The notes under the pieces were generated by a model that had not been told where the DNA came from, searched no databases, and saw only the letters and a program-made list of their open reading frames with translations. A DNA stretch of 64,000 bases from Balneola sp. (GTDB lineage Bacteria; Bacteroidota; Rhodothermia; Balneolales; Balneolaceae): contig JAEPPZ010000001.1 in assembly GCA_017640785.1 (NCBI GenBank), positions 372,001 through 436,000 of the forward strand. The letters are read 5' to 3'. This document shows positions 1 to 64,000 of this stretch, in pieces; the first letter of the stretch is position 1; every line of letters starts with the position of its first letter. The position numbers were made by a program, and so were the translations under genes.

Positions 1-1824
1 CGTTGCCGGATAAATGAAATCGATATCATTATAAGGTTCCGTACGGGTAAATTCGCCGTCGTTCCATTCAAAGACATCCTTCTCCGGATTATATACAGCT
101 TTTCCAATGATTGCTGCAGCCCATGCCACCCAGATTCCCCCATCATTATCCTGAACCACCGGCCACACCGACCGATCTTGTCCGTAAAAAACTTCATCAA
201 AGCGATGATCCACAACTATTGAATCCCGATCCGGTGTAAGCCTGTAAAAACCATCTGAAGTTATAAAACCAACATCTTTCCCTACCGACATCGTATAGTT
301 GAATCCATTAGAAGGAAGTCCGTCATCAGTAGTAAACTGACGAACTTTAGAAACCGAAACCACCACGTTTTCTTTCTGTTCGGTAGAAAAATGGAAGTTT
401 CCGTTACGTCCCGTTCCAACCCATAAATCTCCTTTAATATCTTCCGTTATTGTGTACCCTCCTTCCTCAAAATCAATCAATTTAGAATCTAAATATATAC
501 TTTCAGACTCCAGAACAACTTTCCGCAGAGCATTAGCATCGTGAGAATAATATATAACGTTCGGATTTTCACGATCTGCAAGAACTAGATCGACCCTACC
601 TCCTGAGAACAAATCATGAAAGCGTCCCTGTTTATCCAGCAATTGCAGCCCTTTACTGGAACCAATTAACAATCCATGAGGAGTGAGTTCCAATGCATAA
701 ACTCTTCGATCATTGTATACTTGTTGGAATTTCCCTCTTTCCCATACATATAAACCATTATTTCCTCCCGTATATAGCGCCCCATTGAAGTTCTTTAATG
801 TGGCAGAATATTCAGGAAGATCATGGGCAGAAGGCAGAAATTCACGCATTGCTCTCCCATATTCCAACACGCTTACTCCGTAGACACTACTCACCCAAAT
901 ATTCAAGGCATCATCTTCATAAAGCCTTGTCAGATCATTATCAGAAAGCCCATGCGACTCATAAATAGTATGAATATACTCTCCTTCATGGTTATAGGTG
1001 AACAATCCATTTGAAGTAGCAAAATGAATATATCCGGCTTTCGACCACAAAAAATCATTAATAATCACCGATGCTTCAGAAATATCCTTTGAGAGCTTAT
1101 AGATTTTAGTCCAAGTATCAGAGGTGCATAATTCCCACAAGTTAAATTCATCATCTACCATAAATAATCGCTCTTTAGTAGCTGATAGCTTCTGGGCTTT
1201 TGTATTGGAATCCGGAGAAGAGATCGAGTATGTATATCCATCTTTTGTACGCTTAACCTGACCATCAGAATGCAATGTTACAATAGTATTATCCCATCGC
1301 ACAGCTGAAGAAATAATCTCTTCATTGATTTGCGAAATGATCTTGCCATCAGAATATATATACCAAACTTCCGGTGAAATGAAATGAACCTGATCATCCA
1401 GTACAAAAGTAAATTCTATGTCTTTTATTACTTCCTCGGAATCCGGCAATAAATATGCTAATGAATAATACGTACGTCTCAATAACGAATCGCGTTGGAG
1501 CACACCGAAGTCAGCTTGGCCACCAACAAATATTCTTCCGTCAGGATGCTTAGCAAAAGATAATGCTGCAGAGTTTCTTTCCATCCATAGGTTTCTCCAT
1601 GAAAGTCCGTCAGACTCCTGTATTCCGTAACGTGAATTACCAAAATATAACAACCCATCATCAGCTCGGATGATACCCCAGGCTTGTCGGGCTCCTGTAA
1701 ATTGCCCCCGGCGGTAAGTTTCTATAAAAGGAAATCCGATCGGATCTGTAGATTGCGCCTCTATAAATTCCGGGCATAAAAGGCCCAACAGGAGCAAAAA
1801 AAATAGAAAACCCCTTTTTTTCAA
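1..1824 (-). CDS. Propeller-type sensor protein, N-terminal part (runs off left edge)
   Basis: An open frame of 608 codons without a stop runs leftward past the window edge. It has no upstream ATG; I take TTG at 1824-1822, which gives a clear signal peptide (basic start MKKRGF, a hydrophobic stretch, then an AQS-type cleavage region near residue 24). The rest is a periplasmic stretch of short repeating beta-propeller blades of the kind found in two-component regulator propellers, with recurrent motifs such as DDGLPSNGF and GLSDNDL. In this family a Y_Y_Y domain, one membrane helix and a histidine kinase usually follow, but these would lie outside the window, so the output is unknown. The architecture resembles the sensor at 20850-24761. 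It points away from the giant-protein module but is its nearest neighbour. Confidence 0.75.
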   Translation of the reverse strand, partial: MKKRGFLFFLLLLGLLCPEFIEAQSTDPIGFPFIETYRRGQFTGARQAWGIIRADDGLLYFGNSRYGIQESDGLSWRNLWMERNSAALSFAKHPDGRIFVGGQADFGVLQRDSLLRRTYYSLAYLLPDSEEVIKDIEFTFVLDDQVHFISPEVWYIYSDGKIISQINEEIISSAVRWDNTIVTLHSDGQVKRTKDGYTYSISSPDSNTKAQKLSATKERLFMVDDEFNLWELCTSDTWTKIYKLSKDISEASVIINDFLWSKAGYIHFATSNGLFTYNHEGEYIHTIYESHGLSDNDLTRLYEDDALNIWVSSVYGVSVLEYGRAMREFLPSAHDLPEYSATLKNFNGALYTGGNNGLYVWERGKFQQVYNDRRVYALELTPHGLLIGSSKGLQLLDKQGRFHDLFSGGRVDLVLADRENPNVIYYSHDANALRKVVLESESIYLDSKLIDFEEGGYTITEDIKGDLWVGTGRNGNFHFSTEQKENVVVSVSKVRQFTTDDGLPSNGFNYTMSVGKDVGFITSDGFYRLTPDRDSIVVDHRFDEVFYGQDRSVWPVVQDNDGGIWVAWAAAIIGKAVYNPEKDVFEWNDGEFTRTEPYNDIDFIYPAT

Positions 1825-2101
1825 AATATTTTTTCTGATTGTAATTTCAAACTATACCCTACTTTCATTCTTATAGTGACAAAAATACTATTAATGAATT
1901 CGAGCTTTCGAAAATGCTCATCACCATATTAAACCAATGAATTTAAAACTGAATATAACTTTTAAAATCAATTTTAAAGAAAATTTATTATGTATTTGGA
2001 GTCTATTTTAATGGAGTTCTTGGTATAGTAAAATTAACTATCAACCAGATTTTATCAACCGAACAAAGTTCGACAAACAGGCGAGCTTAAATAATGGGCA
2101 T
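1825..2101. other. Intergenic region, AT-rich, no gene seen
   Basis: This lies between the start of the leftmost sensor gene and the terminator of the small PIDGGL-protein gene. Both flanking genes are on the minus strand, so it should contain the promoter for the sensor gene. I see no convincing TAnnTTTG element, no palindrome of note, and no copy of the TTGANACG direct repeats found upstream of the two giant genes. Confidence 0.5.
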
Positions 2102-2136
2102 AAAAAAACCCTTGCTCAAATAAATGAACAAGGGTT
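2102..2136 (-). terminator. Intrinsic terminator, copy 1 of a repeated hairpin
   Basis: Arms AACCCTTG (2107-2114) and CAAGGGTT (2129-2136) pair, with a further inner TC/GA pairing. On the minus strand the hairpin is followed by a T tract (A tract 2102-2108 on the plus strand). It sits 34 bases past the stop of the gene ending at 2171. Near-identical copies lie at 24914-24947 and 28537-28571, all in the same orientation. Confidence 0.85.
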
Positions 2137-2170
2137 AGAATCTTTGAATAAGTTTTTTGAGAGAATTACA

Positions 2171-2590
2171 TCATTTCAAATCATCTTCTTTATTTTTGCC
2201 ACGGAGCTTTTTATAAGCATACGCACCACCTGCAGCAGCAAGTAAGCCTAATCCACCATCAATCGGAGCCTGCGCGGGATCACCGGGTAGTCCGGGTTGA
2301 GCTAGTACCAATTCGGTAAAGATTAACAAGTTTATCAATAGAACAGAACAACGCATTCCGAATTTTTTCACCAATTGAATCATGTCTTTTTTCTTTTCTT
2401 TTTGAGTTTTTTTTGAATGATGTATCAAACATATCTGACAATACTTTATATAATCCGGATCACCAGGAATCGAATTAAGCTGAACTATTAACCCTTTAAT
2501 AGGATGTTCGGCACCTTCTTTGACTTTGCAACTATTGCAACAATCGTTTTCTATTGAGATGGACTTCAGTATACTTTCAAGTGTTTTCAT
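2171..2590 (-). CDS. Small PIDGGL-tail (PID-CTERM-like) secreted protein with a zinc-ribbon-like N-terminal extension
   Basis: 139 residues from ATG at 2590. The frame extends upstream to 2638, but that ATG lies inside the intergenic hairpin and is unlikely. The last 70 residues (from Met70, codon 2383-2381) form a complete small secreted protein: signal peptide ending LVLAQ, a short PGLPGDP linker, the PIDGGL motif, a small hydrophobic Ala/Gly segment and a basic-acidic tail. This half matches the protein at 12679-12876, with 42 shared residues identical up to the final residue. The tail resembles the PID-CTERM sorting signal of Bacteroidota (from memory). The first 69 residues have C18-x2-C21 and C51-x2-C54 plus HH, like a zinc ribbon, and have no counterpart in the paralogue. 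Met70 may be the true start, giving a 70-residue protein. Function unknown; it probably partners the giant protein upstream. Confidence 0.65.
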   Translation of the reverse strand: MKTLESILKSISIENDCCNSCKVKEGAEHPIKGLIVQLNSIPGDPDYIKYCQICLIHHSKKTQKEKKKDMIQLVKKFGMRCSVLLINLLIFTELVLAQPGLPGDPAQAPIDGGLGLLAAAGGAYAYKKLRGKNKEDDLK

Positions 2591-2612
2591 AATGGATATA
2601 GATGTAAGATTT

Positions 2613-2652
2613 AAGACCTGAGATGTTAGAATTCTCATACATCTCAGGTCTT
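2613..2652. repeat. Perfect 14-bp inverted repeat between giant gene and small gene (module 1)
   Basis: Arms AAGACCTGAGATGT (2613-2626) and ACATCTCAGGTCTT (2639-2652) pair perfectly around a 12-base loop. It lies between the stop of the giant gene (2660) and the likely start of the small gene (2590). No T tract follows on the minus strand, so it looks like an mRNA stabilising or processing hairpin rather than a terminator (inference). A hairpin of different sequence occupies the same place in module 2. Confidence 0.8.
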
Positions 2653-2659
2653 GTATCTT

Positions 2660-5600
2660 TTATTTAATAAGGGTTAATTTTTTTGTGATAACTGAGCTAC
2701 CAGCCTTTAAACGATAGATATACATGCCACTCGCTAAATTGGAAGCATCAAAATTTATAGTATAACGACCGGCTGTTTTGTGTTCACCACGTATTAGTGT
2801 TGCAACTTTTCTGCCGATAATATCAAATACTTCCAGAGTTACTTCCGCGTTTTCAGGAACTCCGTATCCAATAGTTGTAGTCGGATTAAATGGATTCGGA
2901 TAGTTTTGAGACAGTTCTACTGTGACAGGAAGTTGTGCTTCCTCTTCATAGGAAACTGCTTCTCCGGCACTAATCTGAAGTATAAACCTACTCTCATTTG
3001 CCGCTTTCGATTTCATTACTTTAGGTCCGCCACTTTGAATAGGAATCAGGTTTCTAACATCAATAGATTTTGATCTTTTTTCATGATTTACAACAAATGT
3101 AATCTCTGCAACATCATTAAGATTATATTGTTCATCTTCTTGTTGATCAAAGAGTATGAGACTCCAACTTTCGGGCAGTTTATTCAGTTCCCATGATAAA
3201 GTGATTTCAGTTTGTGTTTTAGAGGTATCAGAGATACTCAGATCCACATCAACAGGCAGCTCCCACATTCCGGATAGGTGATCGGGCAAAGCATTTATAT
3301 CCAATTGTGTATTTTCCTCATCAACTTCCAGAGGAAAAGAACTGAATAAGCTTAAATATTCACTGGAAAGAGGTTGAAGTTTATAAGCATCATATTGGTC
3401 TTTTTCAGGAACCGCATCTTTATAAAACAAAACTACTGCTTGTGAACTCATATCATCACTTTTAGCTTTGAGTTTTATTGTAGATGCTTCTGAGACTTTC
3501 ATCAAATTACCACCTGAGTTTTTGGTGGAATCATTTATTGAAAATTCCGGTGAAGCGGAATGTGCTTTTATCCAAAAACCTTGCCATGGGGCTATCATCC
3601 CATTTTCTAAAGTTCCTGTAATGCCGTTCCAACTCAGATAAGAACCATTTCCGTTGTTAGCTGAATCGCTCCAAACATAGTAGGTCGCATCTATATTCTT
3701 TTTATTCCAACCGCTCTGTGCACCCCAATTAATGGATGTTCCATATGGGTTTCCAACCAGATTCCATCCGTCGTTTGCCATAACACCTGAATCGGTAAAT
3801 GATACTGAAGGTGAAGCCTGACCATTAAACTTACTTGCGCTGTTTATTAGTTTTTTGGGAAAACCTTCCGGGTTCCCGTCATTGTCATCGTCAGAATAAA
3901 CAAAAGTTAAAAATCCTGTACCGGACGCTGGCACTTCATTGGCATTGGTAATTGGTTGAAAAGATCTGGCTGATTCGCTCCATGTATAAACGTTGGAATT
4001 TCCATGAGAAACATCCGCTCCTGTAAAGCCCTGTGTCCATAAAGAATCTAATAAAGTTCCAAATGACGCTCCTGAAACTGGAGAACTTAGCATTCTCCAG
4101 CCTTCAGCTCCGGTAATTATAAGTTCGTTGTATTTTGTTTCCTGTAATTTTGGATATCCTGACCCTTCTTCGATATACCATATATCAGTAAAATCAAATC
4201 CTGAAAAAGAATTTCTTTGCTTCATTTGAGCAGTTGTTAAACCTGTTCCGTCAGCAGAAGAGGATTGCCCGGTGGTTTCTGTATCCCAATATGAATTAGT
4301 TACCGTTCCGGAAATTTTTTCTCCAATTAATCCTCCGCTTCCTGAAGGGGCAGACACACTTCCAATGCCATAACTATTTTCAATACTTCCACTTATTAAA
4401 CGTCCAACTAAAGCAGAAGCTCCATAAGTAGAACTGGAAGCTGATGCGGTTGAATATGAATTACTTATCAACCCTACGGATCCACTGCTGCTTTCACTTG
4501 CACCGGCCAGACCTCCTGAATGATAGACTCCGGATACAGTCCCTGTTGTGTAACTATTTAAAACATCCGAATAATTTAACCCTACTAAACCACCGTTGTA
4601 ATTTTGACCGGTAACATCAACATCTATCAGAACCATATTTTTTAAAACTGCATTGAATGTTGAACCAAATAAGCCATTAAAATTTTCAGAAGGTCGGTTA
4701 ACATATAAGTTATTGATCGTAAATCCATTACCGTCAAAAGAACCTGTAAACTTTCCTTGATCAGTATTAGTACCAATGGGATCCCATCCCTCCCCTGTAT
4801 TAAATGGAGCAACATCTAAATCAATATCTGCTACCTGAATAAAATGTGCATTCATAAAATGACGTACACTATCTAAGTGAACAGCCGTTTCTATTTTGTA
4901 AGGGTTAGATTCAATTCCAAAACCTCCGGCAAATATTTCTTTGAATTTCTTATATCCTGGAAGTGAATCTGGCTGGTTCGTTTTTAAATAGGGATAAGAA
5001 GACAGTTCGTCGATTGCCCAAATAGTAGAAAAGTTCCAACCTGAGAATGATGATTGCTGTTTCATTTCCGTAGTTGATAATCCTGTTCCGCCACTAGAAT
5101 GTGTTTTCGTGGATGATTCAGTGTCCCAATAACTATTAGTGATTGTAGAACCTTGATTTACACTAATAAAACCTCTTGCAGATGAATGTGCACTTGATAC
5201 TTCTACCCCCGAATAACTATTATTGACAGTGGCGTAATAACCTCGCCCAATAAAGCCTGCTACATTAATGGAAGTAGATGTTATTCGACCTACTGCATAG
5301 CTGTTACTTACATTTACGCGATTCGCAAAACCAATAAATCCTCCTGTAATAGAACCGGTCACGTTCATATCAGAATTGGAATAACTGCGATCAATAATGG
5401 TTAAATAGGAATACCCAATAAAACCTCCTATTTCTGCCCTTCCCGAAACAGTTCCAGAAGAAAAACTATTTGTTATATTACCTCTGTCCGCCCTTCCAAT
5501 TAATCCCCCACCCCGATTTATTAAACTTACATTTACTACACTAAATGTACTATCTATATCAGTTCTTAAACTAAAGCCTAATAGTCCTCCCGCGTCTATG

Positions 5601-8600
5601 ATACCGGTAACAGAACCTGATGAATAAATATTGTTAATTTCAGAATCTATAATCCTCCCTGATAAGACACCAACTTCATATCTCCCTGTAACATCCGCTT
5701 CTTCAATGCGCATATTTTCAACAACAGCATTTCCATAAATATATCTGAACAACCCAACCCAATTTTGAGATGACCTGTCTATAAAAAGATTCGTAATTTT
5801 ATAGTTATTCCCATCATAGTGACCCGCAAATCCTGTGTTTGCTTCTGCACCTAAAGGGTTCCAACCGAGACCTGTGTTAAAAGGTGAAATGTCTAAATCT
5901 ATATCTGCAGTTTGTATAAAATGCCTATCTCTGAAATATCTTACGCTATCAAGTTGAGTGGCCGTTGCTACCTGAAATGGTTTGGTTGCTGAGCCACAGC
6001 CCCCACTAAAAAAACTTATATTTATTGTATTACCTGATGTTGGATGACTTGTTTGCTCACTTGTTCTTAAAAAAGGAAAAGTATTACTCTCATTAATATC
6101 CCAAACTGAACTAAAGTCCCAACCGGTAAAAGAAGCTTCCTGTTTTAATTGACTATTCGTTAACTCTGTACCTCCTGCGGACGACTCCTGACAATTAAAT
6201 TCATTATTCCAGTAGCTGTTTGTAACGGTTCCTGCATTTTTTTCACCTATTAAACCGCCGTAACCTGAAACAGACAGAACCTCTCCAGCAGCGTAACTAT
6301 GTTCGATGGTTCCACTTATTTGCCGACCTACCAACCCACCAGAGCCATATTCTTTGCTAAAAGCAGAAGCAGTTGAATAAGAATTTTGTACAAGTGCTGT
6401 AGAACCATCCCAGGTTTCTAAGGCTCCGATTAGACCTCCTGTATGGTTAACTCCTGTTATAGAGCCGGTAGAGTAACTATTACTTACTTCCGAAAAGTTT
6501 ATACCTATTAAAGCACCTACGTAGTTTTTTCCTGTTACGTCGGCCTCTTCAATTCCAATATTTTTTATTAAAGCATTTTTTGTAGCTCCGAAAAGTGCCA
6601 CAAAATCTGTATTAGGACGATTTATATAGAGATTTTGAATCTTATATCCGTTTCCATCCAAAGAACCGGAAAATTCTTGCCCAGAAGAATTGGTACCGAT
6701 GGGCGTCCAACCTTCTCCTGAGTTAAATGGTGCCACATCCATATCAATATTCTGTGTTAATTTGTAGTGTAAATTGATATAATATCTGATACTATCTAAC
6801 TCTTGAGGAGTACTGATTAAAAATGGATCAGATTCCGAACCGGATCCTCCGGCATAGCCAATTATTTTAAACTGTTTACCCGGAGGTGTAGACGGCTCAG
6901 TGTTAATCAGATACGGGTAGCTGGTTGAATCTCCTGATACAATATTCCATACCGAATTAAAATCCCAGCTTGCAGATGTATATGTACTTTTGGTTTTAAG
7001 TTGGTTGGATGTCTTCGCTATCCCACCTCCTGAGCTAACGGCTTGTCCTGTAGCAGTTGAATCCCAAAACACATCAGTTGCTACGGTTCCGGAACCATAC
7101 AACCCTACAAGCCCGCCAACATTAGCAGGAGCTGAAACTGAACCTGCTGCATATGATTTTGCAATATCTCCGGAAATAAATCTTCCGATAAGCCCACCGG
7201 CACTTGTAGATGTGGCGGTGACTGATGCAAAAGAATATGAATTGCTAATTTCGCCCGCACTTGTGTAGGTTTCTAACAATCCTGTTAGTCCGCCGGCATG
7301 ATTTTCAGCTGTTACCGAACCGGTACTATAGCTTTCTGATAGATGCGTGTAATTTATTCCTGTTATGGCACCTACGTAATCTTTACCTGTAACATTTACA
7401 TTTTCGAAACCAACTTTTTTAATATATCCGTACCGTGCTGTTCCAAATAATCCAACAAAATTTTCTGTAGGTCGGTTAATAAAAAGATTTAGAATTTTTT
7501 TTCCATTTCCATCAAAACGCCCGTGAAACTCTTGTCCTGATGAGTTTGTGCCAATTGGTTTCCATCCTTTTCCTGAATTGAATGGATAAATATTCAAATC
7601 AATATCATGAACCAGCTTGTATTCGTATGTGTTACTGTCATATATATTCCTAAGATGGAATGTATTTTTAATTAAATAGGGATCTCCGGAAGTTCCTGAA
7701 CCACCACCATACTTTTTTGTTATTTGATGCATAGGATATCCAAAGTTATATACATCTGTAATTTCCCAATTAGAGCTAAAATCCCATCCTGCTCCGGAAA
7801 AAGTAGATTCTGTATGCATTTCCGCTGTCGTTTTCCCCGTTGCTTGTCCTGCACTTGTTGCTAACCCGCTACTCTCTGTATCCCAAAAACTATTGGTAAC
7901 GGTTCCGGAGTTTTGCTCTCCCACTAAGCCACCTGCTCCACCGTTAGGTGCACTTGCAGATCCTGTTGAAAAACTGTTTAGAATAGTTCCGCTTTGTTGA
8001 CGAGCTACTAAACCCGATGCCCCATAATTTGATGACGTGGCTTTGGCATGTGAATATGAGTAATTTACACTTACATTACTGCTCCCAATTATCGTCCCAA
8101 GCAATCCACCTGTATGGTTTCTTCCTTTTATCTCTCCGGTTGAAAAAATGTACTCCACTTTACTGTTAAGATTTCCTGCAAGTGCACCAACATATTCATC
8201 TCCGGTTATATCAACATCTACCAAACCAAGATTTTTAACACTTAGAAAATTGTTTTCACCGTATATAAATCCAAACAAACCTACATAGTCTGAACCAGGC
8301 CTGTTAATATAAAGTCCGTAAATAACATACCCATTGCCATCGAAACTCGCAGTGAACCAATTTGGATAAGTGGTAGGGCTTATTGGTTCCCACCCTTGTC
8401 CATTATTCCAATTTTTAGTATCCCGTGCATCAATGTCATTCATTAAAATGAAATAATTTCCAAACGTAATATGATTTCTTACTTCATTTAACTCGGTAAG
8501 ATTTGTTATTTGATAAGGATCTCCTGAAGAGCCATCACCACCTGCAAATTGAGCTAAAACTTCTTTCTGAATGAAGATCAGTATGAAGATCAGTATGATG

Positions 8601-8674
8601 TACCTGACAGCCTTACTAAACTTTTGTAGTAATTTATCTTTTCCTTTTAACCGTAAAACGTATTCTTTTTTCAT
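2660..8674 (-). CDS. Giant GLUG-repeat surface protein with T9SS type A sorting domain (module 1)
   Basis: 2004 residues. A hydrophobic segment ending VLAQ near residue 42 is the export signal. Five tandem units of about 250-330 residues follow. Each opens with a GGxGSxxxPYxI motif and a DIDL segment, then GW.PIGT, FDGNG and VGLFG, then GLUG-type strands (GGLVG, NSYSTGSV), and closes with a YWDTET linker and a GWDFSSVW segment. About 500 C-terminal residues form other beta-rich domains with GWNLVGNPYG. The last ~85 residues carry YPNPFNP, GRKVATL and SGMYIYRL, the T9SS type A sorting domain, so the product should be exported and anchored or released at the cell surface. GLUG repeats are known from large, often adhesive, bacterial surface proteins; the ligand is unknown. 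It is a paralogue of 12961-20670 and shares its operator. Confidence 0.9.
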   Translation of the reverse strand: MKKEYVLRLKGKDKLLQKFSKAVRYIILIFILIFIQKEVLAQFAGGDGSSGDPYQITNLTELNEVRNHITFGNYFILMNDIDARDTKNWNNGQGWEPISPTTYPNWFTASFDGNGYVIYGLYINRPGSDYVGLFGFIYGENNFLSVKNLGLVDVDITGDEYVGALAGNLNSKVEYIFSTGEIKGRNHTGGLLGTIIGSSNVSVNYSYSHAKATSSNYGASGLVARQQSGTILNSFSTGSASAPNGGAGGLVGEQNSGTVTNSFWDTESSGLATSAGQATGKTTAEMHTESTFSGAGWDFSSNWEITDVYNFGYPMHQITKKYGGGSGTSGDPYLIKNTFHLRNIYDSNTYEYKLVHDIDLNIYPFNSGKGWKPIGTNSSGQEFHGRFDGNGKKILNLFINRPTENFVGLFGTARYGYIKKVGFENVNVTGKDYVGAITGINYTHLSESYSTGSVTAENHAGGLTGLLETYTSAGEISNSYSFASVTATSTSAGGLIGRFISGDIAKSYAAGSVSAPANVGGLVGLYGSGTVATDVFWDSTATGQAVSSGGGIAKTSNQLKTKSTYTSASWDFNSVWNIVSGDSTSYPYLINTEPSTPPGKQFKIIGYAGGSGSESDPFLISTPQELDSIRYYINLHYKLTQNIDMDVAPFNSGEGWTPIGTNSSGQEFSGSLDGNGYKIQNLYINRPNTDFVALFGATKNALIKNIGIEEADVTGKNYVGALIGINFSEVSNSYSTGSITGVNHTGGLIGALETWDGSTALVQNSYSTASAFSKEYGSGGLVGRQISGTIEHSYAAGEVLSVSGYGGLIGEKNAGTVTNSYWNNEFNCQESSAGGTELTNSQLKQEASFTGWDFSSVWDINESNTFPFLRTSEQTSHPTSGNTINISFFSGGCGSATKPFQVATATQLDSVRYFRDRHFIQTADIDLDISPFNTGLGWNPLGAEANTGFAGHYDGNNYKITNLFIDRSSQNWVGLFRYIYGNAVVENMRIEEADVTGRYEVGVLSGRIIDSEINNIYSSGSVTGIIDAGGLLGFSLRTDIDSTFSVVNVSLINRGGGLIGRADRGNITNSFSSGTVSGRAEIGGFIGYSYLTIIDRSYSNSDMNVTGSITGGFIGFANRVNVSNSYAVGRITSTSINVAGFIGRGYYATVNNSYSGVEVSSAHSSARGFISVNQGSTITNSYWDTESSTKTHSSGGTGLSTTEMKQQSSFSGWNFSTIWAIDELSSYPYLKTNQPDSLPGYKKFKEIFAGGFGIESNPYKIETAVHLDSVRHFMNAHFIQVADIDLDVAPFNTGEGWDPIGTNTDQGKFTGSFDGNGFTINNLYVNRPSENFNGLFGSTFNAVLKNMVLIDVDVTGQNYNGGLVGLNYSDVLNSYTTGTVSGVYHSGGLAGASESSSGSVGLISNSYSTASASSSTYGASALVGRLISGSIENSYGIGSVSAPSGSGGLIGEKISGTVTNSYWDTETTGQSSSADGTGLTTAQMKQRNSFSGFDFTDIWYIEEGSGYPKLQETKYNELIITGAEGWRMLSSPVSGASFGTLLDSLWTQGFTGADVSHGNSNVYTWSESARSFQPITNANEVPASGTGFLTFVYSDDDNDGNPEGFPKKLINSASKFNGQASPSVSFTDSGVMANDGWNLVGNPYGTSINWGAQSGWNKKNIDATYYVWSDSANNGNGSYLSWNGITGTLENGMIAPWQGFWIKAHSASPEFSINDSTKNSGGNLMKVSEASTIKLKAKSDDMSSQAVVLFYKDAVPEKDQYDAYKLQPLSSEYLSLFSSFPLEVDEENTQLDINALPDHLSGMWELPVDVDLSISDTSKTQTEITLSWELNKLPESWSLILFDQQEDEQYNLNDVAEITFVVNHEKRSKSIDVRNLIPIQSGGPKVMKSKAANESRFILQISAGEAVSYEEEAQLPVTVELSQNYPNPFNPTTTIGYGVPENAEVTLEVFDIIGRKVATLIRGEHKTAGRYTINFDASNLASGMYIYRLKAGSSVITKKLTLIK

Positions 8675-8720
8675 TTCAGCTTTATGAATTATTAAGAGTC
8701 TATTGACTCATTTTGCTCCA

Positions 8721-8728
8721 CAAAACTA
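8721..8728 (-). promoter_or_regulatory. Bacteroidota-type -7 element of the module 1 giant gene
   Basis: Minus-strand TAGTTTTG matches the Bacteroidota -7 consensus TAnnTTTG exactly. It lies 47 bases before the ATG at 8674 and exactly 19 bases downstream of the proximal TTGANACG repeat. The same spacing recurs at the second giant gene. Confidence 0.65.
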
Positions 8729-8747
8729 TATCCATCACCTAAAACAA

Positions 8748-8777
8748 ACGTCTCAAAAACCTGAACAATCGTGTCAA
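8748..8777 (-). promoter_or_regulatory. Tandem direct-repeat operator upstream of giant gene 1
   Basis: On the minus strand TTGACACGA (8777-8769) and TTGAGACGT (8756-8748) are direct repeats with a 21-bp period, two helical turns, separated by a 12-base spacer ending AGGTTT. The block matches 20729-20758 at 25 of 30 positions. Its position just upstream of the promoter and its direct-repeat form fit activation by an AraC-type DNA-binding domain, such as that of the divergent sensor starting at 8932 (inference). It may also influence that divergent gene. Confidence 0.7.
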
Positions 8778-8931
8778 GTTTGTACTTTTAATACACCATA
8801 AAGGCTATTTTTTTGATTTTACGTCTATATTATAACTACAATGATTTAAGATATTTTAGAATTTAGATGGACTTTTTCTCACAAAGCCTTATACTCTCTC
8901 AGAACTAAAAGGACAGATTTTTCATCAAAGT

Positions 8932-11619
8932 ATGGGCGGCTTTTTATTGACTCCGGAATCTATTCCGATGCTGGCAAAACTACTGCTGGCTGTTATTGTA
9001 ACCGGATACATTCTTATTTACTTTGAGAAGACCAAATCAGTTAAATGGTTTTCAAGATACTTAATCGGTTACATCCTTCTTGATATTTTAATCTTGTTTG
9101 GGGAAATAGTTATATCTGACTGGTCGCTACTGAGTTTACCATTACAATATATTGCCAGTATTGTCTTCACTTACTGTTATCTGCAATTTGCCTACCACTT
9201 CAAAGAGAATAATTTCGAAAAGGAACATCGCAGAGTCACTTTATTTGTAAACTATTTAACGGTTCCCGCAATTCTGTATACTATTTATATGATGTATGAT
9301 ATAGGGTTCGGAGACTATACCATGGTCCAGGTCTTGCTTCCTTACCCATTGTTTTTGATATGCTGGTCCGGAGCTATTTTCTACAGAAAGTATCGGGTGT
9401 CACAAAATGAACACAGTGAAAATGAGCTGAATGCCTCGGCTTATAAAGCTTTCTTTATTATTACATTACTGGCCATTTTTATTTCAATTTTCCCTGCTAT
9501 GAGAGCATTGGAGGTAATTGGACACGCTTTGTTTACCGTGACTTTTTTTATTCTAAACCTGACTGTTTTCTGCATGCTTACTGCTGCAGCGGTTAACTAT
9601 CTAACAAGTCGTACTACAATGCTGATAAAGCTTGTGGGAATTTCATTGGTATTATTTGTAACCATAATTGGTTTGCAAGGTTTTCTGATCATACCTGGTT
9701 ATGAATTCCAAAGTGGTCAGGATATTTCTATTGAGAATCGCCGAGAAATTCATTCACAGGTTCTGCCTTATGTCTGGTTCCTTTTGGGTTCATCCGGCGT
9801 TATTCTTTCTCTGTTTCCGATTTTCTTTAGCAGAACTGTATTACTTCCTTTAAGAAGGTTATTAAAAGGTGTTGATGAAGTGAATAAAGGAAATCTTAGT
9901 TATAGAATTGGAAATCAAGGGTATGATGAATTGGGTGTAATGAGTGAACACTTCGATACTATGACCTCGAACTTGCAAATAGCCAATGTAGAACTACAGG
10001 AATATACAGAAGGGCTTGAAGAAAAAGTGCGCGAAAGGACTGAAAAACTGCATCAGCAAACTGAAGAACTGGAACGTCTTCACAAAATGCGCTCAAAACT
10101 ATTTCAGGATATTTCTCATGAGTTAAGAACGCCTATTACGCTTATCTCGGGTCCCTTGCGCCAGTTGCTGAATTCAGATGAAAATCTAGCTGATCATTCA
10201 TATAAACAGCTTCAGCTTTCTTTGAGAAATTCAGAACGTTTAAAAAAACTGGTAGAACAAATTATAGAGTTGAACAGATTGGAATCCGAACAACTGACTC
10301 TCCATTCTACAAAAATTAATATATCGGGGCACCTGCAAATCCTTTGCGCTTCTTATGAAAGTTATATTACAGAACAAGGTTTAAAACTTAATACCTCTAT
10401 TCCGAAAGAAGCAGTTTACGCAGAGTTAGATGAAGATAAATTTGAAAAGATCATCAATAATCTTATTTCCAATGCTGTCAAGTTTACCTCAAAAGGTGGG
10501 ATCATCAAAGTGAGTTTAGTTTCGGAATCAGAATTTTTCTCAATCAGTGTTCAGGACAACGGAATCGGAATTCCGGAAAGTGAAATACCACATATCTTCG
10601 ACCGATTCAAAAGTGCATCTAAAACTAATGTTGATTATAAAGAAGGTCTCGGGGTTGGGCTGGCTATAACTAAAGAGTACACTAAACTACAAAACGGATC
10701 TATCAATGTCCAAAGTTCACCAGGAAATGGAAGTACGTTTATAGTTCGGTTTCCTACAGCTGATGCTCCCATCACAGAAAAAAGCGCCAAAACTCTTGAA
10801 CCGATCCCTAAAAACTTAACAATAGATCCTGAAAAAGAAAAAGCAATAACTCCTGAGCAACCGAAAACAAGCTCAGGAACTATTTTATTGGTAGAAGACA
10901 ACCCCGACATGGCCGATTATGTTGTTTCTGTACTGGAAGAAAATCATTATAAAGTTCAGCATGCGGCTAATGGAAAAAAAGGGCTTCAAAAACTTACAAA
11001 TTACAAACCTGACCTGATCATCAGCGACATTATGATGCCGGAGATGGACGGCATGACCTTTTTGAAGAAAGTCAGAGAAATGACTGATTTTTCCGATACA
11101 CCCACTATTTTCCTTTCCGCACTTTCCGGGATTGATAAACAACTGGAAGGATTGCGGCTTGGGGTAAATGATTATCTGGTGAAGCCTTTTAATCCTGAAG
11201 AACTTATTTGCCGTATTCAGAATTTAATTGAGTTCAGAAAAGTTCGGGATAAATTTACAGTGTCTGTTTCGGAAGATAAAAACCCTGACCTGGATGACGA
11301 ACTTATCCAAAGACTTACTAAGCTGGTGGAATCCAAGTTAAGTAATACTCAGTTTAACATGGAAGAATTATCTGCTGAAGTTGCTATGAGCAGAAGTTCT
11401 ATGTACAGAGAAATTAAAAAAATCACAGGTCTCTCTGCCGGAGCATTCGTTAAAGAAATACGTTTACAGAAAGCACGTCAAAGATTGGAAAACAATTCTG
11501 TTAAAACATTGAGTGAGATAGCCGGAGCTGTCGGGTTTTCTACTCCCAGTTATTTCACTAAACTTTATAAAAAGCGGTTTGGTAAACATCCTTCTGAATA
11601 TTTAGACCAAACAAATTAA
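8932..11619 (+). CDS. Hybrid two-component sensor: multi-pass membrane input, HAMP, kinase, receiver, AraC output
   Basis: 895 residues. About seven hydrophobic helices fill residues 10-300. A HAMP-like segment (PLRRLLKGVDEVNKG, ~305-355) and a coiled coil (~360-390) follow. The HisKA domain has the phosphoacceptor His396 in DISHELRTP. The ATPase domain has NLISNAVKFT, DNGIGIP and GLGVGLAI. The receiver has EDN and phosphoacceptor Asp699 in ISDIMMPEMDG, with the usual LVKPF. A C-terminal AraC-type helix-turn-helix occupies ~790-890. One polypeptide therefore carries sensing, phosphorelay and DNA binding. Unlike classical HTCS sensors it has no periplasmic propeller, so the signal is perhaps membrane or small-molecule related. 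It is divergent from giant gene 1 across a 257-bp gap that contains the direct-repeat operator, and is the obvious candidate regulator. Confidence 0.92.
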   Translation: MGGFLLTPESIPMLAKLLLAVIVTGYILIYFEKTKSVKWFSRYLIGYILLDILILFGEIVISDWSLLSLPLQYIASIVFTYCYLQFAYHFKENNFEKEHRRVTLFVNYLTVPAILYTIYMMYDIGFGDYTMVQVLLPYPLFLICWSGAIFYRKYRVSQNEHSENELNASAYKAFFIITLLAIFISIFPAMRALEVIGHALFTVTFFILNLTVFCMLTAAAVNYLTSRTTMLIKLVGISLVLFVTIIGLQGFLIIPGYEFQSGQDISIENRREIHSQVLPYVWFLLGSSGVILSLFPIFFSRTVLLPLRRLLKGVDEVNKGNLSYRIGNQGYDELGVMSEHFDTMTSNLQIANVELQEYTEGLEEKVRERTEKLHQQTEELERLHKMRSKLFQDISHELRTPITLISGPLRQLLNSDENLADHSYKQLQLSLRNSERLKKLVEQIIELNRLESEQLTLHSTKINISGHLQILCASYESYITEQGLKLNTSIPKEAVYAELDEDKFEKIINNLISNAVKFTSKGGIIKVSLVSESEFFSISVQDNGIGIPESEIPHIFDRFKSASKTNVDYKEGLGVGLAITKEYTKLQNGSINVQSSPGNGSTFIVRFPTADAPITEKSAKTLEPIPKNLTIDPEKEKAITPEQPKTSSGTILLVEDNPDMADYVVSVLEENHYKVQHAANGKKGLQKLTNYKPDLIISDIMMPEMDGMTFLKKVREMTDFSDTPTIFLSALSGIDKQLEGLRLGVNDYLVKPFNPEELICRIQNLIEFRKVRDKFTVSVSEDKNPDLDDELIQRLTKLVESKLSNTQFNMEELSAEVAMSRSSMYREIKKITGLSAGAFVKEIRLQKARQRLENNSVKTLSEIAGAVGFSTPSYFTKLYKKRFGKHPSEYLDQTN

Positions 11620-11664
11620 AAGCCTAGCTAATTAACTTCTTTTCAATCAGAATATATATATAAA

Positions 11665-12609
11665 ATGAAAATTACATCTGATCAACTTAAACCCGGAGAC
11701 ATTCTTCTTTGTGAATTCCGCCATCCCGGTTTTGACGGATATGCAGAAGCATTCATTTCTATTCTGAAATTCCGGAATGCAAAGTCAGAAGAAGACCAAA
11801 AGAAATTCATGACTGCCGCTTTCACTATTCTTCGGGGATTGATCATAACCTTTGATCAGGATATTTATACCCATGCTGCCTTCTGGGATGGGAAAGGAGT
11901 AGTGGAAGCAGGTGGAAATGGTGTTGGCAGAAATCCTATTGATCATTACAAAGGAACTGAAACTGATGTATATCGTTTTGTAGAAAATGGTAAACAAGTT
12001 CTTGGAACTCAGGAGTACCCCGTTGAACCTTTACTTGAACTTGCCGATGAAATTGTGAATGAAAATCTTAATTATTCCTACAACACTGCTATTCTGATGA
12101 TCTTTCTATGCATCACTCGTTGGGAAAGAGAAGCTTGGATCAATGCTGTCATGAACTTTTTAAAATCTCATCTCAAATCAGTTAATCCCAACCTTATTGA
12201 CTTACTATTCAAAGCAAATCATGACAAACTTATAGAACTATTTGAATGGATGGCCGATGAGATGATCCGCAGGATTGTTGCTTTCAGAAATGATAATGGA
12301 TTGGTTTGCTCAGAAACCGTGGCTGCTATTTTTAATCAGGCAAAGCCTGAAGGAAAATATAAACTTGCCAAGCCTCTGAACTCAGTTGCTATTCCTCATA
12401 AAGAAGAAGAAAGCATTCAACTCTCGCCTGAAGATTCTGAAAATGAATGGACTGAATTTTTTAATCAGTTGGATCGATCCGAATTCCCATTAAAATCATC
12501 CTCACCTGAAAGTTCGGATTGGCGGAAGTATGCAGATATCATTTATACTCCTCATGATATTGCAAGGTCTGTTAATACCATGAAAGTTGGGAAGTTAAAT
12601 CTTAAATAA
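11665..12609 (+). CDS. Permuted papain-fold (NlpC/P60-like, YiiX/C92-type) hydrolase
   Basis: 314 residues, 45 bases after the hybrid sensor and on the same strand, so probably cotranscribed. The order of motifs is that of circularly permuted NlpC/P60 enzymes: KPGDILL near the start (residues 9-15), a catalytic-type His70 in YTHAAF with a following VVEAGG, and Cys215 in GLVCSET far downstream. No signal peptide is visible, so it is probably cytoplasmic. Members of this fold cleave amide or thioester bonds in peptides or lipids, but the substrate cannot be read from the sequence. It may be part of the response encoded by the adjacent sensor; this is context only. Confidence 0.75.
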   Translation: MKITSDQLKPGDILLCEFRHPGFDGYAEAFISILKFRNAKSEEDQKKFMTAAFTILRGLIITFDQDIYTHAAFWDGKGVVEAGGNGVGRNPIDHYKGTETDVYRFVENGKQVLGTQEYPVEPLLELADEIVNENLNYSYNTAILMIFLCITRWEREAWINAVMNFLKSHLKSVNPNLIDLLFKANHDKLIELFEWMADEMIRRIVAFRNDNGLVCSETVAAIFNQAKPEGKYKLAKPLNSVAIPHKEEESIQLSPEDSENEWTEFFNQLDRSEFPLKSSSPESSDWRKYADIIYTPHDIARSVNTMKVGKLNLK

Positions 12610-12678
12610 AAACTTCGCTTTGCTAAACTGATGAAGATTTCGAGCATTCGTAGCGAAATGAATTACAGATGTGTTACA

Positions 12679-12876
12679 TCATCCCAAATCATCTTCTTTG
12701 TTTTTGCCACGGAGCTTTTTATAAGCATACGCCCCACCTGCTGCTGCGAGCAATCCAAGTCCGCCATCTATTGGTGCTTGGGCAGGATCACCGGGAAGGC
12801 CTGGTTGGGCAAGGACAAAAGATGTGGTAATGAGTAAAACTATAATTAAAGCGAAGATTATAAGCGTTGTTTTCAT
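12679..12876 (-). CDS. Small PIDGGL-tail (PID-CTERM-like) secreted protein (module 2)
   Basis: 65 residues: signal peptide (MKTTLIIF, hydrophobic core, SFVLAQ), then PGLPGDPAQAP, the PIDGGL motif, an Ala/Gly-rich hydrophobic segment with paired tyrosines and a charged tail ending EDDLG. The mature part is only about 42 residues, so the sorting tail is nearly the whole protein. It is identical over 42 residues to the end of the protein at 2171-2590 (all but the last residue), although the DNA differs at about 20 sites. It lies 84 bases downstream of the second giant gene on the same strand, as in module 1. PID-CTERM is a predicted Bacteroidota sorting signal (family knowledge, from memory). 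The function of such a tail-only protein is unknown. Confidence 0.82.
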   Translation of the reverse strand: MKTTLIIFALIIVLLITTSFVLAQPGLPGDPAQAPIDGGLGLLAAAGGAYAYKKLRGKNKEDDLG

Positions 12877-12904
12877 GTTGTTGGGCTTTTAGCTCTTAGC
12901 TGCC

Positions 12905-12944
12905 AGCTATTAGCTTTTGGGACTGACCTCAAAAGCTAATAGCT
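12905..12944. repeat. 15-bp inverted repeat between giant gene and small gene (module 2)
   Basis: Arms AGCTATTAGCTTTTG (12905-12919) and CAAAAGCTAATAGCT (12930-12944) pair perfectly around a 10-base loop. Outer segments (TTTTAGC at 12887-12893, CGCTAAAA at 12949-12956) allow further pairing. It sits between the giant gene stop (12961) and the small gene start (12876), exactly as in module 1, with unrelated sequence. There is no T tract, so it is probably not a full terminator. Confidence 0.8.
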
Positions 12945-12960
12945 AAACGCTAAAAACTGA

Positions 12961-15900
12961 TTACTTGATTAGAGTTAATTTCTTGATCATGACTACATTC
13001 CCTGCTCGAAGGCGATAAATATACATCCCTGAAGCAAGGTTTGAAGCATTAAAGTTTAGCGTGTAGCGTCCGGCGGTTTTGTTTTCGCCGTTCAACAATG
13101 TGGCTACTTTCCTTCCCAGAATATCAAACACTTCCAGGGTTACTTTTCCGGTTTTCGGGACTCCATAAGCAATGGTTGTGCTTGGATTGAATGGATTTGG
13201 ATAGTTTTGTTGAAGCTCAAAAGTTAGTGGCAAATCGGATTCGGGTTCGTTGGTTACCGTCTGGCTTTGCTTTATCAGAAGTTTAAACCTTGAAGTTTCA
13301 CCCTTCTTTTTCCTGAGTATTTGAATTGGAGAAGCAGGTTGTTTTTGTGTGGATTTTACACTCTCTTTTGAATATTCCAAGAGTTCGAAATTAAGAGTGT
13401 CAGCACCAGTTATTTCGTATGTGCTCTCATTCTTTTCATCAACAAGAATAATATGCCAATCTTCAGGGATACTTACTGTTTTCCAATCAAGCATATGGTC
13501 TCCTGATAAATTATTACCATATATATCCAAGTTTAGCTCAAGATCACTATCTCCGAAAGGAAGTGCCTGAATATCCATTGTTGGGTCATTATCTGAGCTT
13601 GTTCCAAGAGACAGGAATTCGTTTGTTAACGGCTGTAATTTAAAAGCATCCAGATTGTCTTTACCAACCTTAGCTTGTTCATCAAAAAATATTACCGATT
13701 CGGAAAAACTACCCCCTTTTGATAATCTTAGTCGTATCTGTGGATTCGAAACCTTTTTTTCAAAAACCCCACCCGAACTTCTCACCGAATCAGATAAAGA
13801 CAGAACGGGTGATTCTCCGTTAGCTTTTACCCAAACTGACTGCCATGGAGCAATTTTCCCGTCTTGTAAAGTTCCAGTAACCCCATTCCAACTTTTATAA
13901 GTACCATCTTTTTGACTCCAGACATAAAAGGTTGCATCAAGGTTCGTACGGTTCCAACCATGTTGGGCATCCCAGTCAATCGATTTTCCATAGGGGTTCC
14001 CAATTAAATTCCAGCCATCGTTCGAGGAATTACCAGTATCAGTAAATGAAAGTACTTTTGAAATTTCTCCCCGATATTGAGCATTACTATTAGTTAAGAG
14101 CTTTGGAAAACCAACATTCCCGGAAGCATTTGGTCCGTTATCATCACTAAAAACATATACGGCAAAACCTGAACCCACGAAAACACTATCTGATATATTG
14201 GTTGGTAGTTCCCAGCTTCTTGTTGCTTCATTCCAAAATAACACATTCGGAGTTCCTGATGGAGCATTTGAACCCGTAAATCCCTGAGTCCATAGCGAAC
14301 CTAAAACCGAAGAAAACGTGTGTTTACCGGATGGTGCAGCCATTAAACGCCAGCCTTCATCCCCGCTTAGAACTACTTTTTTGTGTCCAAACTCTCTCAG
14401 ATAAGGATAACCTATCGAATCTGATTTTGCCCAATGGTTTTCCCAATCAAATCCTGAAAAATTTGAACTATTCCACATTTGAGCTGTCGTCATTCCTGTT
14501 CCGTCAGCAGAAGTCGTTTGGCCGGTTGTCTGGGTATCCCAATAACTGTTCGTTACCGTTCCGGAATTTTTTTCTCCTATAAGACCTCCGTTGCCTGATG
14601 GAGCAGATACACTACCTGTTGCAAAACTGTTTTGAATAGTTCCGCTTATCAACCTTCCAACTAAACCTGATGCTCCATAATTAGAGCTGCTCACAGAAGC
14701 TGTGGAATAGGAATTAGAAACTAATCCATTTGAGCCGTTATAGTTTTCAGTTGCGCCAACCAATCCGCCGGTATGATTATATCCCGAAACAGAACCGGTT
14801 GAATAACTATTAAGAACTTGAGAATAATTAAAACCAACCAATGCTCCGTTATATTGATCACCCGTAATATTCACATCTTCAAGAGATATGTTTTTTAGTA
14901 CAGCATTATGAGTAGCACCAAATAAACCATTAAAGTCTGAACTACCTCTATTTATAAACAGATTTTTGATTGTATAACCTTTTCCATCTAAAACTCCCTT
15001 GAATTCCGATCCACTAGAGTTAGTTCCAATCGGCTCCCAACCGCTAGCCGCATTATAAGGTTCAACGTCTAAATCAATATCTGAGGCAAGTTCATAATGA
15101 CTGTTCATATTGAATCGAATAGCATGTAACTGTAAGGGAGTTTTTATCTTAAAAGGATTTGCTACGGTACCTTCCCCTTCGTAACCAATCAAATCTTCAT
15201 ATCCGGGAAGTTCATCGGGCTCATTAAACCTTAAATATGGATAGCTTTCTTCATAGCCGGACTTAATAGCCCAAACAGAACTAAAATTCCACCCTCCGAA
15301 AGTGCTTTGTGTTTTCATTTCCTGGGTTGTTGCTTCAGTAGCATCATAACTATCATTTTTGTCTGAGGCTTCACCGTCCCAATAGTTACCTGTTGCAGTT
15401 CCACTTCCGGTTCGGTACCCAACAAAACCTAATGTTCTGGAACCACTTCCGGTTACTTTTCCTGCTGAATAGGAATTAATAATTGTTCCGTTATTTCTTA
15501 TCCCTACAAACCCGCCAATATGTGTGTTAGATTCACCATCTACAGAAGCCAGAGAATAAGAATTGCTTATTGTTGATGATAGTAACTGTCCTACCATACC
15601 ACCGGCATAACTTCCACCTCTAATTGAGCCCGTTGTGTAACTTTCTGATACTGAGCCGCCATACATAAAACCTACCAATCCTCCTGTATTTCCCGCCCCG
15701 ATAATAGATACCGAATCTAACCCAACTCGATGTATTGTACCTGATGAACTTCCGAATAATCCAATATTTGAAGTTCCGGGTCTGTTAATCGTTAACCCTT
15801 TTATAGAATATCCACTTCCATTGTAATTTCCTCCAAAATCTACAATTGGCTCCCAATTATCGAAAACAGACAAATCAATATCCGCACTTTGAACGAATGC

Positions 15901-18900
15901 ACTATCTCTATTTAATCGCACCCGGTTTAATTCTTTTGCTGATGAAATCTGATAAGGATCGCCAGTTGATCCTGACCCATTTTCATATGTTTTTTCTTCT
16001 CCAGGGTTAGACACAGGATCTACTTCACGAAGGTATGGATAACTAAGTTTTGGCCCACTCTGGAGTGTCCAGATTGAGCTGAAATTCCAACCTGAAAAAG
16101 TTGCCTGCGTCTTCATTTCTTCGGATGTCTTCCCTGTTCCAAGAGCCGAACCAGATTGTTCTGATGTCTCAATATCCCAATAAGAATCGGAAACTGATCC
16201 GGAAGAATTAATCCCGATTAGTCCTCCGATGTTTGAACCACTGCCTCTTACTTCTCCTGCTGAATAGGTTTCGTCGATCGTGCCACTTATCAATCTACCT
16301 ACTAGCCCACCTGCATTAGAGCCGGCAGCCTCAACATCAACCAAGGCATACGACTCAGAAATATCTCCTGTTGAGCCGTTATAGTTTTCGAGAATTCCAA
16401 CTAAACCACCTACATGATTACTTCCTTCAATATGCCCTGTTGCAAATGTGCTTTTGACGTCCGAGTAACTAATACCCACCAAAGCACCTACTATATCTTT
16501 TCCTTCGATGTCAACATCAACCAAACCTACGTTTTTCACTTCACCGTCAAATATTGCCCCGAACAAACCTACCACGTTTTCTGTTGAACGACGGATCCTT
16601 AAGTTTTCAATGATATATCCGTTTCCGTCAAAAACACCTCTGAATTCAGCACCGGAAGAATTTTCACCGATAGGATCCCATCCCTGAGGATAGTTGTATC
16701 CAAAATTTCCCACATCGATATCATTTGTGAGTTTAAAATGACTGGTTAAAAAATTTCTTACTTCATTGAGATGTGTTGCGGTAGAAATTTGATACGGATT
16801 ACCGGAAGTTCCATCACCGCCCCCAAATACAGGATCTTTCTGTAAATTCGGATATCCTGAATTAACTCCGGATGATATAGACCACCTCGAAGAAAAATCC
16901 CATCCTAAATTTGAAAATGTAGATTCGGTTTTCATTTGAGATGTAGAAACTCCTACACCACCCTGACTCTGGGTTTGGCCACTTACATCTTCATCCCAAA
17001 GACTATTGTTTACTGAGTTAGTGCCCGAAGAATTAACTTCAACGTACCCAACCAAACCACCAGATTCTATGGATCCCTGAACATCTGTTGCAGCGTAACT
17101 TACAGATATGTCATTTAGTCCACCTGCGGTAACAATTTGTGCACCAACCAAGCCTCCTGATCTTACCGATGTTTCTACTGTACCTTTTGTAAAACTATTT
17201 TGTATGTAATTTGCACCCGCTTCTCCGAATTGTCCTCCTACAAGTAAACCCACATAAGTATTTCCATCTACAGTTCCGGTTACATAACTATTAGATATAG
17301 TTGATGTTCTTGAGGACGCGTGCTGTTGACCTATAAGTCCACCTGTATAAACATTTCCGGTTACATCAATATTTGTAAGCCGAACGTTGGTAATTTGAGC
17401 AGAACTGGTTTTTCCGAATAACCCGGTATAATCCGTTGATCTGTCTATAAACAAACCATCGATTGTATAATCATTTCCATCAAATCTACCTCTGAATGGT
17501 TCGGTTTGAGTTCCGATTGGTTCCCATCCACTGCCCGAGTTAAATGGTGAGACGTCCAAATCAACGTTATCTACCAATATAAAATTAGCCGACAGATAGT
17601 TCCTTACTGCATTTAGTTGAGTAGCATTTGAAATTTGATACGGATCTTCAATAGTACCTGAACCGGGAAATACCGCTATTGGCGATTTTATCTTTACGGT
17701 TGGATATCCATTGTTTGCAGAACCGGAAATTTCCCATTCATTAGTAAAATCCCAATTGTATGCTGTATAAGTTGATTGGCTTTTCATACTGGAAGAGGTT
17801 TCCCCAATTCCTCCATCACTTGATGACCGACCACTGGTTTGTGTATCCCAAAAGCTTGTAAATGTAGAGTTCTGCCCGCTACCCAGCCGTTGCCCTACAA
17901 ATCCTCCAACATTTGTATTACCACTTACTGCACCGGTTGAATAGCTGTTATAAATTCTATTCGTACTTGATGAACTACTAGCGTTCATAGCTCCGATAAA
18001 ACCTCCGGCACCGTATTTACCTATAACCTGAACTCTTGCATAACTATTACGAATGGTATTGGTTCCTCCGGATGCTTGCATTCGTCCGATTAGCCCACCT
18101 CCATCAGAATAGGAACTGTTCACAACTCCGGTGGCGTAACTGTTTTCAATGATACTTTCCTTGGAAGGGCCTGCATATTGGAATCCGATTAAAGCTCCAA
18201 CAAAATCTTCTCCTGTTATATCAACATTAGTCAAACCTAGATTATAAATACTTGCGTTTTCGGCATTTCCGAAAAGCCCAACGTAAGTTTCTTCCGTGTC
18301 AATAAATAAACCATCGATAATGTAACCGTCTCCATAAAAAGTACCTGTAAATGGACTGCTTTGTGTACCTATAGGATCCCAACCTGAACCCGAGTTATAA
18401 GGAGCTACATCCAGGTTAATATTCGCGGTAAGAATAAAGTGAAATGACGGATAGTTTCTTATTTCATTCAATTGTTCTGCTGTAGCAATTTGATAAGGAT
18501 TAGCTTCTGTCCCTGCCCCTGCATCAAAAACTCCATAAACAGGTTCTTCAGGTGCGGGCCCTATCAAACTACTTTCGTAGATATTACCTTGACCGAATTG
18601 ATCTCCGACGGTAACTTCAAAACTGATATATTTTCCGTTATCATCAAATTGATTTACTACATAAACTCTTCCTGAAACACCTGATATTGTTGTTTTCCCA
18701 TTACCTTCTGCATCGTCAAATCGGTACCATTTAAACACTGTGCCTGTTTCCGAATCACCATCTGTATCGTAATAATCATATTCACCAACAAGAGAAGCTC
18801 CGGCTTGATGAATCCCATTAATATAAACATTGGTTGCAAATGGAGCAGTATTTGTGGTTAATCCGGGAACTAAACTTGGACTGGGGTCACGTAAATAAGG

Positions 18901-20670
18901 ATATGATAAACTTCCATCCTCATCTCTTTCTTTTATATCCCAATTACTTGAAAAATTCCATCCCGAGTAACTCTCTTTTTGTAACATTTCAAGTGTAGAT
19001 TTTGAAGAACCTCCTCCACTGTTAGTAGATTGTCCTGTTTTTTCTCTGTCCCAATAGGAATTTGTAATATAATTTGTAGACGGGTTGTATTCGCCCACTA
19101 ATCCTCCTGCGCCATTAGGAGCTGATACAGTTCCTGCTGCATAGCTTTCTTTAATATGTCCGTCATAAAAGCGTCCTGCAAGTCCACCTGCACTATAACT
19201 TGACGCTGAAACAGTAGCTACAGAATAAGATCTCTCCAAACCAATGCTACTTGCTTCTGTTTGCTCAATTCTTCCTACTAATCCACCGGCATGATTTATT
19301 GCGTTCACGGAACCAGTACTGTAACTATTGGTTACATCGTCATAAATAGCACCGGCAATAGTTCCCACATAGTTTCTTCCTGTTACGTTGGCATTTTCAA
19401 TTGCAATTCGATTCAAGATTGCTCCTTCTTCAACGATTTCAAAAAGACCGACATTATCTTCTGATGATCGGTTGATAGTCAAATTTGAAATAATCCAACC
19501 GTTTCCATCATAAGAACCTTCGAAATTTTCAATTGGATTCCAGTTACTTACCGAAGACAAATCAATATGTTCTGTTTGGATGAAATAAGCAGTCAGATAA
19601 TTTCGTACTTCATTCAGCTGATCTGCAGAACCTACATGAAATGGATCAGATGAAGTGCCTAACCCTCCATCAAATACAGGTGGTGGAAGCAACGTAGGAT
19701 AAGAGCCGGAATTAATTGTCCAAACTACTCCAAAATTCCAACCTGCGTTTGTAAATGTGCTTTGATTTTTCATTTCCGAGGTTGTTTTCCCCGTACCTCC
19801 AGCACTGGAAGATTGCCCGCTGGTTTGCGTATCCCAAAAACTATTCGTTGTTGTACTTGCGTACGAGTAGCCAATTAGTCCACCTGTGTTTACACTTCCA
19901 CTTACAGATCCTGTTGAATAACTTCTGTTTACAGTACTTGTAATTGAAGCATTGCTAGACATGGTCCCAACCATACCACCAACTCTTCTGTAACCGTTTA
20001 TTGTTCCTGATGAATACGAATCTGATATATGTGAAATATAGAGGTTCCCGGTAATTCCTCCGGAATGATCAGAACTACTTGTAACAGATACTGCAGAGGA
20101 TATGTTGGTTAATGTAGCTTCCCATGATTGCCCCGTAACTCCTCCTGATGCACCAGATGATGCAGTTACTGATCCTGAAATACTTACAAAACTAACATTT
20201 GTACCTCCGTTAAAACCAATTAGGCCGCCTACATTTGCACTTCCAGTAACGTTTATATTAGTAAGATTAAGATTTGTAATACTGCTCCCTCTATCTGTTG
20301 CTCCAATCAAACCTATATAGTCGTACCCGGATCTGCTTATATAGAGATTACTTATGGTATGATCATTTCCATCTATAGAGCCATTAAATCTATATCCGGG
20401 GTTGAACCCACCTATGGGTTCCCAACCTGATCCGGAGTTATAAGGAGACACATTTAAATCTATATCTGCGGTAAGAATAAATGAACTGCTTAAATAATTT
20501 CTGATATTGTTTAAATCTGATGCAGTCGCAATTTGATAAGGATTGCCTGAGCTACCGTCCCCTCCCGAGAATTGAGCATTTACTATTTGGCTAAAGCCAA
20601 CCATTATCAGAAATACAAACAATTGTATCTTTAAACCTGCATTATATTTATCCATAGTTCTCATCATCAA
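12961..20670 (-). CDS. Giant GLUG-repeat surface protein with T9SS type A sorting domain (module 2)
   Basis: 2569 residues. The signal peptide ends IVNAQ; the start may be Met1 or the downstream Met6 (MDKYN). Seven tandem GLUG-bearing units, each opening with G.GT..PYQI followed by LN.VRN and DIDL, follow one another, against five units in the paralogue at 2660-8674. Between units 2 and 3 lies an Ig-like stretch starting NTAPFATNVYING with YDTDGDSE and FEVTVGD, absent from the paralogue. The C-terminal third matches the paralogue (GWNLIGNPYGKS, YPNPFNP, GRKVATLL, SGMYIYRL) and ends in the T9SS type A sorting domain. The last GLUG unit is especially close to the last unit of module 1, indicating duplication. 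Role: exported surface protein of unknown ligand, controlled from the operator at 20729-20758. Confidence 0.9.
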   Translation of the reverse strand: MMMRTMDKYNAGLKIQLFVFLIMVGFSQIVNAQFSGGDGSSGNPYQIATASDLNNIRNYLSSSFILTADIDLNVSPYNSGSGWEPIGGFNPGYRFNGSIDGNDHTISNLYISRSGYDYIGLIGATDRGSSITNLNLTNINVTGSANVGGLIGFNGGTNVSFVSISGSVTASSGASGGVTGQSWEATLTNISSAVSVTSSSDHSGGITGNLYISHISDSYSSGTINGYRRVGGMVGTMSSNASITSTVNRSYSTGSVSGSVNTGGLIGYSYASTTTNSFWDTQTSGQSSSAGGTGKTTSEMKNQSTFTNAGWNFGVVWTINSGSYPTLLPPPVFDGGLGTSSDPFHVGSADQLNEVRNYLTAYFIQTEHIDLSSVSNWNPIENFEGSYDGNGWIISNLTINRSSEDNVGLFEIVEEGAILNRIAIENANVTGRNYVGTIAGAIYDDVTNSYSTGSVNAINHAGGLVGRIEQTEASSIGLERSYSVATVSASSYSAGGLAGRFYDGHIKESYAAGTVSAPNGAGGLVGEYNPSTNYITNSYWDREKTGQSTNSGGGSSKSTLEMLQKESYSGWNFSSNWDIKERDEDGSLSYPYLRDPSPSLVPGLTTNTAPFATNVYINGIHQAGASLVGEYDYYDTDGDSETGTVFKWYRFDDAEGNGKTTISGVSGRVYVVNQFDDNGKYISFEVTVGDQFGQGNIYESSLIGPAPEEPVYGVFDAGAGTEANPYQIATAEQLNEIRNYPSFHFILTANINLDVAPYNSGSGWDPIGTQSSPFTGTFYGDGYIIDGLFIDTEETYVGLFGNAENASIYNLGLTNVDITGEDFVGALIGFQYAGPSKESIIENSYATGVVNSSYSDGGGLIGRMQASGGTNTIRNSYARVQVIGKYGAGGFIGAMNASSSSSTNRIYNSYSTGAVSGNTNVGGFVGQRLGSGQNSTFTSFWDTQTSGRSSSDGGIGETSSSMKSQSTYTAYNWDFTNEWEISGSANNGYPTVKIKSPIAVFPGSGTIEDPYQISNATQLNAVRNYLSANFILVDNVDLDVSPFNSGSGWEPIGTQTEPFRGRFDGNDYTIDGLFIDRSTDYTGLFGKTSSAQITNVRLTNIDVTGNVYTGGLIGQQHASSRTSTISNSYVTGTVDGNTYVGLLVGGQFGEAGANYIQNSFTKGTVETSVRSGGLVGAQIVTAGGLNDISVSYAATDVQGSIESGGLVGYVEVNSSGTNSVNNSLWDEDVSGQTQSQGGVGVSTSQMKTESTFSNLGWDFSSRWSISSGVNSGYPNLQKDPVFGGGDGTSGNPYQISTATHLNEVRNFLTSHFKLTNDIDVGNFGYNYPQGWDPIGENSSGAEFRGVFDGNGYIIENLRIRRSTENVVGLFGAIFDGEVKNVGLVDVDIEGKDIVGALVGISYSDVKSTFATGHIEGSNHVGGLVGILENYNGSTGDISESYALVDVEAAGSNAGGLVGRLISGTIDETYSAGEVRGSGSNIGGLIGINSSGSVSDSYWDIETSEQSGSALGTGKTSEEMKTQATFSGWNFSSIWTLQSGPKLSYPYLREVDPVSNPGEEKTYENGSGSTGDPYQISSAKELNRVRLNRDSAFVQSADIDLSVFDNWEPIVDFGGNYNGSGYSIKGLTINRPGTSNIGLFGSSSGTIHRVGLDSVSIIGAGNTGGLVGFMYGGSVSESYTTGSIRGGSYAGGMVGQLLSSTISNSYSLASVDGESNTHIGGFVGIRNNGTIINSYSAGKVTGSGSRTLGFVGYRTGSGTATGNYWDGEASDKNDSYDATEATTQEMKTQSTFGGWNFSSVWAIKSGYEESYPYLRFNEPDELPGYEDLIGYEGEGTVANPFKIKTPLQLHAIRFNMNSHYELASDIDLDVEPYNAASGWEPIGTNSSGSEFKGVLDGKGYTIKNLFINRGSSDFNGLFGATHNAVLKNISLEDVNITGDQYNGALVGFNYSQVLNSYSTGSVSGYNHTGGLVGATENYNGSNGLVSNSYSTASVSSSNYGASGLVGRLISGTIQNSFATGSVSAPSGNGGLIGEKNSGTVTNSYWDTQTTGQTTSADGTGMTTAQMWNSSNFSGFDWENHWAKSDSIGYPYLREFGHKKVVLSGDEGWRLMAAPSGKHTFSSVLGSLWTQGFTGSNAPSGTPNVLFWNEATRSWELPTNISDSVFVGSGFAVYVFSDDNGPNASGNVGFPKLLTNSNAQYRGEISKVLSFTDTGNSSNDGWNLIGNPYGKSIDWDAQHGWNRTNLDATFYVWSQKDGTYKSWNGVTGTLQDGKIAPWQSVWVKANGESPVLSLSDSVRSSGGVFEKKVSNPQIRLRLSKGGSFSESVIFFDEQAKVGKDNLDAFKLQPLTNEFLSLGTSSDNDPTMDIQALPFGDSDLELNLDIYGNNLSGDHMLDWKTVSIPEDWHIILVDEKNESTYEITGADTLNFELLEYSKESVKSTQKQPASPIQILRKKKGETSRFKLLIKQSQTVTNEPESDLPLTFELQQNYPNPFNPSTTIAYGVPKTGKVTLEVFDILGRKVATLLNGENKTAGRYTLNFNASNLASGMYIYRLRAGNVVMIKKLTLIK

Positions 20671-20701
20671 AGTTTAAATTTGTCCCACTGTTTTAATTGC
20701 A

Positions 20702-20709
20702 CAAATTTC
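20702..20709 (-). promoter_or_regulatory. -7-like element of the module 2 giant gene
   Basis: Minus-strand GAAATTTG matches TAnnTTTG except at the first base. It lies 19 bases downstream of the proximal direct repeat, the same spacing as at giant gene 1, which supports the call despite the imperfect match. Confidence 0.5.
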
Positions 20710-20728
20710 GCTTTTCGATATTGAACAG

Positions 20729-20758
20729 ACGTGTCAAAAACCTAAATAAACGTTTCAA
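20729..20758 (-). promoter_or_regulatory. Tandem direct-repeat operator upstream of giant gene 2
   Basis: On the minus strand TTGAAACGT (20758-20750) and TTGACACGT (20737-20729) are separated by 12 bases ending AGGTTT, with a 21-bp period. It matches the block at 8748-8777 at 25 of 30 positions and has the same distance to the -7-like element. It lies between the stop of the hybrid sensor (20850) and the giant gene, so the giant gene has its own promoter. It is probably bound by an AraC-type output domain (inference). Confidence 0.7.
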
Positions 20759-20849
20759 TAATTATTTATTTAAGCCTTTTAAACCGTATAAGATGAGATC
20801 CGGTTGAAGATTCCAACCTGATGATAGTCACTGGTAAGCTTGATAGAAT

Positions 20850-23800
20850 TTAAATCATCTTTTCTTTAGGGGAGACTCCAAATCTTTCTTTATAGATTTT
20901 AGAAAAATACGCTGTTGTTTTAAATCCAACACTATTTCCTACTTCTGAAATTGATTTTAGCTTTCCTTCTTCTATTATAGTTCGGGCTTGCTGAAGTCTT
21001 ATTTCTTTTACAAATCCGGCCGGTGTAAATCCGGTAGATATTTTCAAAAATCTATACAATGAACTTCTACTTTGATTAACCTCTGAGGCAAGCATTTCAA
21101 CTGTTATGTCTAAGTTTTTTATATTTTCTATTACGTATTGCTTTAAAACTTCTACATAACCCACAGCTGCACTCATCTCATCAGGGGTTTCTGCTTTTTC
21201 TTCTCTTGCCTGATTCCTTTCCTCAGTTAAAATTAGCAAATTTTTAATCCGAACTAGCAATTCGTTTTTATTGAAAGGCTTTTGTACATAGTCACTGACA
21301 CCAATTCTGAACGCATGCACCCTGTTATTTTCTCCCGAAAGCGCTGTTAGCATTATCAGAGGAATGGATCTAAACTCCGGCACAGTCCGCACATATTTCG
21401 CAAATTCGAACCCATCCATTTGCGGCATCATTACATCAGATAGTATCAACTTCGGTTTTAGTAATGCCAGTTTCTTCTTCCCATCTATCCCATTTTGTGC
21501 TAAAGTCACATTAAATCCTTCATCCTCCAGAATAGAAATAATGTAATCTTGCATATCTCTATTATCCTCTAAAACCAGAATATCTTGCTTTGTATAGCTG
21601 TGTGCTTTGTCTGTGGTTAATTTTTGCTCATTACTTTCCTCGTTCAATTTTACAGTTGAAACTTCAGACTTATTTACGAACTTCGATATTTGTTCATCTT
21701 CTGTATTAACCGGAATAGAAACTTTAAATAAAGTACCCGAACCAATTTTACTTTCTACATGTATTTTACCATTATGTAAATCAACAAACTCTTTGGTTAT
21801 ACTTAATCCAATTCCAATACCCTCTCCACTACCAATAACTTTATTGTGATTTGTATGAAAGCGGTCAAAGATTAAATCTAAACGATTTTCTTCGATTCCG
21901 GTTCCGTTATCCTGTACTGAAAGAATAAAATATTTGTTATCTCGCTTTAAGCGAACCTTAATATGGCCACCTTCAGGTGTGAACTTCACCGCATTAGAAA
22001 CAAGATTTGTAACTACTTTTTGAATTTTATCTCTATCTATTTTTGCGTTGAAATAATCACCGTTGTATTCAAATGTCAGCTTTATTTTCTTTTGAAGAGT
22101 CAGACTTTCAAAGGATTCAACAATAAGCCTTAAGAACTGTGAAATCTCAAGAACTTCCGGATTTAAACTCAAAGCATTTGTGTCTAATCTTGCTAAATCT
22201 AAAATCTGTTGAACTAATTCCTGTAATCTTCTCCCATTTCTTCGTGCCATTGCATATGGCTTTTGCCATTTCTCTTCTGCCTGATCAATTTTTTCTTTTA
22301 ATAGTTCTAATGGCCCCAGTGTTAGTGTTAGCGGAGTTTTTAACTCATGAGATATATTCATGAGTAAATTAGTTTTCATTTGGTCAATTTTGTTTAATTC
22401 TTCAAGTTGCTCCGCTTTCAATCTCAATTCTAATTGTCGGTTTCTGTACGAGGCAATTTGATTAGCTAACCACCAAATCATCAGTAAAATCAGTATACCA
22501 TAAAAAATTATACTCACTTTACTCAGATACCAAGGGGGTGCTATCCGAAATGTTAAAGGGGTTGCTTTCTTAAGCATTCCCATTCCATCAATTCCTTCAG
22601 CTTTAATTGAATATGTACCTGATTTTAAATTTGTAAAACTGAATTCCGGATCAGATTGCCAGTCACTCCATTCATCGTTATTAATTTTAATTCGAAACTG
22701 ATGCTGTTGAGTATAAAAATTAGAAGTAAAACCCAGACGGAATTGGATATTAGATTCTGAGGAAGAAAAACTGATTTTTTCATTGGAATCAGATTCAGGT
22801 GAACCTTTAATCCACCGAATTAACTCTATATTTTGTTTCTGGTACCATTGTTTTAGTTCCTCAACTGTGTCAGACTGCATTAAGTTTTTAGATCCTGCAA
22901 TCATTAATTCATTACTTGGAGATGAAGCTACCCCATAAAAAAAGCTACCCGCATTTACAGGAATTCTCGAAAAATTTTTGCCCTTGTATTCCCAAATTTT
23001 ACCTGACCATGAATCGAATCCAAATAAATAAACACGTTCATTAATAACCTGAATTCCTTCCACTATAATATTAGAAAACACAATTTCGAATCTTTTATCT
23101 ATACTCCAAAAGCTTGGGTTATCAATCGAGGATGAAAAAGCTTCATTGCTCGTTAAAACAGTATATTTGTCATCAACTATTTCAAAACCAATTACCTCTG
23201 ATACTCCGAATAATTTATCAAGCGTGGCAACCTCCACTGTTAAAAAAGAATTCCCTTCCTTTTTAACTTCAAAAATAATTCCCCCTTTCGTAACACCCAG
23301 CCATTCATTATATCCTGAAGGTAATAGATTTACAACCACGGCGTAGCTTTCATCTTTTACTATTAGTTCCTGACCCCATTCGCCATTTTCATTTCTTTGC
23401 AATCTTCCAAAGCCTCCTTCCATTCCGATAAAAATAGTATCCTCCAAATCATCAACCGGAATAAAACTATTTATTCTAAAAGGAAGCTCTGAATCAGATT
23501 TTTTTACTTCATTCTCATATTCCAACAACTGATACTCAAATGGAAAATACAGTTGCCCTTTATGGCTATATACTCCAATAGCTGCTCCTATTCCGGGCTC
23601 GTAATAGATAGTATCCTGAGCAGTTAATTTTATAGGACTATTAAACCCGCTTAATACCAAGTTATTCTCATCCCATACAAACATTTTCCCTAAGCCAGAC
23701 TGTGTGTAAGCTGGGAACTCGTGTGTTTGAAATGGCATTTCAGGATAAAATTTCAACATCCCGGTGTCATCAATCAACCATACAGTTCCGTCTGATGTAA

Positions 23801-24761
23801 TAACGCTTCCCAAATAACTTTCTTTAAGCTGAAGTTCCCTCATAGCTTTTGTGCTATACATCAATTCATTGCTGACATCTAAAACATACGCGTAATTTTC
23901 TGACAGTATTAGTGTTTTTCCATCTTTTATTTCTTTAACAGATATGATGAAGCTTGAGTTGTCATATTCAGGAAATGTAAAATCGAATTGCTTCCACTTT
24001 TCATTTCCCGCATTTTTTGTAAATACACCGTCCAACGTAACCGCCCAATAGCTACTGTTACTAAATTTTGTGATATCAAGAATTAATCCTTCTAACCCAT
24101 CGGTGAAACCCGGATCTTTGGTAAACAATGTCCCATCAAATACTACATACCCAAAAGGGTCAACTTCCAGATACATTTTATTATCCACAACATGAGTCAT
24201 ATTTAGCAATAGGCGCGGATATTCCGAACTTATCTCTGAAACGCTTTTCCCCAATACTTCAGCAAGTATCTCTCTTTCATTTAACGCCTTTACAGAAACT
24301 CCATCCCAAATATACTTATCATGAAACGTACTTAATACAAGTTTTTCATCAAGATTATATAACCCTATTATCTGATTTTGAATTTTGATAGAATCACCGA
24401 ATATTTTCTTCATTGAAACGAATTCCCAGATTCCTTTACTCGTTTCTTCAATTACACCGAAATCATTATCCATACCAAGCCATACTTCATCTTGGTATTC
24501 AGTGTAGGTGAGAACATTTTTTCCGGTCAGATTATCGACTTTATTCCACTCCCCGCCATCGTAAATTCTTGTATAACCTGTCCCTGTAATCAGGAGTTGT
24601 TTATTTGAGAGTTCCATCATTCCGGAAAATGGGGTAAACCAATCTGGTGACAGGTACTCATAAGCAGGAATAGTGGTCTGCTGAGAATATAATCCGGTTG
24701 TATTTCCCACAAATACAAACCCCAAAAAAATTACCACACGTATTTTAAAATTCATTCGCAA
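20850..24761 (-). CDS. HTCS-type hybrid sensor: propeller, Y_Y_Y, kinase, receiver, AraC output
   Basis: 1303 residues. After a signal peptide (ending GLYSQ) about 650 residues form a periplasmic beta-propeller region. A Y_Y_Y-type Ig domain follows (FRIKINNDEWSDW, LKSGTYSIKAEG), then one transmembrane helix (near VSIIFYGILILLMIWWL) and a short coiled coil. The HisKA phosphoacceptor is His805 in NISHELKTP. The ATPase domain has NLVSNAVKFTPEGG and DNGTGI. The receiver has Asp1109 in LSDVMMPQMDG, and an AraC helix-turn-helix closes the protein. This is the classical Bacteroidota hybrid two-component layout, which usually senses a polysaccharide fragment or other ligand and activates adjacent genes. 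It is upstream of giant gene 2 on the same strand, 179 bases away. Confidence 0.93.
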   Translation of the reverse strand: MRMNFKIRVVIFLGFVFVGNTTGLYSQQTTIPAYEYLSPDWFTPFSGMMELSNKQLLITGTGYTRIYDGGEWNKVDNLTGKNVLTYTEYQDEVWLGMDNDFGVIEETSKGIWEFVSMKKIFGDSIKIQNQIIGLYNLDEKLVLSTFHDKYIWDGVSVKALNEREILAEVLGKSVSEISSEYPRLLLNMTHVVDNKMYLEVDPFGYVVFDGTLFTKDPGFTDGLEGLILDITKFSNSSYWAVTLDGVFTKNAGNEKWKQFDFTFPEYDNSSFIISVKEIKDGKTLILSENYAYVLDVSNELMYSTKAMRELQLKESYLGSVITSDGTVWLIDDTGMLKFYPEMPFQTHEFPAYTQSGLGKMFVWDENNLVLSGFNSPIKLTAQDTIYYEPGIGAAIGVYSHKGQLYFPFEYQLLEYENEVKKSDSELPFRINSFIPVDDLEDTIFIGMEGGFGRLQRNENGEWGQELIVKDESYAVVVNLLPSGYNEWLGVTKGGIIFEVKKEGNSFLTVEVATLDKLFGVSEVIGFEIVDDKYTVLTSNEAFSSSIDNPSFWSIDKRFEIVFSNIIVEGIQVINERVYLFGFDSWSGKIWEYKGKNFSRIPVNAGSFFYGVASSPSNELMIAGSKNLMQSDTVEELKQWYQKQNIELIRWIKGSPESDSNEKISFSSSESNIQFRLGFTSNFYTQQHQFRIKINNDEWSDWQSDPEFSFTNLKSGTYSIKAEGIDGMGMLKKATPLTFRIAPPWYLSKVSIIFYGILILLMIWWLANQIASYRNRQLELRLKAEQLEELNKIDQMKTNLLMNISHELKTPLTLTLGPLELLKEKIDQAEEKWQKPYAMARRNGRRLQELVQQILDLARLDTNALSLNPEVLEISQFLRLIVESFESLTLQKKIKLTFEYNGDYFNAKIDRDKIQKVVTNLVSNAVKFTPEGGHIKVRLKRDNKYFILSVQDNGTGIEENRLDLIFDRFHTNHNKVIGSGEGIGIGLSITKEFVDLHNGKIHVESKIGSGTLFKVSIPVNTEDEQISKFVNKSEVSTVKLNEESNEQKLTTDKAHSYTKQDILVLEDNRDMQDYIISILEDEGFNVTLAQNGIDGKKKLALLKPKLILSDVMMPQMDGFEFAKYVRTVPEFRSIPLIMLTALSGENNRVHAFRIGVSDYVQKPFNKNELLVRIKNLLILTEERNQAREEKAETPDEMSAAVGYVEVLKQYVIENIKNLDITVEMLASEVNQSRSSLYRFLKISTGFTPAGFVKEIRLQQARTIIEEGKLKSISEVGNSVGFKTTAYFSKIYKERFGVSPKEKMI

Positions 24762-24913
24762 ATTAAACGATACTTTTCTGAAACCTTGAATATATTTTAA
24801 TAATACACTTTAAAGTTGATTTTTTCTATTCCCTAATAACCTCTTATGGCTTTCCTGCGAATATTAACAGACCTGATATTTTCTGACCTTTTAGAATAGA
24901 TTTAACCGAACAC

Positions 24914-24947
24914 AAAAAACCCTTGCTCAACTGAATGAACAAGGGTT
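24914..24947 (-). terminator. Intrinsic terminator, copy 2 of the repeated hairpin
   Basis: Arms AACCCTTG (24918-24925) and CAAGGGTT (24940-24947), followed on the minus strand by a T tract (A tract 24914-24919 on the plus strand). It lies just past the stop of the SIR2 gene (24963). Its sequence is almost that of the copies at 2102-2136 and 28537-28571. Confidence 0.85.
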
Positions 24948-24962
24948 ACTATTAAAATGTAT

Positions 24963-27900
24963 TTAAATACACCCTTTTTTTGATAAATGATTTCCAAGTT
25001 GATCAAAAAGAAAGACGTTTTTTTCTTCTTTCTTTAATGCCTCATAAATCTGATTTAGAGAGTGACAAAAATAGCTTGGAATCTCTACACTTAGAATATG
25101 GTTTAAAAGTATCATCACATCATCAGAGTTATTTCTTATTAATTCTGACTCATTTAATGTAGTAAATATGCCTGAGTGCTTTAATTGCTTTGGGTCTGTT
25201 TTAACAAATGTTTCGACAGCTTCATGGAATAAAAATTCAAATTTTGGTATCCAATCTAATATTCCTGAATACTCAGCCTGAGTTATTCTTTTTGGTACAG
25301 AGTTTACTCTAATCTCAATAAAGTTCTTTATCCATTTATTCCAATGTATTTCTAACTTTTCAGGATCAAGACTTCCAAGCTTTCTATCAATACTATTAAT
25401 CAATTCATGTCTTTTATTTTCAAAACAATCATTTGTATATGGGATTAAGATTTCATCAATCGGGTTATTAGAAGTAAAAAAAATAATATTTGATAAATGA
25501 TCAGAGAATCTATAACTATCCCTAAAATCCTCCCTAGTTAAATGCTTTATTGATTCTACATAAGTAGGTTTAAGTTTATTTAAACTATCCAATGATAACC
25601 TTCCCCAAGTTAACCACCCATCCCACACAGCCTCAAAATCAGAATTTTCTTTATAGCTGAATAAGCTTAATAAGTTTTCATCAATCCAATCAGAGTTTTT
25701 ATAGAATAAAAAATCGAAATTACTTCCGAGTATTGCTAAACCTAAAGGACGTGTTTGTGTATCATTCTTAATAACCTTCTTTTTTAATCTCTGCTCAAAA
25801 ATTCTTTCAATTTGATTCGGAGTGGAAGCTCTGTCTAACAAATTAATCCAACTTAAGCTAACATTACCGACAGGATGATTAATCGCTTTATCTAACCAAT
25901 CTCCTGTTGAATGAGATAATTTGATTTGGATTGAATTTTGCCACAATTTATCGAGGAATAAATCAATTATATTTAGTTCCGTTTTATTTAATTCATCACC
26001 TGAGTTAAGTTTATCTCTAATAATCCTCGATAGTAGATCTGGGCTGATTTCTAAAGAAATATCGGAGCTAATTAGCTTATAAAGTTTACCAGATAATAAT
26101 TTTTTTAATGAAAGTCCTTCAAAACCATAAATAACAGAATCGAATAAATATTTATCTTTTATTTCATTTTTGATTACCTGTTCTAATAATGAAATGCCCC
26201 AATCTTGATCCTCGGTTACTGCTTGGGTTACCCCACTAAGAACCTGTCGCTTATCGAATTCATCTTTTGGTACCGATTCTTTGATATATATTAATGCTTG
26301 TGTAGGCTTTTTGGTCAAAAGCTCTTCTTTATTTATCGGCTTTCTCATTTCACCCCAAGTAGCATCTGAGGTCCATCTTGTTAAGTCTAAATACTCTTTT
26401 GGTTTAAATTTTGGATAATTTTTATGAATTTCATGGAGCCTTTCTTGAATTTCTTTACACTTTGGATCACTCTTTTCTATCCATTTAAGTAGGTTGAAAT
26501 TCTGATAAACTATATCTTCATCAGTTACATCTTCAACATTTTTGAAAAGCTTTTTATGTCCACTTAAGATTTTTTTTAGATAAAATTCTTTTTCATCCTT
26601 ATGAAGATTGGGAAAAGATTTTTTTATTAACTGATAAGTCTCGTGCTTAACCCTAATATCAGATAACCATTCATTTTTTATCAGCAGTTCAATCTTTTCC
26701 TTCTCGCTTTTATTCTTCAATTTTGTTACAGAATGAATTCCTATTCTTTTTAATAGCTTTGAGTCAGAATTAAGTAAATCGTTGATAGTACCATCTAAAT
26801 AAGCTGAATCTTCTTCAATTAAGTATTCTAACAAATCTCTCAAAAAATCAATAACAGCATCAATAGCTTTTGGATATTTATCTTGTTCATGTGGTTCTAT
26901 AGCAGAACGCCCTAGACTGAAAGGATCATAGTAGCTATTCGCTTTGCCCAAAATTTTATTGCTTTGATAAGCGAACTCTAAATTTTTGGTAAGTATCTCA
27001 CAAACTCTTATCGCTATTTTCTCTTTATGAGGCTTTATATTTTCTATAAGAGATTTTAATTGGTGTAAACTAATTTCTAAATCAACTTCAAAGTAGATTT
27101 CTTTTTTACTATATCCCTCCACTTCAAGAGGAAAAGATTTCCGAATTTTGACTTTAGGTTTTGTCAAAGTCTCTAAAAACAGTAAAAGTAAATCGGTATT
27201 TCCTGAAGTATTTAATATTTCAAACAATCTTCTATCCAAAATATAATCCCACTTGTTAGAATAAAACTCATAAAAAGGAATCAATAATGGCAACCATAAA
27301 TTGAAAACTTTCTTGTCTTGATTCTCATTTGAAAAATCCACTGAGTTTAAAGCCCAAGCTATTCGTTCAGCTGTTTGGAGGTTTGGACGTTCGGTTCTTG
27401 AAGTAAAAATTTGAATTGATTTATAAATTTCACTTGTACAAAAATTTGAAAACCAACTTATTATCAATAAATCCTTATCTGATAGCATTTCTTTTTTAAA
27501 AATCACGTCAAGAAATCCTTCTTTATACATCCAATTGAGCCATATTTTGTCCTTGGCATATTTACAAAAGAAGCGAGTTGTAAACTCTTTTGATAAGTAA
27601 TATCTTAATTGACTTTCACCCTCTTCATTCATTTCTGAAGGCGAAGAAACTAATTCTTCTATCTTTCTCTCAGTATCAAGAGCTCCTCTTGAATTTAAAT
27701 CTAAAAACTCTTCAAAAAAGAGATATAATGATTCAAAATCTTTTGAATTCTCTTGTTGAAATTTTATAGGGTTTACATTCAAATGCTCCCATTCATCTTT
27801 TTCATCTTTATTGCCAACCAGAACATATCGTTTGTAGTTGCTTGGAGGCAAACCTCGAGCAAGATATTTCATTACAGTATCATCGTGGCTATATCCAACA

Positions 27901-28481
27901 AAAAGAACTGTATTATTTTCAAAAACATCTCTCAAGAACCTTCTAGCCCAACCCTCTGTTAGATACGCTCTTCCGAAGTCGTCATCTGTCAGTACTATTC
28001 CATTTTTATCTTCTCCAAGTGCTCCATGAAGATGAACTAGCCCTTTGAATTCTTTTCCAAGAGGTAGTGCTGGTGATACATATCTTTTGAATTCTTTGTT
28101 ATAAAGCTCTTGGTAAGCTTTCTCAAAGAAAAGATCATAATTTGTAGTAATTATTCTACATTGCTCAGGATCAGAAAATAATTTGATTAAATTTTTATGT
28201 AACTCTGTATGTAAGGAACCCTCATGTATTAAATTTTGAGCTAATAATTCATAAATACGTACACCTTCATTTTTTAGCTTTCCCAAATAAACTTCAGGAA
28301 ACTTCTCCTTTTCAGAATATTCAATAGACGTACCTTCGCCAATTTTTTTTGCAAGAGTAGTAAAATCCATCAAGTTTGCTGGAGCACCCATCGAAATACC
28401 TGCACCTGCAAATATTACTAATCTATTCTGCTCTAAAGCATCAAGTATTTCAGCATTGAAAGAAACCCCAGAAATAATCAT
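24963..28481 (-). CDS. SIR2-domain protein, probable anti-phage defence NADase
   Basis: 1172 residues. The N-terminal ~270 residues are a SIR2-like domain: GAGIS at 26-30 for NAD binding, TNYD at 113-116, the catalytic-type His152 in HLHG, and a late VGYSHDD motif. The remaining ~900 residues are helical and contain no motif I recognise with certainty. The layout resembles SIR2 proteins with a C-terminal DUF4020-type region and the long defence-associated sirtuins that deplete NAD on phage infection (family knowledge). The gene stands alone, is noticeably AT-rich compared with groL next door, and is bracketed by two near-copies of one terminator hairpin. These facts suggest an acquired single-gene defence cassette (inference). 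No partner gene is present, so sensing would be within the same chain. Confidence 0.8.
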   Translation of the reverse strand: MIISGVSFNAEILDALEQNRLVIFAGAGISMGAPANLMDFTTLAKKIGEGTSIEYSEKEKFPEVYLGKLKNEGVRIYELLAQNLIHEGSLHTELHKNLIKLFSDPEQCRIITTNYDLFFEKAYQELYNKEFKRYVSPALPLGKEFKGLVHLHGALGEDKNGIVLTDDDFGRAYLTEGWARRFLRDVFENNTVLFVGYSHDDTVMKYLARGLPPSNYKRYVLVGNKDEKDEWEHLNVNPIKFQQENSKDFESLYLFFEEFLDLNSRGALDTERKIEELVSSPSEMNEEGESQLRYYLSKEFTTRFFCKYAKDKIWLNWMYKEGFLDVIFKKEMLSDKDLLIISWFSNFCTSEIYKSIQIFTSRTERPNLQTAERIAWALNSVDFSNENQDKKVFNLWLPLLIPFYEFYSNKWDYILDRRLFEILNTSGNTDLLLLFLETLTKPKVKIRKSFPLEVEGYSKKEIYFEVDLEISLHQLKSLIENIKPHKEKIAIRVCEILTKNLEFAYQSNKILGKANSYYDPFSLGRSAIEPHEQDKYPKAIDAVIDFLRDLLEYLIEEDSAYLDGTINDLLNSDSKLLKRIGIHSVTKLKNKSEKEKIELLIKNEWLSDIRVKHETYQLIKKSFPNLHKDEKEFYLKKILSGHKKLFKNVEDVTDEDIVYQNFNLLKWIEKSDPKCKEIQERLHEIHKNYPKFKPKEYLDLTRWTSDATWGEMRKPINKEELLTKKPTQALIYIKESVPKDEFDKRQVLSGVTQAVTEDQDWGISLLEQVIKNEIKDKYLFDSVIYGFEGLSLKKLLSGKLYKLISSDISLEISPDLLSRIIRDKLNSGDELNKTELNIIDLFLDKLWQNSIQIKLSHSTGDWLDKAINHPVGNVSLSWINLLDRASTPNQIERIFEQRLKKKVIKNDTQTRPLGLAILGSNFDFLFYKNSDWIDENLLSLFSYKENSDFEAVWDGWLTWGRLSLDSLNKLKPTYVESIKHLTREDFRDSYRFSDHLSNIIFFTSNNPIDEILIPYTNDCFENKRHELINSIDRKLGSLDPEKLEIHWNKWIKNFIEIRVNSVPKRITQAEYSGILDWIPKFEFLFHEAVETFVKTDPKQLKHSGIFTTLNESELIRNNSDDVMILLNHILSVEIPSYFCHSLNQIYEALKKEEKNVFLFDQLGNHLSKKGCI

Positions 28482-28536
28482 TAGTTATGATAAGCTTGTT
28501 TTTTATAAACGGTAGTTACATAAATTGTTAATAAAA

Positions 28537-28571
28537 TAAAAAACCCTTGTTCAAATGAATGAACAAGGGTT
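28537..28571 (-). terminator. Intrinsic terminator, copy 3 of the repeated hairpin, after groL
   Basis: Arms AACCCTTGTTC (28542-28552) and GAACAAGGGTT (28561-28571) give a perfect 11-bp stem with an 8-base loop, followed on the minus strand by a T-rich run (A-rich 28537-28543 on the plus strand). It ends the groS-groL transcript and separates it from the SIR2 gene. Confidence 0.85.
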
Positions 28572-28585
28572 AATATTTTACTTAC

Positions 28586-28633
28586 TCGTTACTACGCTCT
28601 GCGTCGTAACGATTGTACCGACGGTGACCATCG
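28586..28633. repeat. Double palindromic element, REP-like
   Basis: Two short hairpins lie side by side between groL and its terminator. The first has TCGTTAC (28586-28592) pairing with GTAACGA (28606-28612) around ACGCTCTGCGT. The second has CCGACGG (28617-28623) against CCATCGG (28627-28633) with one mismatch. GC-rich with an ACGCTCTGCGT core, it resembles the extragenic palindromic elements spread in many bacterial genomes (family recollection). Only one copy is in the window. Confidence 0.55.
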
Positions 28634-28658
28634 GCACGAGGAATTCATGAGGGATGAT

Positions 28659-30371
<1,713 letters not shown>

Positions 30372-30399
30372 TTAATTCTTTGTATTTGGTCTGATGTAC

Positions 30400-30687
30400 T
30401 TACGATAGGATTCCAACAATATCAGACTCACGCATAATCAGGTACTCTTCTCCGTCAAAACTTACTTCAGTACCGGCGTATTTACCGTAAAGAACTTTAT
30501 CGCCTTTCTTTACAGTCATATCAATTTTATTTCCATTTTCTACTTTCCCTGCACCTACAGCTACAACAGTACCTTGCTGTGGTTTTTCTTTAGCTGTATC
30601 CGGAATGTATAGACCAGAGCTGGTTTTTTCTTCAGCTGCGTCCGCTTGTACAAGCACGCGATCGCCTAAAGGTTTAATACTAGCCAT
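30400..30687 (-). CDS. groS: Co-chaperonin GroES
   Basis: 95 residues with the full family pattern: [10 protein letters not shown] at the start, the mobile loop near residues 17-32 ([12 protein letters not shown]), then [28 protein letters not shown] and YLIMRESDI at the end. It caps the GroEL cavity. A good Shine-Dalgarno-like AGAGGAG precedes the ATG by about 9 bases, which is rare in this window. It is the first gene of the groS-groL pair. The 92-base upstream gap holds a small GAGC/GCTC hairpin but no CIRCE repeat. Confidence 0.97.
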
Positions 30688-30779
30688 GTGTATGACTCCT
30701 CTTATTTTGTGTTAGTAGTTAATTTGAGCAAATGCTCTTTTCATTGTTTCACAGCCAACAATGCAACTACCGTACCAAA

Positions 30780-31553
30780 TCACTCCATCATTCCGATGCT
30801 CTCTAGATGGGCTGTCAATTTTGCATAGGTGGCGGGCTTCCAGTTTTCCGGACGAAGATCAAAGTCATAACCTTCGGGTTGATGATCACCAATAACAGGT
30901 TTCAAAGAATTACTGATCTTTTTTCTTCTTTGATTAAATGCTGTTCTCACTACTGTTTTTAAATTCTTGTCAGAGCAATCCATTTTTGGTTGATCAAAGG
31001 TCAATCTCAGAACCGAGCTTTGAACTTTTGGAGGCGGACTGAATGAATTCGGAGATACATCAAACAGCATTTCAACAGAGCTCATTAGTTGTGTTTGTAC
31101 AGAAAGAATTCCATAAGCCTTTGTTGAAATATCAGCTGCTAAGCGTTCTGCAACCTCTTTCTGCATCATCAAAATGGCATCTTCAAATAGATTCCGATGT
31201 TCAAGTAATGAAAAAAGGATTGGACTAGTTATGTAATAAGGAAGATTTCCCACTACATAAGTCTTCCCTTTTTTAGAAACCAATTCTTTCCAGTCTACTT
31301 TCAAAACATCCTGTTGATGAATAGTAATTCCTTCAATTTCAGTCTCTAAAACATCAATCGCTCGTTGGTCAACTTCTATTACATGAACGTCGTCATACTT
31401 TTGAACAAGATACTTTGTTAAAGCTCCTGTTCCCGGTCCGATCTCTATAATGCGATCTGACTTCTCTGCCTTAATAGCATTAACAATTTTATAAATGATG
31501 TTATTATCAGTTAGAAAATGTTGCCCGAGACTTTTTTTTGTTTTAAATGACAT
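30780..31553 (-). CDS. rsmA: 16S rRNA dimethyladenosine transferase RsmA (KsgA)
   Basis: 257 residues. Seen: KKSLGQHFLTD at the start, the SAM-binding IEIGPGTGALT, then the NLPYYITSPILF catalytic motif (NLPY), and the C-terminal NQRRKKISNSL segment. The enzyme dimethylates two adjacent adenosines near the 3' end of 16S rRNA late in 30S assembly, using S-adenosylmethionine. It is divergent from the 7TM-HD gene at 31677 and lies 92 bases downstream of the groS start, on the same strand but with its own direction of reading away from it. Confidence 0.97.
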   Translation of the reverse strand: MSFKTKKSLGQHFLTDNNIIYKIVNAIKAEKSDRIIEIGPGTGALTKYLVQKYDDVHVIEVDQRAIDVLETEIEGITIHQQDVLKVDWKELVSKKGKTYVVGNLPYYITSPILFSLLEHRNLFEDAILMMQKEVAERLAADISTKAYGILSVQTQLMSSVEMLFDVSPNSFSPPPKVQSSVLRLTFDQPKMDCSDKNLKTVVRTAFNQRRKKISNSLKPVIGDHQPEGYDFDLRPENWKPATYAKLTAHLESIGMME

Positions 31554-31676
31554 TAAATACTTTGAAGGTTATGTTCCCAATCAGAATTAAATTTAACAGA
31601 AGTTTTAAATCTGGAAACTATTATCTGTAAATTAACGAACGCTTGCTTTACTTGTAAGCGAAACTAATATTTATTT

Positions 31677-34052
31677 ATGAGTTTACTTGATAAAATCGGG
31701 TTAGGACAAAAAAAGAATGATCTTGCTCCTCTGATAGGTGAAAAGCTTAAAAAAGAGCAGGAGAAGTATTCTTTAAAGAGAAATCCTTATCTCAGAGCTT
31801 TTATTTTTATATGCTTTATTGGTATTTCAATTCTGTCTTTGCCAAATGCTACGATAAATTCCGGTTTAAATTATACTGTTGGGCAACCATGGAGAGCGGA
31901 AGACCTTGTTGCTCCATATACGTTTGCGATCAATAAAACCGCCGATGAGATTGAAAAAGAAGAAGAGCAAATTCGAAATACAGTTTCGCCTGTTTTTAAT
32001 ATTAATCCGAATATTGCAATAGGTGTTCAAACCAAAATTGATTCTTTATACAGAAATATTCAACCGGTTATCGAGAGCTATTATAACTGGCAGGAAAGTA
32101 AACAACTAAACCTTTCCGGTAATTTTGATGACAGTGTTCGGTTTGCTCAGGAATATGCTAACGCCGAAATTCAATTAACAGAAAGATCCTGGACCGTACT
32201 TTTTGACAGCTATTATTCTGCTCTTACAAATAATCGCCCTGTAAGTTCCTTTGTTGGTGTACAAGTCAAACAACGGCTCGAATCCGTCATAGAAACTCTG
32301 ATGAATGATGGAATCATAAACAGAACCAAGGCCAGTATTGATCAAAATGAAATAGTAATACGCGATGTTGTAAACAGTACAGAGAGAATTGCTACTAAAA
32401 CCAGAGTGCGTGACCTCCGTGAAGCAAATGAATACGCTCAATTTCAGTTAAACAGAGATTTTGATCAAAGCGTAGCCCAACTTGGAATGGAGATGTATAA
32501 TAAAGCCATTCAATCGAACTTAATTTTTAGCGAACAGGATACACAGATAAGAATTGAGGATCAGCTTGCTCAGGTTTCACGTACCAAAGGTGCTATTGCT
32601 CAGGGACAGATGATCATCCGAAAAGGAGATATCGTAACCCAACAAAGTGCTAATATTCTGGAAAGCTTATCTGAAACCAGATCTCAAAATGCCTCTGTTG
32701 TTGAAAAATGGCTCCGGTTTTCAGGTGGAGTGATCGCCATTTGTATGATATCGCTGGTATTTTTTATGTACTTGTTCTTATACAGAAGACCTATAAGTAC
32801 CCATAACGGATTATTCTTTTTGGTTTTTCTTACCATGGGACTGATCGCTTTAGCCAGTGCAATACTTCTCCGTTACGATATATCAAATATCTATGTAATT
32901 CCGGTTGCCATAGCTCCCATTATCCTGACCATCATTTTTGACTCCAGAGTTGGAATAATAGCATCAGTAACATTAGCAGCACTGATTGGTTTGGTAAATG
33001 GAAATGATTTTGAGTTTACTATCGCAACTATTTGTGCATGTAGTATGGGAGTTTTTTCAGTTAGAGATATTAAAGATCGTTCTCAATTTTTCTTTACCAC
33101 TCCCGGAGTTGTTTTTATATCATATATAGTAGTGATTGGGGCTTTTTCTCTAACCAAACTGGGCGGATGGGAATCTTTCTTCAGCCAGATTCTATTCATA
33201 GGTATCAACTCTCTTTTTATCCTCTTTACTTACCCAATTATTCTACTTTTTGAAAAACTATTTGGAATAACAACTGATTTCACCCTTTTGGAAATGAGTG
33301 ATACAAACCGCCCATTGCTCAAAGAGTTGATGAACAAAGCTCCGGGTACTTTCCATCATAGTTTACAGGTTGCTAATTTATCTGAAGCAGCAGCGGCAGC
33401 TATCAAAGCGAATTCATTGTTATGTAGAGTGGGAGCACTGTATCATGATATTGGAAAAATGGTGAAGCCATCATACTTCGTCGAAAATCAAGGAGGCGGA
33501 ACCAATGAGCATGATAAGCTAAAGCCCCAAATGAGCGCTATGGTTATTAAAGCTCACGTTAGTGAAGGTGTTAAAATGGCAGAAGAAGCCGGATTACCAA
33601 AAACCATAATTAGTTTTATAGAATCTCACCACGGCACTTCTGTTATCCGGTATTTTTATGAGAAAGCGAAAGAAGATGACAATCTGAAAGAAATGCTGAA
33701 TGAAGAACAATTCAGATACGAAGGTCCGCTTCCCTCAACCAAAGAGACCGGAATTCTATTGTTAGCTGATGGAATTGAAGCAGCTTCACGAGCGATGAAA
33801 AACCCAAACTACAGCAAGCTTGAAAACCTCGTTAATAAAATGGTTGATGACAGGGTCGCCGAAGACCAGCTAAGTCAATGCCCTTTAACTTTCAGAGACC
33901 TGAGCATTATCAAAGAAACATTTATAAACATCCTTGTTGGAGTGTATCACGGACGTATTGAATATCCTGAAGAAAAGAAGACTAAAAAGAAGTCTTTAAA
34001 TGGCGAAACTCCTCAAGAACAACCTGAAACCTCTGAAAACCAAGGGCAGTAG
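31677..34052 (+). CDS. 7TM-HD phosphodiesterase (PgpH-type, probable c-di-AMP hydrolase)
   Basis: 791 residues. One N-terminal helix (~45-60) precedes a large extracytoplasmic region (~70-340, 7TMR-HDED type, rich in Gln and charged residues). Seven helices follow (~345-550), then a cytoplasmic HD domain with HHSLQVANLSE, YHDIGK and SHHGT, the metal-binding His/Asp ligands. Proteins of this layout (PgpH in Listeria) hydrolyse cyclic di-AMP. The short C-terminal tail is Lys/Gln-rich. It is 11 bases from the downstream recombinase gene and probably cotranscribed with it. Confidence 0.9.
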   Translation: MSLLDKIGLGQKKNDLAPLIGEKLKKEQEKYSLKRNPYLRAFIFICFIGISILSLPNATINSGLNYTVGQPWRAEDLVAPYTFAINKTADEIEKEEEQIRNTVSPVFNINPNIAIGVQTKIDSLYRNIQPVIESYYNWQESKQLNLSGNFDDSVRFAQEYANAEIQLTERSWTVLFDSYYSALTNNRPVSSFVGVQVKQRLESVIETLMNDGIINRTKASIDQNEIVIRDVVNSTERIATKTRVRDLREANEYAQFQLNRDFDQSVAQLGMEMYNKAIQSNLIFSEQDTQIRIEDQLAQVSRTKGAIAQGQMIIRKGDIVTQQSANILESLSETRSQNASVVEKWLRFSGGVIAICMISLVFFMYLFLYRRPISTHNGLFFLVFLTMGLIALASAILLRYDISNIYVIPVAIAPIILTIIFDSRVGIIASVTLAALIGLVNGNDFEFTIATICACSMGVFSVRDIKDRSQFFFTTPGVVFISYIVVIGAFSLTKLGGWESFFSQILFIGINSLFILFTYPIILLFEKLFGITTDFTLLEMSDTNRPLLKELMNKAPGTFHHSLQVANLSEAAAAAIKANSLLCRVGALYHDIGKMVKPSYFVENQGGGTNEHDKLKPQMSAMVIKAHVSEGVKMAEEAGLPKTIISFIESHHGTSVIRYFYEKAKEDDNLKEMLNEEQFRYEGPLPSTKETGILLLADGIEAASRAMKNPNYSKLENLVNKMVDDRVAEDQLSQCPLTFRDLSIIKETFINILVGVYHGRIEYPEEKKTKKKSLNGETPQEQPETSENQGQ

Positions 34053-34063
34053 TCACTTAGATA

Positions 34064-34978
34064 ATGGAGAAATTCAAACAAGAAGTTGACCTTTATATAC
34101 AGTTTATAAAACTCGAGAAAGGTCTCTCTGAAAACTCCATTAACTCTTATAAAAATGATATAAGCCGTTATATTGATTTTTTAGTTTTTCAAAAAAAAAT
34201 CTCTGACTTAAGCGGAGTTACTCTTACTCATATAGAGGATTTTTTGGATTACCTGATCGACACAGAATGTCTGTCTACAAGCTCACTGGCTCGTAATATT
34301 TCCAGTATCAGAAGCTTTCATGAATTTGCCACTGTTGAAGGATTCTCTAAAGCTAATCCTGCAGAATTAATTGAGCTCCCGAAAAAAGCAAAGAAACTAC
34401 CTGAAGTTCTGGATGTAGTAGAAATTGAAGCACTACTTTCATCACCAAATACAGAAAAACCCGCCGGCATCCGTGATAAAGCTATTCTGGAATGTTTATA
34501 TGGAACAGGTATGCGTGTAAGCGAACTCACCGGATTAGAAATGGATCGCTTGTTTTTTGAAATAGGATTTATTCGCGTGATCGGAAAAGGAAATAAAGAA
34601 CGGTTGGTTCCGGTCGGTGAAGTTGCACAGGAAGCCATTGAGCATTATGTAGAACACGTGAGGCCTCTGTTCTTTAAACCTCAGAAAGCCGAAAAATCAA
34701 AAAACAGAGTGTTCTTAAATCAAAGAGGTGGCGCTTTAACCAGAATGAGTATCTGGAATATTGTTCAAAAAGCTGCAAAAGCTGCTGACATCAAAAAGCC
34801 GGTTTATCCTCACATTTTTCGGCATTCTTTTGCCACACATTTATTAGAAGGTGGCGCCGATCTCAGAGCCGTCCAGGAAATGCTTGGACACGCTTCTATT
34901 CTTACCACGGAAATTTATACTCATATCGACCGTTCTTTTTTGCATCAAGTACACAAGGAATTTCACCCACGAGCTTAG
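34064..34978 (+). CDS. xerD: Tyrosine recombinase XerC/XerD
   Basis: 304 residues, typical for Xer proteins. The N-terminal SAM-like core-binding domain (~1-85) is followed by the catalytic domain with the full set of residues: Arg in GTGMRVSELTGL, Lys in GKGNKERLVPV, HxxR in HIFRHSFATHLL, His in LGHASILTTEIY, and nucleophile Tyr285. It resolves chromosome dimers at dif. XerD versus XerC cannot be fixed from sequence reading alone. No dif-like site was recognised nearby. It ends 5 bases before the ggt gene. Confidence 0.92.
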   Translation: MEKFKQEVDLYIQFIKLEKGLSENSINSYKNDISRYIDFLVFQKKISDLSGVTLTHIEDFLDYLIDTECLSTSSLARNISSIRSFHEFATVEGFSKANPAELIELPKKAKKLPEVLDVVEIEALLSSPNTEKPAGIRDKAILECLYGTGMRVSELTGLEMDRLFFEIGFIRVIGKGNKERLVPVGEVAQEAIEHYVEHVRPLFFKPQKAEKSKNRVFLNQRGGALTRMSIWNIVQKAAKAADIKKPVYPHIFRHSFATHLLEGGADLRAVQEMLGHASILTTEIYTHIDRSFLHQVHKEFHPRA

Positions 34979-34983
34979 TTATT

Positions 34984-36666
34984 ATGAAAAGATTCTTATT
35001 TCTTCTTTTATTTCTTATCCCAGCAAATTTATTAAATGGACAATCCCGTTCTACTCAGGTTTACGATAACGGACTGGTTGTATCCGCTGAAGTCTACGCA
35101 TCAGAAGTAGGTAAACAGATTCTTCAACAGGGAGGTAATGCCGTCGATGCTGCAGTTGCAGTTCAATTTGCATTAGCAGTTACTCTACCCAGAGCCGGAA
35201 ATATTGGCGGTGGTGGTTTTATGGTAATTCAGTTAGCAGATGGCACATCTACTACATTGGATTTCAGAGAAAAAGCTCCTCAAAGAGCTTCCAGAAACAT
35301 GTACGTTAGAAATGGAGAATTTGATCCCGAGCTTAGCTGGGAAGGTATTTTGGCATCTGGCGTTCCGGGAACGGTTGACGGTATGGTTACCGCATTGGAA
35401 AGATATGGGCGAATGCCGCTGGAGCTTGTAATTCAACCTGCAATTGATCTTGCTCAAAATGGATATTACTTGTCATACACCCAGGCACAAGAATTGAATA
35501 GTCGGTTTAACACTTTCAGCAAATATGAAGGCTCAAAAAAATACTTTACAAAAGAAGACGGAACTCCTTTCAAAGAAGGCGATCTGTTTATTCAGAAAGA
35601 TCTCTCAGAAGTTCTTGAGCAAATAGCCAGATACGGACGTGACGGTTTCTACTCCGGATCAGTAGCAGATGCTATTGTGCAGCAAATGAGAGAAATGGGT
35701 GGATTAATATCTTATTCAGATCTAAGAAATTACAGAAGCAAATGGCGCGAACCTGTAAAAGCCCGTTTCCAGGATTACGAACTATCAATTATGCCTCCAC
35801 CCAGTAGCGGAAGCATTGCTGTATATCAAATTTTAGATATGATGGATGACTATGCTCTTTCAGAATTGGGACATAATTCAGCCGACTATGTTCATTTAAT
35901 GGCAGAATCTATGAGACGAGCTTTTGCTGATCGCTCCTTTTATTTGGGAGATCCTGACTTTACCGACATTCCCAAACAAGATCTGTTAGATCCAAAGTAT
36001 AACCATGCCAGAATGATAGATTTCTCTATGGATACTATCACTCATTCTTCTGCCCTTTCACATGGAGAATTCTCAAACAACTACGAGTCTGATGAAACCA
36101 CTCACTTTTCCATTATTGATCGGGATGGAAATGCTGTAGCTGTTACAACAACGCTTAACGGATCTTTCGGAAGCAAAGTGGCTGTTAACGGAGCCGGTTT
36201 TCTTTTAAATAATGAAATGGACGATTTTTCAGCTCAGCCCGGCGAGCCAAATGCTTATGGTTTGATAGGAGGAGAAGCCAACTCTATTGAACCCGGGAAA
36301 AGAATGCTTAGCAGTATGACTCCTACAATAGTTACTAAAGATGGAAAAGTAAGAATGATACTGGGAGCAGCCGGCGGTCCAAGAATAATTACAGCGACTC
36401 TTCAGAACTTTTTAAACATCGCTGTGTTCGGTATGAATGCTCAGGAAGCAATTGCTGCGAACAGAGTCCATCACCAATGGTTACCTGATATTCTTTTTTA
36501 TGAAAACTATGGATTGAGCCCGGATACTATTCGATTATTGGAACAAAAAGGGCACCAACTCAGAACCATGTCAATTGCCCGGGGACATTTAATTTATATC
36601 AATCCGGATGGAAAGAAATCAAGTGGTGTAGATCCCAGAGGAGATGGTCACGCCGCGGGTTATTAA
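34984..36666 (+). CDS. ggt: Gamma-glutamyltransferase (glutathione hydrolase-type)
   Basis: 560 residues. It has a signal peptide (MKRFLFLLLFLIP, ending LNGQ), so the product acts outside the cytoplasm. Seen: GGNAVDAAVAVQFAL, GNIGGGGFM, GVPGTVDGM, the autoprocessing and nucleophile threonine Thr372 in ETTHFSIID, and the oxyanion-loop motif LSSMTPTIV. The enzyme cleaves itself into two subunits and removes gamma-glutamyl groups from thiols or peptides. It follows the Xer gene by 5 bases and ends at a palindrome in a convergent junction. A 5-oxoproline pathway sits 9 kb away, a possible metabolic link only. Confidence 0.95.
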   Translation: MKRFLFLLLFLIPANLLNGQSRSTQVYDNGLVVSAEVYASEVGKQILQQGGNAVDAAVAVQFALAVTLPRAGNIGGGGFMVIQLADGTSTTLDFREKAPQRASRNMYVRNGEFDPELSWEGILASGVPGTVDGMVTALERYGRMPLELVIQPAIDLAQNGYYLSYTQAQELNSRFNTFSKYEGSKKYFTKEDGTPFKEGDLFIQKDLSEVLEQIARYGRDGFYSGSVADAIVQQMREMGGLISYSDLRNYRSKWREPVKARFQDYELSIMPPPSSGSIAVYQILDMMDDYALSELGHNSADYVHLMAESMRRAFADRSFYLGDPDFTDIPKQDLLDPKYNHARMIDFSMDTITHSSALSHGEFSNNYESDETTHFSIIDRDGNAVAVTTTLNGSFGSKVAVNGAGFLLNNEMDDFSAQPGEPNAYGLIGGEANSIEPGKRMLSSMTPTIVTKDGKVRMILGAAGGPRIITATLQNFLNIAVFGMNAQEAIAANRVHHQWLPDILFYENYGLSPDTIRLLEQKGHQLRTMSIARGHLIYINPDGKKSSGVDPRGDGHAAGY

Positions 36667-36677
36667 CCTTCCAAACC

Positions 36678-36705
36678 GTAGGTACAATTCATGAATTGTA
36701 CCTAC
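36678..36705. repeat. Perfect 28-bp palindrome in a convergent junction
   Basis: Arm GTAGGTACAATTCA (36678-36691) is followed directly by its exact reverse complement (36692-36705), with no spacer. It lies between the stop of ggt (36666) and that of the convergent bacilliredoxin gene (36716). There is no T tract on either side. It may act as a bidirectional transcript end or be a mobile short palindrome of REP type (inference). Confidence 0.85.
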
Positions 36706-36715
36706 CTGATGGATT

Positions 36716-37111
36716 CTAAATATGGCTCAATACATTCTTCGCAGTTACTGAATTGTGTGAATCGTGCCAGATCACTCCTCCCTGATTCAAGACAAATATT
36801 TGTGGTGATTCATGTCTCACTTTAACTCTTTCTGCAAAACTTTTTGAAATAGCACGTTCGCTGATCACATCTATTAAATGAAAATCTATTTCCGGATTAC
36901 CAAGAAGTTCCGGATCATTTAAATTTCGAAGAGCAAAATAGCTTATACCGCAACTCGGGCTGTGTTTGTAAACAACCTGCTTGCGCTCATTTGAAGATCT
37001 CACAATTTTATCTATCTCCTCTTCAGATGAAACATGATTCCAGACACTCTCTTCTTCTGATGGAGCTTCCACTCCGGTAAATGCTTTAGTAAGTTTTTCT
37101 AAAAATCCCAT
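36716..37111 (-). CDS. ytxJ: Bacillithiol-system redox protein YtxJ (BrxC-type bacilliredoxin)
   Basis: 131 residues from ATG at 37111 (MGFLEKLTKAFTG); a frame-extending ATG at 37126 is less likely. It has a thioredoxin-like fold with a single-cysteine active site in KHSPSCGISYFAL, where BrxC proteins usually have TCPIS, followed by the VISERAISKSFAE and HESPQIFVL segments typical of the family. Such proteins remove bacillithiol from mixed disulfides on proteins. This suggests the organism makes bacillithiol rather than glutathione. It is convergent with ggt. Confidence 0.9.
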   Translation of the reverse strand: MGFLEKLTKAFTGVEAPSEEESVWNHVSSEEEIDKIVRSSNERKQVVYKHSPSCGISYFALRNLNDPELLGNPEIDFHLIDVISERAISKSFAERVKVRHESPQIFVLNQGGVIWHDSHNSVTAKNVLSHI

Positions 37112-37212
37112 CGTGATATTTTTCAATAAATATATTACAATTATGACACTTTATGGAACTCATCACCTGAATCATTCATTATAAGTACTAAACTAACAAA
37201 CTATTGGAGATT

Positions 37213-37923
37213 ATGGATACAAAACTACAAGCTTACTGGTTAGGACATTCCGCATTTAAATTTGTAAGCCCAAAAGGAAATATAATTTATGTCGATCCTT
37301 TTTTGAAGAATAACCCTTCTACTCCGGACGAGCTTAAAGAAGTAGAGAAAGCAGATTTCATTTTGCTCACTCATGGACATGAAGATCATGTTGGTGATAC
37401 TTTAGAAATTGCTGAATCAACGGGTTGTAAAGTTGTTGGGATTGTTGAACTGATTGGCTTATTAACAGATAAAGGTCTAAGTGAAGATCAAGCTGTAGCC
37501 TTCAATAAAGGTGGCACGGTACCATTTGATGATTTTTCAGTAACCATGGTATCTGCAAACCACAGCTCTTCTTTTGATGGTAAATATGCCGGTGATCCAG
37601 CCGGGTTGATTCTTTCCTTTGAAGATGATCTATGTATTTACCATATGGGCGATACTAATATTTTTACTGACCTGACTCTATATGGCGAGTTGTATGAGCC
37701 GCATATGGTTTTAGCTCCAATTGGAGATCATTTTACAATGGGGCCTCAGGAAGCAGCTTATGCCGTTGAGATGGTTAATCCGAATTTTGCTGTACCTATA
37801 CACTATGGAACCTGGCCACCGATTGATTCAGATCCGAATGAATTTAAAGAAGTACTGCAAGAAATTTCAGATATAGAGGTTTTGATCCCGGACGTGGGCA
37901 AAGAATTCTTAAAGGCTGACTAA
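37213..37923 (+). CDS. Metallo-beta-lactamase-fold metal-dependent hydrolase (UPF0173 type)
   Basis: 236 residues from ATG at 37213 (a TTG nine bases upstream is possible). GGAG just before the ATG acts as a ribosome site. Seen: WLGHSAFKF, the strand with YVDPF, the metal-binding HGHEDHVGDT, MVSANHSSS, HMGDTNIF with the bridging Asp, and a final HYGTWP. This is the pattern of UPF0173 hydrolases, whose natural substrate is not settled. It is cytoplasmic, with no signal peptide, and is divergent from the bacilliredoxin gene. Confidence 0.9.
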   Translation: MDTKLQAYWLGHSAFKFVSPKGNIIYVDPFLKNNPSTPDELKEVEKADFILLTHGHEDHVGDTLEIAESTGCKVVGIVELIGLLTDKGLSEDQAVAFNKGGTVPFDDFSVTMVSANHSSSFDGKYAGDPAGLILSFEDDLCIYHMGDTNIFTDLTLYGELYEPHMVLAPIGDHFTMGPQEAAYAVEMVNPNFAVPIHYGTWPPIDSDPNEFKEVLQEISDIEVLIPDVGKEFLKAD

Positions 37924-37927
37924 AACA

Positions 37928-39262
37928 CTAAGATTGTCCTTCTAATTTGGTTTCATCTTTTAGCCGAAGATGGAAGAATTTTATATCATCATCCCGGATA
38001 ACGGAAATACTGAAACTCCTTGTTGAATGGAACAGTTCAAGAAGTTCGTTTAAACTGTATTTAGCTACCGGTTCAAAGTTTATTTCATAAAGAACATCAT
38101 TTGCTTGAATACCGATTTGCTCGGCGATGGAATTTTCTCTGACTTTTGAGACTATATAGTAAGGGAGCCGTAGAAATGGCGTGGTAATCTCCAATCCACT
38201 GGTGTTATAACTAAAGTCATCATTATAATCGCTGTTTGGTCGAAGCAACATACTTGGCTCGTTATAATTGAATATTACACTAAATCTTCTGAAAAAATCA
38301 GCTCCAATACTACCATTTCTGTTACCTCTGTTTGCAACCAGTCTGATACCTTCGATATCCGGATATGCAATTATTGGGTAATCCAGTTCTAATCCATTGA
38401 CTTCTATTTTCCTTGCTCTTCCAATGTCTCCATAAATTTCCCCACTCAACCCACTACCCAAATATGATCGCACCGTGTTAGGGGGTATATTTATGCCTTC
38501 CTTAGAATTGGGATATAAAAAGATATTATGGCTCGCTCCTGAATCTATTAACAGCTTTACATCAATTTTAGTAGAGTCGCTTTGAGTGATCTCCGCATTC
38601 ATATAAATTTTATAGTCATGCTTCTCTAAAGGAACATAAACCCATTTTTTATCCTTCTTTTTTTCTTCATACTTCTCTTTGAAATAATCAGGGTCATGAA
38701 AGTAGAGTCTTTCAGATTTGTAATCTATTTCGACTATAAAGTTTTCAAATATGTCATAACCCATCAGGCCGTTTACTCTTCTACCCATAAAATTTGAAAG
38801 TCGAAGAACACTTTCCAATAATAATACTACAGAATGGTTTTCCCCTTCAATTCCCTCTAAATAAATTTCGTTTTTACTGGATGTCAATGCCGGTATTGGT
38901 CCTCCGTTTCCTAATCCACTTAGCTCAATATCACCTTCGTAATTGATAGTAAAGCTTTGGTCTTCTCCCAATTCAGTAATAACCGTTCGACCGGCGCCGG
39001 TATCGAGAATAAAGTACAAATCACCGGAGTCATTAATTTGTGTTGGAATGACAACAAGATTATTAATCAGATCAAATGACATTGAGACAGTGCCTTTATG
39101 AAGCTTTTCAATTCTGATATCTCTTTCCTCACGATTGCCATCTAAAACATGCTTAGTGCAATTCAAAGAAAATAATACAGTCCAGAAAACTAATATGGAT
39201 ATCTTGTTATTCTTCAAACTCTTTTTTTTTGATGGATACGCAATATTACCAAAGTGTTGCAA
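37928..39262 (-). CDS. Aspartyl protease-like protein with C-terminal PDZ domain
   Basis: 444 residues. It starts with a hydrophobic segment followed by LNC near residue 35, which could be a relaxed lipobox, so it is probably an exported lipoprotein. Two retropepsin-like motifs are visible: FILDTGAGRTVI (~85) and LLIDSGASHNIF (~245), giving two catalytic-type Asp residues in one chain. A PDZ-like domain closes the protein (SIAEQIGIQANDVLYEIN). Such proteins are common in Bacteroidota, but their substrates are unknown. It is convergent with the upstream hydrolase, 4 bases apart. Confidence 0.8.
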   Translation of the reverse strand: MQHFGNIAYPSKKKSLKNNKISILVFWTVLFSLNCTKHVLDGNREERDIRIEKLHKGTVSMSFDLINNLVVIPTQINDSGDLYFILDTGAGRTVITELGEDQSFTINYEGDIELSGLGNGGPIPALTSSKNEIYLEGIEGENHSVVLLLESVLRLSNFMGRRVNGLMGYDIFENFIVEIDYKSERLYFHDPDYFKEKYEEKKKDKKWVYVPLEKHDYKIYMNAEITQSDSTKIDVKLLIDSGASHNIFLYPNSKEGINIPPNTVRSYLGSGLSGEIYGDIGRARKIEVNGLELDYPIIAYPDIEGIRLVANRGNRNGSIGADFFRRFSVIFNYNEPSMLLRPNSDYNDDFSYNTSGLEITTPFLRLPYYIVSKVRENSIAEQIGIQANDVLYEINFEPVAKYSLNELLELFHSTRSFSISVIRDDDIKFFHLRLKDETKLEGQS

Positions 39263-39356
39263 AAGCCATATTAATTAGTTCTGTTACTTTTCCAAAACTT
39301 CTTTTATATAATCCTACTGATTTTGATTTCTTACGCCTGATATTTCGATTATCGAG

Positions 39357-40934
39357 TCAAAACCTGGAACCCCGAATCCAAGTGTCTGATCTTTTCCAGC
39401 TTTTCTGAAATTTTAAATCTAATTCTGAATCATTTTTACCCTGAGCTTTTAAGGCTTGTTGTATTCCAAATAAAGACCATCCATTATTCGGATGATTTTC
39501 TAACTCTTTTTCATACACTTCTATTGCCCTTTCATATTCTTTTGTCTCCAGCAAAAGAGCTCCGTACCAATGTCTTGGAGAAAATGGTATCGGTTCCGGC
39601 TCATCGTACGCTAAAGCATCGTAGTATTTTATTGCCTGTTTGAATGATTCTTCAGCTTTTTCAAGTTCTCCTTTTTCCCAGAATATTTCTCCTTCTAAAA
39701 TATAACCCACCGTACTCAAAAGATTTTCAGCGGAATGAAATCTAAACCTAGCTGAAGAAGTTGAAGCTTCTTCTAAAATTTTTTCCTTCATCTCTGTTGC
39801 TTTCTCTTCATCACCACTTTTTAACGAAGCATACCCCTGAGCAAAATCCCACATCCCACCATGTATAGAATGTGATGGTCGGTTTGCAATAGCCGGTATT
39901 TCATCAAATCTTCCAAACCGAATCAATGTGAGTACGTGATACATGTTATTTCCGGTAAGTTTGGCGTAATCCTTTCCGGCTTGTATTGCTACTGCTCCTT
40001 GTCCATCCATACTGGCTGCAAAAGCCAACATATGTAGATTATGAGACGGATAAATTGCAAATCCTTCACCAACGGAAGCTTTCATATCAGAATGCCACGC
40101 CATTATATTTGCTGTTACGGCGTCTCCCCAACGACCGATTTCATTCCAAGTATGCGAAGGCATATGGTTGATATGACTGGCTCCCGGAATTGAAGTTCCT
40201 ATATATTCAGCACATGGTTCAGCCCATTCAGGATTTTGAGTTGATTCTGTTGCATGAATATATAAATGACAAGCTCCCGGGTGTTTGATATCGGTTTCTA
40301 GTATTCCTTCCAGCACTGAGTGTAGTTTTTCTACATCAGGATCGTTCACATCTCTGGTTCCTCTTCTTGGCTCTAATAAAAACAAAGATTCTGCATATAG
40401 GGTAGCTATATCCAAATCATTCGGATATTTGCGTGACAATTTCTGCATTTCTTTTGAGTAAAGAGTATCCTGAACTGCTCTGGTTTCCCGATCATAATCT
40501 TTGATATATCTAACTGAAAAAGCTTTTATAAGGTCTTTTTCTTTTTCACTGCCATTATTCTCAGAAACTTCAATCGCCTCCTGAATTTTCGCGTAAGCTC
40601 TCGGCGCCTCGGCTGTAGTCATTGCTCCGTTCAAGTAAGATCCCCACGCCCATGCTTCTCCCCAATAACAAACTGCACAATCAGGATCTGCTTTTTGGGC
40701 TTCCCGAAATGAACGAGCTGCATCTACTTTTGTGAATGCGTACATCATCTGAAAACCCTGATTAAAATATGCTTGTGCTTTTTCATTATCGGATGAGATC
40801 GGATATTCAAAATCTCCCAGAGCTACATCAAAAAGAGGAATCGGCTCATCAAAATCGGATGGGTAATTTACTTCCTGAGCCATTGCAATTATTGGGAAGA
40901 GCAGTAACAGCATTAAAAAAATAACTTTTCTCAT
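39357..40934 (-). CDS. Exported TPR-repeat protein of unknown function
   Basis: 525 residues with a clear signal peptide (MRKVIFLMLLLLFPIIAMAQ). Helix pairs of tetratricopeptide type are visible: AQAYFNQGFQMMYAF..AARSF near 55-80 and ELEKAEESFKQAIKYYDAL near 430-450, then RAIEVYEKELENHPNN. It also has CAVCYWGEAWAWG and a His-rich central part (HINHMPSHTWNEIGRW). The same protein type, with HMPSHT, is widespread but uncharacterised. No enzymatic motif is recognised. It is a stand-alone gene with a 129-base gap to the divergent TerC gene. Confidence 0.8.
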   Translation of the reverse strand: MRKVIFLMLLLLFPIIAMAQEVNYPSDFDEPIPLFDVALGDFEYPISSDNEKAQAYFNQGFQMMYAFTKVDAARSFREAQKADPDCAVCYWGEAWAWGSYLNGAMTTAEAPRAYAKIQEAIEVSENNGSEKEKDLIKAFSVRYIKDYDRETRAVQDTLYSKEMQKLSRKYPNDLDIATLYAESLFLLEPRRGTRDVNDPDVEKLHSVLEGILETDIKHPGACHLYIHATESTQNPEWAEPCAEYIGTSIPGASHINHMPSHTWNEIGRWGDAVTANIMAWHSDMKASVGEGFAIYPSHNLHMLAFAASMDGQGAVAIQAGKDYAKLTGNNMYHVLTLIRFGRFDEIPAIANRPSHSIHGGMWDFAQGYASLKSGDEEKATEMKEKILEEASTSSARFRFHSAENLLSTVGYILEGEIFWEKGELEKAEESFKQAIKYYDALAYDEPEPIPFSPRHWYGALLLETKEYERAIEVYEKELENHPNNGWSLFGIQQALKAQGKNDSELDLKFQKSWKRSDTWIRGSRF

Positions 40935-41063
40935 AGTAAAAATATTGAAATCATGTTTTCAGATTATAATAGATAAACACTTTCTAAAAAGTAAATCTTT
41001 GTGCCCTGACATTTGAATCTATGTTATATATCTTGAGCTAAAATTAATTTTAAACAATCTTCT

Positions 41064-41783
41064 ATGGCTGACTTGATCGGTGTTTTCGCTTTAATTGTAG
41101 GACTTGAGCTCGTTCTCGGTGTTGATAATATTCTTGTTATTACAATCCTTGTAAGCCGACTTGAGGAAAAATACCAACAGCGCGCAAGAGTGATTGGGCT
41201 GGTTCTTGCCATGGTAGCTAGAATTGTACTACTGTTTCTACTGCTTCAGCTCACTGAACTGACGAACCCGATCGTTATGGGTTTATCTGTCAGAGATCTG
41301 ATACTAATTATCGGAGGATTATTTCTTCTCTATAAAGCAGTGAAAGAAATTCATAATACCATTGAACTTAAAGATGAACACGACGCTGCAAAAAATGTCA
41401 AAGACTCTTTCAGTTCGGTAATTACACAAATAGTGCTACTGGATATGGTTTTCTCGGTTGATTCAGTAATAACGGCAATTGGTTTAACAGATGTAGTTTG
41501 GGTTATTGTTACTGCAGTTATTCTAGCATTTGTAGTGATCTTAATTTTTGCGAAACCGATAGGTGAGTTCATCCTCGAAAACCCGGCGCTGAAAATCCTT
41601 GCTTTGTCATTTTTGATCACCATTGGAATAACCATTTTCATGGAGGGTTTACACAAAGAAATCCCTAAAGCGTATATCTATCTTCCAATGGGTTTTGCTC
41701 TATTTGTGGAACTACTTCAAATGCGATATTCAAAAAATAAACAAGATTATAATCAGGAACTCAAAGACAAACTTCCGGATTAA
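41064..41783 (+). CDS. TerC-family integral membrane protein
   Basis: 239 residues with about seven hydrophobic helices. It has the TerC pattern: an acidic site in the first helix (GLELVLGVDN), a central VLLDMVFSVDSVITAIGL, and a late FLITIGITIFMEG. TerC proteins are linked to tellurium resistance and, in recent work, to manganese export during metallation of secreted proteins. The acidic ELVLGVDN and D.VFSVDS residues are the presumed metal site. It is a single gene, with no tellurium-resistance partners nearby. Confidence 0.92.
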   Translation: MADLIGVFALIVGLELVLGVDNILVITILVSRLEEKYQQRARVIGLVLAMVARIVLLFLLLQLTELTNPIVMGLSVRDLILIIGGLFLLYKAVKEIHNTIELKDEHDAAKNVKDSFSSVITQIVLLDMVFSVDSVITAIGLTDVVWVIVTAVILAFVVILIFAKPIGEFILENPALKILALSFLITIGITIFMEGLHKEIPKAYIYLPMGFALFVELLQMRYSKNKQDYNQELKDKLPD

Positions 41784-41897
41784 GCATTATTGATCACTCA
41801 ATTATAGAGATTCGTTTTCATCCAATGAGCAAACTTTTACTTTTTTAAAGAGACTACATCAGTATAATTGTTGAAACACTAACTATTACATTTATCC

Positions 41898-43190
41898 ATG
41901 AGATTCGTTTTAATTCCCCTACTCCTTATTCTAATACAATGTCAGCCCCAGCCCTACGAATTCAGCGAAGACAATTCTTCTGAAATTCTCAAAACCTTAA
42001 GTTCTGATGATATGAGGGGACGACAGGCTTTTACTCCTGACATCGACAAAGCAGCTGATTACATCAGTAACAAATTCGACCAAATTGATCTGGATAAACT
42101 TGATAGCGAATCTGATTATTTACAAAAATTTGAAGTACTGTCCATAAAAGTAAAAAATGCGGACATAGAAGTTGGAGGCACTGAGGTAAGCCCTGATGAC
42201 TTTTTTGTGCTCGGTGATACTGCAAACATAGAATGGGCCGAAACTAATGAAATTGAAACCATTCAGATTGCTGAAGGTGAGAATTTTCAGCAAAGATTTA
42301 ACGAGATCCGTGAAAAAAATACAGAAGCTTTTGTTTATATAGACAAAAGTCATGAAGCAATATTCAGACGTTACCAGCCATTCTTTTCAAGAGCCTCAAG
42401 AACGTTTCCAGAAGAGCAATCTTCAAATAAAGTTTTTGTTCTTACTTCAAAATCTCCTACAACCTCATTCAATGCATATGTCACAAAATCTACTGAGCGT
42501 CTTGAACTAGCCAATGTTGTTGGAAAGGTTGAAGGAAATCGCAAAGATGAATATGTAGTTTTCTCAGCTCATTATGATCATATAGGAGTGAGACAACCAA
42601 ATGCAGCAGATGCTGATTCTATTGCTAACGGAGCAAATGATAACGCCTCAGGAACAACCGCTGTGATAGAATTAGCAAAGTATTTTAAAAGTAAGGGTAC
42701 TCCTGAAAGAACTTTATTATTTGTTGCTTTCACAGCAGAAGAATCAGGTGGGTATGGTTCTAAATATTTTTCCAAGCAACTTGAACCTGATCAGATAATG
42801 GCTATGTTCAATATCGAAATGATCGGAAAGCCGGCAGTTGAAGGACCAAACACTGCCTGGATAACCGGTTTCGAAAAATCCAGTTTCGGAGAATTGTTAC
42901 AGAAAAGTGCAGAAGGCACTATTTATGAATTTTATCCTGACCCTTACCCGAATCAAAATCTTTTTTATCGTTCTGATAACGCCACTTTAGCAAGATTAGG
43001 AGTTCCGGCTCACACTATAAGCACAACCCCAATTGATGTTGACCCTGACTATCATAAGGTTTCTGATGAATTTGAAACTATTGATGTTGCTCATTTAACA
43101 AACACGATCCGTGCTATTTCACAGGCTGCTGTTGGTATCGTCTCCGGACAAGATACCCCAACCAGAGTAGATGCTTCTCAATTAAACTAG
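41898..43190 (+). CDS. M28-family zinc aminopeptidase, lipoprotein-like
   Basis: 430 residues. The N-terminal hydrophobic run ends LIQC near residue 14, a plausible lipobox. A PA-like insert is followed by the M28 core: AHYDHIG (zinc His), GANDNASGT (bridging Asp), FTAEESGGYGS (catalytic and zinc Glu), FNIEMIGK, and a final DPDYHKVSDE with the last zinc His. It should remove N-terminal amino acids from peptides in the periplasm or at the surface. It stands between terC and the dienelactone hydrolase gene on the same strand, with gaps large enough for separate promoters. Confidence 0.93.
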   Translation: MRFVLIPLLLILIQCQPQPYEFSEDNSSEILKTLSSDDMRGRQAFTPDIDKAADYISNKFDQIDLDKLDSESDYLQKFEVLSIKVKNADIEVGGTEVSPDDFFVLGDTANIEWAETNEIETIQIAEGENFQQRFNEIREKNTEAFVYIDKSHEAIFRRYQPFFSRASRTFPEEQSSNKVFVLTSKSPTTSFNAYVTKSTERLELANVVGKVEGNRKDEYVVFSAHYDHIGVRQPNAADADSIANGANDNASGTTAVIELAKYFKSKGTPERTLLFVAFTAEESGGYGSKYFSKQLEPDQIMAMFNIEMIGKPAVEGPNTAWITGFEKSSFGELLQKSAEGTIYEFYPDPYPNQNLFYRSDNATLARLGVPAHTISTTPIDVDPDYHKVSDEFETIDVAHLTNTIRAISQAAVGIVSGQDTPTRVDASQLN

Positions 43191-43244
43191 TATTTATCAT
43201 TTCAATAAAGTAAAATGAAGCGATCATAAATCAATAAAACTATT

Positions 43245-44051
43245 ATGAAAGCTTCATTTTCTTTATTTCTGTTTTCTTTCCTCTCGATAATCCTGTTTGC
43301 TCAGGATTATGCCATTCAACAACTGGAAAACTCTCCAAGACATCACGAATGGATTGAAATTGAATCAAGCGGCAGGACAATGCACAACTTTGTGGCATTC
43401 CCTGAACGGTCCGACAAAGCTCCTGTATTCATTGTTATTCATGAAAACCGAGGATTGAATGACTGGGCAAGAAGTTTTACTGATCAATTAGCAGAAAAAG
43501 GTTTTATTGCCATTGCCCCGGATTTGATATCAAATACGGTTGAAGGGTTCGAAAAAACCAGTGATTTTGAAACTTCTGATGATGCACGTTCAGCAATTTA
43601 CGCATTGGATGCTGAAAACGTGACCCAAGATCTAAAAGCCGTTTTAAAATATGCGAAATCAATAGAAGCCGGAAATGGAGAGATCTATATTGTAGGGTTT
43701 TGTTGGGGTGGATCGCAATCATTCCGTTTTGCAACTAATGCTGGAGATGAGATCGAAGCTGCTTTGGTGTTTTATGGCACAGGACCTCAAGAAGCCGAAG
43801 CTTACTCCACTATTGAAGTCCCGGTTTTTGGTTTTTACGGTGGAGCCGACAACAGAGTTAATGCAACCATTGAACGATCAGAAAAAGCTATGAACTCATA
43901 CGATAAAACATATGATTATGTGATCTATGAGGGTGCGGGACATGCGTATATGAGACGTGGAGATGACCCTGAAGCTTCTAAAGGCGACCCTAATGTAAAA
44001 GCCAGAAATGCTTCCTGGGAAAGGTTACTGAACATTGTTAAAGACAGTTGA
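43245..44051 (+). CDS. Dienelactone hydrolase-family protein, exported
   Basis: 268 residues. The signal peptide ends ILFAQ (~residue 21). It has an alpha/beta hydrolase fold with a cysteine nucleophile in VGFCWGGSQS, an Asp in FYGGADNRVNA, and a His in YEGAGHAYMRR, which is the Cys-Asp-His triad typical of dienelactone hydrolases. Early NRGLNDWARSF and APDLISN segments also fit. The physiological substrate cannot be stated. The coding end overlaps the start of the DinB gene by 17 bases, so the two are probably one transcript. Confidence 0.9.
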   Translation: MKASFSLFLFSFLSIILFAQDYAIQQLENSPRHHEWIEIESSGRTMHNFVAFPERSDKAPVFIVIHENRGLNDWARSFTDQLAEKGFIAIAPDLISNTVEGFEKTSDFETSDDARSAIYALDAENVTQDLKAVLKYAKSIEAGNGEIYIVGFCWGGSQSFRFATNAGDEIEAALVFYGTGPQEAEAYSTIEVPVFGFYGGADNRVNATIERSEKAMNSYDKTYDYVIYEGAGHAYMRRGDDPEASKGDPNVKARNASWERLLNIVKDS

Positions 44052-44577
44052 ATTGAAATCCAAAGATCAAATAGAGTTGGAAATCCATCAGGCTTTTGAT
44101 GAAGTGATCAATTTTATTCGTCAACAAGATAATTCTCTATTTGATCGTCCAAAAGCAGAAGGAAAATGGAGTACCGGTCAACAGCTTGATCATTTGATCA
44201 AAAGTGTAAAACCACTTAGTACCGGAATGGGATTACCAAAGATCTTGCTGAAGTTGCGGTTCGGGGTCAGAAACAGACCTGAACGCACTTATGAAGAACT
44301 GGTCGCAAAATACCAGCAAAAGCTTAAAGAAGGCGGACAGGCCAGCGCTGCTTTCATCCCTCCTAAAATTTCTATTGAGCAAAAAGATCAGCTTTTATCA
44401 GCCTACGAAAAAGAAAAAATCAAGCTTGTTAAGGTGCTCCAAAAATGGTCTGAAAAACAACTCAGCACCAATGTCGCCCCGCACCCTCTCTTAGGTAAAT
44501 GTACCGTTCGTGAGCTATTGTACTTTACCATTCATCACAACTATCATCATCTGGAAAACATTAAGGAAATTGATTAA
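44035..44577 (+). CDS. DinB-like four-helix protein
   Basis: 180 residues if TTG at 44035 is used; a second TTG at 44053, just past the upstream stop, is equally possible, and no ATG fits. It is mostly helical, with metal-site histidines in the DinB positions: HLIKSV near 58 and HHNYHHLENI near the end. Members of this family are metal-dependent transferases (bacillithiol S-transferase is one), which is of interest because a bacilliredoxin is encoded nearby. The substrate is not known. It overlaps the upstream hydrolase gene. Confidence 0.8.
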   Translation: MLKTVELKSKDQIELEIHQAFDEVINFIRQQDNSLFDRPKAEGKWSTGQQLDHLIKSVKPLSTGMGLPKILLKLRFGVRNRPERTYEELVAKYQQKLKEGGQASAAFIPPKISIEQKDQLLSAYEKEKIKLVKVLQKWSEKQLSTNVAPHPLLGKCTVRELLYFTIHHNYHHLENIKEID

Positions 44578-44855
44578 TGCTTTTTTGGGATTTTATAGTA
44601 AAAAATATGTACTCCCTTTATTTTCAATCAGGCATTTAAATTAAACTAATCCATTTGTCGTTTCTGAAAAATCAACTATTTCTAACGTACCTAAATGGAC
44701 TTGTTTGGCTTTACTGATATAGGCATTAAAGAAGGTTGAGTGAAATGAAAACACTAGCGCTACCCGGACGTTTAATATTTTACAATCAATAATGTATTTT
44801 TTTTTAGCTAGGTCTTAATTTCTTTACTTAATCTAAATTCAAATTATCAGTTTAA
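44578..44855. other. Intergenic region, no gene seen
   Basis: 278 AT-rich bases between the DinB gene and the lipoprotein gene. I found no open frame with coding character, no tRNA-like cloverleaf and no strong palindrome. It should contain the promoter of the lipoprotein gene. Confidence 0.5.
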
Positions 44856-45554
44856 TTGGGAAAAAGAAATTATCTCCTAACCGTTGCATTAGTTTTTATC
44901 CTTGCTGGTTGTTCTACACAAAAATCAGTTCAAATTGTATCAGAAGGATATAAGACTACAAAAATCAATAATGCCAGCCTTGTTATTTTACCATTATCAG
45001 AGAGATTTGTCGACTCAGAAGTCTGGGAAAATCACTTTCAATTTGATTCAACGAATTCAAGCGACATAAGTCTCCATAACAGATTTCTTTTCTTTGAATA
45101 CTATGGAACTGCTTTTTCGAGAGTTTCTACCTCTAATGTTAAAGACTTAAGCACTAGTACAAACCTTGAAAATGTTAATAGTTCTATAGAATATGAAAAT
45201 GTGAAACTTGCTACTGATAAAGAAGGAGAGTTTCTGACATTTTTAGCCCCTAAAAATGGAACACTGACCATAGATAACAAAGAACCGGATTTTGTTCTTT
45301 TTACACAGACCCTGAGATGGAAAAATGAGCTCAAATCACAAGGTACCGTGATAATGGGGAGTGAAAACGAGTATTCAGTAAATATTAATATTAAACTCAA
45401 ATATCTTATCTGGGATAATAAGAATGAACGGATAGCTTCTTATGGAGTGATTTTAAAGACTGAATCTTTGATGGGAGTTCCTAAATCGCCTACTTACGAG
45501 AAAATAGCAACTGAACTTGCCCAAGATATAATAGAAGCTAGTCCGATTTTTTAA
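44856..45554 (+). CDS. Lipoprotein of unknown function
   Basis: 232 residues starting at TTG 44856 (MGKRNYLLTV). There is no in-frame ATG nearby and the signal peptide fits this start: a hydrophobic core then LAGC, a textbook lipobox, so the mature protein is a membrane-anchored lipoprotein. The rest is soluble, with alternating strand-like segments and no family motif I recognise. The 3' end overlaps the convergent pxpC gene by 17 bases. Placement gives no functional clue. Confidence 0.7.
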   Translation: MGKRNYLLTVALVFILAGCSTQKSVQIVSEGYKTTKINNASLVILPLSERFVDSEVWENHFQFDSTNSSDISLHNRFLFFEYYGTAFSRVSTSNVKDLSTSTNLENVNSSIEYENVKLATDKEGEFLTFLAPKNGTLTIDNKEPDFVLFTQTLRWKNELKSQGTVIMGSENEYSVNINIKLKYLIWDNKNERIASYGVILKTESLMGVPKSPTYEKIATELAQDIIEASPIF

Positions 45555-46410
45555 AACGAATAGTCCCATTAGGCGGAACTTGAGCCACCCTATTCAAATG
45601 GATATCCAAAACCTTACCAATTCTTGGGTATCCACCAACCGTTTGACCATCCTTCATTAATAATATTGGCGATCCGTTTGGAGGCAATTGAATGATTCCG
45701 GGAATAACACCGGATGAAACCATTTCTTTGCTCTTTGCTTCGATCTGAAAATCAGAGTTGAGCCGAATTCCCATTCTATTGCTTTCAGAGCTTATCTTAA
45801 ATTCTGTACTTAAAAATTTATCCTGCTCTTTTTTTGACAGCCAATTCCACTCCGGGCCGGGAATAAATTCAACGGTGAGTTTTGAACTGTAATAAGGAAT
45901 TTCCTTTTGAGATAGAGTGTAAGACTGAAAATCAGCCTGAATTTCTTTCCAGTGTAATTGATCGCCTTTTTGAAGATTCCGACCTTCTATTCCTCCAAAA
46001 TTTCCTTCGTTGTAAGTAGAGTAGCTCCCCAGTATTTTTTCGATCTCCCAAACTCCCCTAATGCCCAGATAACAGCGACAACCTCTGCTTGCATATTCAA
46101 ATTCTAAAATATCTCCAGCGCTTATCTTTAAAGTTGAATTCAATTCTACACTTTTTCCGTTTACTGTTGGATTCATATTAGCGCCTGCAAAAGCTATTAC
46201 TGAATCTGACTCAAATCTGTACCTCCCTCCTTTCAGAGTCATTTCCAGAACAGGAGTATCCGGAGAGTTTCCGACCAGACTGTTTACCAATTCAAATGCA
46301 GAATTATCCATAACTCCGGAAACAGGAACACCATATTTTCTGAACCCAAATCTTCCCGCATCCTGTACGGTTGTAAATAATCCTCCGTCTAAAACATCCA
46401 TTCTACCCAT
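45538..46410 (-). CDS. pxpC: 5-oxoprolinase subunit C (KipA-type)
   Basis: 290 residues. It carries the family signature near the start: TVQDAGRFGFRKYGVPVSGVMDNSAF, interrupted here as TVQDAGR, then GVPVSGVMD and NSLVGN, and later GPEWNW, SNRMGIRL and GSPILLMKDGQTVGGYP. With PxpA and PxpB it forms the ATP-dependent enzyme that opens 5-oxoproline to glutamate. It is the last gene of a four-gene minus-strand operon and overlaps pxpB by 8 bases. Confidence 0.93.
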   Translation of the reverse strand: MGRMDVLDGGLFTTVQDAGRFGFRKYGVPVSGVMDNSAFELVNSLVGNSPDTPVLEMTLKGGRYRFESDSVIAFAGANMNPTVNGKSVELNSTLKISAGDILEFEYASRGCRCYLGIRGVWEIEKILGSYSTYNEGNFGGIEGRNLQKGDQLHWKEIQADFQSYTLSQKEIPYYSSKLTVEFIPGPEWNWLSKKEQDKFLSTEFKISSESNRMGIRLNSDFQIEAKSKEMVSSGVIPGIIQLPPNGSPILLMKDGQTVGGYPRIGKVLDIHLNRVAQVPPNGTIRFKKSD

Positions 46411-47098
46411 TCTTTGCTACCATTTTATCAAACTCTTCTTTTGATATTGGTTTGAATCTTATCTTATCACCGGCTTTTAACTCGGTTGGAGGTGTTTTTT
46501 TGACATCAAAAAATGATTCTGTAGTTCTGCCAATGATTTGCCAACCCCCCGGACTTTCCAGAGAGTAAATTCCTGTTTGATTTCCCCCAATCCCAACTGA
46601 GCCTGAAGGAACTTTGATTCTGAGTTTTTCTTTTCTTGAAACAGCTATTCTTTGATCTAATCCATCCAAAAAAATGAATCCGGGCATAAACCCCATCATA
46701 GCAAGTGTGTAATTTTGTGTTGAATGTATTGAAATAACCTCCTCTTTCGATAAACCTGTTTTTACTTCAACCTCATTCCAATCTATACCTAACTCATAGC
46801 AGACATTGATCTCAAAAATGTTCTTTTCTCTACTTAAATGCTGTTCAGTACTTGACGAAATATCAGAAAGCATGTCTGGATCGTACTTAAACTGTGAGTC
46901 ATAAATAAGCGTGATAGAGTCATAAGCAGGAATTATATCCTGTAAGCCATCTATTTTAGATTGTTCCAACAGATCTGAAGTAGAATGAACGTGTTCTAAA
47001 ATCTTTTCCGATACTTTCGGTTGGAGTAACCAAGCTGTTTCCCCTAATCTGAAAACTGACCAGGAAATCCCATTAAGGTGCAGTAATCCTAACGCCAT
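46403..47098 (-). CDS. pxpB: 5-oxoprolinase subunit B (KipI-type)
   Basis: 231 residues. The core motifs of the KipI family are present: YDS.TL..DS near the middle, VCYELGIDW, MMGFMPGFIFLDGLD, then KVPSGSVGIGGNQTGIYSLESPGGW and the closing KAGDKIRFKPIS. It is one half of the PxpBC pair that works with PxpA in 5-oxoproline hydrolysis. In Bacillus the homologue KipI also inhibits the kinase KinA; no such kinase context is seen here. It overlaps pxpA by 26 bases and pxpC by 8. Confidence 0.93.
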   Translation of the reverse strand: MALGLLHLNGISWSVFRLGETAWLLQPKVSEKILEHVHSTSDLLEQSKIDGLQDIIPAYDSITLIYDSQFKYDPDMLSDISSSTEQHLSREKNIFEINVCYELGIDWNEVEVKTGLSKEEVISIHSTQNYTLAMMGFMPGFIFLDGLDQRIAVSRKEKLRIKVPSGSVGIGGNQTGIYSLESPGGWQIIGRTTESFFDVKKTPPTELKAGDKIRFKPISKEEFDKMVAKNG

Positions 47099-47831
47099 GG
47101 TTCTTTAGAAATTGATGAATATTTCTGGCAAGCACTTCAGAGCCTTTAGTATCACTGTGCAAACAAATAGTTTCAGCTTTTATAGGTAATTCTTTGCCTG
47201 AGTATGCAATAACTTTTTCTTCGATCACCATTTTAAAAATCTGAGACAAAACTTCTTCCTTTTTATGAAGAACTGCTCCTTCTTCTCTCCGAAAGCGTAG
47301 CCTTAAGTCATCTTCATATGCCCGATCTGCAAATACCTCTGCACAAAATTTCAAGCCATTTTTCAGAGCTGCCTTTTCAAATTCTGAGCCTGATTGTCCA
47401 TATACAATCACATTCAGACTCAATTCTTTGATAGCTTCAGCTACCGTCTTCGCAATATCTCTATATACTGAAGCTGCATTATATAATGCTCCGTGAGGTT
47501 TTATATGATGAAGCTCCACTCCCTCTAAATCAGCAATTTCTTTTAAACTTAAGATTTGATCTTTGATACTGTTTTTAAGTCGATCTCGATTCATTTCCAG
47601 CTGCCTGCGTCCAAATCCGACTCTATCGGGATAAGAAGGATGTGCTCCTACCTTCACTTTGTTTTTTTTAGCCAGAATTACAGTCCAGCGCATACTAATC
47701 TCATCTCCAATATGTCCACCACAGGCAATATTACACGATGAAATGTAAGGCATAATAGCTTTATCAAGATCAGGACCATCTTCAGAAATCCATTCTCCCA
47801 GATCACAATTTAGATCAATACTTGTTTTCAT
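47073..47831 (-). CDS. pxpA: 5-oxoprolinase subunit A (LamB/YcsF family)
   Basis: 252 residues. It begins with the LamB/YcsF hallmark DLNCDLGEW, followed by ISSCNIACGGHIGD, VGAHPSYPDRVGFGRR, HIKPHGALYN and ICLHSD. These are the conserved His/Asp residues of the metal-dependent subunit that acts on 5-oxoproline. Its start overlaps the end of the transporter gene by 4 bases (ATGA type), indicating coupled translation. The operon order is transporter, pxpA, pxpB, pxpC. Confidence 0.95.
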   Translation of the reverse strand: MKTSIDLNCDLGEWISEDGPDLDKAIMPYISSCNIACGGHIGDEISMRWTVILAKKNKVKVGAHPSYPDRVGFGRRQLEMNRDRLKNSIKDQILSLKEIADLEGVELHHIKPHGALYNAASVYRDIAKTVAEAIKELSLNVIVYGQSGSEFEKAALKNGLKFCAEVFADRAYEDDLRLRFRREEGAVLHKKEEVLSQIFKMVIEEKVIAYSGKELPIKAETICLHSDTKGSEVLARNIHQFLKNHGVRITAP

Positions 47832-49060
47832 AAGAACTGAAATACATTATTCAAGCTTCTGAAGCCAACTAATAATGCTACCAAAACCACTAAGCTTCCC
47901 AAAATATTCTGAATGGTTGTATTCACATAATCACCCAAAATTTTCTTTTGGTTTACGACATACATCAAAAATATTGCAACCAGCGGAAGCAATATTCCAT
48001 TGGCTACCTGAGCAAAATGAATAATACTTACTGGACTAAAGCTCAACATTGAAAACAAAACGCCAATGATGAGAATGATAATCCAGACTGCTTTAAATTT
48101 TGGATGTTTCAAATCTATATCCCAACCCAGAATTCCCTTCGCAGCAAATGCAGCTGCCAGTGGCGCCGTAATTGCAGATGAGATTCCGGCAGCAACCAAT
48201 CCTAATCCTAAAAAGTCTTTTGCCCAACTGCCTAGTAATGGTTCAAGCTGTACAGCCATATCAGCGGCGTTCTTAATTTCTGAACCTGAACTTCCTGATG
48301 CCGCACTTGTTATCACTATACACATTGAAATAATTCCACCTAAAATAATGGCAACCATATTTTCTTTTCTCAAATCCGAAAGCTGACTAGTTTCAGAATA
48401 TTTTTGCTGAACCGATGATGCATGCAGAAACAAATTATATGGAACAACCGTCGTTCCAATTAACGCCACAACCAATAGAATTTCGTCAGCTGAAGCAGTA
48501 GGAATAAACAGACCTTTAATTATTTCTGAAAGATCAGGAACGATCATAATTGCTGTTGCCAGAAAAACCACACTCATTACTACAACCAGACCTATCAGGA
48601 AGTTTTGAATTCGTTTAAAGTTTCCTGAATACAATAACCAAAAAGCAATCCCACCTATGATCAGTGGCACTAATCTAATTTCTACTCCTTCTATAAAGAT
48701 GTTTACAGCAGGTAGTACTTCGTTCCAACCAAGAACAGCCCCGGATATATTTCCCCCTTCATAGGCTGCATTACCGATAACAATTGCACCCAAAACCAAT
48801 GTGATCCCAAAGATCCTTAGTAACGGATTTTGCAGTTCACCACGAATTGCTTCACCAAATCCCTTTTGAGTAATTAAACCCAAGCGAGCGGTCATTTCTT
48901 GTAGTACAATCGTTGCAATTACTGAAAAAAATAAAGCCCAAAGCAATGTATACCCTGAATTCACCCCGGCTAGTGTACAAACGGTAACCGTTCCGGGACC
49001 AATGAAAGCTGCTGTGACTAAAGTACTTGGGCCAAAATATTTTTTAACTTGCAATTTCAT
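47828..49060 (-). CDS. Nramp-fold transporter lacking the canonical metal-binding residues
   Basis: 410 residues, about 11 hydrophobic helices. The fold matches the Nramp family: SGYTLLWAL and ARLGLITQKGFGEAIR in helices 1-2 and LIGTTVVPYNLFLHASSVQQ in helix 6. However, the metal site is altered: the helix 1 DPGN motif reads GPGT and the helix 6 MPH motif reads VPY. The metal-coordinating Asp, Asn and Met are therefore all replaced. The gene heads the pxpABC operon (4-base overlap with pxpA), an arrangement known for Nramp-like genes such as ycsG in Bacillus. I infer that it imports a substrate for this pathway, perhaps 5-oxoproline, rather than Mn or Fe. Confidence 0.85.
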   Translation of the reverse strand: MKLQVKKYFGPSTLVTAAFIGPGTVTVCTLAGVNSGYTLLWALFFSVIATIVLQEMTARLGLITQKGFGEAIRGELQNPLLRIFGITLVLGAIVIGNAAYEGGNISGAVLGWNEVLPAVNIFIEGVEIRLVPLIIGGIAFWLLYSGNFKRIQNFLIGLVVVMSVVFLATAIMIVPDLSEIIKGLFIPTASADEILLVVALIGTTVVPYNLFLHASSVQQKYSETSQLSDLRKENMVAIILGGIISMCIVITSAASGSSGSEIKNAADMAVQLEPLLGSWAKDFLGLGLVAAGISSAITAPLAAAFAAKGILGWDIDLKHPKFKAVWIIILIIGVLFSMLSFSPVSIIHFAQVANGILLPLVAIFLMYVVNQKKILGDYVNTTIQNILGSLVVLVALLVGFRSLNNVFQFL

Positions 49061-49115
49061 GGTTAAGAATATAGAATGTACCGTTTACAATCACGAATTC
49101 AGATCAAAGATTCTT

Positions 49116-49547
49116 ATGGCTAAAGCAAACAACAAAACTGTACCAACTCAAATGAAGGTACAGGATTACCTGAACGCTATTGAAGATCCTCAAAGAAAAG
49201 AAGATTGTATCAGAATTCATGATATGATGAAAGAAATTACAGGGCGAGAAGCAAAAATGTGGGGAACCTCCATCGTTGGTTTTGGGACCTACCACTATAA
49301 ATACGAAAGTGGTCGTGAAGGTGATATGCTTATGACAGGATTCTCTAACCGTAAGCAGTCTATTACCTTATATATACTTGGCGGATTAAAGAAAAGAGAA
49401 GCGTTTCTAAGCAAACTCGGACCTTATAAAACAGGAAAGTCATGTTTATATATAAAGCGTTTATCAGACATCGATATTAATGTGCTTGCTGACATGATAA
49501 AAGAGGATTTTGATCACGTCCGGGAAAAATATGAAGTTATTGATTAA
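49116..49547 (+). CDS. DUF1801-family small protein
   Basis: 143 residues from ATG at 49116. The open frame extends to 49002, but that part overlaps the divergent transporter gene and is unlikely to be translated. Seen: YLNAIEDPQRKEDC near the start, MWGTSIVGFGTYHYKY, then YILGGLKKREAFLSKLG and CLYIKRLSDIDI. These are DUF1801 (YdhG-like) features. The family has a SufE/YdhG-like fold and no agreed function. It is probably cytoplasmic. It stands alone, divergent from the pxp operon with a 55-base gap, so the two share a regulatory region. Confidence 0.85.
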   Translation: MAKANNKTVPTQMKVQDYLNAIEDPQRKEDCIRIHDMMKEITGREAKMWGTSIVGFGTYHYKYESGREGDMLMTGFSNRKQSITLYILGGLKKREAFLSKLGPYKTGKSCLYIKRLSDIDINVLADMIKEDFDHVREKYEVID

Positions 49548-49634
49548 TGTGGGTTCTTATTCTAAACTTTTGAAAACAAATATCGTCTAAATCATCAATT
49601 TTAAAATCTTCATTGAACCATTCTTAATTGAGTA

Positions 49635-50564
49635 ATGACTTTAAACGATTTCACTAAACAGACTCTGGAATTCCCTGACGACTACGAAGGAAAAGTAATC
49701 GCTACTTTGATTCGTTCTAACGAAAACATCAAGGGAAGAAAATCCATACTCTATATTCATGGTTTTAATGACTATTTCTTTCATCCTCATTTAGCCGAAG
49801 GTTTTCATAATAACGATTACAATTTCTTTGCACTTGATCTCAGAAAATATGGGCGATCCCTTCTCCCTCATCAGCACCCGAACTATTGCAGAGATATTTC
49901 AGAATATTACGAGGAGATTACAGAATCTCTCAGCATCATACACAAAGAGAATGGAAATGAAATTTTAATTCTTGGACATTCTACCGGTGGTTTGATTGCA
50001 TGCATGTATGCTAATTATGGTGAAAAAAATGATCTGATTTCTGCCTTGGTTCTGAACTCCCCTTTTTTCGAGTTTAACATTTCTAAAACAGAACGTGATT
50101 TAAATCTGTTTTTTGCCCGGATAATTTCTTTTTTTATGCCCTATGCTAATAAAAGTAAACCGTTATCAAGTTTATATAACCGAAGTTTGCTGAAATCATA
50201 TTATGGAGAATGGGAGTTCAATGAAAACTGGAAACCAGAACGTGGTTTCCCCGCATACTTTAAATGGTTGATTGCTGTTTTTAATGCTCAACAAAAAGTG
50301 AGATCATCATCGGATATTTCAAAACCAATATTGGTTATGCATTCTAAACGATCTGATAAAGCTAAAAAGTGGTCTCCTGAGGTTCTTGGAATGGATATGG
50401 TATTAAATGTTGAAGACATAAAAGAAACTGGAAAGAAATTGGGAAAAAAAGTTACCTTCATCCCTGTGGAAAATGCAATCCACGATATTTTTCTATCAAA
50501 AAAAGAGGTTCGTGAAAAGGCCTTTAATGAAATGATTAACTGGTTAAATAAGACGATTAAATAA
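49635..50564 (+). CDS. Alpha/beta hydrolase (serine aminopeptidase S33-like)
   Basis: 309 residues. It has the hydrolase core: YIHGFNDYFF (oxyanion HG), GRSLLPHQHPNY, the nucleophile in GHSTGGLIACMYAN (GHSTG), an Asp near VLGMDM, and His in ENAIHDIFLS. It resembles monoacylglycerol-lipase-type S33 proteins with a lid. No signal peptide is seen, so it is probably cytoplasmic. It is followed after 5 bases by the SRPBCC gene and so is likely the first gene of a small operon of three. Confidence 0.85.
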   Translation: MTLNDFTKQTLEFPDDYEGKVIATLIRSNENIKGRKSILYIHGFNDYFFHPHLAEGFHNNDYNFFALDLRKYGRSLLPHQHPNYCRDISEYYEEITESLSIIHKENGNEILILGHSTGGLIACMYANYGEKNDLISALVLNSPFFEFNISKTERDLNLFFARIISFFMPYANKSKPLSSLYNRSLLKSYYGEWEFNENWKPERGFPAYFKWLIAVFNAQQKVRSSSDISKPILVMHSKRSDKAKKWSPEVLGMDMVLNVEDIKETGKKLGKKVTFIPVENAIHDIFLSKKEVREKAFNEMINWLNKTIK

Positions 50565-50569
50565 TCACT

Positions 50570-51010
50570 ATGGAAAACAGTATAGTTTTTGAAACTACAA
50601 TTGATGCATCTGCAGAAAAAGTTTGGGAAACACTAACAAATCCCGACAAAATCGAACAATATATGTTTGGCTCTCGTTGCGATAGCAACTGGACTCCGGG
50701 AAGTAAAGCCAACTATTATATCAAACAAGATGAAAAAGAGATTACTGTTGTAAAAGGAGAGGTTATTCGATCCATTCCTAACAAACTATTGGAACACACG
50801 CTTTTTCCTGCTAATTCAGGAATCGAAGATACTCTGGAAAACTACCTTGTTATCATTTATGAAATGGAAGAAGAAGATGGCAAAACTGAATTAACCATCA
50901 CTCAAAAAGGCTATAAATATGTAGAGAACGGTAAGGAGCGCTACATAGATACTCAAAAAGGCTGGAAAGCAGTTCTCCCTAAACTAAAGGAAACCGCAGA
51001 AAAAGCGTGA
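50570..51010 (+). CDS. SRPBCC/AHSA1-type START-like domain protein
   Basis: 146 residues. It starts [29 protein letters not shown], the typical first strand and helix of the AHSA1/Bet v 1 fold, here interrupted at positions 5-33. It has W..GSKANYYI and LTITQKGY in the later strands and a long C-terminal helix ([14 protein letters not shown]). This helix-grip fold binds hydrophobic ligands or assists Hsp90-type chaperones; the ligand is not predictable. It lies 5 bases after the hydrolase and overlaps the next gene by 4. Confidence 0.9.
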
Positions 51011-51228
51011 GTCAGGAACAACCGAATAATCCTCTGCATGGCATAAAATTAGCCCAAATTGTAGAGGATCTAGTTGAGTATTATGGATGGGAGCAGTTGA
51101 GTTACCACATCGACATCAACTGTTTTAAAAACGACCCGAGTATAAAATCCAGCCTTAAGTTTCTACGAAAACACCAATGGGCACGAGATCAGGTTGAAGA
51201 ACTATGGGTTGACGTTTATGGGAATTAG
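51007..51228 (+). CDS. VF530-family small DNA-binding-like protein
   Basis: 73 residues starting at GTG 51007, overlapping the upstream stop (GTGA overlap). The whole chain matches the VF530/DUF2132 pattern: [51 protein letters not shown] and VEELW. The family is small and helical and has been proposed to bind DNA. It has no known pathway. It converges on the endonuclease/exonuclease/phosphatase gene with a 4-base overlap. Confidence 0.9.
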
Positions 51229-52013
51229 ATCCCGATCTTTATAATAACCGGAAAATGATCTGAACCGATATCAGCGCCTACCCTTCTGTCTGTCATTTTT
51301 ATTTCTTTACTGACCAGTACATGATCAATAGCTACAGAAATAAACGGAATTTGTGCGTTCCAACTTGGCTGTAAACCGAAGCCCAGTCTTGAATCTCTCA
51401 GGCTCGTTCCATCAGTAATTCTACTAAAATTGGGAGAAAAGCTGGTTGTGTTCAGATCCCCTATCAAAACCGTTCTGCCATTTAGAATTTTAACCATTTC
51501 GTTTAGGTTTTTAAACTGCTCATTCCGGTAATCGAAATAGTCTGTTCCAATTGGTGGCAAAGGATGAGTAGCGATCAAATGAGTTTCTTTACTATCCATG
51601 TTAATTTTAAAATAGAATGAAGGAACGCCACTATTCGACAGAACTACCTTTTCCGGATCCATTAGTTCTAGTTTACTCAGTACTACTAATCCAAAGTTAT
51701 CTTCTCTTATTTCTGTTAGCTTAAATGGGAACGTTGATCCTAAAGAAGACAGATTAGTATCCCATTTTTGATTTACTTCTTGTAAAACAATTAAATCGGG
51801 GTCTTCATTTATGATAAAGTCTAAAACTTCATCAGAATTGTTATTTGTTGATAACAGGTTTATAGAAAGTATCTTGATATCAGTTACTGAATCGACTTTA
51901 TCTATCGGGACATAATATTTTACCAACCCAATTCCGCTAAGCAAAAAGAAAGCCAACCCTGCAATGGCTTCCTTTTTCATTTTCAAACTTAAAGCCCCGA
52001 CTCCTAAAAACAT
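51225..52013 (-). CDS. Endonuclease/exonuclease/phosphatase-family protein (N-terminally shortened)
   Basis: 262 residues from ATG at 52013. One membrane helix (~14-33, [19 protein letters not shown]) precedes an EEP catalytic domain with LQEVNQKW (metal Glu), [24 protein letters not shown] and the final SDHFPVI (catalytic His). Family members of this type have two or three N-terminal helices, and the missing part is encoded just upstream in the same frame (52014-52142), separated by a TAA. The translated product may be initiated here after the stop, or the gene may be dying. The substrate, DNA/RNA or phospholipid, is not predictable. Confidence 0.75.
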
Positions 52014-52142
52014 AAAATAGAAGCAGTAATAAACTCTGAAATGTTAAAACCCGTCTAAGATCCAATGATATTTTCCTAAGAAGCCTAAAAGAAAAGGTAG
52101 CAGACCTAAAACAAACATCCCCCAAAACACTTTTGCTTTCAA
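52014..52142 (-). pseudogene. Severed N-terminal segment of the EEP-family gene, with in-frame TAA
   Basis: TTG at 52142-52140 overlaps the stop of the upstream gene (TTGA overlap), as expected of a coupled start. It opens a frame encoding a membrane helix (KAKVFWGMFVLGLLPFLLG) and then WILDGF, a TAA codon at 52046-52044 (codon 33), then HFRVYYCFYF leading in the same frame into the Met at 52013. Family N-termini commonly read as FSHFRVQYL in this place, so a TCA to TAA change of one base would explain the stop (inference). A sequencing error is possible. Confidence 0.6.
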
Positions 52143-53242
52143 TACAGCTTCTCCATTTTTTCGTCGTACTTCTCGATCAACTCTTTCCAATCGTATTTCT
52201 TAACTATACTTTGGTAATCCACCTGACGAATTCCCATTACACTCTCGATCGCAGTTTCCAATCGTGCAGGAAGCTCTCCTTCTTCATATAAAAATTCTCT
52301 GTCCAACTCTTCCGGTAAATGTTCAGGATACGCTAAGCGATTAGGCAACAAAGGAAAACAATCACAATACATCGCTTCGATCACACTTCCTCCAAAAAAA
52401 TCCTGATTTGATGTTACGGGAAGAATATCCGCGCGCCATAGCCATTTCGCATAGTCATCAAAAGAATCAGCATATCCCCAATGTAAGATCTCATCTTTGA
52501 GTTTTTCTTTTGCTTCATCAAATATCGGAGGGTTTACATCATTTTGTTCTCCCAACACAACCAGCTTGAATCCGATCTCTTTTTTCTTTACCTCAAATAA
52601 CGTCTCGAAAAATTCTTCCGGGTTTTTGTCATACTCCCATCTGTGATTCCATAAAATGGTAGCCTCGGATTGTTTTTCTTTATCTGATGAACGGAAATCT
52701 TCAAATCTTTTCAGATCTAATCCTAAATGCAGTACTTCGCTTTTCTCTCTGATAATTTCGATATTATCTCTTTCTCTCTTATCCGGAAACTGTTTTAAGA
52801 ATTTGGGTAAAGCTCCCAAGAAAGAATCCATATGATATTTTGAGTTAAAAAAGACTTTATCTGCTGCAAGTGCTGAAGCATAATTGATAAAGGAATAGTG
52901 GTTATTTCGCTTCTTCTTTACGTCCCTGTCTTGTGGAGACCATGGGTAAGTCAACTGGTTCTCATGAAAGTACATGGCTACCGGAATGTTTGCCGATCTC
53001 TTTCTGGTAAGAGAAAGAAATGTAGTGAGGTCCAGCATCGAAGTAGCGAGAACCAGATCAGGAAATTCTTCTAATTCATTAAATTGTTTTGCTAAAGAAA
53101 CCGCACCTCCGTGCATTCTCCATTTCCAGTGTCGACCGGGCAAACTTAGAATTTGAACGTTGTGCTTCGAATGTTTCTGTAATCCTTCCGCCCACTGCTG
53201 ATGAGATCCGGAATAAAAGGGTTCTAATAATAAAATATTCAT
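52139..53242 (-). CDS. tRNA-queuosine alpha-mannosyltransferase-type glycosyltransferase (DUF3524)
   Basis: 367 residues from ATG at 53242 (MNILLLEPFYSGSHQ), preferred over an upstream ATG at 53266 because the family starts with this strand. It has a GT-B-like layout. The N-terminal half has the DUF3524 features LEPFYSGSHQQWAEGL, PGRHWKWRMHGGA, and FHENQLTYPW. The C-terminal half has LWNHRWEYDKNPEEF, LHWGYA and an SNQDFFGGSVIEAMYC donor-site motif. Homologues in animals and bacteria mannosylate queuosine in tRNA. The start of the EEP gene overlaps its stop. Confidence 0.88.
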   Translation of the reverse strand: MNILLLEPFYSGSHQQWAEGLQKHSKHNVQILSLPGRHWKWRMHGGAVSLAKQFNELEEFPDLVLATSMLDLTTFLSLTRKRSANIPVAMYFHENQLTYPWSPQDRDVKKKRNNHYSFINYASALAADKVFFNSKYHMDSFLGALPKFLKQFPDKRERDNIEIIREKSEVLHLGLDLKRFEDFRSSDKEKQSEATILWNHRWEYDKNPEEFFETLFEVKKKEIGFKLVVLGEQNDVNPPIFDEAKEKLKDEILHWGYADSFDDYAKWLWRADILPVTSNQDFFGGSVIEAMYCDCFPLLPNRLAYPEHLPEELDREFLYEEGELPARLETAIESVMGIRQVDYQSIVKKYDWKELIEKYDEKMEKLY

Positions 53243-53327
53243 TTCGTCCTTTTCATTATGGATCAAACATATTTATATAAGAGACCAAAATCGATATTAA
53301 TAAGTGTAATTTTTAAACAATAAATAT

Positions 53328-53349
53328 TAATATTCTAATGAGAATATTA
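53328..53349. promoter_or_regulatory. Palindromic operator upstream of first Rrf2 gene
   Basis: Arms AATATTCT (53329-53336) and AGAATATT (53341-53348) around AATG, extended by one T-A pair. It lies just before the ATG at 53359. Read as a 20-mer (53330-53349) it matches the minus strand of 53873-53892 at 17 positions. It is a likely Rrf2 autoregulation site (inference). Confidence 0.65.
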
Positions 53350-53358
53350 TATTTAAGC

Positions 53359-53805
53359 ATGAAATTAGTATCTCAAGGAGCTCAGTATGCAATATCAGCT
53401 ATAATAGCTCTATCAAAAAAAGAATATGGAAAGGCAGTATCAGCTGCCGACCTTGCAAAAGCTTTAGATTGTCCGGCTGCTTATCTTTCTCAATTACTTT
53501 CAAAATTGAAGAAGCCCGGAATTTTAAAGTCTCAACGTGGTTTAAATGGAGGTGTACTCTTAGCCAAACCCGTAAAAGAAATTTCCATCTATGATGTAAT
53601 TGTTGCAATAGATGGAGACAGTTTTTTTAATAATTGCTTTATGGGAATTGAAGGATGTGGGCATATTGAACCTTGCCCGTTTCATAATTTTTGGTCAAGT
53701 CAACGGCAAAAAATTAAAAAATGGTTGATTGATACAAATTTTGAAGACGCCGAAAAGGCAATGTCTCAAGTTTGGTTCGAGCAACAACTTAACTTCACTT
53801 CCTAG
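53359..53805 (+). CDS. Rrf2-family iron-sulfur-type transcription regulator, copy 1
   Basis: 148 residues from ATG at 53359, chosen because the paralogue at 53905 begins the same way (MK..SQG.QYAISA); an ATG at 53338 lies inside the operator. A winged helix-turn-helix (CPAAYLSQLLSKLKKPGILKS, given here in parts: CPAAYLSQ and KKPGILKSQRG) is followed by LNGGVLLAKP, the wing, and by three cysteines spaced C-x6-C-x5-C (CFMGIEGCGHIEPC) that could hold an iron-sulfur cluster as in IscR, NsrR and RsrR. It probably senses redox state, oxygen or nitric oxide. It lies upstream of the second Rrf2 gene and the cbb3 oxidase operon. Confidence 0.9.
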   Translation: MKLVSQGAQYAISAIIALSKKEYGKAVSAADLAKALDCPAAYLSQLLSKLKKPGILKSQRGLNGGVLLAKPVKEISIYDVIVAIDGDSFFNNCFMGIEGCGHIEPCPFHNFWSSQRQKIKKWLIDTNFEDAEKAMSQVWFEQQLNFTS

Positions 53806-53870
53806 CTTTAGTGCCAAGAACTCCTAAATAAAAAATTAATTATTGCATAATTCTAAAATCATTCTTAAAA

Positions 53871-53892
53871 TCTAATATTGATATTAGAATAT
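53871..53892. promoter_or_regulatory. Palindromic operator upstream of second Rrf2 gene
   Basis: Arms TCTAATAT (53871-53878) and ATATTAGA (53881-53888) with a TG spacer, followed by ATAT. On the minus strand 53892-53873 reads ATATTCTAAT-ATCA-ATATTA, against ATATTCTAAT-GAGA-ATATTA at the first gene. The shared sequence indicates one regulator acting on both (inference). Confidence 0.65.
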
Positions 53893-53904
53893 GATTATTA
53901 GATT

Positions 53905-54360
53905 ATGAAATTTATATCACAAGGCACTCAATATGCGATTTCGGCGATAATTGCAATCTCAAAGCATCCCTCTGATATAATTTCTGCGTCTGAACTTGCC
54001 AAACCTTTGAACTGCCCGGCTGCTTACCTCTCTCAAATCCTTGCAAAATTAAAAAAACCTGGTATTTTAAAGTCTCAACGTGGTCTCAGAGGTGGAGTAT
54101 ATTTAACCAAAGAGTTGAAAGATATTTCTATTTATGAAGTTGTAGCTGCTATTGATGGCGAAGTATTTTTTAATTCGTGCTTTATGGGAATTGAAGGTTG
54201 TGGGCATATTGAACCATGTCCTTTCCATTCATTTTGGGCTATTGAAAGAGATAAGATTAAAAAGTGGCTTCAAGAAACAACTTTTGAGAATGTAGATGAA
54301 CTAATGACACAAGTTTGGTTTGAACAACACCTCTCATTTGTAAGTGGCTTAAAAAGCTAA
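53905..54360 (+). CDS. Rrf2-family iron-sulfur-type transcription regulator, copy 2
   Basis: 151 residues, paralogous to 53359-53805 over its full length: QYAISAIIAISK, CPAAYLSQILAKLKKPG (here shortened), SQRGLRGGVYLTKE and the same C-x6-C-x5-C cluster region CFMGIEGCGHIEPC. Its stop overlaps the ATG of ccoI by one base, so it belongs to the cbb3 operon and presumably controls it. Rrf2 control of a cbb3 oxidase differs from the FNR/FixLJ control known in Proteobacteria. Whether copy 1 and copy 2 act as homodimers or a heterodimer cannot be seen. Confidence 0.9.
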   Translation: MKFISQGTQYAISAIIAISKHPSDIISASELAKPLNCPAAYLSQILAKLKKPGILKSQRGLRGGVYLTKELKDISIYEVVAAIDGEVFFNSCFMGIEGCGHIEPCPFHSFWAIERDKIKKWLQETTFENVDELMTQVWFEQHLSFVSGLKS

Positions 54361-56789
54361 TGGAAGATGTAATCGCAAAACATACTTCATGTTCGCATTG
54401 TGGTGAGCCTGCAGAGTTTAATACTAACTCTGAATTAAGTTTTTGTTGCCAAGGCTGCGAAACAGTGTATCATCTTCTGGCAGATAATAATTTACACACG
54501 TATTATGACTTAGATTCTACTCCGGGCACTACAATAAAGCAGAGTATAGAAAGAAAGAGATTTGATTACCTAATCGATAAAGACGTTCAAGAAAAACTTA
54601 TTGATTTCAAGAATGCTGAAGTTGCCTCAGCATCTTTCAATATCCCGAATATCCACTGTACTTCTTGTGTTTGGCTGTTAGAAAATCTTCAAAATTTGAA
54701 TGATGGTATCCTTCAGGGAACCGTAAACTTTCTGAAGCGCCGGTTAACTATTGTTTTTGACACAAAAAAAACGGACCTCAGAAGTATCGTTGAGCTTTTA
54801 ACTACCATTGGGTACGAACCAAACCTGAAGCTTGATCAACTTGAAGAAAGAGAGCAAGTTTCTGTCCCCAGAGACCTCTGGTTAAAGTTAGGAGTGGCCG
54901 GATTCTGTTTTGGTAACATCATGCTTTTCAGTTTTCCCGAATACCTGAACATGTCGGTTTCTGATTCTGTGGATACATTTAAAGTACTCTTCGGAATCTT
55001 AAATATCTTATTAGCTATTCCTGTGCTGGTTTACAGCTCAATAGACTACTTAAAATCTGCTTGGGCAGCAATAAGTCAAAAAGGTATCAATCTTGATGTT
55101 CCTATCTCAATCGGTATTATCGCATTATTTGGCAGAAGTCTATATGAGATATTAAGTGGAACAGGAGCCGGTTATTTTGACTCATTTTCGGGATTCATAT
55201 TCTTTCTGTTGATCGGAAAAATGGTCCAAAAGAAAACATTCCAAGGACTCTCTTTCGATCGTGATTATAAGTCCTACCTGCCTATTTCGGTTTTAAAACT
55301 TATCAACGGAGTTGAACGCTCTGTTTCTGTAAAAACTCTAACAATTGGTGATGAAATAATTCTTAGGAATAATGAATTGATTCCATGTGATTCAATTTTG
55401 CAATCTGATTCTGCCATAATTGATTACAGCTTTATTACAGGAGAATCTACTCCGGTAACAAAAATATATGGTGAATTAATTTTTGCAGGAGGCAAGATCT
55501 TGGGCTCGCAAACCCGAATGTTGGTTTCCAAAAAAGTTCAACATAGCTATCTCACTCAATTATGGGAAAATGACGCTATAAATTTAACTAATGATAAAAC
55601 CCATCAATCGTTAGCTGATCGAATTAGCCCTTATTTTACATTTATCGTAATTGTAATTGCTTTTGCCTCGTGCCTGACTTGGTTTTTTATCGAACCATCC
55701 AAAGCTTTTACGGTATTTACTGCCGTGTTAATTGTTGCGTGCCCTTGTGCTTTGGCTTTGTCAGGACCATTTACATTTGGTTCAGCTACAAATATTCTTT
55801 CTTTAAATGGCTTATTCCTTAAAAATATTGAAGGAATTGAAAGTATAGGAAACGTAGATACTATAGTTTTTGATAAAACAGGAACCATTACTGATTCTGA
55901 AAAAGCTGAAATTACATTTATTGGAAATGCTCTTACTGAAGATGAAAAAGAACTGATCTTTTCATCAACAAAGAACTCTACTCATCCTTACAGCAAAAAG
56001 ATATACAGGTTTTTTAAAGAAGAAGGTTTGAACTATTCGATTCCGGAAAGGATCGAAGAAATCAGAGGAAAAGGTATTCATGCATCTTTCCAACTAACTA
56101 ATGTTCATCTAGGCAGTAAGAGCTTTATTGAAGAATACACCGGTATTAAAATCCCAATTTCAGGTACAAAGAGTTCACATGTTTATATAGTTATAGATTA
56201 TAAATTCGTTGGCTCTTTTGAATTCAAAAATCATCTCAGAACCGGGGTTGATAAACTCCTTAATAAACTTAAAGCCGCTTTTAATTTATATCTCCTGTCA
56301 GGAGATAATCAAAAAGATGGCATTTGGCTTGCTAAGTATTTTGATGCGGATAAGAACATGTATTTCAATCAATCTCCTCAACAAAAGTTAGCATTTGTTG
56401 CTTCCCTTTCGGATATCCAAAAAAAGGTGTTAATGATTGGAGACGGATTGAACGATGCCGGAGCACTGAATAAGAGTCATTTTGGAATTGCTTTATCTGA
56501 TAAGACCAGTTCTTTCTCTCCTGCTTGTGACGCAATTCTGGATGGAAATGAGCTCCAAAACATTGATAAACTTATAGAATTCTCAAAAGTATCTATAAGC
56601 ATTGTACATTTTAGTTTTGGGCTTTCTCTGTTATATAATATTACAGGACTTTCTTTTGCTATAACTGGACATTTATCGCCCTTGGTTGCTGCTATTTTAA
56701 TGCCATTAAGTTCTATCACAATAATGGCTTTTACCACATTTGCTACCCGCTTAAAAGCTAGAAAAATGGGGTTAAAAATATGGGTGTAA
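54360..56789 (+). CDS. ccoI: Cu-translocating P1B-type ATPase CcoI (FixI)
   Basis: 809 residues. The N-terminal CcoI cysteine-rich segment is present (CSHCGEPAEF, then FCCQGCETVYHLLA), followed by an HMA domain with CTSCVW. After that come eight membrane helices, the actuator TGES, the CPC motif in IVACPCALALSG, the phosphorylation site DKTGT, and GDGLNDAGAL. It exports copper for assembly of the cbb3 oxidase. It is the first oxidase-related gene after the Rrf2 pair and overlaps the Rrf2 stop by 1 base and ccoS by 10. Confidence 0.95.
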   Translation: MEDVIAKHTSCSHCGEPAEFNTNSELSFCCQGCETVYHLLADNNLHTYYDLDSTPGTTIKQSIERKRFDYLIDKDVQEKLIDFKNAEVASASFNIPNIHCTSCVWLLENLQNLNDGILQGTVNFLKRRLTIVFDTKKTDLRSIVELLTTIGYEPNLKLDQLEEREQVSVPRDLWLKLGVAGFCFGNIMLFSFPEYLNMSVSDSVDTFKVLFGILNILLAIPVLVYSSIDYLKSAWAAISQKGINLDVPISIGIIALFGRSLYEILSGTGAGYFDSFSGFIFFLLIGKMVQKKTFQGLSFDRDYKSYLPISVLKLINGVERSVSVKTLTIGDEIILRNNELIPCDSILQSDSAIIDYSFITGESTPVTKIYGELIFAGGKILGSQTRMLVSKKVQHSYLTQLWENDAINLTNDKTHQSLADRISPYFTFIVIVIAFASCLTWFFIEPSKAFTVFTAVLIVACPCALALSGPFTFGSATNILSLNGLFLKNIEGIESIGNVDTIVFDKTGTITDSEKAEITFIGNALTEDEKELIFSSTKNSTHPYSKKIYRFFKEEGLNYSIPERIEEIRGKGIHASFQLTNVHLGSKSFIEEYTGIKIPISGTKSSHVYIVIDYKFVGSFEFKNHLRTGVDKLLNKLKAAFNLYLLSGDNQKDGIWLAKYFDADKNMYFNQSPQQKLAFVASLSDIQKKVLMIGDGLNDAGALNKSHFGIALSDKTSSFSPACDAILDGNELQNIDKLIEFSKVSISIVHFSFGLSLLYNITGLSFAITGHLSPLVAAILMPLSSITIMAFTTFATRLKARKMGLKIWV

Positions 56790-56965
56790 TATTCTTTTTA
56801 ATTCTTTTCAGTATTTCTGTAGCACTCATCTTTTTAGCAGCTTTCTTCTGGGCTGTAAAAACAGGACAATTTGACGATCAATACACGCCATCTGTCCGCA
56901 TTCTTTTTGATGAAAAAAAATCATCAACCAAAAATAAAACACAAACAACTAAACGGGATTCGTAA
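56780..56965 (+). CDS. ccoS: cbb3 oxidase assembly protein CcoS
   Basis: 61 residues: one transmembrane helix (VIFFLILFSISVALIFLAAF, residues 3-22) and the family sequence FFWAVKTGQFDD shortly after, followed by a charged tail. CcoS is needed for insertion of heme and copper in the cbb3 oxidase. It overlaps ccoI by 10 bases and shares a TAATG junction with ccoNO. Confidence 0.95.
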   Translation: MGVIFFLILFSISVALIFLAAFFWAVKTGQFDDQYTPSVRILFDEKKSSTKNKTQTTKRDS

Positions 56966-59154
56966 TGTCTGTAGAAACCTTTCATTATGACAATAAAATA
57001 GTTCGGAATTTTGGAATTGCAACCATGATATGGGGAGTCATTGGATTTCTTGTAGGCTTGATTGTAGCCCTAAAATTTATTTGGCCTGATTTTCTAGGCT
57101 TTATTCCCGAACTATCATTTGGTCGATTAAGACCTTTACATACTAATGCAGTAATTTTTGCATTTGCCGGCAACGCCATTTTTTATGGTGTTTATTATTC
57201 ACTACCTAGACTTTGTAAAGCTTCTATGTGGAGCCAAAAGCTAAGTAAGATCCATTTTTGGGGTTGGCAGACAATTATAATCTCTGCTGTCGCCACTTTA
57301 CCATTTGGTATTACTACCAGTAAAGAATACGCTGAACTTGAATGGCCTATTGATATTGCTATTACCCTTATTTGGGTAATTTTTGGTGTTAATATGATCA
57401 TGACCATCATGAAGCGACGTGAAAAACATATTTATGTGGCTATTTGGTTTTACATCGCCACTTTTGTTACCGTTGCTGTACTGCACTTAGTTAATTCTTT
57501 TGAAGTTCCTGCAACTTTCTTAAAAAGTTATCCTATTTATGCCGGCGTTCAGGATGCTCTTGTACAATGGTGGTACGGACATAATGCTGTGGCATTCTTT
57601 TTAACTACTCCGTTTCTGGGAATTATGTACTACTTCATTCCCAAAGCTTCTAATCGTCCAATATTTTCTTACAGACTTTCAATTGTCCACTTCTGGTCAT
57701 TGATTTTCATTTATATCTGGGCAGGTCCTCACCACTTACTTTACACCGCGCTACCGGGCTGGGCTCAAACGCTTGGTGTTGTATTTAGCTTAATGCTTAT
57801 TGCTCCATCCTGGGGAGGTATGTTAAACGGACTTCTAACGCTAAGAGGTGCCTGGGATAAAGTTCGTGAAGATCCAGTCTTGAAATTTATGGTAGTTGCC
57901 GTAACTGCTTATGGCATGGTTACTTTTGAAGGCCCGATGTTATCCATAGCAAATGTAAACGCGATTGCACACTACTCAGATTATATTATTGGGCACGTGC
58001 ATAATGGAGCATTACTCTGGAATGGTGGTTTAGCTTTCGGAATGTTGTATTTCATTACTCCACGTATTTACAAAACTAAGCTTTACTCTATAAAACTAGC
58101 CAACATTCATTTTTGGTTTGCAACGATGGGTGCCATCTTCTATGTAATACCGATGTATTGGGGTGGAATTACCCAAAGTTTAATGTGGAAAGATTTCACA
58201 GACCAAGGATTCCTTACCTATCCAAATTTCCTGGAAACTGTTGTTCAAATAGTTCCGATGTATGCCTTAAGAGCTTTCGGTGGTAGTTTGTTCATTATAG
58301 GTGCGTTATTTGGAATCTATAACCTCTTTAAAACAGCAAAAAGTGGTTCTTTACTTACATCTGAAGAAGCTCAAGCTCCTGCGTTGCAAGCTCATCAAGA
58401 AGACGAGAACGAAAGTTGGCATAGAAAGCTGGAAGGTCGTCCACTGAAATTTACAGTTTTAACAGTGATCGCAATTCTGATCGGTGGAGTTGTGGAGTAC
58501 ATGCCAACTGCTCTAATCGACTCAAATATCCCAACTATTGAAAGTGTACAGCCATACACTGCGTTAGAAGTCGAAGGGCGAGACATTTACATAGCGGAAG
58601 GATGTAATAACTGTCACTCACAAATGATTCGTCCATTCCGTTCAGAAACAGAACGCTATGGTGAATATTCCAAAGCGGGAGAATTTGTGTACGATCATCC
58701 ATTCTTATGGGGATCTAAGCGAACTGGTCCGGATCTGCATAGAATTGGTGGAAAATATCCCGATTCCTGGCATTTACGTCATATGTACGATCCTAATTCA
58801 ACTTCACCCGGTTCCATTATGCCGGCATACCCTTGGATGTTAACACAGGATATGGACATGGAATCTATGCCGAATAGAATTGAGGCACTTAGAACTGTTG
58901 GGGTTCCCTACTCTTCCCGATATCCGGAATATGCAATTGATGACATGAAAGCTCAGGCTGAACGAATAACACAGGGTCTTAGAGAAAATGGGTTTGATAC
59001 CATTGAAGGCATTGAAGTTACATCAGAGAAAAAAGTAATAGCATTGATTGCTTACTTGCAACGGCTTGGAACAGATATTACCGGAGAGAACGATCCTTTT
59101 GAAGATCTGCCATCAAGTAAAAAACTTTCAAACGTAATTGTGGAGGACAACTAA
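56965..59154 (+). CDS. ccoN: Fused cbb3 oxidase subunits I and II (CcoN-CcoO)
   Basis: 729 residues. The first ~480 are CcoN, a twelve-helix heme-copper core with the ligand histidines (RPLHTNAVIFAF, WWYGHNAVAFFLT, WAGPHHLLYTALP, YIIGHVHNGALLWNG). The remainder is CcoO, with a membrane helix (~500-520), the heme c site CNNCH at 547-551 followed by QMIRPF, and a distal MPAYPW Met. No stop or frame break lies between them. Fusion of these subunits occurs in Bacteroidota (family knowledge). It reduces oxygen to water at high affinity. Confidence 0.96.
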   Translation: MSVETFHYDNKIVRNFGIATMIWGVIGFLVGLIVALKFIWPDFLGFIPELSFGRLRPLHTNAVIFAFAGNAIFYGVYYSLPRLCKASMWSQKLSKIHFWGWQTIIISAVATLPFGITTSKEYAELEWPIDIAITLIWVIFGVNMIMTIMKRREKHIYVAIWFYIATFVTVAVLHLVNSFEVPATFLKSYPIYAGVQDALVQWWYGHNAVAFFLTTPFLGIMYYFIPKASNRPIFSYRLSIVHFWSLIFIYIWAGPHHLLYTALPGWAQTLGVVFSLMLIAPSWGGMLNGLLTLRGAWDKVREDPVLKFMVVAVTAYGMVTFEGPMLSIANVNAIAHYSDYIIGHVHNGALLWNGGLAFGMLYFITPRIYKTKLYSIKLANIHFWFATMGAIFYVIPMYWGGITQSLMWKDFTDQGFLTYPNFLETVVQIVPMYALRAFGGSLFIIGALFGIYNLFKTAKSGSLLTSEEAQAPALQAHQEDENESWHRKLEGRPLKFTVLTVIAILIGGVVEYMPTALIDSNIPTIESVQPYTALEVEGRDIYIAEGCNNCHSQMIRPFRSETERYGEYSKAGEFVYDHPFLWGSKRTGPDLHRIGGKYPDSWHLRHMYDPNSTSPGSIMPAYPWMLTQDMDMESMPNRIEALRTVGVPYSSRYPEYAIDDMKAQAERITQGLRENGFDTIEGIEVTSEKKVIALIAYLQRLGTDITGENDPFEDLPSSKKLSNVIVEDN

Positions 59155-59345
59155 TGTATAAAGAAGTATTACGCTCAATGGATGGAATCGAACTATTTCC
59201 GAGTATTTCGCTAATCCTTTTCTTTTCATTCTTCTTGATCCTGATCATTTATTTGGTGAGAACCGGAAAAGATTTCTGGAAAGATGCCGCAAGCATTCCG
59301 CTTGATTCAGAAAGAATTTTTAATCCCAAAAAATCAGATCAATGA
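59154..59345 (+). CDS. ccoQ: cbb3 oxidase CcoQ-like small subunit
   Basis: 63 residues with one hydrophobic helix (SISLILFFSFFLILIIYLV, residues 18-36) and the closing GKDFWKDAASIPLD segment typical of CcoQ/FixQ. It sits between ccoNO (TAATG overlap) and ccoP (ATGA overlap), which makes its identity firm in spite of its low information content. Confidence 0.9.
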   Translation: MYKEVLRSMDGIELFPSISLILFFSFFLILIIYLVRTGKDFWKDAASIPLDSERIFNPKKSDQ

Positions 59346-59941
59346 AAGTTTTAGATGATGAAAAAGACAAACTATTAGAACACGAATATGACGGTATTCG
59401 TGAACTTGATAATCACATGCCCGTTTGGTGGCTATGGCTGTTCTACTTTACCATAGCGTTTGGCATCGGTTATGCACTCTATTATGAAGTATTTGAATGG
59501 GGACCTGATCAACATGAAGAATACGAAATGGAAATGGCTGCCGCTGCTGAAAAGTATAAGTTCAATGAGCAACAATCTCCTGAAGAAGCTTCATTTACTT
59601 GGACATACAGCGAACAAGCTGAAGTTATAGAAAAAGGAAAAGAGATTTTCATGGGAATGAATAATCTTTGCTTCACATGTCATGGAAGTGCGGGAGAAGG
59701 CTTAGTGGGACCAAACCTAACCGACGATAAATGGTTGCATGGTTGTTCTGCTGAGGAAGTTGCTACCAGTATTACAGAAGGATTTCCTGATAAAGGAATG
59801 GTTGCTTATGGAAGCGGCGCACCAATGTCGAACGAGGATGTAAATGCTCTCATCAGCTACATAGGCTCGCTACAAGGAACCAATCCACCTAATGCAAAAG
59901 CAGTGGACGAAACAAGAGCTAAACCGTGTAGCATACAATAA
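59342..59941 (+). CDS. ccoP: cbb3 oxidase cytochrome c subunit CcoP (single heme)
   Basis: 199 residues. The N-terminal part is the CcoP membrane anchor (YDGIRELDNHMPVWWLWLFY). It is followed by a linker and a single cytochrome c domain with the heme site CFTCH (110-114) and a distal Met in APMSNEDVNALI. Proteobacterial CcoP has two heme-c domains; only one is present here, as in other Bacteroidota. It passes electrons to CcoO. It overlaps ccoQ by 4 bases. Confidence 0.94.
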   Translation: MKVLDDEKDKLLEHEYDGIRELDNHMPVWWLWLFYFTIAFGIGYALYYEVFEWGPDQHEEYEMEMAAAAEKYKFNEQQSPEEASFTWTYSEQAEVIEKGKEIFMGMNNLCFTCHGSAGEGLVGPNLTDDKWLHGCSAEEVATSITEGFPDKGMVAYGSGAPMSNEDVNALISYIGSLQGTNPPNAKAVDETRAKPCSIQ

Positions 59942-59949
59942 GGACCATA

Positions 59950-61404
59950 ATGTCTCAAGAACAAGGAAGACAAATCGGAAAAGAAGAATTCAGAGATCGG
60001 CTTGCTACAGTTAGCGAAACCGGAGGCAGAAACTGGATCCATGCCAAAAAACCGAAAGGGCGATTTTACAACGCCCGGTCCATTGTAGCTATGTTTCTTT
60101 TAGCATTTTTCTTTTCCGGTCCTTTTATCACAATTAATGGTAATCCGTTACTATTGATTAATATACTGGAACGTAAATTTGTGATCTTTGGAGTCGCCTT
60201 TTGGCCACAAGATCTACACCTTCTTGTTTTTGGGATGCTTTCCTTTATCGTATTCATTGTTTTATTCACAACGATATTTGGAAGGCTTTTTTGCGGATGG
60301 GCTTGTCCACAAACTATTTTTCTGGAAATGGTTTTCCGTAGAATTGAATATTGGATCGAAGGTGACTCAGCATCACAAATTCGATTAAAAAAAGCTCCTT
60401 GGAATGCTGAAAAGATCTTTAAGAAAGGATCTAAACATGCAATCTTTTATGCATTGGCATTTATTATCTCAAATCTGTTTTTAGCTTATATAATAGGTAA
60501 AGATCAACTTTTTGAAATTGTAACAGACCCTCCTTCTGAACATCCGAGTGGTTTAGCTGCAATGATTATTTTTAGCGGTGTTTTCTATGGCGTTTTTGCA
60601 TTCATGAGAGAACAGGTTTGTCATTTTGTTTGTCCATATGGACGTATGCAATCTGTTATGCTCGACAATAACTCCATTAACGTAATGTACGACTACAAAA
60701 GAGGAGAACATCGCGCAAAAATTGCTGATCGAAACAAAGTGATTGCGGGGAAGGCAACATTTGCAGATCTCGGACTTCCTTCCAGTGCTGATTTTGGTGA
60801 TTGTATTGAATGTTCACAGTGTGTAAAAGTATGCCCAATGGGTATTGATATCCGAAATGGCACCCAACTTGAATGTGTGCATTGCACCGCTTGTATTGAT
60901 GCTTGTGACGCTGTGATGGATAAAATAGATAAACCACGAGGATTGATTCGCTACGCTTCAGAAAACAGCATCAGAAATGAAACCAAAAAAATACTTACTC
61001 CAAGAGTTGCCGGGTATTCCGGAGTTCTTGTAGTCTTACTCACCGTTTTTATAACTCTTATGAGTATGAGAACTGATTTAGAAACTACCATTCTTCGTCA
61101 GCCCGGAACCCTGTACCAGGAACTTCCAAACGATATATACAGCAATATTTATGAGATAAAAGTAATTAACAAGACTTTTGATACTCAAGACTATGAACTC
61201 AGATTAATTGCACCGGCAGGAGAAATGGTATCACTTGGAAATATAGATTCTATAGAACCTCAAAATCTTGCTGAAGGCAGATTTCTAATAAAACTAAAAA
61301 AGAACCAATTAACCGGTTTGCAAACCACTCTTACCTTTGGAGTGTATTCTGGTAACGAACAAATTGAAACTGTAACCTCCGGATTTATTGGTCCGGCAAA
61401 ATAA
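59950..61404 (+). CDS. ccoG: Cytochrome oxidase accessory protein CcoG (FixG)
   Basis: 484 residues. Several membrane helices lie in the first half, with ARSIVAMFLLAFFF and CGWACPQTIFLE. A cysteine-rich ferredoxin-like region follows with CIECSQCVKVCPMG and CVHCTACIDAC, giving two 4Fe-4S clusters. The C-terminal beta-rich domain (IgG-like) ends the protein. CcoG is a copper reductase used in cbb3 assembly. It follows ccoP by 8 bases. Confidence 0.95.
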   Translation: MSQEQGRQIGKEEFRDRLATVSETGGRNWIHAKKPKGRFYNARSIVAMFLLAFFFSGPFITINGNPLLLINILERKFVIFGVAFWPQDLHLLVFGMLSFIVFIVLFTTIFGRLFCGWACPQTIFLEMVFRRIEYWIEGDSASQIRLKKAPWNAEKIFKKGSKHAIFYALAFIISNLFLAYIIGKDQLFEIVTDPPSEHPSGLAAMIIFSGVFYGVFAFMREQVCHFVCPYGRMQSVMLDNNSINVMYDYKRGEHRAKIADRNKVIAGKATFADLGLPSSADFGDCIECSQCVKVCPMGIDIRNGTQLECVHCTACIDACDAVMDKIDKPRGLIRYASENSIRNETKKILTPRVAGYSGVLVVLLTVFITLMSMRTDLETTILRQPGTLYQELPNDIYSNIYEIKVINKTFDTQDYELRLIAPAGEMVSLGNIDSIEPQNLAEGRFLIKLKKNQLTGLQTTLTFGVYSGNEQIETVTSGFIGPAK

Positions 61405-61410
61405 ACAACA

Positions 61411-61857
61411 ATGAAAAAATTAAACTGGGGCAGCGGCTTGGCATTGGCGATTACGGTTTTTGTAATAGCCACATTAAGTGTAGTAAGCTACTTAATAAGT
61501 CTCGACTTCTTCTTAGTAACAAATGAACATTATGAAGAAGGCGTAGAATATCAGCAGACAATAGATCAGAAAAAAAGATCCTCTGAATTAGAGGATCCTG
61601 TGGTCATTGTTTTTGATGAAAAACTTGAAGCTTTACGCGTGGTTTTCCCGAATGATTTTGTTGGAAAAGCACAAGGAGACGTTAAACTCTACCGCCCTAA
61701 CAATCCTGAAATGGATAAAAAATTACCACTTAGCGTAAATGCTAACGGTATTCAACTTATTTCTACTTCAACCTTAGAAAAAGGAAAATGGGTATTGAAA
61801 ATAGAGTGGAATGCTGACGAAAAAAGCTATCTGGAAGAGAAAACTATTATTATATAG
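61411..61857 (+). CDS. FixH-family protein (CcoH-type assembly factor)
   Basis: 148 residues. One N-terminal helix (GSGLALAITVFVIATLSVVSYLI, given in part: ALAITVFVIATLSVV) is followed by a periplasmic domain with YQQTIDQKKRSSEL, VVFPNDFVG and EKGKWVLKIEW, as in FixH proteins. FixH helps assemble the cbb3 complex. It follows ccoG by 6 bases and abuts the next gene directly. Confidence 0.9.
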   Translation: MKKLNWGSGLALAITVFVIATLSVVSYLISLDFFLVTNEHYEEGVEYQQTIDQKKRSSELEDPVVIVFDEKLEALRVVFPNDFVGKAQGDVKLYRPNNPEMDKKLPLSVNANGIQLISTSTLEKGKWVLKIEWNADEKSYLEEKTIII

Positions 61858-62568
61858 ATGGAACTTTGGACTGCATTAGGATTAGGATTTTTTGGAAGCT
61901 TTCACTGCGTTGGTATGTGTGGTCCTATTGTACTCAGTTTACCAAGATCTAGTTCCTCATTCTCAGTAATCACCTTTAATGCAATAGTTTATAATCTCGG
62001 GAGAATCCTGATTTATGCTTTCTTTGGACTGATTTTCGGGTTTCTGGGAAAACAAATTACTTTGGCTGGTTTTCAAAGTACACTTTCTATTGTTCTAGGT
62101 ATTTTGATTATTCTCGGGGTCTTATTTTCTACGAAATTATATCCCAAAAAAAGACCTGAAGTTTTACAGAAGTTTATTTCTGCTATTAATCAAGCATATG
62201 GAATTCTGATACGGAAGCAATCAAAAAGTGCACTTTTTAGTATGGGATTACTAAATGGGTTACTTCCCTGTGCTTTTGTATATACAGGTTTAGCTGCGGC
62301 GGTATTAACTTCTACTCCCTACCATAGTATGCTTTATATGACTCTCTTCGGGCTAGGTACTTTACCCGCACTTTTTTCGATATACGTTTCGCCTAATTTC
62401 ATCTCAATGGATTTAAGAAGCAGTATAAAAAAATATATGCCTTATCTCGCTTTTGCCTTGGGTTCTTTTTTGGTATTAAGAGGAATTTTATTGCAAGATC
62501 TAAATGTATCCGGTGCTTTTATGAATACCATTGAAGCGTTTTGTGTATTTCCGTCTAAAAATATTTAA
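61858..62568 (+). CDS. Sulfite exporter TauE/SafE-family membrane protein
   Basis: 236 residues, about six helices. It starts ALGLGFFGSFHCVGMCGPI, whose HCxGMC pattern marks this subfamily of cbb3-linked membrane proteins, and has NGLLPCAFVYTGLAAA in the middle. In Bacteroidota and Proteobacteria these genes sit in cbb3 operons and are thought to move copper or another metal for assembly, not sulfite (family knowledge, weak). It starts in the base after the fixH stop, so it is the last gene of the operon. Confidence 0.9.
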   Translation: MELWTALGLGFFGSFHCVGMCGPIVLSLPRSSSSFSVITFNAIVYNLGRILIYAFFGLIFGFLGKQITLAGFQSTLSIVLGILIILGVLFSTKLYPKKRPEVLQKFISAINQAYGILIRKQSKSALFSMGLLNGLLPCAFVYTGLAAAVLTSTPYHSMLYMTLFGLGTLPALFSIYVSPNFISMDLRSSIKKYMPYLAFALGSFLVLRGILLQDLNVSGAFMNTIEAFCVFPSKNI

Positions 62569-62645
62569 CCCATTTATTTCTTCATCAAATCTTTACATAA
62601 CAACCTTAAATTAAATCATCTTAAACAAAACAAAATTAACAAGTC

Positions 62646-63089
62646 ATGAATATTACAATTCTATTTTTATCAGCATTTTTATCTTTTTCTACTGCTACTA
62701 ATCCGGCAACAAATGTAGCAACAGAAATTACTGTTGAAGCAAACGACAGAATGCAATTCGACACTAAAGAGATCAGTGTAAAAACTGGAGAAAAAATCAC
62801 TTTAACTCTAAAGCATGTTGGCAAGCTACCTAAGCAAGCGATGGGTCACAATTGGGTTCTTCTTAAAGAAGGCGTTGTTGTAAAAGACTTTGCAATGGAA
62901 GCAATGAAAGCTAAAGACAACGACTATCTACCAAAAGATTCAAAAGATATTATTGTTGCAACCGAGCTATTAGGCGGTGGTGAAACTGACACCATTACTT
63001 TTGAAGCTCCTGCAAAAGGTACATACACATTTATTTGTACTTTTCCCGGACACTACGGCATCATGCAGGGCACATTTGTTGTGAGCTGA
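62646..63089 (+). CDS. Azurin (type 1 blue copper protein)
   Basis: 147 residues. A signal peptide of about 17-20 residues is followed by the cupredoxin domain: MQFDTKEISV, LKHVGKLPKQAMGHNWVLL and the copper ligands His68 (GHNW), Cys131, His136 and Met140 in CTFPGHYGIM. This is the azurin pattern. It lies 77 bases after the cbb3 operon on the same strand and may donate electrons to the oxidase or shuttle copper. It ends before a strong terminator. Confidence 0.94.
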   Translation: MNITILFLSAFLSFSTATNPATNVATEITVEANDRMQFDTKEISVKTGEKITLTLKHVGKLPKQAMGHNWVLLKEGVVVKDFAMEAMKAKDNDYLPKDSKDIIVATELLGGGETDTITFEAPAKGTYTFICTFPGHYGIMQGTFVVS

Positions 63090-63110
63090 TTCTAAAATCA
63101 GCACTATTTA

Positions 63111-63145
63111 AAAGCCTTGATTCGATTCGAATCAAGGCTTTTTTT
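63111..63145 (+). terminator. Intrinsic terminator after azurin
   Basis: Arms AAGCCTTGATTCG (63112-63124) and CGAATCAAGGCTT (63128-63140) form a 13-bp perfect stem with a 3-base loop, followed by a T run. It lies 22 bases past the azurin stop. It may also stop the convergent GNAT gene that ends at 63144. Confidence 0.9.
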
Positions 63146-63590
63146 ATTCAACATCCCATGTATAAAAATTGTGGTCTTTGTCTAAACCCCAACCGGTTGC
63201 CGGATAAAGCTGATTTCCAACATGATTGTCCTTCGCTGTTTCCAGCATCATACCACAAGCATCAGTTTCATAACAAAGCTCTTTAGATCTTTCAATAAGT
63301 GCTTTCGAAAAACCTTGTCCCCTGAAATTTGAGTCCACGTACAAATCATTCAACAACCAAAATCTTTTCATTCGGGTTGACGAAAACAATGGATATAACT
63401 GAACAAAACCGGTAGCAACGCCGTCATTATTTCGAGAAATAAAGATAACCGACTCATTTTGTTCGATACGTTCTTTCAAAAACGCTTTGCTTGCCGGTTT
63501 ATCTGATTCCTTCTCATAAAAAACTCTGTAACCGTCAAATAACTCATTGAATTCTTCTAAGTCTGCTAATGTTGCTTTTTTGATGATCAT
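63144..63590 (-). CDS. GNAT-family N-acetyltransferase
   Basis: 148 residues. It has the GNAT motifs: LNDLYVDSNFRGQGFSKAL with the acetyl-CoA pyrophosphate-binding R/Q-x-x-G-x-G/A type loop (RGQGFSKAL), and the later MLETAKDNHVGNQLYPATGW. The N-terminal part has FDGYRVFYEK. The substrate, amine or protein, is unknown. The gene is alone on the minus strand and ends within the terminator region of azurin. Confidence 0.9.
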   Translation of the reverse strand: MIIKKATLADLEEFNELFDGYRVFYEKESDKPASKAFLKERIEQNESVIFISRNNDGVATGFVQLYPLFSSTRMKRFWLLNDLYVDSNFRGQGFSKALIERSKELCYETDACGMMLETAKDNHVGNQLYPATGWGLDKDHNFYTWDVE

Positions 63591-63632
63591 AATCCCCTAT
63601 TCTTAATTCTCATATTCCTTATTCAAAACCTC

Positions 63633-63926
63633 TCATCCACCTGCAATATCAATTTCAGTCCCTCTTGGTTTTCCTTCAATAATGGGCATTGCCTTTCCAA
63701 TCAATTCGCGTACTCCGTCAATGCTTAGTGAATCATCATGATCTTGTTTTGAATCCCACACCTCAAAAACGTGCACGATATCTTTATCATCAGACTGTTG
63801 TCCTACAATATAGATCAGACATCCTTTTGCCGTTTTCATCAAGTTAGCCGCTTCTTCTAAGATCGAAGCCAATTCACCCCCTTTCCCTTCAACTGCCGTA
63901 AAACTTCCCGAAAGACCGTATTTCAT
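63633..63926 (-). CDS. Antibiotic biosynthesis monooxygenase-fold (ABM) small protein
   Basis: 97 residues, a dimeric alpha/beta-barrel type: MKYGLSGSFTAVEGKGGEL, GCLIYIVGQQ, VHVFEVWDSKQDHDDSLS and the last helix. This is the ABM pattern, seen in YgiN-like quinol monooxygenases and heme-degrading relatives. No catalytic residue can be assigned. It is upstream of the GNAT gene on the same strand with a 42-base gap, so the two may be cotranscribed. Confidence 0.85.
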   Translation of the reverse strand: MKYGLSGSFTAVEGKGGELASILEEAANLMKTAKGCLIYIVGQQSDDKDIVHVFEVWDSKQDHDDSLSIDGVRELIGKAMPIIEGKPRGTEIDIAGG

Positions 63927-63937
63927 ATTTCAAATGT

Positions 63938-64000
63938 TTAGTTATCGAATCTGTAAATTAATTTTTCTTCAATTAGAAAATCCTGTGCTTCTTTAGATGT
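63938..64000 (-). CDS. C-terminal end of an unidentified gene (runs off right edge)
   Basis: 20 sense codons and a TAA (63940-63938) with the coding-like sequence TSKEAQDFLIEEKLIYRFDN read leftward from the window edge. It ends 12 bases before the start of the ABM gene, as expected of an upstream cotranscribed gene. It is too short for a family call. Confidence 0.35.
   Translation of the reverse strand, partial: TSKEAQDFLIEEKLIYRFDN

Follow-up and report, generated by a model that had tools for sequence, protein, structure and literature searches.

The window analysed here, a 64,000-nt stretch of the genome of Balneola sp., contains an operon with the gene order pxpTABC, in which the gene for an Nramp-fold transporter comes first and those for the three 5-oxoprolinase subunits follow (Table 1). 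The last 4 bp of the transporter gene, its stop codon included, are also the first 4 bp of pxpA (47828–47831); the overlaps further down the operon are 26 bp (pxpA/pxpB) and 8 bp (pxpB/pxpC). These data, together with the Pfam matches of PxpA, PxpB and PxpC, bear out the original prediction that a transporter gene overlapping pxpA heads this operon. A tRNA and Rfam scan of the 64-kb window gave no match.

Table 1. Position of the pxpTABC genes in the window, and of the transporter segments discussed in the text
Feature	Position	Strand	Basis and remarks
pxpT-like Nramp-fold transporter, clade T1	47828..49060	(-)	410 aa, ATG start; PF01566; AlphaFold2 model
TM1 GPGT (residues 21-24) replacing DPGN	48989..49000	(-)	codons GGT CCC GGA ACG; model helix break, H11-19 / H22-35
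TM3 E101-G-G-N104	48749..48760	(-)	alignment and family rows
TM6 V206-P-Y208 replacing MPH	48437..48445	(-)	codons GTT CCA TAT; model helix break, H191-204 / H207-220
N354 (TM10)	47999..48001	(-)	alignment; common to T1, T2 and EleNRMT; Leu in metal clade
pxpA, 5-oxoprolinase subunit A	47073..47831	(-)	PF03746
pxpB, 5-oxoprolinase subunit B	46403..47098	(-)	PF02682
pxpC, 5-oxoprolinase subunit C	45538..46410	(-)	PF02626

The transporter (the window protein) matched the Pfam Nramp family PF01566 with 281 bits (E 1.6e-83; cut-off 29.8). It fell short of the two NCBIfam MntH models, scoring 150 bits against the 430 required by NF001923 and 102.8 against the 272.5 of TIGR01197. A further NCBIfam model, NF037982, was passed with 80 bits against a cut-off of 50; its title, ‘Nramp family divalent metal transporter’, is the name of a profile and carries no tested function. 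The AlphaFold2 model of the protein (mean pLDDT 94.5) showed a LeuT-type fold with breaks at residues 20–21 in TM1 and 205–206 in TM6. The fold resembles that of the canonical MntH proteins DraNramp and BfraNramp (VIA Z 49.0, rmsd 2.4, 377 aligned for 6c3i; Z 44.9 for 10ky), although sequence identity to canonical MntH is 20–26% and the metal-site motifs differ. In an alignment with conserved flanks, DraNramp residues D56 and N59 (of DPGN) and M230 and H232 (of MPH) were replaced by G, T, V and Y. In this alignment the TM3 Glu of canonical MntH also appears to be replaced: with EleNRMT as a bridge, N104 fell at the position of DraNramp E134. This register was taken from the sequence alignment, and that of Cellier would put E101 there instead (PMC10606218, PMC9606685).

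The residues at the site are strongly conserved. In 139 family rows not selected by motif, a set that counts the window protein two times, as itself and as its genome copy, G21, N104, T203, T204, V206, Y208, N209 and N354 were invariant (139/139), and residue 24 was T in 133 rows and S in six. Loci found by motif (motifs including AAFIGPG and GTTVVPY; the 80 best-scoring out of 588 stretches that were confirmed) were left out of this count. Given this conservation in rows not chosen by motif, the GPGT and VPY replacements are not a product of chance or error; the replacements first noted, of DPGN by GPGT and of MPH by VPY, were thus confirmed by the DNA reading, the DraNramp alignment and the family rows. 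Beside the core, P207 (P/G/T/A) and H213 (H/G/Y/Q/A) varied. The original prediction would have been refuted by metal ligands restored elsewhere in the site; none was seen at the sequence level, save that E101 in TM3 (E in 126 rows, Q in 13) places a carboxylate nearby.

Two other groups within this fold share some residues with the window protein. The magnesium carrier EleNRMT, one of the closest structures solved so far (Z 45.3), lacks both DPGN and MPH, and has N354, T203 and T204 in common with the window protein; it differs in keeping Asp in TM1 and Glu in TM3 and in having W at the position of Y208, and it falls outside the clade of the window protein, T1, in the tree. That T1 proteins are NRMT-like carriers of magnesium or other alkaline-earth ions, as the close fold and the three common residues might suggest, is therefore very improbable, given this tree position and the absence from T1 of the Asp and, in the present alignment, of the Glu that EleNRMT retains. 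The Slc11 ‘orphan’ outgroup in PF01566 (Cellier 2023, PMC10606218) shows matching replacements (V-Y in TM6, Y-N in TM3, and A to T), and its four TM3 glycines correspond to T1 G96, G103, G107 and G111. The likeness is one of residues alone; the part of that paper available to us gives neither a function nor a linkage to pxp or OplA genes for the outgroup.

The original prediction held that Nramp-like genes occur with pxpABC. The window operon is such a case, but the transporters studied so far belong to a different clade, T2, whose identity to the window protein is about 20%; this placement was tested for YcsG and is likely for PxpT and MumT. YcsG (MntG) of Bacillus subtilis and PxpT of Corynebacterium glutamicum share with the window protein the Nramp/LeuT fold, PF01566 and a gene encoded together with pxpABC (PMC13274462). 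YcsG, represented solely by its PDB model 9a52, was 21% identical to the window model and 61–63% identical to a T2 model in the Foldseek and VIA comparisons; it was not among the hits when other Nramp-related paralogues were searched against PDB sequences. The 21% identity in Foldseek and the T2 search rule out the window gene as a YcsG/PxpT orthologue. C. glutamicum PxpT probably belongs to T2, judged solely by the 50% identity to YcsG reported for it (PMC13274462). The same placement is likely for Acinetobacter baumannii MumT, on the strength of its gene order and of an A. baumannii record that contains a T2 relative at 62.6%. MumT resembles the window protein in having pxpA-like and PxpBC-like genes alongside (locus L382 compared with the gene order in PMC5050338), but it would belong to T2 and is a reported Mn transporter (PMC5050338).

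The family tree with residue mapping proposed in the original prediction gave two groups of pxp-linked homologues. T1 and T2 formed separate clades, each with 100% bootstrap (T1 support 100/98), and a single joint clade was not rejected (p-AU 0.227). Where DraNramp has D56, E134 and H232, all 18 T2 sequences carried the residues of the window protein, G, N and Y. A D-glutamate-cyclase-like gene (PF07286) was present in 10 of the 18 T2 stretches, while the window operon has none. On sequence grounds, T1 is distinct from the pxp-linked clade studied so far, and this distinction is the new point. The literature on T2 is itself in conflict. Overproduction of YcsG in B. subtilis increased cell Mn, and MntR binds the ycsG promoter (PMC10448178, 2023); MumT is reported to have raised Mn in A. 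baumannii (PMC5050338, 2016). In contrast, C. glutamicum PxpT is reported to be required for growth on 5-oxoproline, with a plasmid copy restoring it (PMC13274462, 2026).

T1 proteins were found here in Bacteroidota, Pseudomonadota and haloarchaea. In neighbourhood counts drawn from samples and not from a census, 117 of 218 T1 family proteins had Pxp genes and 33 had OplA/HyuAB genes at most 3 kb away and on their own strand, and 68 had neither nearby. These strict counts exclude two loci with the enzyme gene on the opposite strand, L164 (OplA) and L201 (PxpA, 4.7 kb off), as well as L253, where OplA is 4.9 kb off; four unlinked loci had a flank under 1.5 kb (L124, L220, L232 and L254). PxpABC and OplA/HyuAB had no Pfam family in common, and both are described as types of 5-oxoprolinase that depend on ATP but do not resemble each other in sequence (PMC13274462). 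At least three exchanges between these partners were needed on the tree with strict labels, and five with looser ones. With equal flanks of 1.5 kb, canonical MntH lay beside such enzymes in 0 of 30 loci, versus 29 of 29 for T1, the latter all being close kin of the window gene.

Linkage was less common further afield, at 52 of 76 T1 genes in the wider phylum sample and only four of the 36 T1 genomes in the order of genome G092. The 32 unlinked genomes of this order and the 68 of 218 proteins with no enzyme nearby rule out that every T1 member is tied to a 5-oxoprolinase. Neighbour clustering of the unlinked loci gave lineage-specific neighbours only. In the same order, PxpA was present somewhere in the genome in 33 of the 36 genomes with T1 versus nine of 20 without it (Fisher p 2.2e-4, relatedness not controlled, the genomes without T1 being those listed and not a random draw). 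Among the same listed genomes, OplA/Hyu-type genes were no commoner with T1 (17/36 versus 8/20), and either enzyme was present in 35/36 versus 16/20.

The window gene probably codes for a secondary transporter that takes up 5-oxo-L-proline (pyroglutamate) or a small lactam carboxylate much like it, with a probability that we put at roughly 0.7. A lactam, and 5-oxoproline first, is favoured because two non-homologous enzymes exchange beside one transporter. The substrate would be brought in by alternating access about the TM1 and TM6 breaks of the Nramp/LeuT fold and then opened to glutamate by PxpABC with ATP. In APC-type amino-acid carriers, the carboxylate is bound by the unwound part of TM1; here the carboxylate and lactam amide may be bound by the Gly-x-Gly break of TM1 together with N104 and Y208. 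An organic substrate, with 5-oxoproline as the first guess, had been proposed from the outset, and the fixed loss of the TM1 and TM6 ligands and the two adjoining families of lactam-opening enzymes support it indirectly, transport itself being a prediction. The lack of such enzymes beside canonical MntH, the higher frequency of PxpA in genomes with T1, the G, N and Y common to T1 and T2, and the reported growth requirement for PxpT, a probable T2 protein, also speak for it. The NF037982 match, the 68 of 218 proteins without an enzyme nearby, the subgroup next to a 2-oxoacid oxidoreductase, the like frequency of OplA/Hyu-type genes in genomes with and without T1, and the Mn reports for T2 count against 5-oxoproline import.

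A second reading, which we consider unlikely, is that the protein imports Mn2+ (or another divalent metal) and so feeds a metal cofactor to the adjoining ATP-dependent lactam hydrolase. PxpABC and OplA/HyuAB would both profit, which would explain the enzyme exchange. No canonical MntH and no ZnuA-type protein was found in this Balneola genome, which has only two ZIP proteins, so the protein would not duplicate another Mn importer of these types. The passing of the NF037982 cut-off, the presence of E101 near the site and the Mn claims for the distant pxp-linked YcsG (PMC10448178) and MumT (PMC5050338) agree with Mn import, as would the adjoining of pxpA and a metal ABC importer, observed on one Tsukamurella plasmid. 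However, the TM1 Asp/Asn and TM6 Met/His are lost and their replacements fixed or nearly so, canonical MntH was linked to these enzymes in none of its 30 loci, and the reported need for PxpT during growth on 5-oxoproline (PMC13274462) also speaks against it.

Quite unlikely, too, is a related small organic acid as the substrate (for example hydantoin-type lactams, glutamate or 2-oxoglutarate), with a specificity varying by subclade. For the fused OplA/HyuAB form, the closest relative of solved structure is named N-methylhydantoinase, and several haloarchaeal clusters contain a racemase-like gene, so these neighbours are not securely 5-oxoprolinases. A 2-oxoacid oxidoreductase gene lies upstream of the transporter in one T1 subgroup (eight loci), and the variation at P207 and H213 would fit a changing specificity. 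Yet the Pxp genes are the commonest partner (117/218), the reported substrate of PxpABC is 5-oxoproline (PMC13274462), and the core site residues were identical in all 139 rows.

If import of 5-oxoproline by T1 is correct, this clade would offer a second test case for the dispute between Mn2+ (YcsG/MntG, MumT) and 5-oxoproline (PxpT), and the common G-N-Y site comprises three residues on which that dispute could turn. It would also bear on whether Nramp metal transport had its origin in organic-solute carriers. One tentative scenario, possible rather than probable, is that the Nramp fold carried small organic acids before it carried metals, with T1 and T2 as two surviving lactam-carboxylate branches that share the G-N-Y site, and that metal carriage (Asp, Glu, Met, His) was gained later; 5-oxoproline/glutamate metabolism would then account indirectly for the Mn phenotypes of YcsG and MumT. 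T1 genes carry the label ‘Nramp family divalent metal transporter’ both by profile and in plasmid records, a label that would be wrong for the clade if T1 carries 5-oxoproline.

The transporter gene at the head of the window's pxp operon lies in a Balneola genome, the closest named record among the matches listed being Balneola sp. EhC07 (97% along the full-length protein). Its product scored far under the cut-offs of the NCBIfam MntH models; the Pfam match, to PF01566, covered residues 29-381 (281 bits). Next to it, with a 4 bp overlap, comes pxpA, and then pxpB and pxpC, which overlap as well. Pfam confirmed all three subunits, so the overlap and the 5-oxoprolinase operon of the original prediction were both borne out. 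Its placing of GPGT at DPGN and of VPY at MPH was likewise upheld by reading the DNA and by alignment with DraNramp. In its listed extent, a divergent DUF1801 ORF runs into the start of the transporter gene; for this ORF an ATG at 49116 is the likelier start, which leaves 55 bp between the two genes. The window also holds, in tandem, two small regulator genes that closely resemble each other and look Rrf2-like by eye; they precede a gene for a heavy-metal-type P-type ATPase (by eye).

Positions of the transporter gene, its site motifs and other features (in the window unless stated)
Feature	Position	Strand	Remark
T1 transporter ORF	47828-49060	minus	410 aa; PF01566 match
GPGT (TM1)	48989-49000	minus	aligns with DraNramp DPGN inside conserved flanks
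VPY (TM6)	48437-48445	minus	aligns with DraNramp MPH inside conserved flanks
DUF1801 ORF	49002-49547		divergent
Tandem small regulators	53338-53805, 53905-54360		
P-type ATPase gene	54360-56789		
L359 (Tsukamurella plasmid)	4096-5753		pxpA overlapping metal ABC transporter permease gene
L002 (own genome)	C18:36288-37328		

Relatives of the window protein (clade T1) were gathered from genomes, genome contigs and plasmids. Matching ORFs of 360 aa or more came from 319 loci; 229 of these were distinct, and subtraction of 11 outgroup rows left 218 family members. Residues were counted in 139 T1 rows, none chosen by motif. G21, P22, G23, N104, T203, T204, V206, Y208, N209 and N354 were invariant (139/139); position 24 was T in 133 rows and S in 6, position 101 was E in 126 rows, with Q in the other 13, and P207 was kept in 119/139 and H213 in 101/139. 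The residue mapping proposed for pxp-linked Nramp homologues thus found the metal ligands of TM1 and TM6 swapped for other, fixed residues, which favours a different substrate, maintained by selection, over decay. N104 falls on DraNramp E134 in an alignment bridged by EleNRMT, which has an ungapped stretch in common with the window protein; this register is alignment-based, and the TM3 register given by Cellier would set E101, not N104, at that position (PMC10606218, PMC9606685).

In the AlphaFold2 model of the window protein (mean pLDDT 94.5, pTM 0.92; alignment of 90 sequences), helix breaks occur at 20-21 in TM1 and at 205-206 in TM6. The top solved match was DraNramp 6c3i (Z 49.0, rmsd 2.4, 377 aligned), followed by EleNRMT (Z 45.3) and BfraNramp (Z 44.9); the amino-acid carriers AdiC (Z 31.3) and AgcS (Z 30.0) ranked after the Nramps. 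The substrate cannot be read from a fold held in common.

With strict partner labels (same strand, at most 3 kb), 117 of the 218 T1 proteins had a Pxp partner, 33 had OplA/HyuAB and 68 had neither. Among the best 80 of 588 genome-contig loci, PxpA lay next to the transporter on the same strand in 74, OplA directly downstream in two (L099 and L115) and neither enzyme in four. The window's own bacterial family holds a second T1 subgroup (38-46% identity), in which a fused OplA was found on the same strand within 3 kb in 14 of 17 loci examined; one more (L253) had OplA at 4.9 kb, and two with short flanks (L232, L254) had none. On haloarchaeal plasmids, the transporter (46-51% relatives) lay directly before HyuA in eight of the nine stretches opened, with HyuB following in seven; the record of the eighth (L145) ends at HyuA, and the ninth (Natrononativus L146) had neither gene. 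An even sample of the window's phylum contained the family in 76 of 394 genomes, the T1 gene being accompanied by Pxp in 35 (window included), by OplA/HyuAB in 17 and by neither in 24. PxpABC (PF03746, PF02682, PF02626) and OplA/HyuAB (PF05378, PF01968, PF02538) have no Pfam family in common, and the T1 tree requires at least three exchanges of partner type with strict labels and five with looser ones.

The closest solved relative of the fused OplA partner was 7hk5, named N-methylhydantoinase (1288 aa, 454 bits), and the next was 6yra_A, a chain named 5-oxoprolinase (200 bits); NCBIfam gave sub-threshold matches only, to caprolactamase and acetophenone carboxylase. The exchange of enzymes therefore shows a lactam theme, and it is because of PxpABC that 5-oxoproline is singled out. 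The parts of the openly licensed literature consulted gave no description of a PF01566 transporter beside OplA or hydantoinase genes.

A second sample, the order of genome G092 (taken as Pseudomonadales), gave matches in 39 of 390 genomes; three of these (29-30% identity) belonged to another clade, leaving 36 T1 genomes. PxpABC lay beside T1 in 4/36. PxpA was present anywhere in the genome in 33/36 with T1 vs 9/20 listed without it (Fisher p 2.2e-4, kinship uncontrolled). With kinship again uncontrolled, OplA/Hyu-type genes in this order were not commoner with T1 (17/36 vs 8/20), and either enzyme was present in 35/36 vs 16/20.

Foldseek matched the window model to 9a52, the integrative YcsG-FabL model of B. 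subtilis, at only 21% identity. A PxpA search of plasmids turned up a Rhizobium operon in which the transporter gene is accompanied by pxpA, a D-glutamate-cyclase-like gene, a PxpBC fusion and biotin carboxylase. Starting from it, a second pxp-linked clade, T2, was found, with matches in 168 plasmid records and in 14/381 genomes in the order of G092. Since a T2 model (of locus L373) was 61-63% identical to 9a52, YcsG belongs to T2. We infer that MumT and C. glutamicum PxpT, reportedly 50% identical to YcsG (PMC13274462), do so too. Pxp genes lay beside the T2 transporter in 17 of 18 loci (one, L365, found via PxpA), the exception (L380) being a 3.0 kb piece; an A. baumannii record (L382) had its genes arranged as in the mum operon, and a plasmid of Bacillus badius carried the transporter with pxpA and a hydro-lyase. 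T1 and T2 each formed one clade (100% bootstrap) at about 20% identity to each other, and a joint clade was neither supported nor rejected (p-AU 0.227). Of the columns conserved within each clade (12 T1, 18 T2 rows), 20 carry one and the same residue in T1 and T2. At five of these the metal clade (10 rows) has another fixed letter, given in brackets: G21 (D), G103 (A), N104 (E), Y208 (H), N354 (L). The metal and proton positions D56, E134 and H232 make up three of these five columns. The expectation that Nramp-like genes occur with pxpABC held for the window operon and for 117 of the 218 T1 proteins; however, the studied pxp-linked transporters (YcsG, and probably PxpT and MumT) belong to a clade separate from that of the window gene.

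Ten of the 18 T2 stretches (L382, L365, L367-L371, L378, L381, L383) had a D-glutamate-cyclase-like gene besides the Pxp genes (PF07286 scanned in L365). Although the mum operon has been described as one of urea metabolism, its role may lie in the metabolism of 5-oxoproline or D-glutamate. Two more Nramp-related groups (L286-L288, L043-L044) had GPGS in TM1 and Asn in TM3, without the TM6 Tyr.

Niehaus 2017 is said, in citing papers, to be the source connecting ycsG with 5-oxoproline in B. subtilis. Ogura 2023 concluded that YcsG is an Mn2+ importer, on the grounds of overproduction, cell Mn, MntR binding and the failure to obtain a triple mutant, and remarked that the older 5-oxoproline evidence may be polar (PMC10448178). 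Juttukonda 2016 reported Mn accumulation by MumT (PMC5050338). According to Sundermeyer 2026, growth on 5-oxoproline requires pxpT and is restored by a plasmid copy, metals not being excluded (PMC13274462). The Ray 2026 preprint, one search of which was seeded with MumT, regards those relatives of Nramp that lack DPGN and MPH as paraphyletic (PMC12873925).

The window protein probably takes an organic, lactam-type substrate, with 5-oxoproline the first candidate (probability roughly 0.7). This first guess was supported in part, by the fixed replacements of the TM1 and TM6 metal ligands and by the exchange of PxpABC and OplA/HyuAB beside T1. The protein would most likely import 5-oxoproline by alternating access, its carboxylate and lactam being bound by the broken TM1 Gly-x-Gly, the invariant TM3 Asn and the TM6 Tyr; an unwound TM1 has a role in APC amino-acid carriers. 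PxpABC would then turn 5-oxoproline to glutamate with ATP, a consumption that would maintain the inward gradient.

The protein may alternatively have a metal role, which stays a candidate because the window genome has no canonical MntH, no ZnuA-type protein and only two ZIP proteins. The protein also passes NF037982 (NCBIfam, 'Nramp family divalent metal transporter') with 80 bits vs a cut-off of 50, and on a Tsukamurella plasmid there is an overlap between pxpA and a gene for a metal ABC importer. The annotated table of that 10.7 kb stretch (L359) had no pxpB or pxpC. Counting against a metal role, lactam enzymes were found within 1.5 kb flanks in 0/30 loci of canonical MntH, each of which has DPG(N/S) and MPH (the best 30; 108 of 296 genomes gave a match); at equal flanks, 29/29 T1 loci, all close kin of the window gene, had one, which in L023 is an oppositely oriented OplA. 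Nor did any of these enzymes accompany five further Nramp-related paralogues (L041-L045).

Also counting against 5-oxoproline as the substrate, many T1 members (68/218) have no lactam enzyme nearby, and one T1 subgroup follows a 2-oxoacid oxidoreductase. The latter (L210, L211, L214, L220, L221, L238, L239, L240) has VGPGTVLT in TM1 and lies directly behind a gene pair of 2-oxoacid:ferredoxin oxidoreductase type (Pfam scanned in L211 only), which we read as KorAB. The only other match over the Nramp cut-off in the window's own genome (L002) carries GVSHLVQ at TM1 and bears, in addition, a weak resemblance to amino-acid permeases (26.4 bits for PF13520 against a cut-off of 27).
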